A stretch of 64,000 bases of DNA from a virus. The translations under genes and the position numbers were made by a program. The stretch is from positions 1 through 64,000 of the IMG/VR virus record IMGVR_UViG_3300010354_000003; one strand, 5' to 3'. A model generated the notes under the pieces. That model had not been told where the DNA came from. It did not search any database and was given only the letters and a program-made list of their open reading frames with translations. Of this stretch, positions 1-64,000 are shown in pieces (position 1 is the stretch's first letter; each line of letters starts with the position of its first letter).

Positions 1-2163
1 AGATGGTCCAGTAGCTCCAGTCAATCCGGTGGCTCCAGTCAAACCAGTTGCACCTGTATTTCCGGCAACTCCAGTCGCCCCAGTAATCCCTGTAGCTCCA
101 GTAGCCCCAATGTAATCGCCAATAAGACGCTCAACAATTGCCCAACCATTCAAGCCAGCCGTCGGAATTAAGAATGTATCTGTCCCAGTTGTCTTGTTGG
201 AAGCATAAGTGTTTCCAAGATATTTGAAAACAGCATTCGGAGCAGCAGTCGTGACGGCATAAACTGGTCTAAAGTTAACTGCTGCTGCGCGAAGACTTGC
301 AAATATATTGCCTACACAAAATAGAATTGCGGCAGTATTAAATTCAAAAAATGGAAAGTCGCTAGAACCATTCGTTGCAAGGTTCGTAATATTGCATCGA
401 ACAAAGCTAAATCCTGCTTGCGTTCCACCACCAAGAGAAACAATTCCGGTTGTGCTACTCGCAGGAAGTCCGTTGATCGTGCAGTTCAAGAACGAAGAGA
501 GATTTGCTGTGGACTGGTTGTTAGTGGATAGAGAAATCGTCTTCCCAAGAGCTTGGAATGTTGAATTTTTCGCCAATACAATCCAAGCATTTGAGCTTGT
601 CACATTAACTGCCAGACCTCCTATGCCAGTTGCATAAAAGTTACAATTTTCAATTTCTGCAATTATTCCGCGAGAAAAGTCCAACGCATTTCTATTAGCG
701 GGATTTGCAAGAACATAAATGTTATCAAAGTATGTTCTTGTATCATTTGTTGCATTAGCAATGTTAATCGCTCCGAATCCAGCATTATCTTGCTCGATAA
801 CACCATTTTTAATGGTAAGGGAATATCCAGAACCTGTGCTTGAAACTGTATAGCCAGCAGTAGAAGTATTTGCCAGCGTGAGGTTATTTAAGACAATCGT
901 ATTATTAAATACGCTACCAGTTCCTGTTGCGGTGATATTGGTTGTTCCGCGAATCAAGATAGCTTTATTTTGCAAAGCATCGTCAGTCATGCCGACGATG
1001 TGAGTGTTGATCCGATTGATCGTCAAATTCTCGTCATAGATTCCAGAAGCAACATAAATTGTATAATCATCTGTTCCTGCTGGCACTTGATTAATAGCAT
1101 GCTGGATTGTAAGGAATGGTGCGGCTACTGTTCCTGTATTGCTATCACTTCCGTTTTTAGCAACATAGTAAACTCCGGTAACTTGAGCTACACTTGCAGA
1201 TGCTCCAGTTGCGCCAGTCAAACCAGTTGCACCTTGGATTCCTGTAGCCCCTGTAAGACCCGTCGCACCATTAATGCCAGCAACACCAGTAGCTCCGGTC
1301 GCACCATTAATGCCAGCAACACCAGTAGCCCCCGTTGCTCCCGCTCCTGTTGCTCCCGTTGCGCCAGCGAGCATTGCAGTTGTTTGAATAGTCCCATCAC
1401 CAAATTTGATTCCGGTAGTATCAACAGAAAGTGAAACTGTTGCATCGGGAGTAACGCCAATGCCAACCCGACCAGAATTACTAACAACGAATGCTGTTGA
1501 ATCTGGAGTAGTCTCATCTTCAACTCGCAATGCTTCACCTGTTCCCCTTTGGGTAACTCGTAAAGCAGTAATCGCAGTAGAAGTGTCAATGGCTTGATTA
1601 TTATTAAATGTGTTAGCTAAATTTGTTTGAGCGGTGTTATAAATTGTTGAATTTGACCTATATGCCAGTCTATTACCGTTTGTAATCCACAAATCTCCAT
1701 TTACTGTGGTTGCTGGATTTGTTCCAGTAATTGCGTTTCCGATATTAAATTTTGCAGATGTATCGTCAGCGGCAGCAGTCAACTTGCCAGTCATTGTGTC
1801 ACCAGACTTCTGGACGAATGCAGAAGTATCTGGTGCGGGTCCAGTAGCCCCTGTGCTTCCTTGAATTCCTTGTACGCCAGTTGCTCCAGTGACTCCAGTG
1901 GCTCCAATTCCTGTTGCCCCAGTAGAGCCTTGCGAACCCGTCAGACCTGTTGCCCCAGTAGCTCCGTTAATTCCAGCAACACCTGTTGCGCCCGTTGCTC
2001 CTTGTTCTCCAGCAACACCCGTTGCGCCAGTGGCACCAAATCCTGTTGCTCCTGTAGCTCCAGTTGCACCCCCACCACCTCCTTGTGAAGCATCAAAAGT
2101 ATTCTGAGCGATCTTATAAAGAAGATTTAACTTTGCGTCTCCGTGTTGCGGTTCAAGTGCCAT
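1..2163 (-). CDS. Collagen-like / beta-helix tail fibre protein (3' end outside window)
   Basis: The frame is open for all 721 codons from the ATG at 2163 to the window edge, so the C-terminus is missing. After a 27-residue N-terminal motif ([18 protein letters not shown]) come Gly-Ala-Thr collagen-type repeats (about residues 32-105), a fibre shaft segment, a second collagen block (about 265-320), and a right-handed beta-helix-type domain starting [15 protein letters not shown] (about 330-665). A third collagen block runs to the edge. This architecture is typical of receptor-binding fibres. The N-terminal motif recurs at the C-terminus of the upstream gene. There is no clear Shine-Dalgarno site. 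Function is inferred from repeats and position; which end binds the virion is not known. Confidence 0.85.
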
Positions 2164-2169
2164 ATTGTT

Positions 2170-2198
2170 TTTTTAAATTATTGATTGAATAATTGCAA
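2170..2198 (-). promoter_or_regulatory. Candidate promoter for the terminal fibre gene
   Basis: On the minus strand TTGCAA (2198-2193), a 17-base AT-rich spacer and TAAAAA (2175-2170) precede the ATG at 2163 by only six bases. Transcription would start at or next to the start codon. The -10 match is weak. Confidence 0.3.
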
Positions 2199-3851
2199 TC
2201 AAGATGTCGCTTGCTTGTATGTGTTTTGAGCAATCTTGTATAGAAGATTGTATTCAGAATCCCCGTGTTGAGGGTTTGGAGTTGATGTTGGGGCAGGGGG
2301 TGATGGAACGGCTTGAGGTGCATAGATATAAAGTGTCTTTGCATCACCGTGCGTTACAACCCTAAATCCTTCGTTCATCGGCAATTCTCCAGACCATCCG
2401 CCAGTTCCGTTTGTTGGATTTGTGTTAATGTTGAAAAGATGTGTGTAATCCGTGTTGGGTGACAATTGTGTTCCGTTTAATTGGATTCCACCAGCAGCAC
2501 CTATAATTGCCCAAGTATTTGGATGTGACGTCGGCCAGCCGGAAATTGTTCCGTTTACATCTGGATTTACAGACAACAAACTCCAAAGGTTTAAATTCAT
2601 TGGCGTGGAATCCAAGCCAGAAAGATTCAAAACGCCACCAATATTCAAATAATCCCATCCAATTCCCTTTAGCGACTGGTTTGATGCGTCTTTGTTGAGC
2701 GATGCAACTTGCCAATTGTAATTGGAGGCTCCGTCGAGTGTTGCATTATTGGATACAATAATTGTTCCAGGTGAATTTCCAGCCGAAATAGTTCCTCCAG
2801 AAAACACCCTCATTCCACCAACCGCTCCACTTCCGCTAATCTTTGTTCCAGATTGGATGTTTACTGTTGTTCCAGTAGCATTGGCGTTTACAATAAAATT
2901 ACCTTCAGTAATATTAGTTACGCCTGTATATGTTGATTCCGATGTTAACTCAATAGTTCCGTTACCTGTTTTTGTAAATCCCCTTGAACCGCCAGATTCA
3001 CCAACTGCTCCAAGTTTAAGCACCCCAGCGTTGTCGGTATTAACGACATTAAAAACTGCATTTCCAGTCAAAGTCACGGCTCCAGTTCGCAAAACAGCGT
3101 CTCCGGTGCTGCTGACTACATTTGCATCACTGACGGTTAGCGTGTGCGAACCAATCGACAGGTTGCCCATAGTCTGCACTGGGTGCGCGGTTGAACCGCT
3201 TGTCCGCGTGGTGGTGATACTGGCATCGCCTCCCACGGTGGTGTTCGTCCCGGTGAAAGTGGTGTTGGAATTGTTGGCGAGCCTCAACTCACCGCCGTTC
3301 AAGAAGAGGGGCGCATTGGCGGAGCTATTGAGCGCGCCTGCGGTTTGCAACCTCAACACTCCATTTTCCAATGTTACGGAATTGGCATCGCTGGAGCGGG
3401 AACTGTTCAAGGTGAACGCAAGAAGACCCGTTCCGTTTTTCGTCAAGTTGAACGCCCCGCCGAAACCCGCAACGCTCAGTGTGGTGGTCGAAGACCCTTG
3501 GTTCTGCACCGTCCAAGTTTGGTTGGCAGCGAGGTTAACGGCCATCCTTGATCCACTTCTATTAAAAAAATATGTCCCAAAGGTATTTAAAGTTGGTTGG
3601 GCTGTTATTCCAAGGCTCCCCAAGGAAATATTTCCAGTGGATGACGGCCAAAATGGCAATAAACCATTATAATTGAGAATTATCCCTGCGGCATTAACCT
3701 CCGTGTTTAGGTTCACTTCAAGATTTAAACCCGTGGCAAATGTCAGCGTCTGCGTTCCTGAAGCCAAATCTGGAACTACATTATTATCCCAGTTAGCTGG
3801 ATTATTTATGTTTCTGTTGCTACCGCCGCCAGCATCCCAAATGTTTGGCAT
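2199..3851 (-). CDS. Autotransporter-associated beta-strand repeat-like virion protein
   Basis: 550 aa. It opens with IWDAGGGSNRNINNPANW, the W...NPANW signature seen at the start of autotransporter-associated beta-strand repeat proteins of Verrucomicrobiota and Planctomycetota. The body is Gly/Asn/Thr/Ser-rich with repeated beta-strand motifs (for example GNGTIELTSESTYTGVTNI and SGSGAVGG), as expected for a parallel beta solenoid. No signal peptide or PEP-CTERM anchor is visible. The last 24 residues ([18 protein letters not shown]...) copy the N-terminal motif of the fibre gene 35 bases downstream. This suggests both proteins share an assembly interface or coiled segment. Probably a virion surface protein acquired from a bacterial host. 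Confidence 0.7.
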   Translation of the reverse strand: MPNIWDAGGGSNRNINNPANWDNNVVPDLASGTQTLTFATGLNLEVNLNTEVNAAGIILNYNGLLPFWPSSTGNISLGSLGITAQPTLNTFGTYFFNRSGSRMAVNLAANQTWTVQNQGSSTTTLSVAGFGGAFNLTKNGTGLLAFTLNSSRSSDANSVTLENGVLRLQTAGALNSSANAPLFLNGGELRLANNSNTTFTGTNTTVGGDASITTTRTSGSTAHPVQTMGNLSIGSHTLTVSDANVVSSTGDAVLRTGAVTLTGNAVFNVVNTDNAGVLKLGAVGESGGSRGFTKTGNGTIELTSESTYTGVTNITEGNFIVNANATGTTVNIQSGTKISGSGAVGGMRVFSGGTISAGNSPGTIIVSNNATLDGASNYNWQVASLNKDASNQSLKGIGWDYLNIGGVLNLSGLDSTPMNLNLWSLLSVNPDVNGTISGWPTSHPNTWAIIGAAGGIQLNGTQLSPNTDYTHLFNINTNPTNGTGGWSGELPMNEGFRVVTHGDAKTLYIYAPQAVPSPPAPTSTPNPQHGDSEYNLLYKIAQNTYKQATS

Positions 3852-3865
3852 AATTTAAGTTTGAT

Positions 3866-4198
3866 TTATTGGGTCAAACCAGCGCGTTTACGCAGACGCT
3901 CTTGGAACGGAACTTCTTCTTCGACTTCTGTTTCTTCCTCTTCCTCCATCTCGCCTTCGGGCATCTCTTCCTCTTCCCCTTCCTCTTCTTCCATGCCGAG
4001 TGGATATCCGTCAATCGAGACGAGCTTGAATTCACCTTCTCCGTCGTAGCGAACTTTAGCGAGAACTTCCTTTTCGTCGCCTTCTTTCATATCAGCGTAA
4101 TCGAAACCCTCTGGAGCTTTGAAATCAACCTCTTCGCCTTCGGGCTTGCCGCCCATACCGATGATAACCGCCATGCCGCCTTTGTCTTTGTTTTGCAT
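3866..4198 (-). CDS. Acidic protein, unknown, downstream of capsid gene
   Basis: 110 aa from the ATG at 4198, which has AAAGGA at the right distance. A GTG at 4249 would add 17 residues, but those codons lie in a hairpin and are rejected as coding. The second half is a run of Glu-rich blocks (EEEEGEEEEMPEGEMEEEEE) ending in a basic tail, FQERLRKRAG. Position directly after the major capsid gene suggests a head decoration or completion protein, but no family is recognised. Confidence 0.7.
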   Translation of the reverse strand: MQNKDKGGMAVIIGMGGKPEGEEVDFKAPEGFDYADMKEGDEKEVLAKVRYDGEGEFKLVSIDGYPLGMEEEEGEEEEMPEGEMEEEEETEVEEEVPFQERLRKRAGLTQ

Positions 4199-4219
4199 AA
4201 TATTCGATCCTTTGGTTGA

Positions 4220-4250
4220 GGTGCGGAGAGGGATCGAACCTCCCCGCACC
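4220..4250 (-). other. tRNA-like acceptor/T-arm minihelix
   Basis: Read on the minus strand, GGTGCGG (4250-4244) pairs with CCGCACC (4226-4220), and GGAGG pairs with CCTCT with one G-U wobble. They enclose the seven-base loop TTCGATC, the canonical T-loop. The result is a 12-bp hairpin equal to a tRNA acceptor stem stacked on a T-arm, with no D-arm or anticodon arm. The wobble forms only in the minus-strand RNA, which fits transcription with the capsid operon. It lies between the capsid gene and the acidic gene. There is no encoded CCA and no U-run, so it is neither a normal tRNA nor a terminator. Confidence 0.5.
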
Positions 4251-4278
4251 CATTGCTAGCTTGTGCTACCTAGTCCTA

Positions 4279-5466
4279 TTAGGAGCAGGACTGATAGACC
4301 GTGGCGGGCGAGCAGCGGAGGTGCATGATCGCATAACCCCACTCGGTGCGCTTCGGCTGGGAACCCTGCATGAACAGAGCGTAGAAGTATCCGGTCAAGC
4401 CAAGGATGTTGTTCACATTGTCCTTGTTGTTGATCCAGATGAACTCGCCCCTGTAATTCACGGGGTCGAACTTCAAGCCAGAACCAGGGCTGGTGATGAC
4501 TTGGGCGACACGCGAAGTGAAGACGTGCGGGTTGTAGATCACGCTGACCTCGTAAGGAGCAGTGCGATACGCAGGGTTGACAACCGCCTTGTTGCCAGTC
4601 GTCGCAGCGGCGTTCGTGTAGAACGGAACGCGGACGAACTGCCCACCAACAAAGTTGTAGCGGGGGGCTTGGCGGTCAACGATGTGGACAAAGCCACTGT
4701 AGCTGAACGCGGCACCGAACGGCTTGATCAACTCGTCAACTTGCGACGAGAAGCGGAGGTCTTGACGGATGTCAGCGTTCTGCTTCTTGAGGTAGTTGCT
4801 CGTTTCGGGGGAGCAGATGAGCGCGTATTGAGGCTCACCGTCAACCATCGCGTAGTGACCTTCGGCGGAGTCGCGAGCCAGATCAAGGTAGAACTGGTCG
4901 AGGATGCCTTGGTCGAGGGCATACTGGGGAACAACAGCCGGAAACGCTTGGTCGGAACCGCTGACGGACATCGCGAGGGTGTCGTTAACGTCGGTAACAA
5001 CTTTGTTGCCAGCAAGACGGATGAACTCGTCGCGGTAACGGTTGCTCCAGAACCACTGGGCGTTTTCTTTAAGGACTTTAACCTCGCCAGCCAACTGCTC
5101 TTCGGCCTTCCACGCGGTGCGGAGGTCGTTGACGCAGAAACCAGGGCTGCGGATAGCCGCCTGCTGGAGGTTGTAGCTCTTGAGGGTGCGGGCGAAATCA
5201 ACGGTTTGAGGGGTCGGATTGCAAGAATTGCCCGTCCCGTCGTTGGTTCCGACATCTTCCCAAGCGGTCGAACTGACGTTGCTGACAGTCGAGCGTTCTT
5301 GGATGAGGGTCTGGATGGACTCACCCATGCCAGCAGGGAAAGTGTCCTGCTTGATGAGGCGGTTCCACACATCGGTTCCGATAAGTTTTGCGGAGATCAT
5401 TTCTCCGATACGGCCAGCTTCTTGCTGGAGTTGCTGATTCACATCAGCGAGATTGTATTGAGACAT
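4279..5466 (-). CDS. Major capsid protein
   Basis: 395 aa with the composition and length of a tailed-phage major capsid protein. A helical N-terminus (NQQLQQEAGRIGEMISAKL) is followed by segments such as AIRSPGFCVNDLRTAW, EFIRLAGNKV and LGLTGYFYALFMQGSQPK. It follows the scaffold-like gene, as expected in a head module. A terminator-like hairpin separates it from that gene, and it has its own 240-base leader, so it is probably transcribed separately at a high level. The identification rests on gene order and overall pattern rather than a catalytic motif. Confidence 0.75.
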   Translation of the reverse strand: MSQYNLADVNQQLQQEAGRIGEMISAKLIGTDVWNRLIKQDTFPAGMGESIQTLIQERSTVSNVSSTAWEDVGTNDGTGNSCNPTPQTVDFARTLKSYNLQQAAIRSPGFCVNDLRTAWKAEEQLAGEVKVLKENAQWFWSNRYRDEFIRLAGNKVVTDVNDTLAMSVSGSDQAFPAVVPQYALDQGILDQFYLDLARDSAEGHYAMVDGEPQYALICSPETSNYLKKQNADIRQDLRFSSQVDELIKPFGAAFSYSGFVHIVDRQAPRYNFVGGQFVRVPFYTNAAATTGNKAVVNPAYRTAPYEVSVIYNPHVFTSRVAQVITSPGSGLKFDPVNYRGEFIWINNKDNVNNILGLTGYFYALFMQGSQPKRTEWGYAIMHLRCSPATVYQSCS

Positions 5467-5704
5467 TGTAGTATCTTTCTAAATTATGTTAATTGTAAGT
5501 TGGTCGCCAAATCCGCATTTGCGGAAACGGCATCATTTCTCTTATCTCCTCTGAGCCACTTGAGAAGCCCTTGCGGGTTTTTTAAGCTCACAATTATTTG
5601 TTACTATGGTTGCGGAACACAGCCTCCGTGCCACCTTTTTCAACAGGTTAGGCAACCCTGCATTGCGAGACTTATTGTATAAGTTAAAATAATGCAAGAA
5701 CTAT
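5467..5704 (-). promoter_or_regulatory. Leader / promoter region of the major capsid gene
   Basis: No gene fits here. On the minus strand an AT-rich segment near 5700-5674 contains TTGCAT and TATACAAT, but at non-standard spacing. A small hairpin (AACCCGCAAGGGCTT) lies at about 5559-5573. As it is bounded upstream by a terminator and downstream by the capsid ATG, it most likely holds the capsid promoter and an untranslated leader. Confidence 0.4.
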
Positions 5705-5745
5705 TTAAAAGAAAAACGGCTTGCAGTATTTCTACCACAAGCCGT
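5705..5745 (-). terminator. Rho-independent terminator after the scaffold-like gene
   Basis: On the minus strand ACGGCTTG (5745-5738) and CAAGCCGT (5723-5716) form a perfect 8-bp stem with a 14-base loop, followed immediately by TTTTCTTTT. It sits 22 bases after the stop of the scaffold-like gene. Confidence 0.75.
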
Positions 5746-5766
5746 CTTAACCATATGACTAACAAA

Positions 5767-6969
5767 CTAAGCAACCATTCGCGAAACCATTGATTTCACA
5801 AAGTCTTCTGTATCAACTTTTGTGTAGTCTGTTGGCTTTGCGGCTTCTTGCGGTGAACGCGGGGAAGTTCCGCCAGCAGCGGGTGCCGCCCCACCACGAA
5901 GCTTAATGTTTTCTTTCTTTATTGTTTCCAATTCCTTTTGGACACTTGTCAGATGATCCACAAGGTCTGGAAGAATTGCCGCTCCTGCAATTCCGTAAAC
6001 CTTTAGGTCTTCTGGCCAAGAGTCATATCCCATAATCTCCTGTTGCAACTTGGAGATGTCTGGGCGTTTGTCTTCCGGCAAAATGTTAAAGATTTTTTCT
6101 CCAAGCTTCGGAATGACGCTTGTGACGGCAATTTCGCGCTGGGCAAAATATTGTTTATGCTGCTCCTCACGCTCCTTCATCTCGCGCTGTACCGATGCCT
6201 CGTATGCCGCCTTGCTGTTCTCCTCGATCTCTTGCTTTCTGTTGTTGATTGCAAGGAGGTTGTCTGCAAGTTGATATACTTTCTGGCGATCCCTATCCGG
6301 CCAATCCGCAACAAGCTCTTCCAACTTCTTGCCGTTTCCGTTCACGTCTGCTTCAAGCGCATCGACAATATCAGACCCGTCCACTTCGTTCCGCTTGGCG
6401 TAGAAGTCCACGTCGTCGAACAACTTGTTCAAAGGTTCCGTGACATACTCCTTATACTCGCGGGAAGCTTGAACGCGAGTCATATACAACTCTCCGTCAA
6501 TCGCTTCGCGCTCGGCTTTGATCTCCTCGATCTGCGCCTTGAGTGCGTCAACCTCCTTACTGGTAGACTCAAACTCATCTCCGCGCTTCTTCAGTTCGGC
6601 AAGTTCTTTCTGCGCAAGCTTCAAATCTTTCTCGGCTTGCTTGAGTTCTTTCCAGCGAACCTTTGACTTTTCGTCAGCAGGCTGCGGCTCTTCAGTCGTC
6701 TCTTCTGTTGCAGTAGATTCCTCCTTAACTGGTTCTACTTTTTCTGTAACGGGTTCCGACTTTTGTTCTGGTTTATCTGTATTGGATTCCAACTTGGCTT
6801 CCTCTTTAATAGCGTAAGATGGAACTGGTGCCGATGGATTCGGCGGGCGTTCCGTCAACGTGGAGTTGGCATTCAAGTCGTTCCTCGCGATGGAGTCCAA
6901 TGCTCCGCGAAGATTGGTAATGGCTGCGTCCGTAGATACGGGCGCTTCTTGTGTGGCTTGTTCGGACAT
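5767..6969 (-). CDS. Scaffold-like capsid assembly protein
   Basis: 400 aa, charged and largely helical. The N-terminal 100 residues are Pro/Glu/Ser/Thr-rich and probably disordered. Residues about 105-165 and 240-280 are strong coiled-coil candidates (KQAEKDLKLAQKELAELKKR, REMKEREEQHKQYF). A Gly/Ala/Pro linker precedes a short C-terminal helix ending in VKSMVSRMVA. Position between portal and capsid genes plus this composition is typical of scaffolding proteins, whose C-terminal helix binds the capsid protein. AAAGGA precedes the ATG. Sequence-level homology is not claimed. Confidence 0.65.
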   Translation of the reverse strand: MSEQATQEAPVSTDAAITNLRGALDSIARNDLNANSTLTERPPNPSAPVPSYAIKEEAKLESNTDKPEQKSEPVTEKVEPVKEESTATEETTEEPQPADEKSKVRWKELKQAEKDLKLAQKELAELKKRGDEFESTSKEVDALKAQIEEIKAEREAIDGELYMTRVQASREYKEYVTEPLNKLFDDVDFYAKRNEVDGSDIVDALEADVNGNGKKLEELVADWPDRDRQKVYQLADNLLAINNRKQEIEENSKAAYEASVQREMKEREEQHKQYFAQREIAVTSVIPKLGEKIFNILPEDKRPDISKLQQEIMGYDSWPEDLKVYGIAGAAILPDLVDHLTSVQKELETIKKENIKLRGGAAPAAGGTSPRSPQEAAKPTDYTKVDTEDFVKSMVSRMVA

Positions 6970-6981
6970 GGTTCCTTTCTG

Positions 6982-7116
6982 TTATTTTTTGATGCCAGCA
7001 CGGTGACGCGCACCCCAAGCTTTGCCCTTCTGGGAAACGCTTGACTTGCTGGACATCTTTTTGGATTTGACGACGGGTGCGGAAATGCGTCCGCTTTCTT
7101 TTTGCATTGTTTTCAT
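6982..7116 (-). CDS. Small basic protein, unknown
   Basis: 44 aa, rich in Lys/Arg/Ser with the tail GKAWGARHRAGIKK. The ATG at 7116 is preceded by GGAG; the longer reading from 7179 would overlap the previous gene by about 60 bases and lacks a better site. It lies between the scaffold-like gene and the gene at 7121, and may be a minor nucleic-acid-binding head component. Confidence 0.55.
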   Translation of the reverse strand: MKTMQKESGRISAPVVKSKKMSSKSSVSQKGKAWGARHRAGIKK

Positions 7117-7120
7117 ATAC

Positions 7121-7492
7121 TTATTTCTCCTGTGGATTGTTGAGTTGTGAGAGCCTTTCGGCCTCGTGGATTTCGTCAACAGTGTAAAGACCTGTCGCGA
7201 AAAGTCTTTCCCTAGCTTGCTTGATGTATTCTTGTTCCAGCTTGCTGTCCTTGACTTGGGGACGCTTCGCTAGACTTTGCAGCTTGTGGAAGAATTCGTT
7301 AGCTCCGATAGACTTGCCAGCCTCCAATGCCAGCACGTCACGCATATCCGCCTCAGGACGCAATACTGGCTCCTTAGGGAAGGATTCTTGTCGAACAATA
7401 ACAAAGGCTTCGCGCATAACTGGATCATCCAGCAATGCAGTCAACCTATCGAGCTTGTCTGCGTTGAGTTGGAAAAGTTGTCTTTGCGTCAT
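7121..7492 (-). CDS. Unknown head-module protein
   Basis: 123 aa, helical and charged, no recognised family. Its ATG overlaps the stop of the portal gene by four bases, so the two are translationally coupled. Conserved placement between portal and scaffold suggests a portal partner or head completion role; this is inference only. Confidence 0.65.
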   Translation of the reverse strand: MTQRQLFQLNADKLDRLTALLDDPVMREAFVIVRQESFPKEPVLRPEADMRDVLALEAGKSIGANEFFHKLQSLAKRPQVKDSKLEQEYIKQARERLFATGLYTVDEIHEAERLSQLNNPQEK

Positions 7493-9801
7493 GCCCGAAT
7501 TCCTTCGCGCTGGATTTTGCTCGCAGCCTCCGCATCACGGATCGCAAGCTTTTGGTTTGCTTCTTGTTGCTTCATAATCATCTTCTGTTGGTGTGTTTGG
7601 TAGTCCATTTCCAACTTGGCTTGACGCTCGGCACGTTGGGCCTCAATCTTTGCAAGGACATCGGGAGGAACCCCTCCTGCTGTAGCCTCGACCGCTTGAC
7701 CTTGTGCCATAGCGGCCTGCTGGGCCTGCATCTCTTGGGCCTGTAGTTTCTGAACCTTGAGTGTTCCGTTGTGCAGAATTTCGTCAGCTTGCTGGAGCAT
7801 CTTGCGGAACATGGCAGCCTCTTGACGCAGAAGCGGGTCTTGAGACATGCGCTCGACGTGTTGAGCCATGTGTCCGTTAAGGTTGTTGATGCCTGGCAAT
7901 GTCTGGGCAATAGACATCGGATCGACTTCAAGTGCGTCTTGAGCTTGCGTAACAAGCGGGTTGAGTGCTTGGGCGTGAACCTTGGCATGAACAAGATCGT
8001 TCTGGCCGTCAATGACAGCAATTTGTCCGCCTTGCACTAGAACGTTGTTTTCCACTTGAGCAAGAGAAGCATCCCATGTGGGCGTCTCCGTTGCGCCAGG
8101 CTGTATTGCGTAACGTGCTGCATTCTCGTATCCAGCGGTTTCCGAAGCAATATCCCAAACAAGGTTCTGTTTACCGAAATCCGGCAGCGAACCGAATATA
8201 GCCATAAGCCTATCGTAAGCAATCATACGTGCTGCCTCCGAGCCAGCACCGACAGGCTTGGTAACGCGAAGGCGATCCGTATCAAGCGCAAAGAATGCTT
8301 GCAGATATCTGTCTTTGGCGCCCACTCCCTCCGATCCTCGCATAAGCAAACGTTTGTGAAGCTGCGAGATATAAGTGCCGCCAGGCTCCAGCGCATCGTA
8401 GTCACGGCGCTTCATCCGCTTAATCATCTCACGCATCAAACTCTCCCACGGGTCGAAGAACAAATTCAAAGCTGACACGCTCATTTTAGCAATATTGCTA
8501 AGTTCAGCGCGTACTTGTGTAGCCGACTTCTCGATGCTTGTGTTTACCAAAGACTCCGTGTTGTAGGCAGACGTCCTCTCGCGGAACAACTGGGTAAATG
8601 CGTTAACAATCGGCAGGGTTCCGTTAGATACGTTGGGAACTATAGTATCCTTAATGACCTCAATTCCTGGAGAAAGCAAATTGTAGACTCCATTTGGGAT
8701 GAATTGCATCTCCTGCAATGCCGTCTCGTCTTTGGGCTGGAACGTGGGGGCGGAACCAAACGATGCAATCTCCAGCAGCGAACAGTATGCGCGGTTAAGC
8801 GCACCGTTAATTGCGAACACATCATAACCTTGTCCGCGTATGCCATGATAGTATCCGTTAGTTCCGACTCCGTATGTAAAGACTGTATACGCTTGATACG
8901 CATTCTCAAAGCGCCCGATCTTCTTGTATAGGAAGTCTTGCGCTCCGTTGTCGTCCACAATCATAAAGTGCGAAACCTTGTCGTCAAACTCCTTGACCCA
9001 CAAATGCACAACCCGGATCGATTGCTGGTTCGCGGCTTGCGTGGTAAAATACAAGTCGTTGTTGCGAAGCTCAATTTCAAGCTTCTCCCAATCGTATTGG
9101 CGGAAGTTATAATAATTGTTGTTATTGTTGACGCACTGGATAATTGCACGACGACACGCCTCCACGTTGAATCCATTGATGGTGGCAGTCTCCTCGTCCT
9201 TAATCAGTTGGTAAAGCTGTGTTGGGCTGTAGAATCGCAAGCAAGCAGCCACATCGATATTCTCTTGCCCAACCTCTGTCTTGCGGGGAATTTTGAAGTC
9301 TGACATATCGGTGGCTTTCCACCGCCAGTCCCACTCGTCGTTGAACAAAGCAATTCCTACGCCGTGTTTGATGAACGCGTTGCAAAGTTTCAAATAGGTC
9401 GGGAAGAAGTTGCGCCACGAACGGATGCAGGCAGTAACTTCTTGGGCAACAACATTCTCAAGCTCGTCGCGCTCGACTTGAGGCCCGTAAGTAGTCGGGC
9501 AACTGAAGAACGTTTGGGGAGCGTTGATGATGTCGGTATATCCCGCAAGGGCTGTATCCAAGACTTGCTTGGCGAATCCCCACGACACGTTAACGCGATA
9601 ACCTTGTCCCGCGTTGATAAGCGCCCTCTCGTCGTAGGGTCGCTCGTTGTCGTAAGCCGCGTCAATCTTGCTGCGGTCAAATGCCGATACGGCATCCGCT
9701 CGTCGTAGTGTCTCCCAAACCTCATAGGCGCTCTTGGCGTCTTTTATCCTCGATACGGGCGGTTTGCCCGACTCGGAAATTGTTTCCAATACATCGCTCA
9801 T
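7489..9801 (-). CDS. Portal protein
   Basis: 770 aa, the size of large portals in short-tailed phages. Features consistent with a portal are an N-terminal alpha/beta region (DNERPYDERALINAGQGYR), a central wing region, a segment rich in short helices (GPQVERDELENVVAQEV), and a Gln/Ala-rich helical C-terminal barrel (about 670-770, QEMQAQQAAMAQGQAVEAT). It precedes the scaffold and capsid genes. AAGGAC lies six bases before the ATG. The start overlaps the stop of the next upstream gene by four bases. Confidence 0.75.
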   Translation of the reverse strand: MSDVLETISESGKPPVSRIKDAKSAYEVWETLRRADAVSAFDRSKIDAAYDNERPYDERALINAGQGYRVNVSWGFAKQVLDTALAGYTDIINAPQTFFSCPTTYGPQVERDELENVVAQEVTACIRSWRNFFPTYLKLCNAFIKHGVGIALFNDEWDWRWKATDMSDFKIPRKTEVGQENIDVAACLRFYSPTQLYQLIKDEETATINGFNVEACRRAIIQCVNNNNNYYNFRQYDWEKLEIELRNNDLYFTTQAANQQSIRVVHLWVKEFDDKVSHFMIVDDNGAQDFLYKKIGRFENAYQAYTVFTYGVGTNGYYHGIRGQGYDVFAINGALNRAYCSLLEIASFGSAPTFQPKDETALQEMQFIPNGVYNLLSPGIEVIKDTIVPNVSNGTLPIVNAFTQLFRERTSAYNTESLVNTSIEKSATQVRAELSNIAKMSVSALNLFFDPWESLMREMIKRMKRRDYDALEPGGTYISQLHKRLLMRGSEGVGAKDRYLQAFFALDTDRLRVTKPVGAGSEAARMIAYDRLMAIFGSLPDFGKQNLVWDIASETAGYENAARYAIQPGATETPTWDASLAQVENNVLVQGGQIAVIDGQNDLVHAKVHAQALNPLVTQAQDALEVDPMSIAQTLPGINNLNGHMAQHVERMSQDPLLRQEAAMFRKMLQQADEILHNGTLKVQKLQAQEMQAQQAAMAQGQAVEATAGGVPPDVLAKIEAQRAERQAKLEMDYQTHQQKMIMKQQEANQKLAIRDAEAASKIQREGIRA

Positions 9802-10742
9802 TTATTGTCCTTTTCTTTGCGATCCTTGAATAATCCGAAAAATGTCTTTGGCTTTTGCTTGCGCTCCTCGCGCTCCTCGCGCTCCTCAAGCTCTTCTGCA
9901 ATTTGCTCGGCATCTTCAATGGATACTTGTGTCGCTACTTTCATTTCTTTGTTGAAATTATTGTCTTCTTTTTTCAACATCAACTTGAGAAGCGATCCAT
10001 CTTTGCACCCGTGAACAAGAACAGCGTCCTTGTTGACTGGTTTGTTGAAATGGACGTCCCAAGCCAAGTTGGCAATTGAATCACATACAATAACATCTTT
10101 CTCTTTGCGATAGTTTTTTGTTCTCCAATTATTTTGGATCAATTCCGTGTTTGCAAGGGATGGTGTAGTATACCATTGGATGACCGATGACCAATGACGC
10201 CTCGTTGCAGACAACGAAGATAGAACAGGGATGGAACAGATTTCCGTTGAGTAGATTCCAATAGGAGCCATGCGGCTTCCAGAAACGGATTCGGGCAAAA
10301 GTTCTCCATTGTTGCCTTCGTAGTTTCGTTCCTTGTTTCCAAAGTAAATGAATGGCTCGCGCCCTGCTTTTGCCGCCCTTGTTGTGTCTGCATAATATTC
10401 TTGCGACAAGATATCCAGCCAGTGGTCGCTGACTGGCGTACTGTCCAATTCAAACCACAAAAACGCATCGTCTTCGCCTTTGTTAAGATGGTAACAAGTC
10501 TGCTGCCAATAGTGGTTGCAAGCCATAGGCCAACCATAATTATTGTTTTCAATAATCAATTTTTCTGAAGATTCAAATTTGCTGCCTATGTTTTCAAGAA
10601 TGGAATCCACATCAGCTTGAACTTCTTTAGAACCCACCACAAGCAAATCGTTATCAGGGCAAATTTCGTATTTCTCAAAAGCAGCATAGAGATTTGGAAT
10701 TAGTTCTTTGTCTGACTCTGATACAGGTATAACAAGCTTCAT
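9798..10742 (-). CDS. GT-A-like glycosyltransferase
   Basis: 314 aa. An N-terminal nucleotide-sugar-type fold is suggested by alternating beta strands and the acidic motif FLWFELDSTPV (residues about 94-104), a DxD-like metal and sugar-nucleotide site. The gene at 13115 carries the matching motif FIWLEPDSIPL with a similar following W...ILAREY and a similar C-terminal DAV-hydrophobic-H segment, so the two look like distant paralogues. The last 60 residues form a separate Glu/Arg/Lys-rich coiled coil. It is coupled to the portal gene (4-base overlap). Candidate substrate: virion proteins or host-derived glycan; not determinable here. Confidence 0.6.
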   Translation of the reverse strand: MKLVIPVSESDKELIPNLYAAFEKYEICPDNDLLVVGSKEVQADVDSILENIGSKFESSEKLIIENNNYGWPMACNHYWQQTCYHLNKGEDDAFLWFELDSTPVSDHWLDILSQEYYADTTRAAKAGREPFIYFGNKERNYEGNNGELLPESVSGSRMAPIGIYSTEICSIPVLSSLSATRRHWSSVIQWYTTPSLANTELIQNNWRTKNYRKEKDVIVCDSIANLAWDVHFNKPVNKDAVLVHGCKDGSLLKLMLKKEDNNFNKEMKVATQVSIEDAEQIAEELEEREEREERKQKPKTFFGLFKDRKEKDNK

Positions 10743-11098
10743 TAGAATAACATTGAAAAGGTTGCTTTAAATTTGATGGGTCGCGAAGGTTTGGAATCCT
10801 CGATAAACTCTTGGCAGTTTACTTGTCTCCAAACGCTGCGAGGCATAAAGAAGCCATACTCGTAAATACCGCGAGATATAATGATAACCTTAAAACCCGC
10901 ACGATCCAACTGGAACTGCGATCCCTTGAGTGAACGCTTAACAGCCAAAGCCAAAGGACTGTTAATAGGATCGTGCTTAGTGCCGTTATCATAATCTTCG
11001 GGCGTAACTTGAATGTCGAAAGTAACATCCTCGCGTTTCTCGTCAATAAACTTTTCGGCCTTCGTTTTTTCCAGACCGAGGGCTTGCAGGAGTGTCAT
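10742..11098 (-). CDS. Unknown protein next to terminase
   Basis: 118 aa from ATG 11098, whose first bases overlap the TGA of the small upstream gene (ATGA). A longer reading from 11197 runs through that gene and is rejected. The C-terminal half is beta-rich (FKVIIISRGIYEYGFFMPRSVW). No family is recognised. Confidence 0.65.
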   Translation of the reverse strand: MTLLQALGLEKTKAEKFIDEKREDVTFDIQVTPEDYDNGTKHDPINSPLALAVKRSLKGSQFQLDRAGFKVIIISRGIYEYGFFMPRSVWRQVNCQEFIEDSKPSRPIKFKATFSMLF

Positions 11099-11253
11099 AC
11101 CATTCCGGCTTCTTTCTTCGCTTTTGCGATCTCTTTCTTCAACCAACCCGTGAAGGTGGTTCCTTTCATCAGAAGCCAAGCCCGAAAGAACTTCCAATCA
11201 TCGGGAGGCAGCTTGGCAACCGTGCGGTGCTTTTCCTCTTTTGCGTTTGACAT
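11095..11253 (-). CDS. Small ribbon-helix-helix-like protein
   Basis: 52 aa. A short strand (TVAKLPPDDW) is followed by two helices (KFFRAWLLMK and FTGWLKKEIAKAKK), the layout of Arc/CopG ribbon-helix-helix DNA-binding proteins. It is the first gene of the leftward head operon and starts 8 bases after a good -10 box, divergent from the large terminase. It could autoregulate this divergent promoter region. It is coupled by ATGA to the next gene. Confidence 0.6.
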   Translation of the reverse strand: MSNAKEEKHRTVAKLPPDDWKFFRAWLLMKGTTFTGWLKKEIAKAKKEAGMV

Positions 11254-11261
11254 GGTGCATA

Positions 11262-11289
11262 GTTATACACTAACACATACGGGTTGCAA
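11262..11289 (-). promoter_or_regulatory. Promoter for the leftward head operon
   Basis: On the minus strand TTGCAA (11289-11284), a 16-base spacer and TATAAC (11267-11262). The ATG at 11253 follows after eight bases, so the predicted RNA start coincides with the start codon (leaderless). Confidence 0.5.
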
Positions 11290-11300
11290 CAAATATTTTA

Positions 11301-13118
11301 ATGAAAGCGAACGAGGGAGTCAGCGCCCCCATCTACGGCGATCCGATTGAGGGCTACAAACACAAGTATGGATTCAACTGGCGCAAGGGAACACACGACC
11401 TTGCGATTGAGTTGGCGATGTTCCGCGAGAAGATTACCAGACGCATTCCAGATGACATCGGCAAAGCCAAGACACACGAACATTTCTTGGCAATTTCCAA
11501 GGCTCTGTGGCCCGAGCGTGACGCAAAAGTTCCTGCAAACTTCATCTGGCACCCGTGGGCGATGCGAATGCTGGAGGCTTCTTGCAAGCACGACTACCTT
11601 GCGATTGCTGGAAGTGGCGGTTTTGGAAAGTCTGAATTCTATGCCATCTGGGCAATTATTAACTACTTAGCCGACCCAGAGAACACGATTGTCCTAGCCA
11701 CCTCTACAACAATCAAGGCATCCAAGCAACGTATCTGGGGTAAGATTGTGAAGTATTGGCAGATTTGCGAACAGCTTGGACTGCCAGGCAAGCTTGTGGA
11801 TTCCCTAAACACAATCCGCTACGTGGACTCCAAGGGCAAGGCGAGCAAGGGTGATCTGTCTGGAATTACTTTGATACCTGGCGAAAAGAAGAAAGAGAAA
11901 GATGCCACTGGCAAGATGCAAGGTATCCACCAAAAGAACGTGATCTTCGTTGCTGACGAGTTGTCTGAACTCTCCGAGGCAATTACCGAGGTTGCCTTCT
12001 ACAACTTGTCAAAAGGTTGCGAACGCTTTCAATTTATTGGTATCTCCAACCCAGCCTCGTATGTAGATGCTTTTGGAAAGTTTGCAAAACCTAAAGACGG
12101 TTGGGATAGCATTACAGTCGAGGATGATGATTGGGAAACTGAGCGTGGCGTTTGCTTGCATTTTGATACGCTAAAGAATCCGAATATGGAGCGGGGTAAA
12201 AAGTATTACCCGTGGATGGATGGACCAGAGGACTTGGAGAAAGTCCCAGTATCTGAAAGAAATACTGCGTCATATTGGCGCATGTATCGCGGGTTCTGGT
12301 GTCCGGCTGGCGTTACAGATCAAATCTACTCTGAAGTGGAAATTGTTAACTCCAAGGCTTTGGACAAAGCAATCTGGCTGGATAACGAGTTTGTGCGCGT
12401 TGCGTTTCTTGACCCATCCTTCACAAACGGTGGCGATAGGGCGATCCTATATTTTGGAACTGTTGGTAAACTGACCGAACCTTACGGATACAAGGGTTTA
12501 CAATACGACGAGTTCTTGAAGTTTGCCGAGGATGTTACCGACCAATCTTCCACACGAACAGAACAGATTGTTCGATGGTTTAGGGATGAATGCGTAAAAC
12601 GCGGCGTCCAACCCCGCAGTGCTGGATACGACAAGTCTGGTGCTGGCGGACCGCTGGGAGATGTTATTTCCATCGCTTGGAGCAAGGATGTTTACGGACT
12701 CCAGTTCGGTGGCAAGGCTTCGGATAAACCAGTATCCGCCTACGACCAGACTCCGGCACACGAACGGTATGTGAACTCCGTCTCCGAGATTTGGTATTCG
12801 CTGAAGGAGTACATGCGGGCTGGACAGATTCGCGGTATATCAAATGAGATGATGCAAGAGATGTGCCAGCGAAAGTTGGACAAGCACGGCATTAAGGACT
12901 TGAACCTACGCATAAAAGTTATGCCGAAATCCGAGATGAAACTAACATACGGCATGTCTCCAGACATTGCTGACGCAGGAATGGGCCTCCTTGCCCTTTG
13001 CAGGGAGCGGTTGGGGCTGGACAGCACGACTGTTACAAAAGCGATAAATACGAACAATAAGGCTGAAAGCAAGGGGTGGAAGCAAGCATTCAGCAAGTTC
13101 AGAACTATTTACCGTTAA
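11301..13118 (+). CDS. terL: Terminase large subunit
   Basis: 605 aa. This is the DNA packaging ATPase and nuclease that cuts concatemers and pumps DNA through the portal. Walker A is GSGGFGKS (104-111), Walker B VIFVADE (214-220) with the catalytic Glu, and the coupling motif is near GISNPAS (247-253). The RNase H-like nuclease domain begins around LDPSFTNGGD (Asp371), with further acidic residues at GYDKSGAG and SPDIADAG. It lies on the strand opposite to portal and capsid genes and about 34 kb from the small subunit. No Shine-Dalgarno site is visible upstream of the ATG. Confidence 0.95.
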   Translation: MKANEGVSAPIYGDPIEGYKHKYGFNWRKGTHDLAIELAMFREKITRRIPDDIGKAKTHEHFLAISKALWPERDAKVPANFIWHPWAMRMLEASCKHDYLAIAGSGGFGKSEFYAIWAIINYLADPENTIVLATSTTIKASKQRIWGKIVKYWQICEQLGLPGKLVDSLNTIRYVDSKGKASKGDLSGITLIPGEKKKEKDATGKMQGIHQKNVIFVADELSELSEAITEVAFYNLSKGCERFQFIGISNPASYVDAFGKFAKPKDGWDSITVEDDDWETERGVCLHFDTLKNPNMERGKKYYPWMDGPEDLEKVPVSERNTASYWRMYRGFWCPAGVTDQIYSEVEIVNSKALDKAIWLDNEFVRVAFLDPSFTNGGDRAILYFGTVGKLTEPYGYKGLQYDEFLKFAEDVTDQSSTRTEQIVRWFRDECVKRGVQPRSAGYDKSGAGGPLGDVISIAWSKDVYGLQFGGKASDKPVSAYDQTPAHERYVNSVSEIWYSLKEYMRAGQIRGISNEMMQEMCQRKLDKHGIKDLNLRIKVMPKSEMKLTYGMSPDIADAGMGLLALCRERLGLDSTTVTKAINTNNKAESKGWKQAFSKFRTIYR

Positions 13119-13675
13119 CCAATAAGTCCTTGGAATTTGTCGCGGTGGAAGATAACTGCATCTTCACGCAATAAATGGCGATCCCTCGGGAAGATATGCG
13201 GCTCGCATTTGCCGCCATCGTAACGCGCGTAGGTATGCTGGATAAGCGGTGTAAATGAGATTAGCGGTTTGATGTTTTTAATCATCCACCCATCCCATCC
13301 GTCTGCTTTGATCCCAGCCGGAATAAGCTTTCTTGCAAGCTTGCCATACACGCCTATGCCGCCAACAAGATCATGCGGTGGATGCGTGTCGCTGGACAAC
13401 ATAATGTCACTGCCAAACCTATGATATTCCCTTGCGAGAATTCCAGCCCATCCGATACGAAGCGGAATGCTGTCCGGTTCCAACCAAATAAATGGAGTGT
13501 CGCCCATGCAATTGAATGCCTGCTGCAATGCGTGGTTGTTCCTCTCTGGGTATGATGTGACCTTCTCGTCGTTCTGGATGACAATGACATCTGTCCCGTC
13601 CAGCCAGCGGCAGTATTCCACAAGCTTGTCCACCTCCTTAACTTGGCTCTTCGCTTTAACAATTACAACTTGCAT
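13115..13675 (-). CDS. GT-A-like glycosyltransferase (short)
   Basis: 186 aa from ATG 13675 (a GTG at 13696 with an upstream GGAG is an alternative). Contains FIWLEPDSIPL (Glu66-x-Asp68), a DxD-like motif shared with the gene at 9798, followed by W-x-x-ILAREY and a conserved His-rich tail. The fold is probably a GT-A nucleotide-diphospho-sugar transferase, with a minimal length for that family. It overlaps the methyltransferase gene by 13 bases and belongs to a four-gene block 13115-15811 downstream of the giant protein gene. Confidence 0.6.
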   Translation of the reverse strand: MQVVIVKAKSQVKEVDKLVEYCRWLDGTDVIVIQNDEKVTSYPERNNHALQQAFNCMGDTPFIWLEPDSIPLRIGWAGILAREYHRFGSDIMLSSDTHPPHDLVGGIGVYGKLARKLIPAGIKADGWDGWMIKNIKPLISFTPLIQHTYARYDGGKCEPHIFPRDRHLLREDAVIFHRDKFQGLIG

Positions 13676-14241
13676 AGGACTAACTCTATAAAACACTCTA
13701 CTCCTTTTGCTTCTTCAAATGTTTGGTCTACGCTTGGGGATAAGTTGTAGTCGTAGTTGTTGTCCACAAGGATAGCCCGTTTTGCATAGGCATACGGACT
13801 GACATGCTCCAAGAAAGCGTGGATATTGACGTGGCGCTGGGATGGACTTGTTTCGTGCGTGAAACTCCAAGTGCTTTTGTGGTCTGGGTTGTATCGCGAT
13901 GGCCACACCTTTCCCTCGTATAAAGACCAATCTGGGACAGAAACCACTGCATGCCCTCCGCTCTTAACAATCTTCAACCATTCCAGTATTGCATCAAATG
14001 GGTTGTGCATGTGTTCCAAACACTGGGATGCATGCAGGTAATCAAATTGTTTTGTAAAGTATTTGGAGATAACATTTGCGTCCCCATGCTCCAAATCAAA
14101 AGCAATGCAATCATTATACCAAATCTTGTCGGGACCGCATCCAACATCAATACCCTCTCCCTTGAAAATATCGCTCCAGTTGAATATGCCAAGCTTGTCT
14201 TCCACAAGCCTTCTCCTCATTGCCTTGCTGGTTTCGTTCAT
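13663..14241 (-). CDS. SAM-dependent methyltransferase (class I)
   Basis: 192 aa. Motif I is IDVGCGP (about residues 31-37), the acidic end of strand 2 is AFDLEHGD, and SQCLEHMHNPFDAILEW followed by VKSGGHAVVSVPD matches the Methyltransf_11 type used on sugars and small molecules. No DNA-methylase DPPY/NPPY motif is present, so a DNA substrate is unlikely. It is coupled by four bases to the glycosyltransferase gene upstream, suggesting modification of a glycan. Confidence 0.8.
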   Translation of the reverse strand: MNETSKAMRRRLVEDKLGIFNWSDIFKGEGIDVGCGPDKIWYNDCIAFDLEHGDANVISKYFTKQFDYLHASQCLEHMHNPFDAILEWLKIVKSGGHAVVSVPDWSLYEGKVWPSRYNPDHKSTWSFTHETSPSQRHVNIHAFLEHVSPYAYAKRAILVDNNYDYNLSPSVDQTFEEAKGVECFIELVLCKL

Positions 14242-15185
14242 CCTATAAGCTCCCTCACACGCTGTATGTCGCTGGACACACGTTCGGAAAGATTGCTTCC
14301 CAGTATACTTGGGGATGTTTCGCGGACAATAATGTCTTCAATCTCGCGTTTTGTTCCAACAACACCATTGTTCTTTGCATCCACAACCAATGCGTCAATT
14401 GCATAGCTTTTCAACGTCTTTCCGTTTACAGTAATCCGCCACCCGCCTGAAGGTGTTTGGCTCTTGTTTGCATTTGATTCAAGTGCTTTGCTGTGCAACT
14501 TTATGTTTATCCCTGCAACGCTTGTGTCGATTGTTCCATCGTAGCAGAACGTTGCGTTGTCACGCTTGTAGATACAATCCGGTTGCCACAAACACACCTC
14601 TTGGATTGAACGATGCTTCAATCCTTCCGCAACGCAATTTGATGAGCTTTGGTTGCCGATAAAACAATCCGAGCTATTTATTGCAATAGCCAGTTCAAGA
14701 TAATCCTTAACAATCAATCTGTCTACTTTTCCAAATGACCTGCAAAACAACTCGTATTCGTTGTTGTGACCAACAAACAACATCTTTTCTCCCAATAGTT
14801 TTACAAGTTCACTCCAAGGGAAAATAGGATTCACATATCTATGGGTCTTGTTAACAATAATTCTACCATTGAACTTGCTGTCTTTTGGAACAAACAGCCA
14901 AGGCCTTGATAGGTCTGTCGGTTGCTTTATCCATCTGGCATGCAATTCCGCAAGCTGAACGCCCCAAGGCAACCCTTGCTTTCTAAACTCAACAAACGAT
15001 TTGTTTATCCTAATCAAGTTCTTTTCGCCACACTTGTCGATATATGGTTGCAGTTCTAGCAGTGGTTTCAAAACCTTAACTGCGTTGGAATTGTTTTGAA
15101 TGTAATAACTCCCGCCTCCAGCAGCTTGAACTGCGGCCAAGCTTAGTATTATGTCGCCTAAATCTCGTTCATGTAAAAAGTTCAT
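14238..15185 (-). CDS. GT9-like (heptosyltransferase-type) glycosyltransferase
   Basis: 315 aa. The N-terminal FLHERDLGDIILSLAAVQ resembles the GD-x-hydrophobic-x-SLP strand-loop of ADP-heptose:LPS heptosyltransferases. The C-terminal half has LFVGHNNEYELFC and AINSSDCFIGNQSSSNCVAEGL, equivalent to the nucleotide-binding GN-S/P-P-x-H-x-A region. The gene at 35483 shares the same blocks (GDIVYSIPTLQ, LFIGNQSSPNAICEGLKHSCIQE), so these are paralogues. The last about 100 residues, with no counterpart in the 35483 protein, are of unknown role. Confidence 0.7.
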   Translation of the reverse strand: MNFLHERDLGDIILSLAAVQAAGGGSYYIQNNSNAVKVLKPLLELQPYIDKCGEKNLIRINKSFVEFRKQGLPWGVQLAELHARWIKQPTDLSRPWLFVPKDSKFNGRIIVNKTHRYVNPIFPWSELVKLLGEKMLFVGHNNEYELFCRSFGKVDRLIVKDYLELAIAINSSDCFIGNQSSSNCVAEGLKHRSIQEVCLWQPDCIYKRDNATFCYDGTIDTSVAGINIKLHSKALESNANKSQTPSGGWRITVNGKTLKSYAIDALVVDAKNNGVVGTKREIEDIIVRETSPSILGSNLSERVSSDIQRVRELIG

Positions 15186-15811
15186 CTATCGGAGCTTTTC
15201 CAGCAATGTGTAAGTTTCTTGAAATCGTTTTTAAGTTCTTCGCTCAACCCATCCCTTTGAACATCCAAAGGAACGTGAACCGCAGATTTTAACTCGCAAG
15301 AACATACGAGGCAAGCACCCAGATTCCTGTCGTTGGATGTCTTTCTGTCCCCCAATACTCCGTGGATTAGCGATAATACGCCACCCATACACGCACCGCA
15401 CGAAAACTGGAGCGTCACGTTGTTCGGACATCCCGCGCAGATGCTAGCGCGTCTCTCTGCTTCGTCTTGCGAAACGAACGCAGCCTTGCCGTTCAATACT
15501 TGCATCGCCCATGACTTGATCATGTTTAGGAACGACAGCACGGCTTGTAGCGACAATCTCCTACGAACAATCTTATCAAGTGAAACAGGCTTGCACATCT
15601 TGCCCCAATTGTTCTGCACACACATCTCGGAAATCAACTCCTCCTCCCAGTCTGGAGACAGTGCAATATTGTTTGCTAGACAATGGTTAACGTAGTTCTT
15701 AATGAACGCCTTGTAGTCGTAGTGCTTGAGTTTAAGTCCCGTGACTGGATGTGTGTAGCGCCACTCGCCTGGCGGGCAAGTGGACTTGTCAGTGTATGTG
15801 TATTGGATCAT
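15182..15811 (-). CDS. Cysteine-rich (zinc-ribbon-like) phage protein
   Basis: 209 aa. C-terminal half carries CAGCPNN, CGACMGG and CLVCSCELK, eight closely spaced cysteines that would bind two metal ions. The N-terminal half is unremarkable and helical. It overlaps its neighbours by four bases on both sides. A protein of this layout next to large virion proteins is known in other phages but without an assigned role as far as I know. Confidence 0.65.
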   Translation of the reverse strand: MIQYTYTDKSTCPPGEWRYTHPVTGLKLKHYDYKAFIKNYVNHCLANNIALSPDWEEELISEMCVQNNWGKMCKPVSLDKIVRRRLSLQAVLSFLNMIKSWAMQVLNGKAAFVSQDEAERRASICAGCPNNVTLQFSCGACMGGVLSLIHGVLGDRKTSNDRNLGACLVCSCELKSAVHVPLDVQRDGLSEELKNDFKKLTHCWKSSDR

Positions 15812-18800
15812 TACTGTCCGTAGATGCGTTGCAGTTGTCGTTCCGCTTTCTGCCGCGCCTCGGCTTGGTCTTTAACATCCTTTGCCATCCTCTTTACCAT
15901 TCGTGCAACGTCCGCGTCATTTAATCGCATAGTGTAGAGCGTTTCGCTCAATGCCGCAAGGATAAGAACCCTCTGTTCTTCTTCCGTGAGCGAGTCCATA
16001 ATCTCGTCGTCCGACAAATCTTTTAGCCTGTCAAACGACTCTCTGGCTTGGCTTGGAAGAATATCAAGCATACCAAGCGTGGAATCTGCTCCAGGTCCAG
16101 TATAGCGATACATTGGGGCGCGTTCCTTGCGATACTTCTCCCAAGACATAATCTCACCCTTGTCGTCCAGCACGTTTTCGCTTTGCGTCTGAATCTCGTA
16201 GAAATATGCGGCTGCGTTTACAGCGTCGATTAGCCTTGTTTCCGCGTAGGCAGAATAACCACCGACAAAGATGTTCGATGCAACCTCACCCAAGAACTGG
16301 CGGAATACGCGCCTTTCTTTTTCAAGCCGCTCTTCCTCGTCCGGTTCTTCCATATCCACGCCAAGCAATCCGTATGCGGCAGCGGCAATACCACCAGTAA
16401 GGAATGGCAATGCGTAGCGTCTTACTCCGTGGAAGATAACAATTCCAAGCAGTGTTCCTGCCAATCCCTTTGCGGCGACTTTCTTCTCGTCCGTATCCCC
16501 GTAGGATATATCCCGCAAGTCGGAAAGGATACGAGAGCGTTGCTGGATTACGAACGACGAGAATGGCATAATCATCGTCTTGAGAAGATTTCCACCGCCG
16601 CTGTCTCCTCGTTGAGCGAATGTTGCCATCTTGGTCGGGTCGGACGAGCCTTGGTAGATGTCGATCATTTGGTCTGCGTAAAGACCAGCCTCTACGCGGC
16701 TCCTATCTCCTTTAGCAATAAGATCAGATTCGTTGTCCCAGTTTGTGAATTGGATGTCGTTGTCTTTAAGATATTTCTTGTAGTAGGAAATCCATCCGTG
16801 CGATGCGGCAACCGTGTCGGAAATTTTGAGCGGAATCAGCCAGAAGTTGTTAAGATTCTCGAAAGCTTCCATTGCTTTGGGCCACAAGCCATCTTGCATG
16901 AACTGCTGTAGCTTGGTGAAGTTGCCCTCAAGCTGGTTGACCCACTTTGAGCCGCCTGCAATCTCACCGCGTTCACCGATGGAGAACTGGCGCATCGCTG
17001 GCAATGCCGCCTTGATTTCCGTGAAGGCTGGAGTCGTGATGCTCAGATCGTTTACGTTGGCAATCGTTGTGGCTACTTGGTCTGGCATCTGCTTTGCCGC
17101 CTGCCCAATACCTCCGAGTGCGATACTCGTTCCGATCTTGCGAACCATATTCGCAACAAAGTCCGCAGCTTGGTTGAACGGGTCCATTTGGTAAATCTTG
17201 CGCTCGCGGGAATCGGATAGGTTATTGATTCGTTTCGTGACGAAATCGTAGTTCTCTACACCACCGAGCGCCTCCACTGCTTCGGGAGACTTTAGGAATG
17301 CGTAGACTTGCTGCCAGCCTGGATTTGTATACGCCGCCTCAAGCTGCGTTGACAAGGAATCCAATACGTTTCTGGTAAGGTTGTAGTCAAACTGCTTTCC
17401 TTCTGGCAATACGCTGTTCTTGATGCGCTTGATTGAGTTGGGCGCTTGTTTCGGGGCGGTAACGCTATCGGATGCCCGTCCGCGCAGTTCCCCTGGCTTC
17501 TTGGGTTCTGTTCCGATGGAGCGGTAGCGGATTGGAAGGTAATACGGATTCTCGTAGTTCTCTGTCTGGTTGTTAAAAAGCTCGTCGTGTTCTTTAAGCA
17601 GCGGCTTGTATTCGGGTAGAACCTCGTTCATCAAGAACGTCAAAGCCTTGTAGTTTGCTGGATGCAGTCTGTTTAGATTGTCCAAGATGCCTTGGATGGA
17701 GTCAGCGTAAACCTCGTCCAAAGCCTTCTCGATATACAGCGCAGTCTTTCTGTCCTCCGTCTTTGGTGACTTCTTTTTCTTCTCGATGTCTTTTTCTATC
17801 AAACCGCGCATTCTTTGTATGCCTTCAGCTTCTGTCTCGTCGGGGTGGATTTGGATGAGATTGCCAGCAACGCCCATCGAATAGACGCCTTGTGTTTCAG
17901 CAATCCTTTGACCTGTTTCCTTTTCGATTTGCTTGAATCGCTGCTGGACGCCATCCGTGATTTCGCGCCTTGCCCTGTTTGTGTTGGCTTGCCCGCGCTC
18001 AATCTCACCAAACCCCATCTGGTAAAGAAGCCTTGGAAGTCCTTGTGTTCCTGTAAGATTGCGGAATGTGTCTGCGAATGATTGCGTTCCAAGATTGACC
18101 AGCCTTCCGAAGTTCTCTCCAAGAAGGTTCTCGTAAACCTTTAATGTCGCGGAGTTGCGTTTGATTGTCTTGGAATCTTTTGCAGCCTCAACCGCTCCAA
18201 TCTGCCCCCTCGCCATAGATGCAAACTTTTGAGCGCCGAGGAACTTATTGTTAACAAGAATGTTGTTCGCAATCTTGATAAACTCCTTTCGTTCCCCAAT
18301 GCTGATATCGGACAGCGTGATGCGCTTCATATCGTCCAAAACAACCTTCTCTTCAGAAGTAATTTCTGGATTATCGTAATTGATCAGTGCAACTTGCGCC
18401 ACTTCAGCCAATCCGTTTATCTTTTGCTCGATGCGATTGCGGCGCTCTTCGTCTCTTGCAAGCTCGGCATCAATCTCTTCTGGTGTCTTATCTGCAATCG
18501 CTGCAAGCTCGCCGTCCATTCCAAGGTTTTCCTTAGCCTTGCGATTTGTTTCAATCTGTTCGCCAAGCTTTGTTAGGAAGTCGGTAATCTCTGCGTCAGG
18601 CACAAGGACGTATTCCTCTGCCGTGACGGGGCCACCCGCCTTCATGTATTCCTTCAGAACTGCTGTAAACTCTGCGACAGAGATTGGCGTCTCCCCCTCC
18701 ACCTCAACCATCTCTTCCGGCTCTATTTGTCGCGGTTCGATATTCGCAAGCTTTTCGAGGTTGGCTTTAATGTTAGCAGCCAATCCTTTTTGCTTTGCCA

Positions 18801-21800
18801 AACGCTTGGCAGATTTAATTGCTGACTTGGCATCAGATAAATCCTTCTCGTAGTTGGCGTTCTCGATAACCTTGTTCGCGTAGTTAACGAATCCAAGGAT
18901 AGACGCCTCGTTGTCGAACTGCGTCTGCAATGCCTTGCTGGTAATAGCCCTAAGTTGTGACGGGCGGACCTTTCCTCGGATAGCAGCCTCGCGCAGTTGC
19001 TGGGTTAAGTCCTTTGCGAACTCGCGCTGGGTGCGCTTATCCTCCTTGCGCTTCCTTGCGCCCATTCTGATCTGGTCCTTCAGCGCCGTCATCTCGTTTA
19101 CAGTCAACTTCGTCTTGGGGCGCTTCACGCCTGTAGAGATGTCGATGATGTTCTGCATCTTCGTGCGGCGTTTCGGGCGCTCTGCGGGGGCTTCCTCTAC
19201 TACTGCTTCTGGTGCTGGGGTTGGTTCGGGTGCCATCTTCAGCACTCCTTCGCGCATCTCGCGAATGATCCTTTCCCCGCTGTTGAAACGCTTGTATCCG
19301 ACATTGAATACAGCCATCGCGCCACGGTCAGAAAGCATGATGTTCGTCTTGAGGAGTCGGTTGATGATCTTCTTGATGGTGTCCTTTAGCTTCTCCCACG
19401 CGGTCAGCCCCCTCTTCGTCCTTCTGATAAGCGAGGCAAATGCCATAACTTCCCGCTCTTCAATCTGAACTTCGTTGGTTTCCTTGTTGTAGCCCTCGTT
19501 TACGATGCGATCTATCTCTGCGCGGGCCTCATCCGGCATGCTTTCCAAAAAGCTTTGGAAGTCGGCTTGGAACTGCGGGTCGGAGTAGATGTAGTGACCG
19601 AGTTCGTGGGTGAGGATGTCTTCGATGTTCTCGCCCCTCTGGATGTAGGCGCGGTTGAGGATGATCTCCCCACTATCGGGGTCGTAGCCAGCCTTGAACT
19701 CGTAGTCTGGATCATCGGTATTGTTAACAATTACAAAGTTTTCCGGCTTCTCTCCACCGAAGAATCGGATGGCGCGACCAGATGCCTCTCTAAATGTGTA
19801 GCGATCCGCTTCTGGGACGGGTGTGTATTTCTCTTCTGCGCGAAGCTCTGATGCCATGTATCTAATGTCGCGAATCCCAGCCCCGCCAACTATTCCCCTC
19901 GGACGAGCTTGCATCTGAGGATTTTTAACAAAGACGCGAGAACCAACCATGATTGCTTCATCGCCGCCAACAACGGCATTCTTTGAGCGCACATCTACAA
20001 AGTAACTTGAACGGATTGGATTGTAACTAACCTCAGTCCAAACATCTGGGTTATTGATGTCTGCTGGCAGATTGGTAATCGGCTCGTAGTTGCCTTTGAC
20101 TGTGGCAAGAGGAAATTTTACAGCACCAGTTGCAATATCAATAGCCTCGCCCTTCCCAGAAATAGAGCGAGTCATCATCTTTGGATTAATGACTTTTGCC
20201 GCGCCAAGGTAAGATATTGGAGTCCCTACACGAGTGCTTGTCTCTGGAACTGGCTCATGCGCCGTTACGGCATATACCGTATCTCCAGCAGCAGTAGATC
20301 GGTTGTATGTCGGAATATCTATTCTGAACTCTACCTCTTTGCCGCTTTGTATTGGTGCATTTACTTTGCTTCGTTTATCTTCTCCAATGTATTTATCTAT
20401 TTTATCTTTTGTTGGAATAGATTCAGCGCCTTTAACTGTAAAGGGATCAATGGAATCAATTAAGTCTGCGTATTCTCCAGCAGTAATCTCACCATTTTTC
20501 AGTCTTACAGCAGCAACGGCAAGTTCTGGATTCCTTGCCATTACTTTATTGGAAGATGCTTTTTGGAATGCCGTTGTTTCCTCTGGAGTTTGCGGCGTTA
20601 TTTTTGTTGGAGTAGCCGCCATCTTCCGCACTCCCTTGCCTCTAACAATCTTAATATCTCCAGCCTCTACAGTCTGCACCTCGCCAGTCCGCTCATTGCG
20701 GATGCTGTAGTATTGTTCTCCAAGCTCTGCCTCTCTTGCGCTTTGAGGCAGCACTTCTTCTACTACGAAGCTCTGTGGTGTGGTCTTGGTCTTGACGCGG
20801 TTGCCTATAGCGATGCCTGCGGGTTCTTCCTGCTCTCTAAATTTTCTAGATGCCTCTGCTTGCTGTAAAACAGTTTCCAATGATGCGGGGGGTTGCTCTT
20901 CCAGCGCCTTGCGGGTTTTAGCATCTTCCGTCATTGCTGTAGCAGGAGCAACCTCTGGCTCAAGAACCGCTATGGCTTTTTCATAGCGGGAACGAAGAGA
21001 TGGTTTAAAATTTTCTACATTACGAATGTTCTCGCGAAGATCAGCCAATTTGATCTGTGCTGCTTCGGGATTTTGGGCAACACGATCAATAAATTGAGCG
21101 TATGTTTCGCCTTCTTTTCTGCTTACCACATCCACCAATCCCGCAACATCATCACCGAATTGAGACCTAACCTCATCCAGTGTCATCTTGCCATCTTCCA
21201 CGGAATCGTGAAGAAATGCAGCTGTCTTTAGTTTGTTGTTGGGCATTTGCTCCGAAACTCTGCGGAGGTGATTGATATATGGCTCCTGCCCGTATAAATC
21301 TTGAGCGAAATCTTCTGTTGCTTTTTGCTCTGCTGCCTGAACCGTTTCTGGCGCGACTTCTATGACTGCTGGCTCTACCGCCCCTTCTGCCGCAACAACT
21401 GGCTCTACAGGGGCTACAGCGGCCTCTGGTGTAGGTGTTACAAGAGGGGTCGTTACGGGAGTGGGGGCTGCTGGTGCGGCGGCAACCTCCGCAGCCCTCT
21501 CTTCTGGAGTCAGTCTGGGTAGCGGTGCGCCAGCCCTCTGCATTACCTCTTCTCCTCGCGGGGTGATAACATTCTGCCCGTCTTGGATGTTGACCAACCC
21601 TTGTCTTGCGAGACGGACTACTTCTTCGTCTGTCGCGGTGTTGTCTGCGACTCGGGAGAGAGATTCTGCTTGGGCGAGTTCTTCGCGCAATGCCTCCGCT
21701 CCTAATTGCGATCTGCGGATTCTTTCGTCCTCGGCAAGCTGTTGCTCGATTGTAATCGCGGCTTCCTCTGCACGGCTCGGGCGGCGAATCTCTGCGAATA

Positions 21801-23514
21801 CATCCCCCTCTGCTGGTTCTGGTGCCGTGGCCAATGCTTCTTCCGTAGCGCGGCGGACTCCACCGACCATCTCCTCGCCTTGCAGTTCTCGGCGCAAAAG
21901 ATCGCGTCCCTCTGGTGTACGGCGAAGAACATCTGCGCGGCGGGCGGCTTCCTCGATTACTTGGGCGGATTCAAATGCGGGACCGCTGGGCGGCATGGGG
22001 CGCCTTCTTACGTCCGCAAACACGTCGTAAATGTCAGCCTCGCGCCCGTATGTGGCACCAGGCGTTTCTGTCGGCAGGACGTCTGTAGGCAGCTTCCTTG
22101 CCCTTGCTTGCTCTGCGCGGAACTCTGCAAGTGCGTCGAGTGCGTTCTGTGAGAATACCCTTGTCTCCTCGTCTTCGGATTGCAACTGCTCGCGGAAGTT
22201 CGCCTCCGTCTCCGCAATCGACTCGGGGGTCATCCTTGCAAATGCCGCCTTGAATTCCTCTTTCGGAGGCTGGACGTATGGTTCTTCTTCGCGGATGGGG
22301 ACTGTCGGGCGTGTGGCTGCTTCCGCATCTTCGATAGCCTGCTCGGTTGCTGAGATGTCTTTTTCTGTCGTAGCAGCTTTCTGACCAGCGGCACGGATTG
22401 CTGCGGCGGTCTGAGGTGCGTTCGCCTCATCCGCCTTGATTGCCGCATCTTCTGCGACAGATGCTTTTTGGATAGCTCCAAGAGGTGCGCCCACTCCGAA
22501 TCCAGCGATGCCTTCCAATGCACCAGACGAGAACACGCCACGGGTTGTGGGAACCTCCATCCCTTCGCGCTGCAATGCCAAGTTGGCGGCAAGTTGCTCT
22601 TGCGCTCCTTGTGCAGCTTCTGGGAAGGCTTCTGTAATACCAGTCTTGAGTGCGTTGCCGATACGGCTCTTGCTTGCAGCTACTCCTGTTTTCGTAAGTA
22701 TTCCTCCGATAATCTTTTCCGCTCCAGTCGTTGCCGCAGCAGCGCCGAGTCCAGCGCCGAGCAGAATCTGGTCGAGGTTCTTGCCTCCGTATTCTTGCGC
22801 CTTAACAGCTTGTTGGTGTGCGGCATCCTCGCTCAATCCTTGCGAGATGAGTTCGTTCTTAACCTCGTCGTAGATGGTTCCCTTAACAACACCAGCCCCC
22901 ATACCAGCACCGATGCCAGACTGGGCTGCTGCCATCTGTCCTGCGGTAAGTCCCCTTGCCGCCGCCGCTCCTCCACGGATACCAGTTACAGCAAGCTTTG
23001 CTGTATTTGCTGCGAGTCCACCGACAATAACAGGAGCCATCGTCCCGAGTGCCTGCACGGTCATATCGACTGGTGCAACGGAGAAAGCTTTAACGCCAGC
23101 CATGACTTGATCCAGTACACCCTTGTCCTGCGCGTCTTGCATGATGCGGGCAATCTCTGCTTGGTCTTCCTTGGCTTGCGCCGACATAAGATTGCCCAAA
23201 TAGTCCTCCACTCCACGGATGGATTGGGATACAGGGTTATCTGCTCCAGCAATGTCCGTAAACATTCTTACGCCTTGTGCGGCACCTTTGGCTAATCCTA
23301 CGGGAATATCAGCGGCTTGTCGAAGCAAACTATCCCCAGCGGGCTTGGGCTTCGGTTTGAACATCTCCTCAACAGGGGGAAGCAACTTAGCCTTTCGCTC
23401 GGCAGGCTCCTCGTCGAAATATGTAATCTTGCGACGTTTGGGCTGCGTTAATGGAGTCTGGCGAAGCGGAGATGCGAAGTCTTCCTCTTCTTCATCTAGG
23501 TAGGTGATAGGCAT
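15811..23514 (-). CDS. Giant multidomain virion protein with HD and metallopeptidase-like domains
   Basis: 2,567 aa. The Gly/Ala-rich hydrophobic helices in the first 350 residues (LAKGAAQGVRMFTDIAG, GIGAGMGAGVVKG) are membrane-active-like. A long Glu/Ala/Pro-rich linker follows. About residues 735-860 form an HD domain with AAFLHDSVEDG (HD near 769) and IKLADLRENIRN, the pattern of the RelA/SpoT-type (p)ppGpp hydrolase domain. Residues 1303-1307 are HELGH within an HExxH zincin-like motif. The remaining C-terminal half is mostly helical, with hydrophobic stretches near FVIQQRSR and LLGIVIFHGVRRYALPFL. The mix resembles polyvalent proteins injected with phage DNA. Ejection or membrane passage is inferred. 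Confidence 0.75.
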   Translation of the reverse strand: MPITYLDEEEEDFASPLRQTPLTQPKRRKITYFDEEPAERKAKLLPPVEEMFKPKPKPAGDSLLRQAADIPVGLAKGAAQGVRMFTDIAGADNPVSQSIRGVEDYLGNLMSAQAKEDQAEIARIMQDAQDKGVLDQVMAGVKAFSVAPVDMTVQALGTMAPVIVGGLAANTAKLAVTGIRGGAAAARGLTAGQMAAAQSGIGAGMGAGVVKGTIYDEVKNELISQGLSEDAAHQQAVKAQEYGGKNLDQILLGAGLGAAAATTGAEKIIGGILTKTGVAASKSRIGNALKTGITEAFPEAAQGAQEQLAANLALQREGMEVPTTRGVFSSGALEGIAGFGVGAPLGAIQKASVAEDAAIKADEANAPQTAAAIRAAGQKAATTEKDISATEQAIEDAEAATRPTVPIREEEPYVQPPKEEFKAAFARMTPESIAETEANFREQLQSEDEETRVFSQNALDALAEFRAEQARARKLPTDVLPTETPGATYGREADIYDVFADVRRRPMPPSGPAFESAQVIEEAARRADVLRRTPEGRDLLRRELQGEEMVGGVRRATEEALATAPEPAEGDVFAEIRRPSRAEEAAITIEQQLAEDERIRRSQLGAEALREELAQAESLSRVADNTATDEEVVRLARQGLVNIQDGQNVITPRGEEVMQRAGAPLPRLTPEERAAEVAAAPAAPTPVTTPLVTPTPEAAVAPVEPVVAAEGAVEPAVIEVAPETVQAAEQKATEDFAQDLYGQEPYINHLRRVSEQMPNNKLKTAAFLHDSVEDGKMTLDEVRSQFGDDVAGLVDVVSRKEGETYAQFIDRVAQNPEAAQIKLADLRENIRNVENFKPSLRSRYEKAIAVLEPEVAPATAMTEDAKTRKALEEQPPASLETVLQQAEASRKFREQEEPAGIAIGNRVKTKTTPQSFVVEEVLPQSAREAELGEQYYSIRNERTGEVQTVEAGDIKIVRGKGVRKMAATPTKITPQTPEETTAFQKASSNKVMARNPELAVAAVRLKNGEITAGEYADLIDSIDPFTVKGAESIPTKDKIDKYIGEDKRSKVNAPIQSGKEVEFRIDIPTYNRSTAAGDTVYAVTAHEPVPETSTRVGTPISYLGAAKVINPKMMTRSISGKGEAIDIATGAVKFPLATVKGNYEPITNLPADINNPDVWTEVSYNPIRSSYFVDVRSKNAVVGGDEAIMVGSRVFVKNPQMQARPRGIVGGAGIRDIRYMASELRAEEKYTPVPEADRYTFREASGRAIRFFGGEKPENFVIVNNTDDPDYEFKAGYDPDSGEIILNRAYIQRGENIEDILTHELGHYIYSDPQFQADFQSFLESMPDEARAEIDRIVNEGYNKETNEVQIEEREVMAFASLIRRTKRGLTAWEKLKDTIKKIINRLLKTNIMLSDRGAMAVFNVGYKRFNSGERIIREMREGVLKMAPEPTPAPEAVVEEAPAERPKRRTKMQNIIDISTGVKRPKTKLTVNEMTALKDQIRMGARKRKEDKRTQREFAKDLTQQLREAAIRGKVRPSQLRAITSKALQTQFDNEASILGFVNYANKVIENANYEKDLSDAKSAIKSAKRLAKQKGLAANIKANLEKLANIEPRQIEPEEMVEVEGETPISVAEFTAVLKEYMKAGGPVTAEEYVLVPDAEITDFLTKLGEQIETNRKAKENLGMDGELAAIADKTPEEIDAELARDEERRNRIEQKINGLAEVAQVALINYDNPEITSEEKVVLDDMKRITLSDISIGERKEFIKIANNILVNNKFLGAQKFASMARGQIGAVEAAKDSKTIKRNSATLKVYENLLGENFGRLVNLGTQSFADTFRNLTGTQGLPRLLYQMGFGEIERGQANTNRARREITDGVQQRFKQIEKETGQRIAETQGVYSMGVAGNLIQIHPDETEAEGIQRMRGLIEKDIEKKKKSPKTEDRKTALYIEKALDEVYADSIQGILDNLNRLHPANYKALTFLMNEVLPEYKPLLKEHDELFNNQTENYENPYYLPIRYRSIGTEPKKPGELRGRASDSVTAPKQAPNSIKRIKNSVLPEGKQFDYNLTRNVLDSLSTQLEAAYTNPGWQQVYAFLKSPEAVEALGGVENYDFVTKRINNLSDSRERKIYQMDPFNQAADFVANMVRKIGTSIALGGIGQAAKQMPDQVATTIANVNDLSITTPAFTEIKAALPAMRQFSIGERGEIAGGSKWVNQLEGNFTKLQQFMQDGLWPKAMEAFENLNNFWLIPLKISDTVAASHGWISYYKKYLKDNDIQFTNWDNESDLIAKGDRSRVEAGLYADQMIDIYQGSSDPTKMATFAQRGDSGGGNLLKTMIMPFSSFVIQQRSRILSDLRDISYGDTDEKKVAAKGLAGTLLGIVIFHGVRRYALPFLTGGIAAAAYGLLGVDMEEPDEEERLEKERRVFRQFLGEVASNIFVGGYSAYAETRLIDAVNAAAYFYEIQTQSENVLDDKGEIMSWEKYRKERAPMYRYTGPGADSTLGMLDILPSQARESFDRLKDLSDDEIMDSLTEEEQRVLILAALSETLYTMRLNDADVARMVKRMAKDVKDQAEARQKAERQLQRIYGQ

Positions 23515-24341
23515 TAGTCAATTCGTGCTTTCCTACCATTTATAATCACAATTGTTCCAGATGGCAACCCAGAAGCCATAGCCTCTTCCTCGCTGGTAAA
23601 ATCCAACATTTCTGGAGCCTCCATTGCTTCCATTTCTCGCTGTGGCTCAACGCCAACTCCTTGCTGTTGCATAAATTTGTTGTATGTATCCCTTGCTACA
23701 ACAGCACGTCCGAGGGCAATTTGGTCGCCAGCTTGAACTTGCTTTTGAAATGTTGGGTCGCTGAGGAGTCCAGCAGCCTTTTGGAATGCGTCTTCGGTAA
23801 CTTCCTTTCCTGTTTCAATCCGGCCTTCGCGCAGTTTGGAGTGCCTAAACAGCATTGGCTTATCAACAGTTTCGATAAATGCGTCGTATTCAAAAGCAAC
23901 AGGATACTTGTTAACAACATCCATTCTTTTGGAAAGATAGTCTGGATCACGCGGATCAAGTTGTCCAAGGGCTTGCCGAGCAAGCGGCACTTGTTCCAGC
24001 ATTGCATCCTCTCGATTGATGCGGGATTCGTAGAGGTCAAGGTCGCGGGCCGCTTTCTTTAAGCCAAGTTCCGCCTCGCGTTCCGCAAGCAGTGTTTTCT
24101 TGTATTCCAAGTCCTCTTCTAAGAAGGGTGTTTCGCGCCTGCGTTGTTCTTCAACTTGAAGCCTTCCAGAGATAGAACGAATAGGGAACTTTTCGTCTAA
24201 TTGGCTGTAATCGAATTTTGATTGAAGTTCTGGGCGTGTTCTTATGGCATACTCAAAATACCCCTCGTCGCCTTGGTCATCAAATTCTTCCATTATCGGG
24301 CGGTATTGATATCCGCTAGCTCTTGAACGTCGATTTGCCAT
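23514..24341 (-). CDS. Unknown virion-module protein
   Basis: 275 aa, charged and helical (residues about 75-105, EYKKTLLAEREAELGLKKAA). It ends in a small beta segment, LPSGTIVIINGRKARID. Overlaps the giant gene by one base (TAATG), so it is coupled to it and probably an internal virion or ejection partner. Confidence 0.6.
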   Translation of the reverse strand: MANRRSRASGYQYRPIMEEFDDQGDEGYFEYAIRTRPELQSKFDYSQLDEKFPIRSISGRLQVEEQRRRETPFLEEDLEYKKTLLAEREAELGLKKAARDLDLYESRINREDAMLEQVPLARQALGQLDPRDPDYLSKRMDVVNKYPVAFEYDAFIETVDKPMLFRHSKLREGRIETGKEVTEDAFQKAAGLLSDPTFQKQVQAGDQIALGRAVVARDTYNKFMQQQGVGVEPQREMEAMEAPEMLDFTSEEEAMASGLPSGTIVIINGRKARID

Positions 24342-24342
24342 T

Positions 24343-25962
24343 TTAGTAAAGCCTCTTTGCGAAGAATCCTAGTTGGCTTCGCAGTGTTTCGATTTGTTGA
24401 TCTTTGAATACTCGCTCCCTGCTATTAACTGGGAACTTGTTGCGTTCTTTCCTAAGATCATCAATCGCCTTTTTCAATACATCGTGCTGTTCTTTCGCTT
24501 TGGTTGCAATCTCGTCATACTGCTCGCGAGCTTCTTTGGATATTAACCGACGCCTAAATAATGCGCGTTCTTGCTCGTTCAAGTCAACAGCCGATGTGTA
24601 AGCATTTTGAACATCTTCGTCGAGAGATGGAAGAATAACTCCTTGCGTGTATTCTTGAATTACCCGCTGATTGTATTGCTCTGGAGTTTCGTCTGGCAGG
24701 CGTTCAACTTTAGGAATTTCTGAAATACCAGGCAATACATCTTCATCCGTCCGTTGGGTGGACGTCATCGGAATTTGAGTAAATGGTTCTGGTTGCGGGA
24801 ATGTTGTTGGTTTTGGCTCTGGTGGCGGAACTGGAATTTCGCGTGGTTGCTGTTTTGGCGCTCCCTTTTCTGGAATCCTTGTGGTTCTTTCTGGTTCTGT
24901 TCTTCGGAATGGCTCTGGTTTTTCTGCAATAAACCCAGTCCAATTGCGCACGGGAATTTGTGGTGTCTTTTCAGTAAATCCAGTAGCGGTAAAATCAACA
25001 GTTGCCTCTGGATTTGCAGAATTCTGTTTTGCTGTGACGGCTCTCCTTTCAGCGGCCCGCCTTTCAAGCTCTGTCTTTAATTTTGTATCCGCTTGTTCTT
25101 CAAAAAACTTCCTTCTAGCCGTTACATTAGAAATGTTCCCGCCAGCTTTTTTATTTTCCTTTTCAGCATTTTTTTCAAAAAGAGCGGCAGATTGGAAGTC
25201 TTTGTTTTTTCTGGCCTCACGCGCAGCCCTCTTAAAATCCCTATAAGCGTTTACTGTTGCTTTTTCTTCTTGCTGTGCGCTTTCTCTGGCGGCTCGACCT
25301 AGTCGGAAATCAACCATTCTTTCAGCATTAAACTCAGCCTCTTCTGCGCGAGTTTTCGGAGCGACAAGTCCTCGGCTGGCAAGCTCATCGTCGTATCGCT
25401 TTTGCGCAGCGTCATACCACCTCCGATACATTCCCTCTTGTGCTGTGTCTACCTTGGCTTGTTGTGCGGCCTGTTGCGCGGCCTTCTTTTCTTGAGTCTT
25501 GGCCTCAAATTCACGCATTTGCCTAAGCGTATCGCTACCGAACTTTACGCGCCCGCCGCTTGGAAGCTCCAGTTCCGTGCGGGTAACATCTTTTTCCAAA
25601 GGTGAGGGTAGTGTCACCGCAGCCCTGCGGTTAGCTTCGGCGCGTCCAGCCAATGCTTCTCGTGCGGCTTGGGATTCCTCCTCTGCTGTTCTTGCGCGGG
25701 GGCGAAGCATTTCAGCCCCGCCTTTTGCTTCAAACCTACGCTGCGCCTCCGTCTCGATAAACTCCCCGAGATTCTTCGCGCTCCTTGCTTCGGGCGATCC
25801 TTCCTCGACAAACTTGTATCCTTGATACGCCTTGGTAAACGACCCGACCTCTCCACGCGGAACGGCAACCGTCTGACTGCGAGCAGCTTGTTTTTTCCTA
25901 CGCTTTTCTTCTTCAGTCCTGCGTTTTGCTTCTCTTGTGATTTGGTCGTCTTTTAAAGCCAT
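24343..25962 (-). CDS. Coiled-coil, Lys/Glu-rich virion-module protein
   Basis: 539 aa. The N-terminal 320 residues are almost continuous Arg/Lys/Glu/Ala helix (EAKRRTEEEKRRKKQAA). A Pro-rich linker (about 345-400, REIPVPPPEPKPTTFPQPEP) follows, then a helical C-terminus. No enzyme motif is visible. AAGGAG precedes the ATG by about 11 bases. Together with the two downstream genes it forms the presumed internal protein cluster. Confidence 0.6.
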   Translation of the reverse strand: MALKDDQITREAKRRTEEEKRRKKQAARSQTVAVPRGEVGSFTKAYQGYKFVEEGSPEARSAKNLGEFIETEAQRRFEAKGGAEMLRPRARTAEEESQAAREALAGRAEANRRAAVTLPSPLEKDVTRTELELPSGGRVKFGSDTLRQMREFEAKTQEKKAAQQAAQQAKVDTAQEGMYRRWYDAAQKRYDDELASRGLVAPKTRAEEAEFNAERMVDFRLGRAARESAQQEEKATVNAYRDFKRAAREARKNKDFQSAALFEKNAEKENKKAGGNISNVTARRKFFEEQADTKLKTELERRAAERRAVTAKQNSANPEATVDFTATGFTEKTPQIPVRNWTGFIAEKPEPFRRTEPERTTRIPEKGAPKQQPREIPVPPPEPKPTTFPQPEPFTQIPMTSTQRTDEDVLPGISEIPKVERLPDETPEQYNQRVIQEYTQGVILPSLDEDVQNAYTSAVDLNEQERALFRRRLISKEAREQYDEIATKAKEQHDVLKKAIDDLRKERNKFPVNSRERVFKDQQIETLRSQLGFFAKRLY

Positions 25963-26079
25963 AGATTGCTTTACTCCTTATTGTTGCACAATAATTGCTT
26001 ATTCTTAAAGAGACAAGATTTAATAAATAAAGTGTGCAGAAATGCTGATTGCGTTGATTGAAATTAGAATAAACATCAT

Positions 26080-27507
26080 TTAGTTTATATCCGAATCGAT
26101 CAAGTTGTAGCTCTGCGTTAATGTGCCGAGATTGTTGCTGATGTTGGCGTTGATGTCGCGGTTCATGCGGCATCCGGAGAGAGAAATTGTTACTGGACCG
26201 CTTGCTGTAATGCTATCTGTTGCACCATTCGCAATAAATGTGGAATCAAATAGTTTAGCGTTGCTTTCAACTTTTAATGCGTGTGCTGGAGTTGGACCAC
26301 CTGATACTGCCACAAATCTACACCGGATCATTGTTCCTGTAAATATTCCGTTATATGCAGTTCCAGATCCAATCCAACTGCAATCTGTAAGCGTCCCACT
26401 TGCTGTTCCGCCAAAACCTGCTCCAAATGAATAACCGCTGCCGCTGCATCTTAAAAATGTTCCGTCTGCAATTGAAAATCCGGTTCCTAATGCAGAGCAG
26501 TCTGTGAATGTTCCGGATGCCGTTCCTCCAAATGATGAGTTTCCACCAGTGCATCGAGTGAACGTTCCGCTGGCTATTCCTCGACCAAACGAGGAAGCCC
26601 CGCCAGTGCAATCCTCAAACAATCCAGATGCTAATGCTCCAGACACTCCATTGCCAGCAAATGCACCTCCAAACGATTCAGCCCCTCCAACACATCTGCG
26701 GTAAGTTCCAGCATACTCTACTGCTCCGCGCATCCCTGAATCAGTTGTCCCGCTGAAGCGACAGTTCTCGATATAAGTATCGTCGAATCGTTCTGTTGCT
26801 GTGCCGATCAGCCCAGACGAGTTGACTGTAGATGGAAATGTAAACGAATTATTATCAATTCTTGTTATTGTATACGCTCCGTCGAAGTTGGTGTTGCCAG
26901 ACCCTGTAATGCGAACAGAGTCGCCGTCTTGCAACCCGTGTCCGTTGGATGTGACTGTTGCCGTGGTTCCGTTGGATGTCCACGATTGGATTACTGTAGA
27001 TGCGCGGTTCGGGAAGTATGCCGCAGTTCTTCCAGCCCCAGTACCAGCGGGCGCACCAGTGCGGTCTATGCTGACGTTGCGGATAGTCACGTTGTTTGCG
27101 GTCTGCACGATTGTCCCGCTATCGGAGACAATAACTTGGCTCGTGATGAAGACGTGGCGCGGCTCTTCGGAGAGTCCTACCAAATCTACGAACTCCGTGT
27201 CCATGGTTAGCGGTGTTGTTGCCAGGTCGTAAGTGCCAGGAAGCAAAAGCAATACCGCTCTGTTTGTAGCGGACAATGGGAGCGAGTTTGGTGTAAATAG
27301 CTTTGCCGCAGCATAGGCGTTCCTTAAAGCCGTTCCATTTCCCGTCGCGGATGCTGATGTTGAAACAATAATATAGTTCGATGTTGACGCAATTACATCG
27401 CCAGTCGCCGTCATTGCGTCCCAAGCAATCCCGTTCCACTTCCAAGTCTTGCCAACCGCTGAAAATTCTTGGTTTAATGCTGGTGAATTTGGAAAATCTA
27501 TTGGCAT
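26080..27507 (-). CDS. Beta-helix tail fibre / tailspike-like protein
   Basis: 475 aa. The N-terminus DFPNSPALNQEFSAVGKTWK is a module often found at the start of phage fibre and tailspike proteins. Then comes a pectate-lyase-type beta-helix (LLLPGTYDLATTPLTM, NNVTIRNVSIDRTG). Residues about 255-390 hold repeated turns of the form TGG-x-SSFGG-x-A-SGTF-x-x-C, with a cysteine in most turns. No catalytic site can be assigned. Confidence 0.75.
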   Translation of the reverse strand: MPIDFPNSPALNQEFSAVGKTWKWNGIAWDAMTATGDVIASTSNYIIVSTSASATGNGTALRNAYAAAKLFTPNSLPLSATNRAVLLLLPGTYDLATTPLTMDTEFVDLVGLSEEPRHVFITSQVIVSDSGTIVQTANNVTIRNVSIDRTGAPAGTGAGRTAAYFPNRASTVIQSWTSNGTTATVTSNGHGLQDGDSVRITGSGNTNFDGAYTITRIDNNSFTFPSTVNSSGLIGTATERFDDTYIENCRFSGTTDSGMRGAVEYAGTYRRCVGGAESFGGAFAGNGVSGALASGLFEDCTGGASSFGRGIASGTFTRCTGGNSSFGGTASGTFTDCSALGTGFSIADGTFLRCSGSGYSFGAGFGGTASGTLTDCSWIGSGTAYNGIFTGTMIRCRFVAVSGGPTPAHALKVESNAKLFDSTFIANGATDSITASGPVTISLSGCRMNRDINANISNNLGTLTQSYNLIDSDIN

Positions 27508-27511
27508 AGCA

Positions 27512-30007
27512 TTATTTATTCTTAATTTCGTTTAGTTCTTGTTTAACAATAGTAAGTTCAGTGGACAGTTCTTGGACGGCCTTGATCAATGGGGCAATAA
27601 GCTCGTCATATCCAATTGACATTACATCTTGTCCTCCGCAAATGGAATGGTCTTGCAATCCACCGAAGTCGATTCCCTTTGCTTCTAAAATAGACTTAAC
27701 TTCTTGCGCTATTAATCCATGATGAAATCTATTACGCTTCTTGCTTCCGTCTGCTGTAATATTGGAAATATCGTGATTTTCCTCTGTCTTGTAGTCCTCG
27801 CGCAAGTCCCATTTAAAATCAACAGGTCTAAGTGCATTGATGAAATCTAGTCCAAGCTCTGTGTCTTTTACATCTTTTTTGTCCCTAACATCTGATCTGT
27901 TTTGAACTGTTCCATAAACATAAGTTGTTGTTGTACTTGAACCAAGCTGAACTTGATTTGATGCAGTAACAGAGGTGTTGGCTCCGAGTGCAGAACAGTT
28001 TGAATAAGTGCTGTTGTTGTTGAGCGCGTTATATCCTATCGCTGTATTTGAATCACCGCCAACTGTTTGAAGCGAATCTCTTCCTACTCCAGTATTAAAC
28101 GAATTATTATTGAAAATTAAAGACGACAATCCAATTGCCGTGTTTCCAGCCCCAGTTAAATTATCCCTTAGTGAATTATATCCAACTGCAACATTTCCTG
28201 ATCCACTTGTGTTGCTTCTTAGCGATGTACTTCCAACTGATACATTAGTATTTCCAGCCAAGTTAGAAGAAAGTGACAGATAACCAACTGAAGTGTTGTC
28301 ATTTCCAGTATTGCTTGATCCAATTGCTGTAGCACCAATTGCTGTATTACGAGTTTGGTTTCCACCACCCCTGCCAATCGTTATTCCATTTACAGTAATA
28401 TCTGAAGTAATATTAGATACTGTTCCAGTAGCACCTTGAACTCCAGTTGCTCCTTGCGGGCCTGTTGATCCCTGCGGGCCTGTAGCACCAGTTTGTCCAA
28501 CAAAGGCACTTGATACCTCAACCCAAGCATTATCATAATACTGATAATAACGCATTGTTGCTGTATTAACCCAATTAAGGCCATTTATCGGAGTTGGGGC
28601 TGTATCAGAAAAAATTGTTCCAATTCCAGTAGCTCCAGTTGCACCCGTGGAACCTGTTGCCCCAGTATTTCCAACAACACCAGTAGCTCCCGTTGTTCCA
28701 GTAGCTCCAGTAGCTCCAGTAGCTCCAGTTGTTCCAGTAATTCCTTGTTGAGTTAGTATAAATAAAAGCTCGCTGTTGTTTGCAAAATTTGAGCTTCCAC
28801 TTCCAGCACTGCTAACCAATGTAACTGGGAGTTGAATATAACTATTCGGAACATTGATTGGCGCTCCAGAAACTACCCATCTCTGGAAATCATTTGAGCT
28901 TGATTTTGATTGAATTACAAATTGGTTTGTTGCACCCAATAGGTTTAAAAACATATCTATATCTTCTGAGTTTGCAGTTGTATGTGATATAGATATTTGA
29001 GTTGAGCTTGTTTGCGTGGCGTTATTCCAGTACAATGTCCCTAAAGTTGGTGTTCCAGATGTCTTTGTGGTATCCGCATTATATCTGTAGAAAGCATTTG
29101 TATAACCCTGTGCGCCAGTAGCTCCAGTAGCTCCAATTTGCCCCGTGGTTCCAGTTGCTCCTTGTGGACCCGTTGCGCCCGTTGCTCCTTGCGCGGCTGC
29201 TGCGCCTGGAATACCAGTAGCGCCAGTCAGTCCAGTAGCTCCAGTCAGCCCAGTAGAACCCATTGGTCCCGTAGCTCCATTGGTTCCAGCCGGACCCCGA
29301 ATAGTTCCAATATTAGACCAAGATATTCCATTCCAAGAATATCCAGTTCCGTTTTCATTTGTAACAATATAAATATCGCCAATTTGGGAATTACCTGGAA
29401 GATTAACAAAACTGGGAACACTGCCAAGAACCCTTACACTTGAACCGGTTGCTCCAACCAATCCTGGAAATCCAGTCGCACCAACTGGGCCGGCAACTCC
29501 AGTTGCCCCAGTCAGCCCAGTCGCGCCAGTTGCCCCAACACCAGTTGCTCCAGTAGAGCCTTGTGATCCGGTTGCTCCAGTGGTTCCGGTTGCTCCAGTT
29601 GCCCCGTGCGCCCCGACAGCGTAAAGAGACGATACAGTAATATCATCAATCATTACAAATTCCCTAACACCAGAATTCTGTCCAATTGGAATATCAGAAA
29701 CTTGGAACTTCCCAGAAAGAACCATTTGCTTGATTCCGTCCTTGGTTCTATTCAGATACCACTTCTTGTTGGAAATAACTCCAATCTGGTTTGTTTGTGT
29801 ATCGCTAAGTGTAAGGTTTACAAGATTGGTTCCGCTAATACTTGTCGTAATCGGAAATACAATTTGTGAAGGATATTCTTGTAAAACAATACCAGCATCA
29901 AATGTGTAAGTTGACACTCCATTCGCGAAGTTTAGTGAAAGTGCAAAGTCAGTTCCAAGAACTGCCTCAATATCAAGTTCACCTGGTGTTTGTGAAAATA
30001 CTGGCAT
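27512..30007 (-). CDS. Collagen-like tail fibre with S74 intramolecular chaperone
   Basis: 831 aa. Three collagen-type Gly-x-Thr/Gln blocks (about residues 130-165, 245-300 and 420-460) alternate with shaft segments. A stretch of trimeric adhesin-like NTAIG and SVGY repeats (about 555-690) leads to a C-terminal peptidase S74 domain. The S74 Ser-Lys dyad is present in SDVRDK (Ser705, Lys710), so the C-terminal chaperone should fold the trimer and cut itself off. The end is a coiled coil. It overlaps no neighbour but is tightly spaced on both sides. Confidence 0.9.
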
Positions 30008-30010
30008 AAG

Positions 30011-30985
30011 TTATCTCCCTGGCCAAAGATTGTTAAACTGCATTGAAACAGGATCAATGTTTAGTGTCCACCGCGATCCGCCGCGAGTTTCCTTCGTCTC
30101 GCCGTTAAGAAGCTGCAATGCTTTCATAAAGAACATTTCAGACCTTTCCAAGTCCGCTTCGTCTTCATATCGCAAGCTGATTAACATATTTTTCAAGGCT
30201 CCAAGATTTGATACAACAACTTCATCTGTATCTTTGATGCAAGGAACATATCGAATCTTGCAAAGAACATCAAGATAATCGATTGTCGGCTCGTTTGGAA
30301 CGGAATACCTATGGTAGCTTGCTGTAGTTTCCGTATCTTGGTATTCACCAATCAATTCTTCTTGAGAGGGGTTTGCAGAATTTACAGCGTAAAGTTTAAT
30401 GTTCCCACTCGTAATTGGTTTTTGGAACATCAACAACTGACCCTTAAAAACCTGCGATGGTGTAATGTCTGGATTTACAAGCGTTACACCCATTGTTACA
30501 TCGTTGTTATTTTCGTCCCTGCCCTTGATAACAATTTTGTTTCCTGAGTCGTCTGTATTTTCAATCTCGATCTTTAGCTTGTATGATTCGTATGTTGAAT
30601 CTTTAAACGTGCAAAACCCGTCCCCAAGATCATCAATAAATGTTTCGTTGAATCCGTATCGGGGCCAGTATGTCGCGCTCCACAAATCTGTGATTGGAGT
30701 AAGATATGTAAACCATCCGTTGCGAATACGAATTGGTCCGCTCGCCTCGTCCTTTACCCATTTTGATGCAAGCGCGGAAATAAAATTGCGCGGCAATGTA
30801 ATCAGACCATCTGGGGAAACAAAACGAACTGGAAATATCGTCCCATTCCACTTCCCGCTGTTTATCAACCTTTCTTGCGCAAGATTTAGATAGGATGTGA
30901 ATCTATCTATATTCTCTTGCGAATTTAGGTTTGGGACAACAGCCGTATAAAGTTGATGCTTTGCTTCTCCGAGTGTTGTTTTCAT
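30011..30985 (-). CDS. Putative tail or head-tail adaptor structural protein
   Basis: 324 aa. N-terminal helices (NIDRFTSYLNLAQERLINSG), a beta-rich middle, and a C-terminal helical block (SEMFFMKALQLLNGETKETRGG) resemble adaptor or tail-tube proteins of short-tailed phages. The family is not recognised with certainty. It is coupled to the repeat-protein gene by a four-base overlap. Confidence 0.5.
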   Translation of the reverse strand: MKTTLGEAKHQLYTAVVPNLNSQENIDRFTSYLNLAQERLINSGKWNGTIFPVRFVSPDGLITLPRNFISALASKWVKDEASGPIRIRNGWFTYLTPITDLWSATYWPRYGFNETFIDDLGDGFCTFKDSTYESYKLKIEIENTDDSGNKIVIKGRDENNNDVTMGVTLVNPDITPSQVFKGQLLMFQKPITSGNIKLYAVNSANPSQEELIGEYQDTETTASYHRYSVPNEPTIDYLDVLCKIRYVPCIKDTDEVVVSNLGALKNMLISLRYEDEADLERSEMFFMKALQLLNGETKETRGGSRWTLNIDPVSMQFNNLWPGR

Positions 30986-32202
30986 TTCCTATAACGCATC
31001 ACCCAGCTATTTCCAATTTTCACGTATCCTTTGCTAATCATTTTTCTAGCGTATTCTTCATCGCGTTGCTTTTTTTCTTCCGCCATTCTTTTCCTTTGCA
31101 TTTCAAACTGCATTTGCGATGCATTTGTGTATCCAAGTGCTTTGGCTTGTTGATCTGCGTTGAATTTTGATAATCCAGTTGCTTGCGACCCACGCAACCC
31201 CTGTAGACCATATTCTTGCTCCCCCCTCAATCCCTGTAGGCCGTATTCTTGCGATCCACGCAACCCCTGTAGGCCGTATTCTTGCGATCCACGCAACCCC
31301 TGTAGGCCGTATTCTTGCGATCCACGCAACCCCTGTAAACCGTATTCTTGCAATCCTCGCAGCCCCTGTAAACCGTATTCTTGCGATCCACGCAATTGTT
31401 GGAGTTCGCGTTCTTGACCGCCACGAATTCCTAGGAGTTCACGTTCTTGCGCTCCTCGCAATCCTTGGAGGCTGTATTCTTGCGATCCGCGTAACCCTTG
31501 TAGACCGTATTCTTGCGCTCCTCGCAAGAGTTGAAGATTGTGTTCTTGAAGCCCCTTATATTCCCCAGCAACCATTTCTCTTAAAAGAGCGGAATCTGCA
31601 AGTCTCTTACTAGCCAACTCAAGTGAAGCCATGTTTGGCATTCCGTCACTATCATCGAATCCAGTATTAGAACGATCCATTATTTGATCGTAAGCTTTTT
31701 GAAGCAATGCAGAGCTTCGTTCACTTGCGGCCGATGTTTTTTTATCTTCAGCAACTCCATCTGCATTTTTATATGACTCTTGCGGCGTTAAGGTGCTTGG
31801 TTGGGGATCATATTTTTCATTCCATGTTTTTTTAGGGCTAGCCATATTAGTTCCTATTTGGGATGTTGTTGTTCTTGTATATGATGGAAGCTCTCCTCGC
31901 GCAATACTTCCTCCAGTTCCACTGATTGGGGAATATCCCTTAGATCGATAAGATTGATTTATATCTCCATACGTTCTAGACAAATCTTCATTTGATCTAA
32001 TGTCTCTAGCGGCCGATGTTTTTTTATCTTCAGCAACTCCCTCTGCATTTCTATATGACATTGGCATATTCATTGCAAGTTTGCCATCATTTGTGCTATA
32101 CGATAAAAGCTTATTGCCTGTTTGTTGTTCCCACTCTTGTGGGGTTAAGTCGCCTGGTTTGGGGCCGTATAGTTCATTCCATGTTTTTTTAGGGCTAGCC
32201 AT
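30982..32202 (-). CDS. 11-residue repeat coiled protein with internal duplication
   Basis: 406 aa. Residues 219-339 are eleven tandem copies of an 11-residue unit, consensus QEYGLQGLRGS, which suggests a long hendecad coil. The first about 70 residues are partly duplicated from residue 120 (MASPKKTWNE...LTPQE, SY[RK]NA[ED]GVAEDKKTSAA). The duplication includes the ribosome site AGGAACTAAT and ATG, so an in-frame second start at 31845 would give a 287-aa product. The C-terminus is basic. Probably a tail or fibre component. Confidence 0.7.
   Translation of the reverse strand: MASPKKTWNELYGPKPGDLTPQEWEQQTGNKLLSYSTNDGKLAMNMPMSYRNAEGVAEDKKTSAARDIRSNEDLSRTYGDINQSYRSKGYSPISGTGGSIARGELPSYTRTTTSQIGTNMASPKKTWNEKYDPQPSTLTPQESYKNADGVAEDKKTSAASERSSALLQKAYDQIMDRSNTGFDDSDGMPNMASLELASKRLADSALLREMVAGEYKGLQEHNLQLLRGAQEYGLQGLRGSQEYSLQGLRGAQERELLGIRGGQERELQQLRGSQEYGLQGLRGLQEYGLQGLRGSQEYGLQGLRGSQEYGLQGLRGSQEYGLQGLRGEQEYGLQGLRGSQATGLSKFNADQQAKALGYTNASQMQFEMQRKRMAEEKKQRDEEYARKMISKGYVKIGNSWVMRYRK
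31186..31548 (-). repeat. 33-bp tandem repeat, 11 units
   Basis: Eleven contiguous 33-bp units encode the QEYGLQGLRGS repeat. Several neighbouring units are nearly identical at DNA level (unit core CGCAACCCCTGTAGGCCGTA on the plus strand), so recent expansion or slippage is likely. There are no spacers. Confidence 0.9.
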
Positions 32203-32260
32203 ATTAGTTCCTGTTTGTATGGATTAGTATTTTTTATAACTAGATTCTTCAAGAATAAAA

Positions 32261-32611
32261 TCATTCACATGCCTCTGTTGGAGTCCATCCAAGTTGATTG
32301 TTGAACAATTGTAACGAACCAGATGGTGCCTGTACAAAATTTATTCTGCCATTTTGAACAACAACAACATAATTTCCGCTTTGCGGTATTTGTAGCCAAT
32401 TTATGTTTCCGCCTTGTGAATCAAAGATAGCTTGTCCAGAAGTTGGTGGTATTTTATACTCTCCTATTGCGTTTCCATCGCCGCCACGTGGATATGAATA
32501 TCTTCCAGCAATAGGAACCCCATATTGACCACTAATAAAATTTTGTTCTTTAACATCAAAATTTACACCAGATGCTGTTGAATAATTTTGTGGTTGAGAT
32601 TGGGAATTCAT
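32261..32611 (-). CDS. Unknown small virion-module protein
   Basis: 116 aa, Gly/Asn/Gln-rich and predicted beta (NYVVVVQNGRINFVQAPSG). It overlaps the 689-aa gene by four bases. No family is recognised; fibre-associated by position. Confidence 0.6.
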   Translation of the reverse strand: MNSQSQPQNYSTASGVNFDVKEQNFISGQYGVPIAGRYSYPRGGDGNAIGEYKIPPTSGQAIFDSQGGNINWLQIPQSGNYVVVVQNGRINFVQAPSGSLQLFNNQLGWTPTEACE

Positions 32612-34677
32612 GTATAATCTCCAGTTATTTGTACAGTAATTGCTGTAACTTTAACAAATCCCCATTTATACAATTCAACATTTGCAGAATATAAATAATT
32701 GCCAGTTGGGAATGTCGCGGCTATTTCATTTTTCCCATTTATTTTAATTTTGGTTGGTTCTAAAGTCGTGGGTCTTACGCCATGTGTTGGTTCTAATCCT
32801 TCCTCAAATTGTTCTCCAATAAATTCTTGTACAATATTTATTGTTCCATGTAGGGTATTTGGAATGTTTATAGATCGTGCATTAACATCCACATCAATTG
32901 ATTCACCAGACCCAGAACCCGCGCCAAATCCATTAATTGTTACAGATTGTGATTTTGACTCATTTTTTGTGCTTGACTTACCGCCAGAAATTACCACTAA
33001 ATTTTCTGTTCTTGTTTGAAGATACGGCCAGCGAACATATGTTTTGCTCAAGTTAACCAAACCCTCTCCACTAGGAGGTGGGGGTGCATCTCTTTCACCA
33101 AACTGTTCAAAATTATTTAATATATCCAATATTTCGGCAGCTTCAATTCTTCCGTCTTTTCCTATTTCAATAAAAAACACATGTTGATATCCAGAGACAG
33201 CCCCCTTGTATCCTTGTTCAACATTAAAATAGATATCACCGTTGATAGATGAGGAGCTTTTTGAGGAAGATGATAGGCTCTGATTGTAACTTCCAGTGGA
33301 TGCTCCAAAATCAATATCGGAAGATTTACCTGCGCCAAAACTTCTTCCCCAATACACAGTTACGCCAAGTAATTTGTCTGGAAGTGAAACATCGACTTCG
33401 ATTGGAATTTTATACCATTGGCTCAATAGTGCATCAGACACTTTTTCTTTGTCTATTTCTCTTTTTAAGCTCTTCCATTGGTCAATTGGTTTATAATCAA
33501 TATTCGATAAATCAGACCAATACGGTGGATTTAGGTATTCGCTTGGTGGAACAATTGTTTCTGTATAATAAATTCCAAGCCCCAATTGCTCATCATAGTT
33601 AACTCCAGCGTTTGTTGGCCAAGCCCCATCAATTTTTACAAGCTCTCTCTGCGACTTTGAGTCATCAAGTCGATCTATTTGATCTTTAATTGTTTGAAGT
33701 CCAAGTGCAGTATTTGATGTTGGTTGTGTTGATGGAACAACAATTGATTTCTCTATTTTTGCATTAACAAGACCGAGGGGAGAATCTATAAGTGAATTTG
33801 ACTCAAGTTTTGTTGGACCAGTTGCCCTAACTGTAACTTTTTTTGATTTGGTTTTTGATATTGGTGTAACGGATGATTCAATAATTCCACTGCTACCAGT
33901 AAAGGTTAATTCATCCGGCGAAGTATTGGGTGAAACAATTGTGTCTTGCGTTGATGTCCTTCCCAAAAGACCAGACCCAGTTTCTCCGCCAGTTAATGTG
34001 CTGTAGCTTTCTACTGTAGCCGTTGTCTTTGTTCCTTTGCTAACGTCTTCCTTTATGACTTGGCTTTGCGTTACGAGAAGACCGTCTGGGTCCGGCAATG
34101 TGTCTGGGGATACTTGTTGTGTATTGACAGTCTCCAAATCACCTCGATCCGTGTAACGCTTTGAAGAAATAACCGGACCTGGCAGCGTTTCGTATGTGCG
34201 TATAACCTTAACGTATCTGGAGTCCAGTTCGTCTTCTTGCCGCTGCATTTCCTCCTCAACGAGCAAGGCATTTGGGAATAGCGGGTCTGGCGACAAATCT
34301 GGAACTGGAGCGTATGTCTCGCGGAGTTCTACATAGGTGCGGATGTAAATTGGGTGTGCGTCAGAGCCTCCGCTGTATTTGATCGCGTAGTTGTAAGTGT
34401 CTTGATCTACGCGATCGTTCGCCCAGATGCGCTTGACCCACTGCCCGTCCTCGCTGTTCGGGGATTGGTTGATCAGCTTGTGGTCTGGGAAGCTGCCTTG
34501 AACCGAAGCGTGTGGAACGTCGTCCCACTTGGTGCCGTATTCTAGCGGCTGGTAGTCGCCCTTCCATGCGTTGACGATTTCTACAATAACCGTATCCTTG
34601 ATAACTGGCGTTGGGAAGGACGATACGCCCTTGCCTGGCGCTGGCTTCATCGCATTTGTCGTAGGAATCGGATTCAT
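32608..34677 (-). CDS. Large virion structural protein, unknown
   Basis: 689 aa. The N-terminal region contains SRYVKVIRTYETLPGP, a motif I associate with structural proteins of environmental phages. The middle is Thr/Ser-rich, and the rest is beta-rich with low-complexity Ser runs (SLSSSSKSSSSING). No enzymatic motif is seen. Likely a tail or baseplate-equivalent component. Confidence 0.6.
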   Translation of the reverse strand: MNPIPTTNAMKPAPGKGVSSFPTPVIKDTVIVEIVNAWKGDYQPLEYGTKWDDVPHASVQGSFPDHKLINQSPNSEDGQWVKRIWANDRVDQDTYNYAIKYSGGSDAHPIYIRTYVELRETYAPVPDLSPDPLFPNALLVEEEMQRQEDELDSRYVKVIRTYETLPGPVISSKRYTDRGDLETVNTQQVSPDTLPDPDGLLVTQSQVIKEDVSKGTKTTATVESYSTLTGGETGSGLLGRTSTQDTIVSPNTSPDELTFTGSSGIIESSVTPISKTKSKKVTVRATGPTKLESNSLIDSPLGLVNAKIEKSIVVPSTQPTSNTALGLQTIKDQIDRLDDSKSQRELVKIDGAWPTNAGVNYDEQLGLGIYYTETIVPPSEYLNPPYWSDLSNIDYKPIDQWKSLKREIDKEKVSDALLSQWYKIPIEVDVSLPDKLLGVTVYWGRSFGAGKSSDIDFGASTGSYNQSLSSSSKSSSSINGDIYFNVEQGYKGAVSGYQHVFFIEIGKDGRIEAAEILDILNNFEQFGERDAPPPPSGEGLVNLSKTYVRWPYLQTRTENLVVISGGKSSTKNESKSQSVTINGFGAGSGSGESIDVDVNARSINIPNTLHGTINIVQEFIGEQFEEGLEPTHGVRPTTLEPTKIKINGKNEIAATFPTGNYLYSANVELYKWGFVKVTAITVQITGDYT

Positions 34678-34868
34678 TGCGTTACTATATTGTTTAACAA
34701 GAGTCTATTCAATGTAATTTCTAGCTGAGTCGCAGCAGCCGCTAATTCTCGCTCGGTTGCTTGGGTGTGTGCGCTCCGCTTTAGCAAAGAGTTCTTTTGC
34801 GTATTCTTCATTGTTCTGATTTTTGTTAACGCATTCAAGGCAGTTTCCAATGTATGGATGCCCCCCAT
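34674..34868 (-). CDS. Possible small ORF overlapping a Cys-rich gene
   Basis: 64 codons (45 from the internal ATG at 34808), ending in a TGA that overlaps the ATG of the 689-aa gene (CAATGA), the coupling pattern used throughout this module. Most of it lies in a different frame of the gene at 34705. It encodes a helical, Ala/Leu-rich C-terminus. Either it is a true overlapping gene or only a chance frame. Confidence 0.25.
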   Translation of the reverse strand: MGGIHTLETALNALTKIRTMKNTQKNSLLKRSAHTQATERELAAAATQLEITLNRLLLNNIVTQ

Positions 34869-34944
34869 ACATTCCTATTTTGCAAATGAATAAGTTTACT
34901 GAATCTGTTTTTACTTGATGACTACAATTGATTTCCATCCTCAT
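34705..34944 (-). CDS. Small Cys-rich protein
   Basis: 79 aa. Contains GNCLECVNKNQ and RISGCCDSARNY, paired cysteines that may bind a metal. Start overlaps the stop of the upstream gene (ATGA). No family is named. Confidence 0.6.
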   Translation of the reverse strand: MRMEINCSHQVKTDSVNLFICKIGMYGGHPYIGNCLECVNKNQNNEEYAKELFAKAERTHPSNRARISGCCDSARNYIE

Positions 34945-35480
34945 ACATCTTCTAAATAAAATTGAATGTTTTCAAAACCGGCATCTTGCAGTTCTGCAAT
35001 TCCAGTAAAACTAAATCCCATTGTTATTTTACTTGTTGGATTTACAATTATTGCAGTCGCAGTTCCTGTTTGAGTGTTTGGGTTTGATCCTCCACAATTT
35101 GCAGAATCTTCAAGTGAATATCTTATTGTTTTTCCGCCATTGCTTATTGTCCAAGGGTCGCCAAATGTTCCCCCATAAGTTGTTGTCCATGACACATTCA
35201 TATCTGGATCAAATGTGTAATTTGCTTGATAAAAAGAATTAACGTGATACAGCGAGTCTCCTGACGTGAAATTTATTCTAAGCCTATATTGTTTATTTCT
35301 TAAAAGAAAATATGGTGGATTTATAAAATATGTCTGAACAGCAGGCCCCATGTCGCATCCAAGATTTAAATCTTGAGATGTTGCCGATGCAAGTAAACCA
35401 AACGGTGTTGCACAGCACTCACAACTCACCTTCCCGTCCTTCAAAACAACCTTTCCGTCTTGTAGCTTAACAGTCGCCAT
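34941..35480 (-). CDS. Unknown beta-rich virion protein
   Basis: 179 aa. N-terminal LQDGKVVLKDGKVSCECC is a small strand-rich motif with three clustered cysteines. The remainder is beta-rich with aromatic strands (YQANYTFDPDMNVSW). Its place between fibre-module genes and the GT9-like gene suggests a virion component that might be a glycosylation target; inference only. Confidence 0.6.
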   Translation of the reverse strand: MATVKLQDGKVVLKDGKVSCECCATPFGLLASATSQDLNLGCDMGPAVQTYFINPPYFLLRNKQYRLRINFTSGDSLYHVNSFYQANYTFDPDMNVSWTTTYGGTFGDPWTISNGGKTIRYSLEDSANCGGSNPNTQTGTATAIIVNPTSKITMGFSFTGIAELQDAGFENIQFYLEDV

Positions 35481-35482
35481 AC

Positions 35483-36349
35483 CTAATATCTTTCAATCCA
35501 AGAGTTCATCTCTTCTACAGTATAGCATCTTCCCTGCAATATCAAGTCCGCCCGCAGCATTGCTACCACAAGATGCGGCTCCTTGGATTTATACTCGTAG
35601 TTGTTGAAGACAATCTTGTGGCCGTGCTTGGGATATTCTGGCTTGGCTGTAAACGATTTATTGTTGAACGAGAACGAGAGTTCTCCGTGAGTTATATGTT
35701 TCTTGTTATTCCTCAAGAACACGCAGTCGAAAGCATACAGGCAGCACTCTTGAATGCAGCTGTGCTTTAATCCCTCGCAAATGGCGTTGGGCGAGCTTTG
35801 ATTGCCAATGAATAGGGCAGACCCAGCAATAGCCTCCGCGACCTCATACAGGTCTTTTGTGGGAAAGTATTCGACATTCCCGAATAGCGAACAAAAATCT
35901 TGATGCTCTTCGGGTAGTCCGACGAATACGATATCATCCTTGAACTCCTCGACTATCTGCCTCCACGGGAAATATTCACCGTGCCACCTTGCCCCGCGAG
36001 CAACAACAATCTTTCCATTTGTGTATTTGTTTGGATTCTGAACAGAAATCCACGGCTTGTCCAAATCCGGCTTTACCATCATCCATCTAGCTACCCTGCT
36101 GGCTATGTTCTCCCCGTATCGCATGCCGCCGTTGCGATATGTGGAAATGTCGTGGTCTATTTTTTCCCCCTCATGTTTGTGGACAGATATGCCCTGCTCC
36201 TCCAAGAGTCTTTGGAATAGCGGAATCCTATCCTCAATAGGCTTTGTCCACGGTCTATTGCCGATAAAAAGCCTCTTGGTTTGCTTCTCTTGCAATGTAG
36301 GGATGGAATAGACAATGTCGCCTATGCAGCCGGAATGGAACGCGTTCAT
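35483..36349 (-). CDS. GT9-like (heptosyltransferase-type) glycosyltransferase, second copy
   Basis: 288 aa. Paralogue of the gene at 14238: GDIVYSIPTLQ at the N-terminus, IVFVGLPEEHQDFCSLFGNVEYF, and ALFIGNQSSPNAICEGL in the donor-binding half. It lacks the long C-terminal extension of the other copy. Start is ATG 36349 with GGAG almost abutting it, so ribosome-site spacing is poor. It is first in a leftward unit, divergent from the GT4 gene. Confidence 0.7.
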   Translation of the reverse strand: MNAFHSGCIGDIVYSIPTLQEKQTKRLFIGNRPWTKPIEDRIPLFQRLLEEQGISVHKHEGEKIDHDISTYRNGGMRYGENIASRVARWMMVKPDLDKPWISVQNPNKYTNGKIVVARGARWHGEYFPWRQIVEEFKDDIVFVGLPEEHQDFCSLFGNVEYFPTKDLYEVAEAIAGSALFIGNQSSPNAICEGLKHSCIQECCLYAFDCVFLRNNKKHITHGELSFSFNNKSFTAKPEYPKHGHKIVFNNYEYKSKEPHLVVAMLRADLILQGRCYTVEEMNSWIERY

Positions 36350-36358
36350 CTCCGTTTA

Positions 36359-36369
36359 TTGTTGAACAA
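36359..36369 (-). repeat. Dispersed oriented motif, intergenic copy
   Basis: TTGTTCAACAA on the minus strand, ten bases before the GT9-like start codon. The same 11-mer TTGTT(A/C)AACAA occurs, always in this orientation, at 27539, 32298, 34690, 49336, 51064, 54002 and 57799 (left coordinates). This copy lies outside coding sequence. Confidence 0.55.
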
Positions 36370-36441
36370 GACTGGCGTAAATTCAAGTCGGTTTTTACTT
36401 CAGAAATTTGCATACATTTTTCTGACATAACCCGTCGAAAC

Positions 36442-36469
36442 TTGACAGGTTCGCGCAAAAGTTTATTGT
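36442..36469 (+). promoter_or_regulatory. Promoter for the GT4 / lipoprotein unit
   Basis: A perfect TTGACA (36442-36447), 16-base spacer and TATTGT (36464-36469). The ATG of the GT4 gene follows ten bases later and has no ribosome site, so the mRNA would have a leader of only a few bases. Confidence 0.55.
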
Positions 36470-36479
36470 AATATTCCAG

Positions 36480-37595
36480 ATGAATAAACACACATACCAT
36501 GTGTTGGGTCTTCCACACACGGTTTCTTCCACAAAGTTCAACGCCTGCGCCTACACACAAAAAGTGGTCAAATTTGGAAAAATGATGACCGAGCGCGGTC
36601 ATACAGTAATACACTACGGACATGAAGACTCTGATCTACAATGCAGCGAACACGTCACCGTACTTACCAATGACGACTTCAAGATATCTTATGGATCACA
36701 TGATTGGCGCAAAACCTTTTTTAAATTTGATACCAACGACCATGCGTATCGTAAGTTTTACGACAACGCTATCCGTGAAATTTCCAAACGGAAGCGGAGT
36801 AACGAGTTTATCTTGCCCTTCTGGGGTTCTGGCGTACGTCCCATCTGTGACGCACACCAAGACCTAATTTGCGTTGAGCCAGGCATTGGATATGCTGGTG
36901 GGCATTGGGCGCGTTGGAAAGTATGGGAAAGCTACGCAATCTATCACGCTTATTGCGGATTGAAGAATGTTGGTCAGTGCAACCAAGACTGGTATGATGT
37001 CATTATCCCAAACTATTTCGACAAGAATGATTTTGAGTTCAATGACAAAAAGGGCGACTATTTCCTATACCTTGGGAGGGTTTATGATGGGAAGGGAGTG
37101 AATGTTGCAATACAAGCAACCGAAAAAGCTGGGGTTAAGCTTGTAATTGCTGGCCAAAAAGAAGACGGCTACAATCTGCCAGACCACGTGGAATATATCG
37201 GGTATGCCGATATGGAGAAACGTAAGAAGTTGATGTCAAATGCCATTGCATCTTTTTTGCCAAGCATGTATGTCGAGCCATTCGGCGGTGTTCAAATCGA
37301 AAACCTATTGTCTGGAACTCCAACCATAACCACGGATTGGGGTAGTTTTGCCGAAAACAATCTGCACGGAATTACGGGATATCGATGCCGGACTATGGGG
37401 GATTTCGTGGATGCCATTAAAAATATCGACAAAATCAAACCAGCGGACTGCCGTAAATTTGGCGAAAACTTTACTCTGGAAAAAGTTGCCCCAATGTATG
37501 AGAAGTTCTTTGAAGACGTTCTTGATGTTTATAACGGCAAGGGGTGGTATGCAGATGGAAATGGGCTAAATGCAATGATTAGGGATTACCCATGA
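36480..37595 (+). CDS. GT4 family glycosyltransferase (GT-B fold)
   Basis: 371 aa. The N-terminal Rossmann half begins YHVLGLPHT. The C-terminal half has FLYLGRVYDGKGVNVAIQA (strand and Gly-rich loop), KLVIAGQKE, and ASFLPSMYVEPFGGVQIENLLSGTPTITTDW, which is the E-x7-E-type donor site of GT4 enzymes. This is a retaining glycosyltransferase that uses a nucleotide sugar. Overlaps the lipoprotein gene by four bases. Its own promoter and opposite strand set it apart from the virion operon. Confidence 0.85.
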   Translation: MNKHTYHVLGLPHTVSSTKFNACAYTQKVVKFGKMMTERGHTVIHYGHEDSDLQCSEHVTVLTNDDFKISYGSHDWRKTFFKFDTNDHAYRKFYDNAIREISKRKRSNEFILPFWGSGVRPICDAHQDLICVEPGIGYAGGHWARWKVWESYAIYHAYCGLKNVGQCNQDWYDVIIPNYFDKNDFEFNDKKGDYFLYLGRVYDGKGVNVAIQATEKAGVKLVIAGQKEDGYNLPDHVEYIGYADMEKRKKLMSNAIASFLPSMYVEPFGGVQIENLLSGTPTITTDWGSFAENNLHGITGYRCRTMGDFVDAIKNIDKIKPADCRKFGENFTLEKVAPMYEKFFEDVLDVYNGKGWYADGNGLNAMIRDYP

Positions 37596-37945
37596 AATCA
37601 ATTGTTTTGCTGCTCGCGTTGTTGTTGGTTTCGTGTTCCGAAAACCCGCCGGCCGATATTCCTGCATGGGTTGGAAAATACAAAAATGCATGCCTTCCAG
37701 AAGCCATTGCAATGCAGTCTGGACTTCGCGGTTCTGGGATTGAAAGCAAGGTGCTGATCGTTCAAACAGACAAATGGAACCATGCGGTTTGCGTTTATGT
37801 GTTTAATGGAAAGCTGTTTGTTTGGGACAGCTATTGGAAAAGCAATCAAGTTCGTGCATGGTTTGACAATCCAAGCATGGTTGCAAGGGAGTGGCTGGAG
37901 TTGGTTTCAGATGCTGTGGTTTTCAAGAATGGATATTATTTGTAA
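37592..37945 (+). CDS. Phage lipoprotein with papain-like catalytic pattern
   Basis: 117 aa. Lys-start signal peptide, hydrophobic core and lipobox LVSC with the lipidated Cys at 15. The mature part contains ACLPEA (Cys34), WNHAVCVYV (His64) and LFVWDSYW (Asp79), the order and spacing of transglutaminase/NlpC-type cysteine hydrolases. It would be anchored in the host envelope. Candidate roles are superinfection exclusion or envelope processing. It is coupled to the GT4 gene. Confidence 0.6.
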   Translation: MKSIVLLLALLLVSCSENPPADIPAWVGKYKNACLPEAIAMQSGLRGSGIESKVLIVQTDKWNHAVCVYVFNGKLFVWDSYWKSNQVRAWFDNPSMVAREWLELVSDAVVFKNGYYL

Positions 37946-37952
37946 TTTTGTG

Positions 37953-37980
37953 TTGCGCTGTTTTTAAAATCGTGTAGATT
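37953..37980 (+). promoter_or_regulatory. Candidate promoter of the structured RNA region
   Basis: TTGCGC (37953-37958), 16-base spacer, TAGATT (37975-37980). Transcription would begin near 37987. The lipoprotein gene ends just upstream. Confidence 0.35.
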
Positions 37981-37986
37981 GGTTGC

Positions 37987-38545
37987 ATCCTAATGAGGAA
38001 CGCAAGACTCATACAGGTCTGAGAATTTCCCTAAAAGAGAAAACCCCTGACCCGCTTGGTATCTTGCGTTACTAAGCGGGTCTTCTCTTTTGGTATGAAG
38101 CCGAGAGGCAGTTCCCTAAAAGAACCCGCAAGTTAGGATGAGCGTAGCACGGCGGGGTCCAATCCCCCGACTGCGGAGAATAACCTGGAAAGGACTCCCG
38201 TGTGAAGGAGAGGGGTCGGGAGGGTTAAAAGACTACCGACTTAAAGCGACTCTGGCAGCTATGCTGGGGACTGCGGATCGAACTGGCTCTCCCCGAAAGG
38301 GGTAAACTAAGCAAGCCTAGGCTAAGGACGACCTCTGGGCGAGCGATCCATCAAATGAACAAGCGGCTCCAAACGGAAACGTAAAAGCATTTGGCAGTTC
38401 TCTAATTGGTAGGGAACTGCTATGCCCAAGCCCACCGCCGGAAACGCCTCAAGCATTGCAACAGGCGGGGCCATCCTAACCGCAAGCGCAGCACTGCGAG
38501 CGAGCAGTTAACAAGCTTGTTACGGATTGCAGAGCGGAAAGTCTG
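37987..38545 (+). ncRNA. Candidate large structured non-coding RNA
   Basis: About 560 bases without a credible gene but packed with paired elements. A 9+9 bp hairpin spans 38033-38091, and a T-loop-like hairpin (CGGGG-TCCAATC-CCCCG) lies at 38153-38169. A two-part stem pairs AACC with GGTT and CTCCCG with CGGGAG (38182-38226). There is a GAAA tetraloop hairpin (38291-38302), long-range GGATCG/CGATCC (38275-38280 with 38344-38349), GCAGTTC/GAACTGC (38394-38420) and AACAAGCTTGTT (38510-38521). Size, phage setting and a tRNA gene 2.5 kb away recall the ornate GOLLD and ROOL RNAs of phages. I cannot confirm membership. The 5' hairpin may instead be a terminator. Confidence 0.45.
38033..38091 (+). 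terminator. Terminator-like hairpin downstream of the lipoprotein gene
   Basis: GACCCGCTT (38049-38057) pairs perfectly with AAGCGGGTC (38074-38082), followed directly by TTCTCTTTT. An upstream AAAAGAGAA (38033-38041) can extend the stem by pairing with that T-rich tail. It could end the GT4/lipoprotein mRNA, or be the first domain of the structured RNA. The C residues in the U-tract make termination uncertain. Confidence 0.45.
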
Positions 38546-38552
38546 GATTGGG

Positions 38553-38569
38553 TAGGCAAAATTTGCCTA
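38553..38569. promoter_or_regulatory. 17-bp palindrome upstream of dCMP deaminase
   Basis: TAGGCAAA-A-TTTGCCTA is a perfect inverted repeat 71 bases before the deaminase ATG. A likely operator or the last hairpin of the RNA region. Confidence 0.4.
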
Positions 38570-38640
38570 GCGCAATACAGTAAACATTTTTACAAAAAAC
38601 TGTGCATCTTGGAAAACCGTTGATACAATTTACACCACAC

Positions 38641-39036
38641 ATGCAATACGAAGAATACGCCTTGGAGATAGCGAAGACTGTATCGAAGAAGAGCAAAGAC
38701 CCTTGGAGAAAAGTTGGTGCTTGTGTATTAAGGCACGACAATTCAATTGCTTCTGTTGGATACAATGGATTTACTGCGGGGATGCCAGAAGACTGGTCTG
38801 ACAGGGACAAACGAAGATTGTTTGTTATCCATGCCGAGCAGAATGCGTTGCGGTATGTAAGTCCAAACGAATGCGGACTGATTGCGGTAACGACCCTCCC
38901 CTGCAACGACTGCCTTAAAGCGATAGCATCCTACGGGATCAAGCGCGTGGTTTACGAGGATTCCTACGAGTTTGATTCCTCGACGGAGAGTATTGCAAAA
39001 AAGTTCGGAATAGAACTCCGCAAGATTACTTGCTGA
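38641..39036 (+). CDS. Deoxycytidylate (dCMP) deaminase
   Basis: 131 aa from ATG 38641. A GTG at 38602 would add 13 residues, but a TACAAT -10 box at 38624-38629 favours the ATG, with a near-leaderless message. The zinc site is HAEQNAL plus LPCNDCLKAI, with the catalytic Glu in HAE. It converts dCMP to dUMP, feeding dTTP synthesis. No thymidylate synthase or dCMP hydroxymethylase is in the window. Its 3' end overlaps the stop of the opposite-strand gene at 39026 by 11 bases. Confidence 0.9.
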   Translation: MQYEEYALEIAKTVSKKSKDPWRKVGACVLRHDNSIASVGYNGFTAGMPEDWSDRDKRRLFVIHAEQNALRYVSPNECGLIAVTTLPCNDCLKAIASYGIKRVVYEDSYEFDSSTESIAKKFGIELRKITC

Positions 39037-39175
39037 GAGATTGGAACGTCTTTTTCTTCAGCATCTTTTTAGCCAAACGCTTGTCGTAGATGCTGCGATA
39101 GTTATCCGTATACTTGGGAATGTCCTTTTTAGGAGGAAAGTTCTCGTAGTCGGATTTGGTCTTTTTCTTTTTCAT
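39026..39175 (-). CDS. Small basic protein, unknown
   Basis: 49 aa, Lys-rich (MKKKKTKSDYENFPPKKD, KRLAKKMLKKKTF). It lies seven bases downstream of the stop of the next minus-strand gene and shares its transcript. No family is named. Confidence 0.5.
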   Translation of the reverse strand: MKKKKTKSDYENFPPKKDIPKYTDNYRSIYDKRLAKKMLKKKTFQSLSK

Positions 39176-39181
39176 ACCATC

Positions 39182-39406
39182 TTATCCTTGCCTACGAAAT
39201 CCTTCCCTACCCCTAAATCCGCGACCATATGCCGTATTCGGGTCTTCGTGTGTAATTGGTTTGGCCATCTGCCTATCGTATTCTCCAAGCCAAAAATTTA
39301 CATCCCTGCTAATATTGGGATTTCGTCTAGCCATAAGAGCAGCCCAGTTTCTTTTATAAATATCTGGATCGACCATTCTTGTCATTGATTCTTGGACGGA
39401 ATTCAT
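39182..39406 (-). CDS. Small unknown protein
   Basis: 74 aa from ATG 39406. An ATG at 39430 is possible but would place the start inside a palindromic operator. Contains IYKRNWAALMARRNPNISRDVNFW and an Arg/Gly-rich tail (GRGFRGREGFRRQG). Divergent from the gene at 39452. Confidence 0.5.
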   Translation of the reverse strand: MNSVQESMTRMVDPDIYKRNWAALMARRNPNISRDVNFWLGEYDRQMAKPITHEDPNTAYGRGFRGREGFRRQG

Positions 39407-39420
39407 ATTGTTGTTTATTT

Positions 39421-39442
39421 TGTAATTCAATTACAGTATGCT
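39421..39442. promoter_or_regulatory. Operator palindrome and -10 box in a divergent promoter
   Basis: TGTAATT-C-AATTACA (39421-39435) is a perfect 15-bp inverted repeat centred between two divergent small genes. TATGCT (39437-39442) follows as a -10 box for the plus-strand gene, whose ATG is nine bases further. A repressor bound here would block both promoters. Confidence 0.5.
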
Positions 39443-39451
39443 AAAAACAGC

Positions 39452-39694
39452 ATGAGTAAAGAAAAACTTTGGGAGCTTTATATTTCAAAAAACCCGTCGC
39501 TTTTAAAGGACGAGATTCGATTCACGCAAGCCGGATTGTTTAAGTTCTTCAATACAACATATGATGTGGCATACAAACAAGGTTTCAACCAAGAACCGGA
39601 TACGGATGCCCATGAGGAGGAGTACACTTGTCCAAGTCATGCAAATCATTCTTCTCTTGAAGACTTGTTGAATATTTTTGGAATGCGGCGTTGA
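39452..39694 (+). CDS. Unknown small phage protein
   Basis: 80 aa from ATG 39452. KEKLWELYISKNPSLLKDE and GLFKFFNTTYDVAYKQGF form a two-helix pattern I have seen in other phage hypothetical proteins. A frame-open upstream extension to 39392 runs through the operator and is rejected. Confidence 0.6.
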   Translation: MSKEKLWELYISKNPSLLKDEIRFTQAGLFKFFNTTYDVAYKQGFNQEPDTDAHEEEYTCPSHANHSSLEDLLNIFGMRR

Positions 39695-39729
39695 CTTAAT
39701 TGTTAAGCAATGTATGTTTGGACTTGATG

Positions 39730-39936
39730 AACAATGAGTGCGAGGAATGCAGGATTCTTAGGGAGGAGCGCGACGACTGGAGGGATTGCGTAGAGAGGAT
39801 GGTATGGTCCGCACCGCTGGCATTTGCCGCAGACCCGAGTTGGATGAAAGCTTTGCTAATAGCCAAGAAACTTACGGAGAAACGACTTGCAATGCGCAAG
39901 GCAATGAATTTATTGGATAACAATAACAAGATATGA
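39730..39936 (+). CDS. Unknown small protein with CxxC
   Basis: 68 aa. NNECEECRILREERDDWRDC followed by a helical C-terminus. ATG 39730 is chosen over 39700 because the longer form adds a hydrophobic, unlike stretch. Stop overlaps the next start. Confidence 0.55.
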   Translation, partial: NNECEECRILREERDDWRDCVERMVWSAPLAFAADPSWMKALLIAKKLTEKRLAMRKAMNLLDNNNKI

Positions 39937-40115
39937 AAAAACCCACAACAAAAGCAGGAAAAGCGGCGAAAGTCGCAACCGTCATGCGTGAATACAAACA
40001 AGGCAAGCTCCACGGGGGAGTCAATCCGAAGGGGCCGAAGAAGGCACCAGTCGTCAAAAACCGTCGCCAGGCGGTCGCGATTGCCCTCCGCTCTGCTGGC
40101 GTTAAGAAGAAATAG
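39933..40115 (+). CDS. DUF6496-like small basic protein
   Basis: 60 aa. VMREYKQGKLHGG followed by PVVKNRRQAVAIALRSAG matches the conserved pattern M-R-E-[FY]-K-x-G-K-L...N-x-x-Q-A-[IV]-A-I-A-L-S/R-x-A-G of this widespread phage family of unknown function. Strongly basic, likely binds nucleic acid. Confidence 0.8.
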   Translation: MKKPTTKAGKAAKVATVMREYKQGKLHGGVNPKGPKKAPVVKNRRQAVAIALRSAGVKKK

Positions 40116-40472
40116 GTTATGAATCAACAACACCCCAAACGCTTCCAAGCGCACCATTGGGGTTGCTTCTTTCCCCGTTCCTTTGCCGGACGAAGTATGC
40201 AACCAACTCGGATTGGGTTTTCCCCCAGCCAAGATGGTTGCAGAAAAGCGGTAGGCGGCATAACCACCTTCGGACCTACTCTGGGGGAGTCTATCGGCGG
40301 GGACAATCTTACCGATCAGTAAGAAAACAAGAATCCAGTAAAAGAATTACGAAAAATCTTACCGATCGGTTAATTTCGGCAAGAGTGCTGTCGCCAACCC
40401 AGTAAGCCGAGACGGGAAGTTCATCATTGCCGACAGCCACGTTTTGCGGTAGCGTCAAAACCGCACTTCCAT
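40116..40472 (+). other. Regulatory intergenic region with hairpin and paired palindromes
   Basis: No convincing gene. ORFs starting at 40119 and 40157 have no recognisable content. Nested hairpin CCCCAA/TTGGGG around CGCTT/AAGCG (40132-40162) followed by TTGCTTCTTT may terminate the upstream genes. Two near-palindromic sites lie at 40305 and 40355. It leads into the coiled-coil gene at 40473. Confidence 0.5.
40305..40370. repeat. Two operator-like sites 50 bp apart
   Basis: AATCTTACCGATC[AG]GT occurs at 40305-40320 and 40355-40370. Each is centred on a near-palindrome (consensus TTACCGATCGGTAA). The 50-bp spacing is about five helical turns, so two dimers would lie on the same face of the DNA. 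Confidence 0.5.
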
Positions 40473-40721
40473 ATGCCAGCCAAACCCAAGACCGCAGACA
40501 AGGACAAACAGATCGACAACTTGATAGTCGCACTGGAGGAAGTCTCGCGGCACAACACGGAGCTATGCCACGAAGCCGCCGAACTCGCGCAAGAGATCGA
40601 AGAACTGGAAGACGAGCTAGCATTGGCCAAAGCCGACATTTCAATCATTCTGGCTGAAATGAAGAAGAACGGATTGAATATGGCATTCGTAAAGCGGTTG
40701 AAGACCACCGAACCGGAATGA
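40473..40721 (+). CDS. Coiled-coil protein
   Basis: 82 aa. Residues about 10-65 form a heptad-rich acidic helix (LCHEAAELAQEIEELEDELA). First gene after the paired operator sites; stop overlaps the next start by four bases. Unknown role. Confidence 0.6.
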   Translation: MPAKPKTADKDKQIDNLIVALEEVSRHNTELCHEAAELAQEIEELEDELALAKADISIILAEMKKNGLNMAFVKRLKTTEPE

Positions 40722-40936
40722 AGAAAAAGACGGCAAAACCCCCCACCCCCGAAACCTTCGATATAGGGGATATACTCCCGAAAGACGCTAGCGCCGTAGA
40801 CGTGTTCCTATTTCTAGCCCAAGTTGAGTCAAATTTAGGCGGATGTTTCTCGATGCAGTTCGACCCAGATTTCCTCAGAACCCTCGCAAGAGAGGTGCAA
40901 GAGTTGCAAAGCCTGCGGAACAGGGTGCTGGAGTAA
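40718..40936 (+). CDS. Unknown small protein
   Basis: 72 aa, coupled to the preceding coiled-coil gene. Ends 25 bases before a tRNA gene. A helical tail, TLAREVQELQSLRNRVLE. No family. Confidence 0.55.
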   Translation: MKKKTAKPPTPETFDIGDILPKDASAVDVFLFLAQVESNLGGCFSMQFDPDFLRTLAREVQELQSLRNRVLE

Positions 40937-40961
40937 CCGTCTCGGGGCATATTTACACCCC

Positions 40962-41035
40962 GCCCGCGTAGCTCAGTCGGATAGAGCAGCAGCCTTCTAA
41001 GCTGCGAGTCGTTGGTTCGATCCCAACCGAGGGCG
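40962..41035 (+). tRNA. tRNA-Arg (anticodon TCT)
   Basis: Acceptor GCCCGCG/CGAGGGC (one G-A mismatch at the fifth pair), D-arm GCTCAGTCGGATAGAGC, anticodon stem GCAGC/GCTGC around CTTCTAA (anticodon TCT at 40996-40998), T-arm GTTGG-TTCGATC-CCAAC, discriminator G. The next bases are CCC rather than CCA, so the tail must be added. Reads AGA/AGG codons, a common phage supplement. Confidence 0.9.
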
Positions 41036-41113
41036 CCCCAATGTTTAGATTATGCATAGAAATCCAAGCCACACTTGAACTACTCAACACAATCCAAACA
41101 GCAGCATGACGGA

Positions 41114-41221
41114 ATGACGGAGATGACGGATATTCCCAGAAAGCCCCTAAAACGCACGGAAGGCAGCAGACCGCACCCAAGTATCGGAAAACAGAAGAAA
41201 ACACGCTACAGACCCGAATAA
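41114..41221 (+). CDS. Possible 35-residue basic ORF
   Basis: Starts within an ATGACGGA repeat and encodes a Lys/Arg-rich peptide (PRKPLKRTEGSRPHPS). Shortly downstream of the tRNA; a small basic gene is possible, but there is no ribosome site or relative to support it. Confidence 0.25.
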   Translation: MTEMTDIPRKPLKRTEGSRPHPSIGKQKKTRYRPE

Positions 41222-42200
41222 ACGAAAAGGAGAGGGGGATAGACAAGGGGGAGAGGATAGATATTCGGCAAGAGGGATACCAAACAAAGAAACGAGAGGT
41301 AGGCAAATTTTTCCTAGTCAAGCAAATATGCGGATATCAGCAACATAAAGAGCAGAAAGGGCAAGAGGAGGGAATTTTTAATTTTGATTTTTAATTTCAG
41401 AATTTAAATTTTGGTTTTCCCTTAGGTCGTTTTTTGCCCCACCAGCCGCCAGCCAAGTCCCCCCACGGGTACCACGGGTGTGGTGGGGTGGGCTGTCTCG
41501 GTCCCGCTGCGGCCAGCGCCCCGCCCTCCCCTCCGGCGCCGCTGTGGGGTAGGGTTGCCCATCCGCCCGCCCGCCCGCTCGCTTTGGGTAGGGTGTCACA
41601 CGGCCAGCCCATCGCACCTTGCGCCATCCCGTTGCCCGCCTTTCGATTGCAGCGCCCGCTTTGCCATAACTTCTGATAAGTACCCTAATGCCTAATTGAA
41701 CGATGCGCGAGGATGCCCGTGTTTTGCTTTGTTTCGATTGGCAAGGGTAGGACGGCGGGGGAAAATAGAACGATTCTACGTGGCGCGTAGCGTAAGCGCG
41801 GGGCAAATCGTTTCTCGGGAATTCCACACGGGGGAATGCCTGCGAGAATTGCACGGGGGAAAGTGTCGAAAAACACGGGAAAACACTTGGCATGATAGCT
41901 GCTGCGATTTCGCGGAAACGATTGCGATTGCGTGGGTTGCGAGAGGATTGGCAAGATTTGCGCGAAAAGGGGAAAATGCTGCCGGTTTTTAGTAGGAAAG
42001 AATTGCCCACGGGGAAAAGTCTTCCGCCCTTCCTTCCCTTGATTTCCAGCCGTTTACGCTTGGCATGATTCATGCTGTGCATTTTCCATGCGTAAGTGCT
42101 TGATATCGCGCTTCCCGTTCCCCTTCGCAGCACTTGGCACGGGCCTTGCTATGTATCTGGCAGCTTGGCAATCACGCCATGGCGCAACCAACACACTAAA
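41222..42200. other. Gene-free region, candidate replication origin
   Basis: No credible gene. 41222-41371 is almost purely purine on the plus strand. 41372-41413 is three tandem 14-base AT-rich units (each beginning with G, core ATTTTTAATTT in the first two). From 41436 the same strand becomes C-rich for about 200 bases. CACGGGGGAA repeats at 41827 and 41852, with shorter variants at 41874 and 42008. An AT-rich unwinding-like element beside strand-biased arms and short repeats is what a replication origin looks like. A 251-codon minus ORF here (41378-42133) is rejected as compositional. Confidence 0.4.
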
Positions 42201-42878
42201 ATGAAACTTCTCTCAATCGATACGAACGCGAAAACACGCAAGGGGCAGGCGAAGGGTTATATGACGGGAATCCTATATTTGGCGCCCGCCAATCTATCGG
42301 GGCGCAATTTCTGCCCCCATGCGAGCGAGGGCTGCAAGGCGGCTTGCCTATTTTCCGCCGGCCGTGGCGCATTCGATTCTGTTAAAAACGCGCGTTTGAA
42401 GAAATCCCACTATTTCCTGCGGGACAGGGAATCTTTCTTGAACGATTTAAAAGCCGACATTCGCGCACTTGCCAAAAAAGCCGCGCGGGCGGGGATGAAA
42501 CCTTGCGTGCGTTTGAACGGAACCAGCGACATTCCCTGGCATCGTTTCGGCTTCATGGAAGAGTTTAGGGAAATCCCGTTTTACGACTATACGCCGAACC
42601 ACCTTCGCATGATTGAATTTTTAGAGGGCAGGCTACCCGCGAACTATTCTTTGACCTTTTCGCGAAAAGAGGACAACCAAAGCGCCTGTGACGATATTCT
42701 CGCGCGTGGCGGAAATGTCGCAGCGGTTTTTTCTGAAATTCCCGAAAACTATGCTGGAAAGAGAACATTTAATGGCGACGATTCGGACCTACGCTTTTTA
42801 GATCCGAAAGGTGTTGTCGTTGCACTTAAGGCAAAGGGCAAAGCCAAAAAAGACGCAAGCGGCTTCGTTTTGAATTAA
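42201..42878 (+). CDS. Gp88-family phage protein
   Basis: 225 aa. Matches the pattern I know for the phage gene product 88 family: NAKT-x-K-G...G-x-L-x-LAPA, CPHASEGCKAACLFSAGRGAF, VRLNGTSDIPW, FYDYT, LTFS, and LDPKGVVVALKAKGKAKKD. The Cys cluster (C-x6-C-x3-C) may bind a metal or Fe-S centre. Function is unknown. ATG 42201 rather than an upstream start is chosen by family pattern. Confidence 0.85.
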   Translation: MKLLSIDTNAKTRKGQAKGYMTGILYLAPANLSGRNFCPHASEGCKAACLFSAGRGAFDSVKNARLKKSHYFLRDRESFLNDLKADIRALAKKAARAGMKPCVRLNGTSDIPWHRFGFMEEFREIPFYDYTPNHLRMIEFLEGRLPANYSLTFSRKEDNQSACDDILARGGNVAAVFSEIPENYAGKRTFNGDDSDLRFLDPKGVVVALKAKGKAKKDASGFVLN

Positions 42879-42921
42879 CCCCCCCCCGAACAGAAACCCA
42901 AAAACAAAGGAGACAAAAAAC

Positions 42922-43176
42922 ATGGAAACCATCGAACAAAGCAAAAACACCCGCCCGCTATATGCAATCGCAAGTGAAATCCGCCGAGACTGGGGAAAAG
43001 TATACTTCGGCGCCGCCCCATACTTGGAAGCAATGGGAGGACTGGAATCTGTGAATGATTCTTATGGCTATGACAACGGGCGCGGAATCGTGCGTTATTT
43101 TCTCGCAAATGCGCAATCGTGGAGGGGCGAGAATGCGAAACGCATCAAAGCGGAGCTTAAAAATCTGGTAAAATAA
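42922..43176 (+). CDS. Unknown phage protein
   Basis: 84 aa. PLYAIASEIRRDWGKVYFGAAPYLEAM is a pattern common to hypothetical proteins of accessory phage regions. AAAGGAG lies eight bases before the ATG. A run of nine C residues at 42879-42887 separates it from the Gp88 gene. Confidence 0.7.
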   Translation: METIEQSKNTRPLYAIASEIRRDWGKVYFGAAPYLEAMGGLESVNDSYGYDNGRGIVRYFLANAQSWRGENAKRIKAELKNLVK

Positions 43177-43189
43177 AAAGGAGACTAAA

Positions 43190-43519
43190 ATGAGCAAAGC
43201 AAAAGAAATCGAAATTCTACGCGAATGCGTGGAAAGACTCGGGCGGGATTCATACTGTGGCCCGTGGTTGAAAGATCAAATCCCACTTATCGAACACGAC
43301 ATTCGGTGCGACATATTTCCAACCCCTACTTGGACGGAATCGCGAATGAGACACGACAACCACCTTGCCCTCGCGAACGATGCGGCGGAAAGAATTATCA
43401 AATCGGCGAAGGAAGAGGGCGAGCGCATAAAAAAAGAGGCTGCAGAATATGCTAAAAAACTACGCATCGCAGCATTGAATGCCGTGGAAAGGGCGATTCG
43501 GGAAATTGAAGCAAAGTGA
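43190..43519 (+). CDS. Unknown protein with helical C-terminus
   Basis: 109 aa. C-terminal half is a long charged helix (AKEEGERIKKEAAEYAKKLR). AAGGAG seven bases before ATG. TGA overlaps the GTG start of the next gene. Confidence 0.65.
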   Translation: MSKAKEIEILRECVERLGRDSYCGPWLKDQIPLIEHDIRCDIFPTPTWTESRMRHDNHLALANDAAERIIKSAKEEGERIKKEAAEYAKKLRIAALNAVERAIREIEAK

Positions 43520-43635
43520 CCCCCGCGCAACTTCACGCCATCAAAACTAAACTAATCTCCATGCCGCCAGGCCCCAAGCGGGAAGCCCTGGTGCGTATGA
43601 TAAACAAAGCAACAAACAGAAAGCCAAACAAATGA
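43516..43635 (+). CDS. 39-residue coupled small protein
   Basis: GTG start overlaps the preceding TGA (GTGA), and its own TGA overlaps the next ATG (ATGA), so it is precisely fitted between two genes. Basic (PGPKREALVRMINKATNRKPNK). Unknown function. Confidence 0.55.
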   Translation: MTPAQLHAIKTKLISMPPGPKREALVRMINKATNRKPNK

Positions 43636-43964
43636 TCAAAACACTATGCAATTCAGAAGCGGCGGAAGAGTTATTCCGCGATGAGAACGCCAATTGGAGC
43701 CGAGCGGGCGCCTATGCGCTTGTGGAATACTTGGAGCAATTGGAAGAGGATACGGGAACGCCAATCGAATTTGACCGAGTAGCAATCCGTTGTGATTTCG
43801 CGGAGTATTCCAGCCCACAAGAAGCCGCCGAGGAACACGGATGGACGCCTGACTCCCATATCGCGGAGGATGGGCAAGAATGCGATGCGGGCGCCTTGCA
43901 ATGGCTGCAAGACCGCACAAGCGTAATCGAATTTGACGGGGGCGTAATCGTTTCCAGCTTCTAA
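43632..43964 (+). CDS. Unknown acidic phage protein
   Basis: 110 aa. NWSRAGAYALVEYLEQLEEDTGTPIEFD and FAEYSSPQEAAEEHGW form a pattern recurrent in accessory phage proteins. Acidic; no named family. Confidence 0.65.
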   Translation: MIKTLCNSEAAEELFRDENANWSRAGAYALVEYLEQLEEDTGTPIEFDRVAIRCDFAEYSSPQEAAEEHGWTPDSHIAEDGQECDAGALQWLQDRTSVIEFDGGVIVSSF

Positions 43965-44071
43965 TGAGACAAAGGGCGGCGGGTTCCATCCCCGCGCCAT
44001 ACTTGGAAACAATAACTTATCCCCGTGCGGGTTCCCCGCCGCGCTGCACGGGCTTAACATTAGGCGGGTAA
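43964..44071 (+). CDS. Possible 35-residue ORF overlying a T-loop-like hairpin
   Basis: Starts at a TAATG overlap with the preceding gene. However, the DNA of codons 4-12 folds as GGC-GCGGG around TTCCATC with CCCGC-GCC (43975-43998), a T-arm-like hairpin. The peptide (GSIPAPYL) may be only a translation of RNA structure. Confidence 0.3.
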   Translation: MRQRAAGSIPAPYLETITYPRAGSPPRCTGLTLGG

Positions 44072-44086
44072 GGAGATAAAACCAAC

Positions 44087-44275
44087 ATGAAAACCATCGA
44101 TATGACCCCAACATGGGAAGCTTCCGTGCGCGTATACATAGCCGTGCTGCGCAACCCTGGCGCCGATTCGGAAGCAATCGCCGGAGCGGAAAACGAAATC
44201 ATGCGCGTCGCACGAATTGCAGACGCATTCCACAACGCAATCCAACACGAAAGCAAGGCTCTCGGAAAACAATAA
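44087..44275 (+). CDS. Unknown small helical protein
   Basis: 62 aa. TPTWEASVRVYIAVLRNPGADSEAI and an Ala-rich C-terminal helix. AAGGAG lies 11 bases before the ATG. Confidence 0.6.
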   Translation: MKTIDMTPTWEASVRVYIAVLRNPGADSEAIAGAENEIMRVARIADAFHNAIQHESKALGKQ

Positions 44276-44292
44276 GGAAACAAACGCACAAA

Positions 44293-44610
44293 ATGAACAT
44301 AAAAATAGAAGTATATGCGCGACAGGATGAATCGCCTGTTCGCGGAAACGCATCCGCAATATCCGATGAAATCGACCGAGAAATCGAAAACGAAATCCTC
44401 GAAAGGTTGAATGACGGGGACATTTGGGCATGGGCCCTGGTAGAAGTGCGGGCAACAGACGAAGATTCGGGGGACCATGAATCCGAATTCATCGGAGGGT
44501 GCTGCTACAAAAACGAAGGGGATTTCAAGATTTTCTCCGGTTACTACGGGGAAATGGCCGCAGCCGCAGCCGTGCGCTTAATTGAGCGCCGCGCCGCTAT
44601 TAGTGCATGA
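44293..44610 (+). CDS. Unknown small protein
   Basis: 105 aa from ATG 44293. Acidic central helix and C-terminal Ala-rich helix (EMAAAAAVRLIERRAA). The stop overlaps the start of the next ORF (ATGA). Confidence 0.55.
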   Translation: MNIKIEVYARQDESPVRGNASAISDEIDREIENEILERLNDGDIWAWALVEVRATDEDSGDHESEFIGGCCYKNEGDFKIFSGYYGEMAAAAAVRLIERRAAISA

Positions 44611-44744
44611 GAACATTCCTAATTCACCAGCAAAAGCCCATCGTCGTGCCGCTTGGCATGGAAGATGCTGCGAAACAAGATGCTCGGGAAGTATTTCCCC
44701 TGCACCAAGCAGAAGCAAACGAAGAACAACAACAAGAAAACTAA
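44607..44744 (+). CDS. 45-residue coupled small protein
   Basis: Start overlaps the preceding stop by four bases. Gln/Glu-rich C-terminus (EANEEQQQEN). The next gene starts two bases after its stop. Unknown. Confidence 0.45.
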   Translation: MRTFLIHQQKPIVVPLGMEDAAKQDAREVFPLHQAEANEEQQQEN

Positions 44745-44745
44745 A

Positions 44746-44922
44746 ATGTTACACATACAAACAAACACGATCCGCGCCTTCCATGTTTTGTGGGGGGCGA
44801 AAACCAGCACAACACCTGTCTATGTCCCCGAGGGAGACTACCTCGCGGAAGGAGACAAGTTCACCCCGCTCCTCGATTCGGGCGCGGCTTCAGATAAACA
44901 CGCTTATATTGTCACCCAATAA
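44746..44922 (+). CDS. Unknown 58-residue protein
   Basis: MLHIQTNTIRAFHVLWGAK followed by PVYVPEGDYLAEGDKFTPL; a compact beta-type protein. ATG 44746 follows the preceding stop by one base. No family. Confidence 0.55.
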   Translation: MLHIQTNTIRAFHVLWGAKTSTTPVYVPEGDYLAEGDKFTPLLDSGAASDKHAYIVTQ

Positions 44923-44923
44923 A

Positions 44924-45277
44924 ATGACAACAACACAACACACACCTGGCCCTTGGGTCGTCAACATTTGCAACGAAAACGGCCCTTTTCTGGATTCGTT
45001 TTATCTATCCACGGCCGCCCAGACTTGGGACGGGAACGAGGAAGAGCGAATCGTTTGCCGCTTTCCTACAGGCACAGGTCAATTTTCCGACATGGGACGG
45101 GAAAACCTCGCAAACGCCCGCTTAATCTCAGCCGCACCGGACCTTCTCTCCGCTTTGGAAGAAATTGCATCCCGTGCATTGCTGGATGTTTGCAAGCACG
45201 GAGAAGTGGGTCAACCGTTTTACATTCTGAGTGCTGCCAAGTCAGCAATCGCCAAAGCGAAAGGAGAAACCAAATGA
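44924..45277 (+). CDS. Phage protein with NARLISAAPDLL motif
   Basis: 117 aa from ATG 44924. TPGPW near the start and ENLANARLISAAPDLLSALEEI near the middle are hallmarks of a common phage hypothetical family. Function unknown. Coupled to the next gene by four bases. Confidence 0.75.
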   Translation: MTTTQHTPGPWVVNICNENGPFLDSFYLSTAAQTWDGNEEERIVCRFPTGTGQFSDMGRENLANARLISAAPDLLSALEEIASRALLDVCKHGEVGQPFYILSAAKSAIAKAKGETK

Positions 45278-45912
45278 AACAGACCACAATTCAGATATAC
45301 ATCGAAGAGGCGCTTTGCGGAGCAACTGTTTTCGCAACATCCCGCCGCACTAAATTTTGCCCACACACGGGGGCGAGAGCAAATCCGTTGCCCGAAGAAG
45401 AGGCCCTCTGGCGAATGATCGCAGGAGAATCGGCGCAATGGGGGATTGGCAGGATAATTGAGCCGAAAGACGGAGAATTTGACAACGCAACATGGTTCAA
45501 AAACCTTTCCGAAAGGATTGAACGGGTTTGCAATAAACGCAAATTCAAAACCAAGGTGCGTGCGTTAAATTTCACTCCGCAGGGGTATCCGACAAAGTGG
45601 TCTGTGACCGTTTTCTGGAACAAGCCAAATCCGCCCCCGCTTAAAGACACTCCGGGCATTTGGACTTTGCGCCAATTTGAAGGGGTGAAAAGGCGGGGGA
45701 AGGTTATCCGCGAATTCGGCGGCACGCTTGAGTGCTGCGGAGATGACCTTTACTGCTTCCTGCCAGATGGATGCGTCCCAGACGGGTATGAAGTTTTCCC
45801 TGACTTTCATTCCGTTGTGGTTTGCCAAAGTATAGTGGAAGAAAACGAAAACCCCATCTGGTGGGAATTCACATTCAAGGCAAAGCGCATTCAGAAAGGA
45901 GTCGCGAAATGA
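45274..45912 (+). CDS. Unknown phage protein
   Basis: 212 aa. Mixed alpha/beta, several Trp and Cys residues (TLECCGDDLYCFLPDGCVPDG), no recognised family. AAAGGAG-type site (gaaaggagaaacc) before ATG. Coupled on both sides. Confidence 0.65.
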   Translation: MKQTTIQIYIEEALCGATVFATSRRTKFCPHTGARANPLPEEEALWRMIAGESAQWGIGRIIEPKDGEFDNATWFKNLSERIERVCNKRKFKTKVRALNFTPQGYPTKWSVTVFWNKPNPPPLKDTPGIWTLRQFEGVKRRGKVIREFGGTLECCGDDLYCFLPDGCVPDGYEVFPDFHSVVVCQSIVEENENPIWWEFTFKAKRIQKGVAK

Positions 45913-46046
45913 GGCCACACAAAACGCCAGACTGGATTTTGCAGACTAAATCCATCCGACAAACACGGGAACGCAACGCCACAATCCTTGTCGCGATTTG
46001 CATCCTCACAATCTCAATCGCAATCGTCGCGCTTATCGCAAAATGA
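45909..46046 (+). CDS. Single-pass membrane peptide
   Basis: 45 aa. Basic N-terminus then ATILVAICILTISIAIVAL, one membrane-spanning helix, ending at a short Ala-Lys tail. Start and stop both overlap neighbouring genes by four bases. Position in a plus-strand accessory block makes a host-takeover or holin-like role possible but unproven. Confidence 0.6.
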   Translation: MRPHKTPDWILQTKSIRQTRERNATILVAICILTISIAIVALIAK

Positions 46047-46234
46047 TCCACCTACACACACCAACGCAGAAATATACATTCCTCACACGGGCCGCTGCGG
46101 AGCTATTCGCGGAGACTGAGGAGTTAAACGAGAACCTGTGCATATTGCACGAGGACGGGCGCGTCCTGTCTTTCCGTAGAAAAGGGGACTCAAAGTTCAC
46201 AGTAATAACCAAAAAACCAGATGCCCAACTGTAA
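46043..46234 (+). CDS. Unknown small protein
   Basis: 63 aa, beta-rich (KYTFLTRAAAELFAETEEL and GRVLSFRRKGDSKFTVI). Coupled to the membrane peptide gene by ATGA. Confidence 0.6.
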   Translation: MIHLHTPTQKYTFLTRAAAELFAETEELNENLCILHEDGRVLSFRRKGDSKFTVITKKPDAQL

Positions 46235-46249
46235 AGCGGGCAATAACAC

Positions 46250-46519
46250 ATGAGTATAATACAACAACTCGCGCAAATTGAGTCGCGGGCAAATACATAC
46301 AACAACCAACGGACGCTTCACATTTACCCGAAGCATCCGGTAGCGGGCGAAACCTCGCCGATAGACGCATTCGATGTCCGTGTTCCCTATGATAATGCGG
46401 AGGATAAATCGAACGCAATGCTGCTTCTGGAGTTATTCAAAGAGAAAGGTATTTGTGCCTCTCTTTGTCTGCCCGGCGGCAATATCAACAACTTCAAATT
46501 CCTTCCTCGCAAAAAATGA
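46250..46519 (+). CDS. Unknown small protein
   Basis: 89 aa; no recognised domain. Contains GICASLCLPGGNINNFKFL at the C-terminus. Overlaps next start by four bases. Confidence 0.55.
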   Translation: MSIIQQLAQIESRANTYNNQRTLHIYPKHPVAGETSPIDAFDVRVPYDNAEDKSNAMLLLELFKEKGICASLCLPGGNINNFKFLPRKK

Positions 46520-46686
46520 AACTTCCGATCACCAAAATAATCGACGCACTCAACGAAGCGGATGCTTTGCTCACAGACGGGGGGGAACTCTCTCGCCTTC
46601 GTAAAGAGTGGGGTGCTGACGATAGCACCTACCAATGGGCAAAGAATGTCCGCAAACTGATTCAGAAACTGGAGGAGGCAAAATGA
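46516..46686 (+). CDS. Small helical protein
   Basis: 56 aa, two predicted helices (ITKIIDALNEADALL, YQWAKNVRKLIQKLEEAK). Overlaps neighbours by four bases on each side. Confidence 0.55.
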   Translation: MKLPITKIIDALNEADALLTDGGELSRLRKEWGADDSTYQWAKNVRKLIQKLEEAK

Positions 46687-46895
46687 AAGATTATACGCTA
46701 TTCACCAAACGGACAAACTACCCGAAACTCGGTTATTTGCTTAAAAAATGCAAGGAGGCTGGGCTTCGAGTAAAGAAAAGCGGCAAGTCATTTCACGCTC
46801 CTTGTTCATGGGTTCACAAGGATGACGAGGATGCTGCTTGGGCTATTCTCTCGCCAATTGACAACATTCCGGACGACGATAGGAGGTTCGCATGA
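46683..46895 (+). CDS. Small basic protein
   Basis: 70 aa. LGYLLKKCKEAGLRVKKSGKS followed by an acidic DDEDAAW segment. The pattern of a strand-helix-strand binding module is possible. Coupled on both sides; preceded by GGAGG. Confidence 0.55.
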   Translation: MKDYTLFTKRTNYPKLGYLLKKCKEAGLRVKKSGKSFHAPCSWVHKDDEDAAWAILSPIDNIPDDDRRFA

Positions 46896-47230
46896 AAACA
46901 CACGACGAAGCATTAGACGAAGCCTTCATGCTGTTGAGTGAACAGCACCTAAAAGTGTTCGGGCGTTGCGCCATGTCTTCCGACTGGGACTTCGATCTGC
47001 AATACAAGGAGGAGGGATCGAAGGAATTCTGCATCCGCAGCAAGGATGAACTTGTCGAACTCCATGTTGTTCCGACCACTAACATCGGGCGGGCGGCATG
47101 GGCTTATGAGGTTTGGCCTATCTTCCCCAACGATGGGCCGGGCAATGAGATGAAATTCCGCAGTCTGCAAGATGCGGTGTTTGCGTTCATCAAGTTGCAG
47201 TTGGAAATGAAGTTGGCACAAAAGCTATGA
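46892..47230 (+). CDS. Unknown small protein
   Basis: 112 aa. EAFMLLSEQHLKVFGRCAMSS and repeated Trp/Tyr strands; no family. Coupled to the next gene by ATGA. Confidence 0.55.
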   Translation: MKTHDEALDEAFMLLSEQHLKVFGRCAMSSDWDFDLQYKEEGSKEFCIRSKDELVELHVVPTTNIGRAAWAYEVWPIFPNDGPGNEMKFRSLQDAVFAFIKLQLEMKLAQKL

Positions 47231-47385
47231 AACCACCAACCGCCACCATTCATCAACTGCGGGCGATCCTAAAGCTCAAAAAGCGAATCGGACTCCCTGC
47301 TGGCTACCTGTGGGAACTTAACAAGGCAGAAGCGGAGCGGGTTCTTCTGCTCCTGCGAATACAAGCGAGGCGAATCGCCAGATAG
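47227..47385 (+). CDS. 52-residue helical, basic protein
   Basis: KPPTATIHQLRAILKLKKRIG then a second Leu/Arg-rich helix. Last gene of the plus-strand accessory block; one base separates its stop from the convergent small terminase gene. Confidence 0.5.
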   Translation: MKPPTATIHQLRAILKLKKRIGLPAGYLWELNKAEAERVLLLLRIQARRIAR

Positions 47386-47386
47386 T

Positions 47387-47899
47387 TTAAGACTCCTCCA
47401 GCAGCAAAGGCTTTCCATTCTCAGGGATGGAAAGCCTTTCGCTTACCAACTGGATCGCAATGTTCGTTTGATCCTTGTCGTCCCCGAGTTCCCCGCTTGC
47501 CCTCATGTCGAGTTCGATTGCCTTTAACTTGTCCGTAACCTTCGGGCCTTGCAATGTCCGCCTGCCCTCGCCGTCCACAGATAAGGAGACAAAGGGTTTT
47601 GTTTCATCCACATCTTTTGGCTTGGCCCGTGCGATTTGCGCTAACAACTGCCGCTTCTCCTCGAAAGTCATAACCGAGTTCTCCCAAGCAGACTTCCGAA
47701 GCGTCTCCATATACGCCTTAACATGGGGGCGGGCAGCGATTGCCCTGCCTTTCAAGTATCCATACTTGTGATTGGTCGTAAGTTTATAGCCAGAGGAATT
47801 GTAAGCCTTTGCGTAGGACATTCCAGAGACAAGGTTCCTGGCGAACGCAGTCTCCCACGGGGTTAGCTCCATCTCCCTACCTTTTGCTTTTCTCGGCAT
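47387..47899 (-). CDS. terS: Terminase small subunit
   Basis: 170 aa from ATG 47899. N-terminal helix-turn-helix-type segment with WETAFARNLVSGMSYAKAYNSSGY, then TFEEKRQLLAQIARAKPKDVD and KLKAIELDMRASGELGDDKD, the layout of small terminases (Terminase_2/XtmA type). It recognises the packaging site and recruits the large subunit. It is about 34 kb from terL and on the other strand, although terminase genes usually adjoin. Confidence 0.85.
   Translation of the reverse strand: MPRKAKGREMELTPWETAFARNLVSGMSYAKAYNSSGYKLTTNHKYGYLKGRAIAARPHVKAYMETLRKSAWENSVMTFEEKRQLLAQIARAKPKDVDETKPFVSLSVDGEGRRTLQGPKVTDKLKAIELDMRASGELGDDKDQTNIAIQLVSERLSIPENGKPLLLEES
47406..47439. terminator. Hairpin between convergent transcripts
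   Basis: AAAGGCTTTCCAT and ATGGAAAGCCTTT form a perfect 13-bp stem with an eight-base loop at the end of two convergent units, inside the 3' end of terS. No U-run follows. It may act as a bidirectional stop or as an mRNA-stabilising hairpin. Confidence 0.4.
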
Positions 47900-47901
47900 A
47901 A

Positions 47902-48447
47902 CTATTCGCAACTAAAGATTTGGTTGTTCAGTTTCAACTTCGGCATTGGATTCTTGTTTACAATAAACGACTTGTCAATGAAGGAGACACGATTTGTCGG
48001 CTGGATTGTAAGCCTGTTGTTGTCCAACTGGATGAAGAAGAACTCCTTATCCTGCTCTGGTGTCATGCTATACGAATCGTCTATGTGGGCGGCAGAGAAA
48101 AGGTATTCCCCTCCAAAGAGTTCGCCGTCTATCCACACAGACACACGCAGACCAGACAAGTGTTCGTTCTCCAAGGTCGTGAAGTTCCACCCGTAGCAGT
48201 TCCAAAGCTGGCTCCGTTGAAGAGTCCACGGCACGGCGTCCTGCCTAAAGGAGACAAAGTGCGGGGGGATGTTGCGATACAATGCCCCGCCTTCGCGCAA
48301 GATGGCGTTTATTCCCCAGCATCTGGCCGGAATAGCAGTCACCCCTACCCAGACCGCCTCGACGAATCCTTGAGGCTCCTCGTGCGTAAACGAAGAGTCG
48401 ATCCAGATATACTGTTGCCTCGGGATGTGACCGATCTTTGTAAACAT
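47902..48447 (-). CDS. Unknown phage protein adjacent to small terminase
   Basis: 181 aa from ATG 48447 (overlaps the preceding TGA by one base). SSFTHEEPQGFVEAVWVGVTAIPARCWGINAILREGGALY is a block I associate with phage hypotheticals beside terminase genes. Mostly beta; function unknown. Only two bases separate its stop from terS. Confidence 0.7.
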   Translation of the reverse strand: MFTKIGHIPRQQYIWIDSSFTHEEPQGFVEAVWVGVTAIPARCWGINAILREGGALYRNIPPHFVSFRQDAVPWTLQRSQLWNCYGWNFTTLENEHLSGLRVSVWIDGELFGGEYLFSAAHIDDSYSMTPEQDKEFFFIQLDNNRLTIQPTNRVSFIDKSFIVNKNPMPKLKLNNQIFSCE

Positions 48448-48773
48448 CACGGGTCGTAACAAGTTCCGTCGTGGTAAGTCTCCAATCCGAAGTGCAACCC
48501 AAGCCGGACCCAAGGCTTCGCATCGTCCTCGTCGTATCCAGACCTGTAGAAGGCAGTCAGTCCACCAGTTCCAGTTGATCCTCCGTTCTCTGCGACATGC
48601 TTCAGCAAGCGGCGTGAGGCGCGGCGGATGTCAAGTGTGTGAGGAATCCTCTCGCCTTCTCCTACAAAGTTCCACTTCCAATCCAACGCCTCCATAATCT
48701 GTTGTGCCTTATGGAACTCAAAGTTGTCCATGATCTCGTCCATCTGCTCTTGGATGGCTTCTTCTTTTGTCAC
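48447..48773 (-). CDS. Unknown phage protein
   Basis: 108 aa. An N-terminal helix (EAIQEQMDEIMDNFEF) and WKWNFVGEGERIPHTLDIRRASRRLL pattern seen in other phage hypotheticals. Coupled on both sides. Confidence 0.65.
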   Translation of the reverse strand: MTKEEAIQEQMDEIMDNFEFHKAQQIMEALDWKWNFVGEGERIPHTLDIRRASRRLLKHVAENGGSTGTGGLTAFYRSGYDEDDAKPWVRLGLHFGLETYHDGTCYDP

Positions 48774-49003
48774 AGGTTTCTCCTCGCTTTTAGCTTGCGA
48801 TACTCCACTACCAAATCCTGCCCGTCCTTCGGGTTGTGCTGGAGTAGGAAGTCCGCAAACTTCTCGTTCATTCGGACAAGTTCAAAGACCACTCCGGCAA
48901 GGTTGTATTCCCGCTCCATGCTTTTGCCGAGTAGCGTTGCCTGCTCGTTGATTTCTGCTTGGAGGTTGCGAATCTCATCCTCCTCTTCCATCACAGGGTT
49001 CAT
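48770..49003 (-). CDS. Unknown coiled-coil protein
   Basis: 77 aa. Helical, Glu-rich (EEDEIRNLQAEINEQATLL). Overlaps the next gene by four bases. No family. Confidence 0.55.
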   Translation of the reverse strand: MNPVMEEEDEIRNLQAEINEQATLLGKSMEREYNLAGVVFELVRMNEKFADFLLQHNPKDGQDLVVEYRKLKARRNL

Positions 49004-49230
49004 CGGTAGGCGGAGGTTTTCGCGGCGATTTTCTTGGGTTGCCTGACGAACTGCTTGCCAGCGCGATTGCCTTTAGCCTTGGCGCGGTTGGTTGCAGCCT
49101 TTTCGGAGGGAGACAAAGCCTTCCACGCCGCAGCCGGAAGGTAACGCTTCTTGCCCTTCGACGGCTCGCCGCTTGAGGTCGTCCACTTCTGGGCAGTCCA
49201 GTCTTTCAAAGATTGCTGTGGCTTTTTCAT
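49000..49230 (-). CDS. DUF5872-like small protein
   Basis: 76 aa from ATG 49230. LKDWTAQKWTTSSGEPSKG, KRYLPAAAWKALSPSEKAA and KKIAAKTSAYR reproduce the pattern of the small phage family I know under DUF5872. Basic. An ORF extension to 49299 lies in the upstream gene and is rejected. Confidence 0.7.
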   Translation of the reverse strand: MKKPQQSLKDWTAQKWTTSSGEPSKGKKRYLPAAAWKALSPSEKAATNRAKAKGNRAGKQFVRQPKKIAAKTSAYR

Positions 49231-49412
49231 TAGTCTCGATACCCTCCGCCAGATTTTTTGTATTGAGTTGCAAGTAGTTGCGCCTTCCTGGCTGACCATT
49301 CTCCTGGGTCGCCACCCTTGGTTCCCGCCTTGATCTTGTTGAACAAGCGTTTCCTCATTGTGGGTTTAGTATAATTACCCGCAGCGTTTACTTTGCTTTT
49401 TGTTTTCTTCAT
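49230..49412 (-). CDS. Small conserved phage protein (KxGxKGGxPGxWSARKAQ type)
   Basis: 60 aa. VNAAGNYTKPTMRKRLFNKI followed by GGDPGEWSARKAQLLATQY, a strongly conserved basic pattern in phages of aquatic bacteria. Function unknown, nucleic-acid binding plausible. Its stop overlaps the next start (TAATG). Carries a copy of the dispersed TTGTTCAACAA motif at 49336. Confidence 0.7.
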   Translation of the reverse strand: MKKTKSKVNAAGNYTKPTMRKRLFNKIKAGTKGGDPGEWSARKAQLLATQYKKSGGGYRD

Positions 49413-49515
49413 AGCGTTTCACCCCTTCTTTTAGGTTCCAGTTCTTCTCTTCAAGGCGGTTGATCTGCCGCCTCAAAACTTCAATCGTATCAAGTAGTTG
49501 CCGTTGGCTCGTCAT
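49375..49515 (-). CDS. 46-residue coiled protein
   Basis: Heptad-like helix QLLDTIEVLRRQINRLEEKNW. Overlaps 38 bases with the following gene in another frame and 26 bases with the gene upstream. Real because of its clean helical content, but weakly supported. Confidence 0.45.
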   Translation of the reverse strand: MTSQRQLLDTIEVLRRQINRLEEKNWNLKEGVKRYEENKKQSKRCG

Positions 49516-49735
49516 TATCATCGTCGTCGTCCTTTATTTCCATGAATCCCGCGTATCTGTCTGCAATGATGTAGCCTACCACGCACCCTACGATGCAACC
49601 GATGGATGCCCAAGCTGGAAGCCATTGGATTGCACCGAAGATTAGCACGGCAGGGCAGATGAAGATGAGGGCCAGCGCAATGATCGCCAGACCTACATCC
49701 CACCAACTCACTTCTTCTGGTCTGCGCTCCCGCAT
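49490..49735 (-). CDS. Small membrane protein, acidic tail
   Basis: 81 aa. Two membrane helices (VGLAIIALALIFICPAVLIF and WASIGCIVGCVVGYIIA), then a cytoplasmic-type Asp-rich tail (KDDDDDNDEP). Unknown; small phage membrane proteins often affect host envelope or lysis timing. Confidence 0.6.
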   Translation of the reverse strand: MRERRPEEVSWWDVGLAIIALALIFICPAVLIFGAIQWLPAWASIGCIVGCVVGYIIADRYAGFMEIKDDDDDNDEPTATT

Positions 49736-50004
49736 ACAAGTTGTTCGATGCCTTCGGTTAGCCGAGCGAAGTAAGAAGACTCATTCTTGTCGTGCATCAA
49801 CTTCTCCAATGCTCGGACAAGAACTGCGGAGAGCTTCAGCATTTCTGTTGTCTCTTCGATCCGCTCGATGCAGGCTTTCGAGAAGTCAGTCCCGATCTCC
49901 CCCTCGTTCTTGTCCAGCAATACAACTCCGTTGCGCTTGACGATCTCTTCGCACTCTGCGGCAATGTCAAGCAAGTGGTTCCAGCGTTCGTTAAAGTATG
50001 CCAT
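49708..50004 (-). CDS. Unknown helical protein
   Basis: 98 aa, helical throughout (NHLLDIAAECEEIVKRNG, EETTEMLKLSAVLVRALEKL). Overlaps the sigma-like gene by 14 bases. No family. Confidence 0.55.
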   Translation of the reverse strand: MAYFNERWNHLLDIAAECEEIVKRNGVVLLDKNEGEIGTDFSKACIERIEETTEMLKLSAVLVRALEKLMHDKNESSYFARLTEGIEQLVCGSADQKK

Positions 50005-50296
50005 TTCGTTTGTTCCAGTTTTTGATTCCGTCTTGTATTTCCTCCAGCATCACACAATACTGGAGCCTATTCTTAACTTTCTTTGTTACTGCGTTTTGTA
50101 TTTGCCTGACTCTTTCTCTTGTAATCCCGAATTTCTTTCCGATTGCGGATAGTGTCTTCGGTTTCTTGGCTTCAATCCCAAGGCGCATCTTGATGATCTC
50201 AACATCTCTCGGGTCGAGGATTGATTCTGATTCCTTCGCTGCTCGCTCCATCATCGTGAGCGTGGCGCCAATCTCTTTCATCGCATCTGCATTCAT
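49991..50296 (-). CDS. Sigma-70 region 4-like transcription regulator
   Basis: 101 aa. LDPRDVEIIKMRLG, TLSAIGKKFGITRERVRQI and a following basic helix (QNAVTKKVKNRL) form the helix-turn-helix of sigma-70 region 4, which binds the -35 box. No region 2 is present, so it is not a complete sigma factor. It may be an adaptor or anti-sigma-type switch to phage promoters. Coupled by four bases to the 345-aa gene. Confidence 0.75.
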   Translation of the reverse strand: MNADAMKEIGATLTMMERAAKESESILDPRDVEIIKMRLGIEAKKPKTLSAIGKKFGITRERVRQIQNAVTKKVKNRLQYCVMLEEIQDGIKNWNKRNGIL

Positions 50297-51330
50297 TTGA
50301 GAATCTTGGTTAAGATGTCGTTTGTTTCGTCATCAAACGTCTGCTCGTCGCGCATCTCGGTTAGGAACTCGCGGAGAATAACTTGTGTTTTGCCTGACAA
50401 CTGGTGGAAGATTTTCACCAGTGCCGTTGCGAAGTGGAAGGATGTAACTCCAGCGTTGCACATCGCACACTTGGCGGCAACGATCAGTAGCTCCTCCGCG
50501 CCTCCGAACTCCTTGATCCATGTCGTGCTGGTCTTGTCCAGCTTCTGTAAGGGTTCCTTGCCCTTGATCATGCGGACATGGGAGCGGGCTTCGGTGCAAG
50601 TCCATTGCTCACGTCTGGCAAGGTCGATGAGTTCCTTGATCTTCGCATTGTTCTCCACCTCGTTCTCGCTGAACTTGGCGGTTGCGATTTCAACTGCGAC
50701 AGTCGGGCTGATCTCGTGCCTCTGGTGCAAGGGAATCCTCTGCGCCGTGCGGTGCCAGTTGGAAACGGCAGAGTATGACATCTTCAGACTCGCCGCGATT
50801 TGATACACAACATTTTCGTGACCGAGACGGATGAGGTTGGAGATACCATCGCCTGCCAGCCACATTCCCTTGCTGCTCATGTCCACGCCCATGCCGATGG
50901 CGGCAGCGTAGTCCTCTGGTGTGGGGATCGTGCCGTCCTTCGGCTTGAACTGGGTCATATACTCCCCGAAGTCGAAGCGTTCGGAAAGCTTGGAATAACT
51001 GTTGTCCAGCCGTGAGTTAAGCGCGGAGTCGAGGATGCTCTGCTCTGTTCCTTCTGCCGATACTTGTTTAACAAGCTCGACAGGAAGCTCATCGATCTCG
51101 CCGCTGTCGAATTGAATGATCATGCAGGCTTCTTCCAGCAATGCCCAATGATTCTTCGGGGCGTCCTCGTCAATCTCCTCGTCCCGTTCGCAACAGGAGA
51201 TTAGTTTGAGCGCGGTTTTCACATCGGTTTTGTGTTTGATTGCAAGCATTTCGGCAAACTCTTGCCGTGTAACGCTGCCGTTCGGGGTATTAAAGGTCGC
51301 CCGCAACCTTGGTGTTTGTGTGTCCATCAT
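50293..51330 (-). CDS. HTH-containing DNA-binding protein, unknown
   Basis: 345 aa. N-terminal TFNTPNGSVTRQEFAEMLAIKHKTDVK may form a small HTH. A second region, NVVYQIAASLKMSYSAVSNW, resembles a helix-turn-helix. It ends helically with CAMCNAG. It could be a ParB-like or transcription factor; no catalytic motif. Carries a dispersed TTGTTAAACAA site at 51064. Confidence 0.55.
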   Translation of the reverse strand: MMDTQTPRLRATFNTPNGSVTRQEFAEMLAIKHKTDVKTALKLISCCERDEEIDEDAPKNHWALLEEACMIIQFDSGEIDELPVELVKQVSAEGTEQSILDSALNSRLDNSYSKLSERFDFGEYMTQFKPKDGTIPTPEDYAAAIGMGVDMSSKGMWLAGDGISNLIRLGHENVVYQIAASLKMSYSAVSNWHRTAQRIPLHQRHEISPTVAVEIATAKFSENEVENNAKIKELIDLARREQWTCTEARSHVRMIKGKEPLQKLDKTSTTWIKEFGGAEELLIVAAKCAMCNAGVTSFHFATALVKIFHQLSGKTQVILREFLTEMRDEQTFDDETNDILTKILK

Positions 51331-51344
51331 TTTTACTTCAGCAG

Positions 51345-51545
51345 TTAGTGTGCCAAGTCGCGAGAGTATCCTTCTTCCTCGGACATATACTCCAATTTGC
51401 AGATAATTTCGGCAGAGAAAGACCTTCTGTTCTTCGCGGCCTGCTTGGTCAAGTGTTGGTGTAGGTTGAGTGGCATACGGAATCCGACGTAGTGCGTCTT
51501 CTCCTGTAGCTTTTTAGACAGGTGTGTTTGTTTTTTTACTGGCAT
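51345..51545 (-). CDS. Arc-like ribbon-helix-helix regulator
   Basis: 66 aa from ATG 51545. YVGFRMPLNLHQHLTKQAAKN then RRSFSAEIICKLEYM matches the Arc-type strand-helix-helix, with FRM the DNA-contact strand. Small DNA-binding repressor upstream of the HTH gene; a candidate for the palindromic sites in the window. Confidence 0.75.
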   Translation of the reverse strand: MPVKKQTHLSKKLQEKTHYVGFRMPLNLHQHLTKQAAKNRRSFSAEIICKLEYMSEEEGYSRDLAH

Positions 51546-51802
51546 GATTCGCATTCCTCGTCATCTAAATTGCATTGAGGTGTGATGAACTCGCTCGGGA
51601 TGTCGTTGTCTTCGGTCAAGCTGGGTGTTTTGATTGGCTCATCAACCCAATCCGATTTTAATTTAATGATTTTGTATACAACCCTCTCAAGAGGAAGGGT
51701 GTGGACCCAAAACTGGGCTTCTTCATGGGTGGCAAACCACTTTCCCATTGCCCAATTGTCTGAATCAAGAAACTTTAGAAGGATTAAATATCCCATGTTC
51801 AT
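51536..51802 (-). CDS. Unknown small protein
   Basis: 88 aa. Beta-strand start MGYLILLKFLDSDNWAMGKW; a CxxxxxxxCxxC-type tail (CNLDDEECESCQ). Overlaps the Arc-like gene by ten bases. An intercistronic hairpin lies just upstream. Confidence 0.6.
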   Translation of the reverse strand: MNMGYLILLKFLDSDNWAMGKWFATHEEAQFWVHTLPLERVVYKIIKLKSDWVDEPIKTPSLTEDNDIPSEFITPQCNLDDEECESCQ

Positions 51803-51813
51803 GTTGCCGATTG

Positions 51814-51850
51814 GGCGGGCCGAGGTAAAATGACAAACCCTCGACCCGCC
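51814..51850 (-). other. Intercistronic hairpin
   Basis: On the minus strand GGCGGGTCGAGG (51850-51839) pairs with CCTCGGCCCGCC (51825-51814) over 12 bp with one G-U wobble, loop of 13 bases. No U-run follows. It lies 11 bases before the ATG of the gene at 51802, so it could be an mRNA processing or translation-modulating structure. The wobble exists only in the minus-strand RNA. Confidence 0.6.
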
Positions 51851-51862
51851 ACTCGGCGCGGG

Positions 51863-52075
51863 CTAAAAAGCGTCTTCCCTTTGTTTGGGAATACTAACCT
51901 TTAGGCTGTAATAGGTTCCCTTGTCGTTTGTTTTTGACCAACCTGCGAGGTCGTAGTCCTTGCCTTCAACATTGATCTTGCCCTTGATGTCGGGGTGCTT
52001 GTCTTCTGTCTTGTTTTTGTTCTTGGAAAGGACTCCACGATTGGTGTTGTCCCATTTCTTTTCTGTGTTGTTCAT
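51863..52075 (-). CDS. DUF736-like small protein
   Basis: 70 aa from ATG 52075. NRGVLSKNKNKTEDKHPDIKGKI and DYDLAGWSK match a small beta-barrel-like phage and plasmid family of unknown function. It follows the Erf recombinase gene, so it may be a DNA-binding accessory. Confidence 0.55.
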   Translation of the reverse strand: MNNTEKKWDNTNRGVLSKNKNKTEDKHPDIKGKINVEGKDYDLAGWSKTNDKGTYYSLKVSIPKQREDAF

Positions 52076-52077
52076 AA

Positions 52078-52773
52078 TTATTTCTCGTAGATTGCCTTCC
52101 ATTCGACGATTACGCCGATAGTTTGCTTGATGTCCTTCAAGAACTTGGACGCGGTGTCGTCTTTCATTTTGAAGAAGTCGTTTGCTTTCTCGGGAACAGC
52201 GCCAGCGTGGTGCATTGCGCCGAGGAAGTCTGATGGTGTGTAGCCAGCCTTGGCAAGCTCCTCAAATAGTCCCTTGTGGTTAGGACCAGAGAACTTGGGT
52301 GAGTCTGGCTTAGGATCAACCTTTGCCTCCGGTTCCTCAACCTTGGGTGCCTCGATCTTGGGTGCTGGCTTGCTTGCCGTGCGCCCCATCGCAGCCTCAC
52401 CATCGTCGTCATCGGGGCATGCCATGACCATTGCCTGCAAGGCGTAACGCCGTGCGTAGCTGATTAACGAACCGATGCCTTGAGGGTCTTCCTTGGCGGG
52501 CTTCATGTAGGTCGTGCTGCGAACCCACTGTCCCGAGGAGTGCATTAGTTGAGTCTGAACGTAGTATCCGCGCTCATCTGAGCCAGGCATCTGCACCACG
52601 CTCAGTCCGTTCTTGGACAATGTTGGCCTGACTGCTTCCCACACCGCCGCAAGGGTGGCGTAGTGAGATTTGAAGTAAGGGTTAGCTGCGTCCTTGTGAA
52701 CGCTACCGATATCGGCTTGTGCTTTAGCCAGCGCCGCCGCGAGGTCTGCAATGTTGTCTGATTGTGTGTTCAT
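52078..52773 (-). CDS. erf: Erf-type single-strand annealing recombinase
   Basis: 231 aa from ATG 52773. ALAKAQADIGSVHKDAANPYFKS..YATLAAVWEAVRPTLSKNGL, SVVQMPG, GIGSLISYARRYALQAMV, and CPDDDDGEAA are the ERF superfamily signature. It anneals complementary single strands for recombination and concatemer formation. The C-terminal part after the Pro/Lys-rich linker (about 130-165) is a separate helical region. It clusters with a PD-(D/E)XK nuclease, as in other phage recombination modules. Confidence 0.9.
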   Translation of the reverse strand: MNTQSDNIADLAAALAKAQADIGSVHKDAANPYFKSHYATLAAVWEAVRPTLSKNGLSVVQMPGSDERGYYVQTQLMHSSGQWVRSTTYMKPAKEDPQGIGSLISYARRYALQAMVMACPDDDDGEAAMGRTASKPAPKIEAPKVEEPEAKVDPKPDSPKFSGPNHKGLFEELAKAGYTPSDFLGAMHHAGAVPEKANDFFKMKDDTASKFLKDIKQTIGVIVEWKAIYEK

Positions 52774-52786
52774 TTTTTTTGTGTGG

Positions 52787-52969
52787 TCAGATGTTCGCAT
52801 CCGACGCAATGGAATCTACGACTTCTTGGTGCGTGACACAAGAATTATTTTCATTTTTTTTGCTCATCACTTTTGCATACTTCGCAGCCCATTCATCCCG
52901 TTGCTTTAACGCATTGGTTAGTCTGCGCTTGAGTTGCTTGATTTCTCTCTTCAGTTCTTCTTCGCTCAT
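52787..52969 (-). CDS. Coiled-coil small protein
   Basis: 60 aa. Highly charged helix (EEELKREIKQLKRRLTNALK). Its start overlaps the nuclease gene stop by four bases; together with Erf and the nuclease it may form one unit. Confidence 0.6.
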   Translation of the reverse strand: MSEEELKREIKQLKRRLTNALKQRDEWAAKYAKVMSKKNENNSCVTHQEVVDSIASDANI

Positions 52970-53721
52970 TTCGGGGGAGTGTAGTTGTTCATTGCCTGCC
53001 AGATTGCGCAGACATGGGTAAATGTGCTGAACTCCTTCTTCAAGGTGGATTCGTCATACCAAGCGTCACCAACTCGGCCTGGCTCTGTTGTGCTGATGTA
53101 GAGGTTCACACCACGGGTGGCTCCCGCAACGCTTGCATAAGCCGCAATCTGCATCGGCTCCTTGCTCCACGGCTTGATCTCATACTCTGGCTTGGTCTTG
53201 CGGCTCTTGTAGTCGAGGATGTGCAGCACTCCGTTGACTTCGATCAGAGCGTCTGTTGTGCCAGCGTAGCCAATCCGTGGGTTCACCAAGCGGAGTTCGT
53301 GCTGGAGGAACTTGACGTTGTGCTTTACTGCCCACTCCTTGACGGGCGCAACGTAGGTTTCCATTGCCGGATCGTATGGTTGGCCTTGGAAGTGAAGTTC
53401 CAGCGACTTGTGGATTTGCGTTCCCAAGTCAGCGGCATCGTCAACTTGCTTGAATGCATCTTCCATGATGCGGGAGCAGTATGCTTCATCTGTCTCACCT
53501 TCTTGGCGGGGCAACGTAAGGCTGGCGAGCAAGACTTGCTGTTGTTTCCAGCGGTCCAGTTCGGGCGCAGCCAGCACCTTCATTATCGTTGTGACGCTTG
53601 GGTAAAGACCGAGCGATTTGCAATCTTTCAGCGTTGTCGGGCGCATTCCGCCCTTCGATTTATTTGGCACCTCAAAGACTGCGGTGCCGTCCTTCTGGTA
53701 GTAGTGACCAGATTCTTTCAT
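52966..53721 (-). CDS. PD-(D/E)XK exonuclease (RecB/Cas4-like)
   Basis: 251 aa. YPSVTTIMKVLAAPELDRW, DAADLGTQIHKSLE, and GYAGTTDALIEVNGVLHILDYKSRK, where the Asp and D-x-K of the catalytic core are visible. It probably generates the single strands that Erf anneals. Function by family. Confidence 0.9.
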   Translation of the reverse strand: MKESGHYYQKDGTAVFEVPNKSKGGMRPTTLKDCKSLGLYPSVTTIMKVLAAPELDRWKQQQVLLASLTLPRQEGETDEAYCSRIMEDAFKQVDDAADLGTQIHKSLELHFQGQPYDPAMETYVAPVKEWAVKHNVKFLQHELRLVNPRIGYAGTTDALIEVNGVLHILDYKSRKTKPEYEIKPWSKEPMQIAAYASVAGATRGVNLYISTTEPGRVGDAWYDESTLKKEFSTFTHVCAIWQAMNNYTPPK

Positions 53722-53754
53722 TTTGGTTTTATTTCTGCGTGTGTTGTTCTGTGC

Positions 53755-53892
53755 TTATTGTTGGACACTCTGGTTGCACAAGGGACAGAGCGTGAAATTG
53801 GGCTTGCTGATTCCGTTCCAATACCAGCCCACGATAAGGAAGAATGCAAGCATTAGGGCAAGAACGATGATGCTGTTAATCTTGCTTTTCAT
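53755..53892 (-). CDS. Small membrane protein with zinc-knuckle tail
   Basis: 45 aa from ATG 53892. MKSKINSIIVLALMLAFFLIVGWYW is a signal-anchor helix; the tail CPLCNQSVQQ has a CxxC pair. Overlaps the upstream gene by 17 bases. Confidence 0.55.
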   Translation of the reverse strand: MKSKINSIIVLALMLAFFLIVGWYWNGISKPNFTLCPLCNQSVQQ

Positions 53893-54232
53893 CGTCGGTC
53901 CATTGCCTCCATCCAGACAGTTCTTCCCTTGGCGTGGTGTCGAGCGCGACATCGTAGCTGATGTTCATGCTGCGGGTCAGTTCGACGGCGACAGTGTTCA
54001 CTTGTTTAACAATAATGAACTGGTAGCAGAAGATGTCTCCGTCCGGAAGGCAGTATTCTTTCAATTCAAATTTCAATTCTTCTTCCGAGCAGTAAGGTCC
54101 AAGGACAATTGCCTCACCTACGCAATCCTCTCTCTCGTATCCGTCAGATACGTCAATGGCGTAGTAGGTTGCCTGCTCTACTGGCTGCGCTTCTGGTTTC
54201 TTTACAGGTTTTTTTTTAGCTTTCGCTTTCAT
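53876..54232 (-). CDS. Unknown protein
   Basis: 118 aa. Basic N-terminus, beta-rich middle (ATYYAIDVSDGYEREDC), ends WRQWTDDEKQD. No family. Carries a TTGTTAAACAA copy at 54002. Confidence 0.55.
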   Translation of the reverse strand: MKAKAKKKPVKKPEAQPVEQATYYAIDVSDGYEREDCVGEAIVLGPYCSEEELKFELKEYCLPDGDIFCYQFIIVKQVNTVAVELTRSMNISYDVALDTTPREELSGWRQWTDDEKQD

Positions 54233-54365
54233 TCTCTTGTTTGGTTTGTTGTTTTGATGCCCGACGATTGTAGTCGCGGGGTGATTTGTGTGTCTTGGGT
54301 GGTGGAAGGGTTGGTTTCCTAATAAACCGGATCATATGCAAACGCGGAGGTAAACTGATCTTCAT
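54216..54365 (-). CDS. Possible 49-residue basic ORF
   Basis: Pro/Lys-rich (RKPTLPPPKTHKSPRDY) from ATG 54365. Weak but positioned between genes with 10-16 base gaps or overlaps. May be real. Confidence 0.35.
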   Translation of the reverse strand: MKISLPPRLHMIRFIRKPTLPPPKTHKSPRDYNRRASKQQTKQENESES

Positions 54366-54375
54366 CGCGGGAAAG

Positions 54376-54555
54376 TTAGAACCAACCGTCAGCCTCGTCA
54401 AAATCTTTTTTGTCGAAGTATTCGGCTTTGATTGCAAGTGCCTCCTCGTAATACCGCTGCGCCTGCTGGAATTTTTCCTGCACGTCGAGGTGCCAGATTT
54501 GCTGGGCCTTGTCGAGTAGCCAGTATGCCTTTCGGAATGCTTCGTCGGTTGTCAT
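54376..54555 (-). CDS. 59-residue helical protein
   Basis: TDEAFRKAYWLLDKAQQIWHLD and QQAQRYYEEALAIKAEYFD, an acidic all-helical protein with TPR-like rhythm. Start overlaps the helicase stop by four bases (ATGA). Confidence 0.6.
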   Translation of the reverse strand: MTTDEAFRKAYWLLDKAQQIWHLDVQEKFQQAQRYYEEALAIKAEYFDKKDFDEADGWF

Positions 54556-55772
54556 TCTGTGAGTCGGCTGATCTCGCCGTCCATTTTGATATCGAATTGA
54601 TATGCCCTCGGACCGCGCCGATTCTTGTCAACATACACGCACGACTTGGCCTCCTTGTGCTTAATGTAGATGACTTGGTTTGAGTGCTGCTTGATCGCCC
54701 GAGACTCGCGGAGCTTGCCGTCGTCGTTTAGCTGGCTACCTGTAATGACGGGAGCCTTTATTCGGGACGCGAGGTTCTTGAATCTCCTTGCGATGTCGGA
54801 TACCGCCTGCTCGCGATTATCCCCATCGTTCTCGACAATCTGTAGGTAGTCCACGAGAACTACCGATGCTTTGCCGAGCATGGAAAGCCGCTGTGCCTCG
54901 GCACAGATTTCGTCGAGGGTGAACATATCGTCCACGATTGTTAGGGGCAGCTTCTGGAGCGAGAAGATTGCGTTGCTGATGGAGGGGAGTTCTTTGATGT
55001 GACCCGTCTTGTATTCCTCGGAGGTTCGCACGGGTATCCTCGCGGTTGCCGCTACCATCCGTTCAAATACATCGGTCTTGTCCATCTCAAGGGAGAAGTA
55101 AACCACGGGATTGCCAGCTTGCAAGTTCGCCAGCGCGGCCTGAACCATAAAGATGGATTTACCGCCGCCCGATTCCGCGGCAATCGTCAGCAGTTCCCCG
55201 CCGTGCATGCCGCCCTTCATCGTTCTATCCAAGTAAACGAGTCCAGTAGGGTAGCACTTGCGGTCTTCCTTCCCCTCCATAATGTCGATCAGATTGTTTG
55301 CGATCTCTTTTACGGAGGTTTGGGTAGGCGCGTTATCGTTTAACGAGTTTGCAATCTTGTCCCCCAAATCGCGGAGGTTGGCGTTCGCGTTCTCGATATC
55401 TGGGATACTCTCCTCGATGAGCTTGAGTGTGTCGCGGTAGCCTTTGTATCGGATCAACTCCTTGCGGTAGTCGTGCGCCATCTGCTTGGCGACGTCACCT
55501 GGCTTTACGTAGTGTGCCGATAGGATTTTGTGAACCGCGTCATCGCCTCCCATCTTCTGCAAGTATCCAGACTTCTCCAGTTCCGCAACGGCGCTGAACT
55601 CGCTCGCGTCCCCTGTTTTGTGGAAGGAGGATTGCAAGGCTTGGAAGAGTCTCTTATGCGTCTCTATTGCGAAGTAGTCTGATTCCCATACTTGGGTTCC
55701 AAGAATGGCAGGGTCGTTGGCGATGAGGGATAAGGCTCCTATCTCTCCGTGTGTGTATATCGGTGTTTTCAT
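54552..55772 (-). CDS. dnaB: DnaB-like replicative helicase
   Basis: 406 aa. N-terminal helical domain to about 145, then RecA-like ATPase core: Walker A AESGGGKS (199-206), Walker B VVLVDYLQIV (304-313), and an arginine-finger region near KNRRGPR. Hexameric 5'-3' helicase at the replication fork. It lacks a primase domain, so host primase would act. Confidence 0.95.
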   Translation of the reverse strand: MKTPIYTHGEIGALSLIANDPAILGTQVWESDYFAIETHKRLFQALQSSFHKTGDASEFSAVAELEKSGYLQKMGGDDAVHKILSAHYVKPGDVAKQMAHDYRKELIRYKGYRDTLKLIEESIPDIENANANLRDLGDKIANSLNDNAPTQTSVKEIANNLIDIMEGKEDRKCYPTGLVYLDRTMKGGMHGGELLTIAAESGGGKSIFMVQAALANLQAGNPVVYFSLEMDKTDVFERMVAATARIPVRTSEEYKTGHIKELPSISNAIFSLQKLPLTIVDDMFTLDEICAEAQRLSMLGKASVVLVDYLQIVENDGDNREQAVSDIARRFKNLASRIKAPVITGSQLNDDGKLRESRAIKQHSNQVIYIKHKEAKSCVYVDKNRRGPRAYQFDIKMDGEISRLTE

Positions 55773-56692
55773 TTATAGATTAACTGTTTGATTTTTTGAA
55801 GTGTGTCTTGTCTTTCCTCGGCTGCGCGAACCAGCCACTCCTCTTTGAATTGAAGATTATGTTTGGAATGCAAGTCATCTGGGCAAGAGCAAAAGTATTC
55901 TTCGCCTATGTTGTATCCGCTTTTCTCTATAGTCCCATTGCAAGACTCGTCGAATACAGGCGTTGTCCTACAAGAAATCGCCTCGTAAAATCTGTTGGCT
56001 AAATGATTGTAGTGGGTGTGCGTCTTTTCGTCTTCGATATAAAGAGAGTATTGAAACGATTCCAACTGTGGTCTTGGCTTCCATTTCAGCTTCCCGATGA
56101 ACTTGCATTTAAGATTCGGAATAACTTCGCTGAACTTGAGGATATTATCTTTGCTTGTTGATACGTATATTCTGTTGTCGAAATACTTTTGAAAGTATTT
56201 CCTCCTTCCAGCTCGGAATGATCCGTAATACACCACACCTGTTTTCTCTATTGGGAACAAGGATGACTCTGCTACAATCTGCGTAGGATTGAATATGATT
56301 GAGTTGAGGTTGATGATATTCCACTCATTGACATACTTCTTCACAACCTTGGATGCCTCTGCTGGATGGTTGGCTATCACATCATACTTTCTTCCAGACT
56401 TTGCAGCCATCCAAAGTAACTGAGGTTCGCCCAAGTTGTATTCGTTTGTAATATAGAATAGCTTGGCGTCTGGATTCATTTCTACGCATTTGTAATCCAC
56501 GTTAGAGTATCCTGAAGCATGGTTAAAAATGATAGCATCCCATTTTTGTTGGGCTATTGCATCTGCTCCAGCGTGTGAAGACACCAGCGTTGCGCCTATA
56601 TGGGCCGCTATGGCCCTCGCGTTTCTCACATGGAGGTTGGTGACGTCTTCATGTGGAAAGCCCTTGTGTGAGTCGATTATGAGTATTTTCAT
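55769..56692 (-). CDS. GT-B-like glycosyltransferase in the replication module
   Basis: 307 aa from ATG 56692. KILIIDSHKGFPHEDVTNLHVRNARAI at the N-terminus, LFYITNEYNLGEP in the middle, and a C-terminal LESFQYSLYIEDEKTHTHYNHLANRFYEAISCRTTPVFD, a donor-site-like block (F-Y-E-A). Placed between the helicase and DnaD-like genes rather than in the virion module. Could act on DNA bases or on proteins; a dCMP hydroxymethylase has not been found here, and the dCMP deaminase does not fit glucosylated hydroxymethylcytosine. Confidence 0.6.
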   Translation of the reverse strand: MKILIIDSHKGFPHEDVTNLHVRNARAIAAHIGATLVSSHAGADAIAQQKWDAIIFNHASGYSNVDYKCVEMNPDAKLFYITNEYNLGEPQLLWMAAKSGRKYDVIANHPAEASKVVKKYVNEWNIINLNSIIFNPTQIVAESSLFPIEKTGVVYYGSFRAGRRKYFQKYFDNRIYVSTSKDNILKFSEVIPNLKCKFIGKLKWKPRPQLESFQYSLYIEDEKTHTHYNHLANRFYEAISCRTTPVFDESCNGTIEKSGYNIGEEYFCSCPDDLHSKHNLQFKEEWLVRAAEERQDTLQKIKQLIYK

Positions 56693-56696
56693 TTTC

Positions 56697-57599
56697 TTAT
56701 TCGTTTGGTTTCCAAGTATCCCAGTCTGTTTTCTCTTTCGACAACGCATGCTCGCGTGACTTGTCTATCTCGCCAGCCCAGTTGTTGAGGAGGGTTTCCA
56801 TATTCTTCCGGCAGTAGAAGTCTTTCTGCCCTCTGTTGGCGTAGTAAGCCTCCAGATATTTCCAGTCCTCGTCCGTTGTGTCGAGGTGTGGTTCGCAAAG
56901 GCGAAGCTCTTTCACGCTCCACGCGGTTGATGTTCTTCTCCCCATCAGTCCGCATGCTCGGGTTTTGAATGCTTCCAGCTTTTCGCGTTTGGGTTGCTCT
57001 GGTTTTTCTTGGCTTATTGGAAATAGTAAACCATCCGAATTTTGTTCGTGAATAACATTCGATTTCCTTTTAACAACCTCCCTAAAGCTATCACTCATTT
57101 TCCGCATCTTGCTAAGAATAGCCTTCTCGTGTTGCCGTGTTATTATTTCATTACCATTAAAGGGTATTTCATCTACTATTACATTGCATTTGTCTGCGGG
57201 TTTTCCACCCTGTGGGATTTCCGCAGTGTGGAATTTCCCCATGGTGGCCTTCATTGCATAACGAATTTTGACGAAGTGCCTTGTTATTTTGTTTCCATCA
57301 CCAAGAACCTTTACGTCCTCTATAAAGCCAGATTCCAGTAGCTGGTTTTTAGCTTTCGAGAACCTGTCTCTACCCCAGTCCAGCGCCTTCATCATATACT
57401 CAGAAGTGGCCCACACGTTTGAGTTGTGCTGCCACTTTCTGACGTAGCAGTATGTCGTGTATAGGGCGATGCAGTCGCCTGGGTTTTGCATCTTGAGCAG
57501 CCTGTCTATTGAAGGCTTGGTTACGCCTATTAAAATATCTTCGATGCTGCCTTCCTGCATTACGTCGCAGCGCTCGTATTCCTGCACTTGGTATTCCAT
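56697..57599 (-). CDS. DnaD-like replication initiation / helicase loader
   Basis: 300 aa. A winged-helix region, VWATSEYMMKALDWGRDRFSKAKNQLLESGFIEDV (about 62-95), and the C-terminal DWKYLEAYYANRG..FYCRKNMETLLNNW resemble phage initiator/DnaD-type proteins. It probably loads the DnaB-like helicase. ATG 57599 is 16 bases downstream of a GC-rich hairpin. No upstream Shine-Dalgarno is seen. Confidence 0.7.
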   Translation of the reverse strand: MEYQVQEYERCDVMQEGSIEDILIGVTKPSIDRLLKMQNPGDCIALYTTYCYVRKWQHNSNVWATSEYMMKALDWGRDRFSKAKNQLLESGFIEDVKVLGDGNKITRHFVKIRYAMKATMGKFHTAEIPQGGKPADKCNVIVDEIPFNGNEIITRQHEKAILSKMRKMSDSFREVVKRKSNVIHEQNSDGLLFPISQEKPEQPKREKLEAFKTRACGLMGRRTSTAWSVKELRLCEPHLDTTDEDWKYLEAYYANRGQKDFYCRKNMETLLNNWAGEIDKSREHALSKEKTDWDTWKPNE

Positions 57600-57778
57600 A
57601 GTCTATGAGGGCCGCAGCCCCTCTCCGCAGAAAGACCGATTGAATGTCGGGTGAAGAATAACAGAGAGGAGCCGCGATTTGTTTCTCATTGTTTCGATTT
57701 AATCTTTCTTTTGCTTAACGCCTGTTCTTCACGCAGGCGGTGCGAATCTCTCCGCACGGGAATCAACCTATCATCCGT

Positions 57779-58036
57779 TCATTTCTGGTCAAGTATTATT
57801 GTTGAACAAGCATTATCCTTCCCGCGCATCAAGTCGGCTATCACGCCTTGCAGCCTGTCGTTCTCCTCTATCATGGCCTCAAGTGTCCGACGGGTCTTGG
57901 CGTGGTCGTAGAGTTCCTCTTCATACATAGACTCAAGTTCGCAGTAGTTGCACTGCACCTTGCCTGGACGAACGAGTTCCAGCGGGTAGCTGCACTCCAA
58001 GCATGTTCCCGCGTCCTCGCTCACAGACTGGTTCAT
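57779..58036 (-). CDS. Zinc-ribbon protein with helical tail
   Basis: 85 aa from ATG 58036. CLECSYPLELVRPGKVQCNYC, two CxxC pairs separated by 15 residues, a typical zinc ribbon. Followed by a charged coiled tail (HAKTRRTLEAMIEENDRLQ). Carries a dispersed TTGTTCAACAA near its 3' end (57799). Coupled to the next gene by four bases. Confidence 0.65.
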   Translation of the reverse strand: MNQSVSEDAGTCLECSYPLELVRPGKVQCNYCELESMYEEELYDHAKTRRTLEAMIEENDRLQGVIADLMRGKDNACSTIILDQK

Positions 58037-58230
58037 AGTTCGATAGCAAACTCCTTCTCGGGTATCTCTGCCATCACTTCCACCAGAACGCGGATGGCAT
58101 CGTTGATTTGGTGCTGGGCTTTGAGAATACAATTATACCCCTCCAGCAGATTCCCGATCTCCAGTTCTTCGACTGCGGTTCTGGCGAGGATGGCTGCTAA
58201 AGCGGCTTTGGATGTGGCGTCACCTGTCAT
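58033..58230 (-). CDS. Small helical protein
   Basis: 65 aa from ATG 58230. Helical (SKAALAAILARTAVEELEIG, INDAIRVLVEVM). First gene of the leftward replication unit and divergent from the gene at 58281. Confidence 0.6.
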   Translation of the reverse strand: MTGDATSKAALAAILARTAVEELEIGNLLEGYNCILKAQHQINDAIRVLVEVMAEIPEKEFAIEL

Positions 58231-58280
58231 TTGAAAAAGATATTTGACACATCGGTGCATACAGTGCAACTTCTTTTTTG

Positions 58281-58649
58281 ATGAACATACCAAACGAAAT
58301 GACAGCCGAGTGCGACCTTGAGCGCACCGGATTCAGCAGGGCAGCAGACGAACCTTGGACTAGCGAGCAAACCGTCCCATACCACGTCATGCTACAGAAC
58401 GAAATCGAGGCGCTGCGCAACGAGGTGCAGACCCTCCGCTCGCAGTTATTGTTCCCCAATAACGAGCCGAAGTTCCTCGGGTTTCCGATCCGGCAATACG
58501 ACGCCAGCGATGACGACTGCCGCCGCACCACCTACGAAGCCTACATCCTCGGGGAGTGGCACGAAATTGTTACTTGCGGGTTACGCTGGGACAAGAAGGA
58601 AGCATTCGACTCCATCGTAAAAATCCTCAAGAGGAAGGCTGAGTTGTGA
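58281..58649 (+). CDS. Unknown protein with coiled-coil
   Basis: 122 aa from ATG 58281. A central helix (EIEALRNEVQTLRSQLLF) and a Trp-rich tail. First gene of the rightward unit 58281-60380. Overlaps the next by four bases (GTGA). Confidence 0.6.
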   Translation: MNIPNEMTAECDLERTGFSRAADEPWTSEQTVPYHVMLQNEIEALRNEVQTLRSQLLFPNNEPKFLGFPIRQYDASDDDCRRTTYEAYILGEWHEIVTCGLRWDKKEAFDSIVKILKRKAEL

Positions 58650-58942
58650 GCGACACACCAGAAACAGATGCGGCTTACAAATATTGGCCGAGCGAAAACG
58701 CTGAACTTGTCGATGCTGCTCTCGCCCGCAAACTTGAGCGCGAGCGCGATGAGGCGAGGGAGGCGTTGGATGAAGAAACAAAGTTTCACCATCGCACGCA
58801 CAGGGAGTTAGTTCTAACTCAATGCAAGTTGATGGATGTAACGCATAATATCATTGCCACATTAGAACAGAATCGCCACTTGGCAGATGGAGATGACTGC
58901 ACACTATCTAAACTGAAATCAGTAGTTCCAGAATGGAAATGA
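58646..58942 (+). CDS. Phage TPETDAA-type coiled-coil protein
   Basis: 98 aa, GTG start. SDTPETDAAYKYW and ALARKLERERDEAREALDEE are hallmarks of a phage hypothetical family. Unknown function. Confidence 0.7.
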   Translation: MSDTPETDAAYKYWPSENAELVDAALARKLERERDEAREALDEETKFHHRTHRELVLTQCKLMDVTHNIIATLEQNRHLADGDDCTLSKLKSVVPEWK

Positions 58943-59313
58943 ACATCCAACTTACACCAAAAACAGACGCGGCAATCAAGGAAAGCAATGGGCAATGGTC
59001 GGTTGCGCTAAAAGAAACTTTCCAAAGATTGGAGCGCGAATACAACGAAGCCAAACAGAAAAACGAGCAATACTTTATTTGGGTAAACCAACTCATAAAA
59101 GAACGCGACGAGCTAAAGAAAATCGTAGAACAGCGCATCTTGGTCGGCGCTGAAATTCACGACAAGGCGAACAGTCTTCTTAAGCAGAGCAATAGAACTG
59201 AGGCCGAGTGCGAAGCTTTGCGCAAGCAACTCTATTCCGCAACCTCTGCCCTGCGCCAGATACATCTGGAGGTTGGAGACTGGATTCGCTCGACAATAAT
59301 TGTTGAGGAATGA
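58933..59313 (+). CDS. Coiled-coil protein related to its neighbour
   Basis: 126 aa. Begins LTPKTDAAIKESNGQW, similar in layout to the TPETDAA protein upstream, followed by a long helical coil (ERDELKKIVEQRILVG). ATG 58933, with 58939 as an alternative. Probable duplicate of the upstream gene. Confidence 0.65.
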   Translation: MEMNIQLTPKTDAAIKESNGQWSVALKETFQRLEREYNEAKQKNEQYFIWVNQLIKERDELKKIVEQRILVGAEIHDKANSLLKQSNRTEAECEALRKQLYSATSALRQIHLEVGDWIRSTIIVEE

Positions 59314-59588
59314 AATGCCCGACATGCGAAGACGACCTCGACATCAAAGAGAGCAGGAAACTGGTGGACGGGGATGGCAACCAATTTGTTCGGCGCAGGA
59401 GGGTCTGCAAGAACGGACACACGTTTATTACACACGAGGTGTTTGTTGCAATCAGTCCGATACCAGATACTTACAGGCTGCAACGAAATAGAAGGGCGTA
59501 TCAAAAGAAATGGAGATTGAAAGCCAAGCGGAAGAAAGAGAAGCTAAAGGATGCGTGGCTAAGAAAAATCCAAGGAAAGATTGGTTAG
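59310..59588 (+). CDS. NrdR-like zinc-ribbon protein
   Basis: 92 aa. MKCPTCEDDLDIKESRKLVDGDGNQ..RRRRVCKNGHTFITHEV matches the N-terminal zinc ribbon of NrdR (CPxC, C, and H), but the ATP-cone domain is missing and a basic tail (KKWRLKAKRKKEKLKDAWLR) replaces it. Perhaps a stand-alone regulator or DNA-binding protein. Overlaps the membrane-peptide ORF in another frame. Confidence 0.65.
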   Translation: MKCPTCEDDLDIKESRKLVDGDGNQFVRRRRVCKNGHTFITHEVFVAISPIPDTYRLQRNRRAYQKKWRLKAKRKKEKLKDAWLRKIQGKIG

Positions 59589-59653
59589 AGCCAGACACGG
59601 TTCTAATCCTAATCGTGCTGGCAATCTGCATTGCCTATATCTTGACATGCTGA
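59510..59653 (+). CDS. Small membrane peptide overlapping two genes
   Basis: 47 aa (32 if it starts at GTG 59555). DTVLILIVLAICIAYILTC is one membrane helix. The stop overlaps the start of the HNH gene (ATGCTGA), which suggests real translation coupling. Confidence 0.5.
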   Translation: MEIESQAEEREAKGCVAKKNPRKDWLEPDTVLILIVLAICIAYILTC

Positions 59654-59928
59654 AGCGCCGTGTAGGACTCAAGCGTGGAGGCAGGCTGAATCCCGTCAGC
59701 AAGAAGCACAAGGTAGAGCTTGCGGAGTATTCCAAGAAGCGTAAGACATACTTGCTATGCAACCCCCACTGCGAGATATGCGGGGTTATGGCAACCGACA
59801 TACACCACAAAGCCAGACGTGGGAGCAACCTCAACAACGAGGAGACTTGGATGCCTGTGTGCCGCCCGTGCCATAACTACATTGAAGCAAACGGCAAGTG
59901 GGCGCGTGAGAAAGGCTATCTGATATGA
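59647..59928 (+). CDS. HNH endonuclease
   Basis: 93 aa from ATG 59647. CNPHCEICGVMATDIHHKARRG and PVCRPCHNYIEANG give the HNH fold: two CxxC zinc pairs, the HH of the catalytic strand, and the final His. Cuts DNA; phage HNH proteins often sit near terminase or recombination genes and can help packaging. A short stand-alone form. Coupled to the RuvC-like gene. Confidence 0.9.
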   Translation: MLKRRVGLKRGGRLNPVSKKHKVELAEYSKKRKTYLLCNPHCEICGVMATDIHHKARRGSNLNNEETWMPVCRPCHNYIEANGKWAREKGYLI

Positions 59929-60380
59929 CGATATTCGCAATAGACCCAGGCCCAGACATGTCTGCATTCGTGCAGTGGGACGGCAAGAAGGTGATCGACC
60001 ACGGGCATGTCCCCAATGCAGAGATGCGCCAGCTACTGATCGGACGCGACTACGACGAGGTTGCCATTGAAATGGTAGCCAGCTATGGGATGGCAGTCGG
60101 AGCCAGCGTGTTCAACACATGCCTTTGGGTTGGAAGGTTTTGGGAGATAGCTCGCAAGGAACCAATGCTCTGCTACCGCAAGGATATCAAGATGTTCCTC
60201 TGCAAAACCATGCGCTCGAAAGACAAGGATATCAGACAAGCATTGCTTAATCTCATCGGCCCTCAGGGAAGCAAGGACAAGCAAGGTCCGACCTACGGGC
60301 TAAAGTCGCATACTTGGTCTGCATTGGCGGTAGCGGTTTACGCAAAGAATAAATTTGACTCGTTGGAAACAAACGAGTAG
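59925..60380 (+). CDS. RuvC-like Holliday junction resolvase
   Basis: 151 aa. FAIDPGPDMSAFVQW (first acidic residue), VAIEMVASYGMAVGASVF (Glu), and LKSHTWSALAVAVYA at the C-terminus form the RuvC-like fold of phage junction nucleases. It resolves recombination junctions during concatemer processing. Last gene before a strong terminator. Confidence 0.85.
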   Translation: MTIFAIDPGPDMSAFVQWDGKKVIDHGHVPNAEMRQLLIGRDYDEVAIEMVASYGMAVGASVFNTCLWVGRFWEIARKEPMLCYRKDIKMFLCKTMRSKDKDIRQALLNLIGPQGSKDKQGPTYGLKSHTWSALAVAVYAKNKFDSLETNE

Positions 60381-60390
60381 CGTCCGCAAC

Positions 60391-60425
60391 AAGCCAGTTT
60401 TTGCTTTGGTTTAGCTGGCTTTTTG
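60391..60425 (+). terminator. Rho-independent terminator after the RuvC-like gene
   Basis: AAGCCAG (60391-60397) pairs with CTGGCTT (60415-60421), followed by TTTT. Loop is 17 bases. It ends the rightward unit 58281-60380. Confidence 0.75.
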
Positions 60426-60434
60426 TGTGTGTGT

Positions 60435-60462
60435 CTGGAGGCTCCCTAACCGGAGCCTTCAG
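60435..60462. terminator. Hairpin at the convergent junction
   Basis: CTGGAGGCTCC and GGAGCCTTCAG pair with one G-U step around a six-base loop, followed on the plus strand by ATTTTA. It overlaps the end of the leftward lysis-side unit, so it could help stop both transcripts. Confidence 0.45.
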
Positions 60463-60719
60463 ATTTTAGGACGGTAGAAGTTTACGTCGCGCTTACCAAT
60501 ACCAACCTTAATACAAAACTTTTTATTCTCCAACCTTCCCTCTTTAACAGCCGAACGCAAGGCCCAGTTGGACAAGCCTGCCGACAAGATATCACCTGTA
60601 TCCCGCCATCCTTGCTTGTTTAGGTCTTCTTTTGTAAGTGCTTCTTCTTGTTGGAAGAACGCGTTCCATGCCTCTTTTACAGAGGCAACATCCACGGATT
60701 GTCCGGTTTTCTTTCGCAT
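60459..60719 (-). CDS. Unknown small protein
   Basis: 86 aa from ATG 60719, overlapping the phosphoesterase gene by 43 bases; a GTG at 60695 would reduce this to 19. SNWALRSAVKEGRLENKKF suggests a small winged-helix or replication-control module. Uncertain. Confidence 0.55.
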   Translation of the reverse strand: MRKKTGQSVDVASVKEAWNAFFQQEEALTKEDLNKQGWRDTGDILSAGLSNWALRSAVKEGRLENKKFCIKVGIGKRDVNFYRPKI

Positions 60720-61444
60720 AGGTTTACAGTTAGGTGTGTGTCTGTGTAGTAGCCGTAGCCAAACCCTTGGCTCCAAGCTAAAGTTGCCCTCTTTGTCTTA
60801 GCGTAGTCGGCATCGAGGCGCATAAGTGTTCCAACACAATATGCTGTTGCGCTCTGTAGTGTGCGTCCAGGCTCCATTCCAACTCGGTGTAGATGCCCCA
60901 TAATGCAGTTGCCATGCGTCTCTGCGTGGTCCCGAATAGCCGCTTGGTTAAACATGAACCCGTGGATAAACTTGTAGCCACCGATAGGACAATACGAGCG
61001 AATGTCATAAGGATATGTCCGAGCTTTCAAGTTTTTTGCCAACTTCTCGATTTCTTGGATAACAATAGTGGCTGCATGCGCGGCCAAAGCGTTGGGTGAG
61101 TTCGCAAGTTTAAACAAACGGTCTTCGTGATTGCCGTAAAGGATGTGCTTGGGTCGAAGCTCCGATAGGAAGTCAACCCCAGCAGCGAGGTCGTCCGCTA
61201 CGCTAGCAGCCCTATCCGAAGCATTGGGGTCGTTCATCGCACCAGAACGGGCAGCAGCCATGTCGATAAAGTCTCCGAGGTGGATCGTCGTATCCGGCTT
61301 CCACCGCTCTTGGAACGCAAGCACTGCATCCCTTGCCTCTGGGTCGATATGATCCCCGTGTGAACAGCTAACAGCCATCCACTTTTTCCATTGCCTTCCG
61401 ATATTAAACGGTTGGAAACGGCTCTTCTTCTGGGTCTTTGCCAT
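60677..61444 (-). CDS. Calcineurin-like metallophosphoesterase
   Basis: 255 aa. SCSHGDHID (DxH-like with H), IHLGDFID (GD), LYGNHEDR (GNHE), HG and CIMGHLHR (GHxH) follow the order of the metallophosphoesterase motifs. Binuclear metal enzyme that cleaves phosphodiesters; DNA, RNA or nucleotide substrates are possible. Confidence 0.85.
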   Translation of the reverse strand: MAKTQKKSRFQPFNIGRQWKKWMAVSCSHGDHIDPEARDAVLAFQERWKPDTTIHLGDFIDMAAARSGAMNDPNASDRAASVADDLAAGVDFLSELRPKHILYGNHEDRLFKLANSPNALAAHAATIVIQEIEKLAKNLKARTYPYDIRSYCPIGGYKFIHGFMFNQAAIRDHAETHGNCIMGHLHRVGMEPGRTLQSATAYCVGTLMRLDADYAKTKRATLAWSQGFGYGYYTDTHLTVNLCERKPDNPWMLPL

Positions 61445-61649
61445 ATTGTTTTATTGGTGGACAATCAAAATCGTCCCTAGAGAACATTGGCTCTCCGTTC
61501 TCTTTGAGGAATGGAAAATGCCGCAAGCATGAATAGGCCCTATCTTTTAGTTCCTTCCCAGTTTTTGGGCGTGTGCTGCTGTGCAAAAGGTCGCGTAGAA
61601 ACTCGCGTGTTTTGTGTAGAGAATAATACTGTTCGTAGCGCAGGCTCAT
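61404..61649 (-). CDS. Unknown phage protein
   Basis: 81 aa. RYEQYYSLHKTREFLRDLLHS resembles phage small hypotheticals; no function. Overlaps the phosphoesterase gene by 41 bases and the next by four. Confidence 0.65.
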   Translation of the reverse strand: MSLRYEQYYSLHKTREFLRDLLHSSTRPKTGKELKDRAYSCLRHFPFLKENGEPMFSRDDFDCPPIKQYGKDPEEEPFPTV

Positions 61650-61834
61650 ACAAGTTGCTCCTTATCTTCGACTGGGGTGAACAACTTTAAAAACAAATGG
61701 GTCGGGCCATACCAAGAGAACCCATCCCCCCAAGAAACGACGTGTCCCGTTGTAGACTCGCAGACTTGCTGGTTCTTCCCGCAACCTTGCTGGTCGCCTC
61801 GGAACGTCCACCAGCTACCTTGCTTTGGAATCAT
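61646..61834 (-). CDS. Unknown small protein
   Basis: 62 aa from ATG 61834; the longer 100-codon frame runs through the metallopeptidase-like gene. Trp/Gly/Phe-rich beta-type peptide (SWWTFRGDQQG, DGFSWYGPTHLFLKLF). Coupled by four bases on both sides. Confidence 0.6.
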   Translation of the reverse strand: MIPKQGSWWTFRGDQQGCGKNQQVCESTTGHVVSWGDGFSWYGPTHLFLKLFTPVEDKEQLV

Positions 61835-62148
61835 AGCTCGATGCCCTCCTCTTTGGCGTGTAACTCTTGTGGGAACTTGGACAAGTATTTCATAAGAACC
61901 ATTTCGGCGTGTTCGACGGACTCCTCGTTCAAGTCGGGGAAGCAAGCGTGGAGAATCTCGTGTATCCCTGTGCCGAGCGATTCGCTATTCGGGGCAATGT
62001 AGATCGTTCTGTTTGCATAGGAGCAAAGCCCTTGATCGTCTGGCTCGATGGTCGTCATTAGATCGTCACCTTCCCTTGGTGCGCGGAAGATGAGCTTCCA
62101 CTTCTCATCGTGAATAGTCAGAGTCCTTGTTGGAACCCGCTTCGTCAT
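61831..62148 (-). CDS. Zincin-like metallopeptidase family protein
   Basis: 105 aa. GIHEILHACFPDLNEESVEHAE contains HExxH followed by an acidic residue 12 positions on, a minimal zincin-like arrangement also seen in other phage proteins of this size. Function unknown, possibly a protease. First gene of the leftward unit; it starts seven bases after a -10 box. Confidence 0.65.
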   Translation of the reverse strand: MTKRVPTRTLTIHDEKWKLIFRAPREGDDLMTTIEPDDQGLCSYANRTIYIAPNSESLGTGIHEILHACFPDLNEESVEHAEMVLMKYLSKFPQELHAKEEGIEL

Positions 62149-62155
62149 TGATGTG

Positions 62156-62184
62156 AATATCTGCTATTCGTCAGCAGAATGCAA
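62156..62184 (-). promoter_or_regulatory. Candidate promoter for the metallopeptidase unit
   Basis: On the minus strand TTGCAT (62184-62179), 17-base spacer, GATATT (62161-62156). The ATG at 62148 follows after seven bases. The spacer holds CTGCT/AGCAG, a small hairpin. Confidence 0.4.
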
Positions 62185-62220
62185 ACAAAATTTTAACAGA
62201 GTGCGTAAGCTGATGAAATA

Positions 62221-62505
62221 TCACCACTTTACGCGGTTGGCCCAGTAAGCCGCGCTCATCTTTCCTTTTGCAATGTTCTTTGCGTGGCGAGCTTTGAAAG
62301 ACTCACGACGCTTGCGATACGCGGCAGACTCTCCTTCTTTCTTCGGGCTTCCGCTCACGCCTTGCTGTCCGAACCGGATAATCTTTTTCTTGTCGCCCTC
62401 TTTAGCATAGACCACATGGCTCTTCGCGGCTCCAGGTGTCCGCTTGGGTTTGTTAAACCCAGACAGCCCCAGTCTTTTCATTGCGCTTTTAACTCGTCCT
62501 TCCAT
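62221..62505 (-). CDS. Small basic phage protein (SAAYWANRVKW type)
   Basis: 94 aa. Lys/Arg-rich with VYAKEGDKKKIIRFGQQGVS and the tail KGKMSAAYWANRVKW, typical of small phage structural or DNA-binding proteins. Unknown. Overlaps the upstream gene by 17 bases. Confidence 0.65.
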   Translation of the reverse strand: MEGRVKSAMKRLGLSGFNKPKRTPGAAKSHVVYAKEGDKKKIIRFGQQGVSGSPKKEGESAAYRKRRESFKARHAKNIAKGKMSAAYWANRVKW

Positions 62506-62644
62506 AGCTTTCTTTAATGATCTGTCTTACGTGGTTAATCTGCCTTGCCTTCAGACATTTGGCAAGCACTTCACGCAAGAGCTTTACCTCTTGCTTGAGT
62601 TTTGCCTCCTCGGGACTGTTAGCGGACAAGCTGGGTGATTCCAT
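62489..62644 (-). CDS. Small helical protein
   Basis: 51 aa. Helix EEAKLKQEVKLLREVLAKCLK. ATG 62644 lies inside the membrane peptide gene in another frame. A GGAGG sits within. May be part of the lysis set. Confidence 0.5.
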   Translation of the reverse strand: MESPSLSANSPEEAKLKQEVKLLREVLAKCLKARQINHVRQIIKESYGRTS

Positions 62645-62714
62645 ATACTGCTAGTAGTGATGTTGTGATGGATAGCATCGCGAAGATGAATATCTTGTAT
62701 TGTTGTTCGTTCAT
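62619..62714 (-). CDS. 31-residue single-pass membrane peptide
   Basis: NEQQYKIFIFAMLSITTSLLAVYGITQLVR, a membrane helix covering most of the peptide. It sits between the endolysin and a basic gene and overlaps the next ORF by 26 bases. Candidate small holin or lysis regulator; a very short but cleanly bounded ORF. Confidence 0.5.
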   Translation of the reverse strand: MNEQQYKIFIFAMLSITTSLLAVYGITQLVR

Positions 62715-62725
62715 GCTTTGTATCG

Positions 62726-63298
62726 TTAAATGATATATTGCTGGGCAAATTCGTAGGCTTTGTTCCAGCGGTTGACGAGTCCCTGCCAGAACTTAGCCCT
62801 TGCCCCTACAGGCGGGGCTACCTTGCGCTCATACGCCTCCCTAGCGCGTCGTAATGCTTTGAGTAGGGTGGATGGGTTCTTCAACGCTTCCGACAACGCA
62901 GCGCGGGTTTTAGGCCCAAAGTTGCCGTCATCCGTCACTCCGATTGCAAGCTGTAGGATGCGCAGCGCACCCTTGGGTCCGCGATTGAATACCGAGTCTC
63001 TGAGGAACGCCTCGATTGCAGCATGCTGTGTCCACTTGGAAACAATATCCGTATAGTGCAAAAGATAATCGACGATATATTCTTCAGCAGCCTTGAACCG
63101 CTTTTCCTCCAACAGCCTTTTAATGAAACTTGCAGCCTGCGGATGGTACCTATCGTTGATTCCAGCAACCTCGTATGTTCCACCACCATCTGCGGCGGGA
63201 AGCTTGTATACCCTTAGGTTCCCGTCACGTCCCCTTCTTGCCTCAACAGACAAGATAAACCTAGCCATCTCCAGCTTCTGTTCCAGAGTAGACCGCAT
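62726..63298 (-). CDS. Endolysin, GH108 muramidase with peptidoglycan-binding domain
   Basis: 190 aa. An N-terminal domain (FILSVEARRGRDG, YKLPAADGGGTYEVAGINDRY) matches GH108 lysozymes, with catalytic Glu near residue 19, followed by PG_binding_3-type VFNRGPKGALRILQLAIGVTDDGNFGPKTRAAL. It cleaves the glycan of the wall at the end of infection. No signal peptide, so it needs the holin. Overlaps the holin stop by one base. Confidence 0.85.
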   Translation of the reverse strand: MRSTLEQKLEMARFILSVEARRGRDGNLRVYKLPAADGGGTYEVAGINDRYHPQAASFIKRLLEEKRFKAAEEYIVDYLLHYTDIVSKWTQHAAIEAFLRDSVFNRGPKGALRILQLAIGVTDDGNFGPKTRAALSEALKNPSTLLKALRRAREAYERKVAPPVGARAKFWQGLVNRWNKAYEFAQQYII

Positions 63299-63765
63299 TA
63301 GAAGTCTGCGCCACCCTTGATCTCGCCCCTCAACGGAAAGAGCAAGATGTTAAATTTTAGGCTGTCAACCAACCTCACAAGAAAGTGGCGGCTATCCACA
63401 ACATTGCAGTATCTGATAGGATTTGTATACCAAACGTGGGATGGATATGGAATTGCATGCGCTTGGACAACAATAAGAAAAAAGAATATTCCGAGTACCC
63501 TCTTGCGGGCAGACTTGGCTTTGCGGACCTCTGCGTTCGGGTTGAATTTGCCGCCTGGCGTCGTTCGCTTAATTGTCTTTCTCGCTTTAACCCGACCATA
63601 GATTGCAAGGCTTGCACCCACAAAGTCCATCACCAGTACAACGATATCCGTTAGTTCCTCGTTAACGATATCAACCTTGAAATACTTCAGAACTTGGGCA
63701 AGCAGAAGAACGATAACGCCGATAATAGTCCGGCTCTGCCACCACTCCTTTGTCTCTTCGCTCAT
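63298..63765 (-). CDS. Holin-like membrane protein
   Basis: 155 aa. Two N-terminal membrane segments (IIGVIVLLLAQVLKYFKV and DIVVLVMDFVGASLAIYGRVKA) and a basic loop are holin-like. A third hydrophobic helix (VLGIFFFLIVVQAHA) and a soluble tail follow, longer than most holins. The tail might be a spanin-type extension or an independent domain. Order holin-endolysin supports the lysis role. Confidence 0.7.
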   Translation of the reverse strand: MSEETKEWWQSRTIIGVIVLLLAQVLKYFKVDIVNEELTDIVVLVMDFVGASLAIYGRVKARKTIKRTTPGGKFNPNAEVRKAKSARKRVLGIFFFLIVVQAHAIPYPSHVWYTNPIRYCNVVDSRHFLVRLVDSLKFNILLFPLRGEIKGGADF

Positions 63766-64000
63766 TTCTCCTTCGTGCGCTGCACCGCGAGTTCGATTGC
63801 AAGATTGATAACCGAATTAGCAGCCTCGATACCGCGAGATTTTGCAGCAGTCTCGATGCGGACAAACGCATCCCTGCGCTTCTCATCTCCGGTCTTCTTG
63901 CTGTCTACAAGTGAAGAAACCACCTCAAGTGCGATAGGTAGCAAATCCGCCAGCAGTTTGCTTGTGGTGTCTTTGAGAATCGGCAGAACAAAGTTCAGAA
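63762..64000 (-). CDS. Small lysis-module protein, 5' end outside window
   Basis: The frame stays open from 63762 to the window edge, so the start is missing. The visible end is a helical protein (VVSSLVDSKKTGDEKRRDAF, IEAANSVINLAIELAVQRTKEK). Coupled to the holin gene by four bases. Unknown function. Confidence 0.55.
   Translation of the reverse strand, partial: LNFVLPILKDTTSKLLADLLPIALEVVSSLVDSKKTGDEKRRDAFVRIETAAKSRGIEAANSVINLAIELAVQRTKEK

Follow-up and report, generated by a model that had tools for sequence, protein, structure and literature searches.

The closest described counterparts of the RNA reported here are ROOL and GOLLD, large ornate noncoding RNAs encoded in phages or prophages. 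ROOL has no obligate protein partner, contains pseudoknots and a covarying loop contact, and is not essential (PMC12286853). GOLLD is built from two separately evolving domains and carries a GAAA loop as well as a covarying loop-loop contact that joins its subunits, and both families possess a variable linker (PMC12286853). The loop contacts of the two RNAs were detected by covariation and first read as tertiary, but proved to be inter-subunit bridges of RNA-only cages (PMC12286853). The same cryo-EM study did not settle if large natural RNAs commonly form cages. Both families often lie near tRNA islands, and the constant part of GOLLD is its 3' part. OLE RNA, likewise an ornate RNA of about 600 nt with RNA-RNA contacts, is encoded on the chromosomes of Gram-positive extremophiles, and proteins that partner with it are known. 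RNA-only particles of phages are thus represented by two unrelated examples, GOLLD and ROOL, neither with a known function. A third independent class, if true, would make such particles a recurring phage strategy.

Here we describe a locus that, as a reading of the sequence alone had suggested it might, is best taken to encode a third class among the large ornate RNAs of phages, one that is modular and occurs in some uncultured viruses of bacteria. The window, by which we mean the whole stretch of DNA that was analysed, comprises 64,000 nt of the virus record IMGVR_UViG_3300010354_000003 (positions 1 to 64,000; the full record is 68,676 bp), and its segment from 37986 to about 38551 is almost certainly a real, conserved structured RNA. 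The explanation that best accounts for the whole of the evidence, to which we give a probability of roughly 60%, is a new two-module, free-standing class of structured phage RNA that probably self-assembles via a pair of complementary loops. We know of no other large ornate phage RNA with either of two of its traits, the swapping of its core and an obligatory loop pair that changes freely. Neither trait had been anticipated in the sequence-only reading.

In kind, the RNA resembles GOLLD and ROOL; by the tests run here it is unrelated to either, though by analogy it may work as they do. Covariance models of GOLLD (RF02032) and ROOL (RF03087), which the sequence-only reading had proposed to run with Infernal, gave no match at the gathering threshold over the 64 kb, none at E<=10 on 37900-38660, and none in the homologues or in a copy of the second core type described below. 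Unlike ROOL (659 nt), the present RNA measures 450-565 nt, has different helices, swaps its core, lacks the link to tRNA islands, and comes from uncultured phages, with no plasmid or cultured-phage match. It is about half to two thirds the length of GOLLD (>800 nt) and inverts its domain logic, as it is the 5' part that stays constant here while the rest is exchanged wholesale. The failed model tests, the different length and domain logic and the missing tRNA link together lead us to exclude the RNA from both families. OLE RNA is likewise set apart, with no Rfam match here.

The Locus, Its Promoter and Its Homologues

The element lies in gene-free DNA between a small lipoprotein-like gene, which ends at 37945, and a dCMP deaminase gene, which starts at about 38641. 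Its two principal features are as follows.

37986-38551, + strand: type-1 RNA gene, about 565 nt in the window, with homologues and no Rfam family
37953-37980, + strand: promoter TTGCGC-16-TAGATT, start site expected at about 37986, position and spacing kept in other copies

The sequence-only reading had marked some 560 gene-free bases at 37987-38545. The lack of a gene is borne out by the longest open reading frame within the element (55 aa) and by indels between copies whose lengths are not multiples of three, and the start as marked falls within 1-2 bases of the expected transcript start. The 55-aa frame itself (38138-38305) was rejected as a gene and served purely as a source of DNA patterns. 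All type-1 copies have the part from 37986 to about 38440 in common, and in most of the other copies the conserved portion ends at the equivalent of about 38440. Similarity to the nearest copy (L037) stops at about 38550, and a 3' end as drawn, at about 38551, is plausible. On the + strand the element folds with a minimum free energy of -223.8 kcal/mol against -196.3 +/- 5.6 for 20 shuffles (z -4.9). Since the - strand also scores z -3.8, folding energy alone is indecisive and comparison between copies is needed.

A promoter-like sequence had also been noticed upstream, and it holds up across the family, though the window itself matches the consensus at only 7/12 positions. With the geometry fixed, at least 8/12 positions match in 35 of 41 copies, as against 4% of shuffles, and other copies present TTGACA-16-TATTGT and similar sequences at equal position and spacing. 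These sequences place the promoter in the sigma-70 type. Because its distance to the first helix, P1, is fixed in 35/41 copies, the first bases transcribed would already belong to P1.

A first BLAST search with the RNA covered 15 phages that have related terminases, 88-94% identical in 14 cases, and gave no match. At G004, where the full locus is readable, this null result is a real absence. Relatives were located by degenerate DNA patterns derived from the translated 55-aa frame, a scan that returned three contigs with 76-82% DNA identity over 340-580 bases, the nearest copy being 82% identical to the window over the element. Patterns taken from invariant parts brought the total to 21 further contigs with type 1, which are 63-78% identical to the window over the core (n=21); further patterns gave mostly the known set, so the type-1 collection appears near exhausted. 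Other pattern hits (L048, L049, L052, L063-L068, L069-L078, L079, L081, L104, L111 and L115) were inspected or blasted and judged to be chance, their counts being about what chance predicts for patterns of those lengths. An exact 17-mer scan of 84,980 bacterial and archaeal GTDB genomes gave ten hits against a chance estimate of about 30, none of which extends. All copies found are IMG/VR viral contigs, and the RNA occurs in no cultured phage or plasmid of the collections searched. We found no published description in a search that covered few subscription papers or bioRxiv preprints, and an earlier description elsewhere is possible.

Searched with Rfam 15 at the gathering threshold, the whole window yields a tRNA-Arg only, and 37900-38660 has no credible match even at E=10. 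The near-matches TtnuHACA24, RsaJ and sRNA162 were dismissed as chance, as they fall below the gathering score and rest on alternative folds. These results bear on the idea that the element is a ribozyme or the remnant of a mobile RNA such as an intron, to which its size, its strongly conserved core with pseudoknots, and its cassette-like presence and absence would be suited. Models of group I and II introns, HEARO and ribozymes give no match at E<=10, no gene is interrupted, the element has its own promoter, and no endonuclease gene lies alongside; we consider this origin very improbable.

Secondary Structure and Covariation

The alignment comprises 22 type-1 copies with pairwise identities of 60-99.6%. 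The features on which the structural model rests are listed below.

37986-37992, + strand: P1 5' strand, CAUCCUA, pairs with UAGGAUG at 38134-38140 and closes the 5' domain
38134-38140, + strand: P1 3' strand, UAGGAUG, pairs with the P1 5' strand
37993-38012, + strand: P2 hairpin, AUGAG[GAACGCAAGA]CUCAU, whose loop is one half of the loop pair
37999-38007, + strand: P2 loop, AACGCAAGA, complementary to the P3 loop UCUUGCGUU at 38062-38070
38049-38082, + strand: P3 hairpin, GACCCGCUUGGUA[UCUUGCGU]UACUAAGCGGGUC, a terminator-like stem whose loop is the other half of the loop pair
38083-38124, + strand: P4, UCUUUU.../...AAAAGA with an inner GCC/GGC hairpin, covarying
38141-38143, + strand: long-range helix, AGC with GCU at 38286-38288, one compensated change
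38153-38169, + strand: P6 T-loop hairpin, CGGGG[UCCAAUC]CCCCG, its 7-nt loop read directly from the sequences
38184-38193, + strand: P7 GNRA-capped hairpin, CCU[GGAA]AGG, with GAAA or GUAA in other copies
38209-38213, + strand: long-range helix, AGAGG with CCUCU at 38332-38336, crossing P11 as a pseudoknot
38215-38240, + strand: P9, GUCGG.../...CCGAC, 100% paired, one pair changed on both sides
38250-38269, + strand: P10 variable hairpin, GNRA-capped in most copies
38275-38280, + strand: P11, GGAUCG with CGAUCC at 38344-38349, 9 double changes on the tree, 100% paired
38291-38302, + strand: P13 tetraloop hairpin, CCCC[GAAA]GGGG, 100% paired
38315-38318, + strand: P14, GCCU with GGGC at 38337-38340, 6 double changes, 100% paired
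38393-38421, + strand: P16 hairpin, GGCAGUUCUC.../...GGGAACUGCU, 99.4% paired, near the 3' end of the common core
38435-38468, + strand: 3'-extension hairpin, CCGCC.../...GGCGG, present only in the window, L083 and L092

More than eight stems had been proposed from the single sequence, and the comparison raises these to 13 covarying helices. Over the 22 copies, 96.2% of their 1594 pair cells are paired, compared with 89.2% in shuffled alignments and 32-45% with slid partners; pairs changed on both sides number 27 against 15.5 shuffled, and cells with a double change 114 against 28.4. A scan of all possible helices, with double changes counted on the tree, ranked P11 first (9), followed by P14 (6), P1 (5) and three helices with 4 each. 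Under a tree-keeping null, which is a home-made, R-scape-like procedure and not R-scape itself, four pairs, all Watson-Crick, were unequalled in 12 simulations; the top one (columns 119-145) lies in P4. The sequence-only reading had named a lack of covariation among homologues, together with the absence of a transcript, as grounds for giving up a structured RNA; homologues were found, and they covary strongly.

Individual helices bear out the same picture. P1 is 96.8% paired, with three pairs changed on both sides. The P6 stem is 100% paired with two such pairs, and its T-loop, recognised earlier as a T-loop-like hairpin, recurs with UUCUAUC or UUCAAUC in other copies (for example CAGGG[UUCUAUC]CCCUG). 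The GAAA tetraloop of P13 was also correctly seen, and its stem is compensated elsewhere as CACC/GGUG, CGCC/GGCG and CGUC/GACG. Three hairpins with GNRA caps can be read directly from the sequences, and P10, as read by eye, diverges yet remains foldable (CCAAGUC[GAAA]GAUUUGG; ACUCCGGUA[GCAA]UACUGGAGU). Among the long-range helices, AGC/GCU changes from C-G to U-A in L087/L088/L096, and the AGAGG/CCUCU pseudoknot is invariant except in L101/L102, where AGUGG/CCACU keeps the pairing. Two candidate pairings from RNAalifold, GCGUAGCA/UGCUAUGC and CUGC/GCAG, were dropped in favor of P16, because the changed copies L091 and L097-L099 support the P16 hairpin, with a bulge. The 3'-extension hairpin changes from CCGCC/GGCGG to CCACC/GGUGG in L083 and L092, a weak case with three sequences only.

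The Loop Pair

The loops of P2 and P3 can form a contact of up to 9 bp, the last base of which competes with the P3 stem. In the type-1 alignment, all seven aligned pairs of this contact have changed on both sides, and when both core types are taken together, 24/24 distinct cases are complementary over 5-9 Watson-Crick bases. Loop partners swapped between copies typically match over 1-4 bases, and 0/2000 permutations reach the observed complementarity. The most telling comparison is that of L101 with L102, which are identical in 435 columns outside the loops and differ, with compensation, in 12/20 loop columns. The promoter spacer also differs between these two copies. Given a spacer about as variable as the loops, we considered and dropped a strong claim that selection diversifies the loops; in our reading, their sequences may change freely so long as the two remain complementary.

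The RNA thereby has the covarying loop-loop contact that characterizes ROOL and GOLLD. Hairpin loops of 7-9 nt that are fully or mostly complementary are also familiar from ColE1 RNAI/RNAII and the HIV DIS, where they join two RNAs or two palindromic copies; here, in contrast, both loops are non-palindromic and lie on one RNA. The hairpins P2 and P3 are separated by a linker of about 40-60 nt, which is long enough for the loops to clamp within one molecule.

Exchange of the Core

Evidence that the RNA is divisible into modules comes foremost from G034 (IMGVR_UViG_3300042938_001476), a single assembly that carries the RNA at both contig ends with two different cores. One copy (L103, 6440-6966, - strand) is of type 2 and the other (L100, 131-610, - strand) of type 1. 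The two have an identical loop code, and G034 is also the only genome in which the P3 hairpin occurs twice and not once. Identity is 97-98% over the 165 common bases, which take in the promoter and the 5' domain, and over the 3' flank, but the core between them is unrelated. The likely explanation is that a single phage population holds both versions as alleles, and that these broke the assembly. Since both cores share one loop code, G034 argues against the loops serving to separate core types.

Two scans, one with a pattern from the 5' domain and one with a pattern from the new core, found the type-2 core (about 400 nt) in 23 contigs, preceded by the shared promoter and 5' domain in every contig that extends far enough to show them. 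A type-2 copy has no Rfam match, folds with z -4.6, and the core has compensated helices of its own (11, 9, 8 and 8 double changes). A 5'-domain covariance model trained on 18 type-1 copies outside the window's clade, and thus held out from it, recovered the window at E 3e-11, type-2 loci down to 7e-33 and a third phage lineage, C, weakly (about 1e-3); it found nothing in relatives without the RNA. At these loci the model also matched the opposite strand, less strongly, owing to the symmetry of the P3 hairpin. Comparison of the copies accordingly resolves two modules: a 5' domain of about 155 nt (P1-P4), and a conserved core of about 300 nt, with a T-loop, GNRA loops, long-range and pseudoknot helices, that is replaceable by an unrelated one of about 400 nt.

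Variants of the 5' domain were also observed. In lineage C (L119, L120, L126, L129), a new 12-bp closing helix surrounds P2 and P3 (CTCGTATCCAAT/ATTGGATACGAG in L120), and the loop pair is still complementary despite it (CTGACGGA/TCCGTCAG). L123, L127 and L095 have a divergent P4 region (GAATCCAA..., GAGTCCAATAGGGCAGC) beyond the reach of the 5'-domain pattern, and further core types may lie behind these variants.

Phage Lineages, Neighbors and Presence or Absence

Members of the family were found in phages of three lineages (A, B and C). The terminases of these lineages are 22-28% identical to one another and the phages have few proteins in common, while the RNA core is 76-80% DNA-identical over its best stretch. 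In lineage A, to which the window belongs, the RNA lies upstream of a dCMP deaminase or glycosyltransferase gene. In lineage B it stands alone, both neighboring genes being on the opposite strand and the downstream one converging on it. Lineage C has type 2 only and, as read by eye, a hairpin and T-run terminator after the RNA.

This arrangement matters for the notion of a cis-acting leader or attenuator, in which P3 would act as an intrinsic terminator about 100 nt downstream of the transcript start, and read-through into the gene beyond would be switched by the loop pair together with the core. P3 is indeed a strong GC-rich hairpin followed by a U run in most copies, and in lineage A the RNA is directly upstream of the same-strand dCMP deaminase or glycosyltransferase gene, with the start codon about 20 nt away in L087/L088/L096. 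However, lineage B lacks the consistently upstream and co-directional placement that a leader calls for, the window, L083, L092 and L039 have no U run, and the most conserved part is the sequence after P3, over 300 nt. P1, moreover, reaches past P3 and covaries, which argues that the long form is the functional one. A leader is therefore rather improbable, and the RNA very probably acts in trans. P3 as the terminator of an upstream gene was likewise rejected, because the upstream genes mostly point away.

Presence of the RNA varies among close relatives. G004 and G026 are 92-95% identical in their flanks; G026 has the RNA and G004 has other genes at the site. The latter (L021:7955-9417) encode proteins of 150 aa and 232 aa, the larger of which has HNH-like CxxC...HH motifs. 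Given that at least three diverged lineages carry the RNA and close relatives do without it, genome comparison marks it as an exchangeable, dispensable cassette. The nearby tRNA remarked on in the sequence-only reading is real, a tRNA-Arg at about 40961-40962, 2.4 kb from the RNA; the family link it was thought to signal is not, since only 6/21 sequence pieces checked around other copies contain tRNAs.

Dispensability also weighs on a role in the packaging motor. In phi29, the pRNA is required alongside the packaging ATPase and has loops that pair with each other intermolecularly and change together, and a comparable RNA could be ringed on the portal via loop-loop contacts; the present element shares co-changing complementary loops with pRNA and is found in phages, near structural genes. 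Yet phages with terminases 91-93% identical lack the element at the locus (G004, 91%) or have no match, two unrelated cores serve similar phages, and the RNA, three times the length of pRNA, is not tied to the terminase. We regard such a motor RNA as highly unlikely.

Proposed Mode of Action

We propose that the RNA would be transcribed from its own promoter and act in trans. Its copies would stick together through the P2-P3 loop pair to give an RNA-only oligomer or cage, of which the core would supply the body and the target. The formation of homo-oligomers stands at about even odds, by analogy with the inter-subunit loop contacts of ROOL and GOLLD; counting against a cage is the length of 450-565 nt, shorter than the cage-forming ROOL and GOLLD. 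A likely use would be to scaffold a host component, or to act as a sponge for one, in the course of infection, and any particular target is doubtful.

The same loops could instead close within a monomer that binds a protein or host factor (as a decoy, sponge or anti-defence RNA), with the core as its specificity domain. The linker length permits such an intramolecular contact, T-loop and GNRA loops suit docking, and the swapping of cores at a constant 5' domain, together with presence and absence in close relatives, is typical of arms-race genes. The loop-loop contacts of the nearest analogues, however, are intermolecular (PMC12286853), and no protein partner gene constantly adjoins the RNA; on balance a monomer is possible but unlikely. 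A possible but unlikely extension of the self-assembly proposal is one in which the freely changing loop pair of the constant 5' assembly domain would be an identity code. Only RNAs of one code would then co-assemble, and phages would exchange the core bodies as if these were alleles, perhaps while competing against one another or against host defence.

The loop pair of the putatively self-assembling RNA offers a direct test of assembly, in that it can be broken, restored or mixed between codes. The natural core swap and the pairs of phages with and without the RNA allow the contributions of scaffold and body to be told apart.

Other Features of the Window

Several further observations were made around the element. 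Directly 3' of it, at 38551-38570, is an imperfect 20-bp palindrome, GGTAGGCAAAATTTGCCTAG, that recurs with 90% identity at 41298-41317, 2.7 kb downstream, and is a possible terminator or recombination site. The glycosyltransferase at 36480-37595 is about 70% identical to a protein of Synechococcus phage S-CAM7 (phrog_3408), even though the terminase of the window is without a close relative in culture; the position of the glycosyltransferase gene relative to the RNA shifts, from upstream in the window to downstream in L038. Finally, some 1.1 kb between the tRNA-Arg and a GP88-like gene (41040-42158) contains no convincing gene, is GC-rich and includes a 22-bp direct repeat, and could hold another noncoding element.
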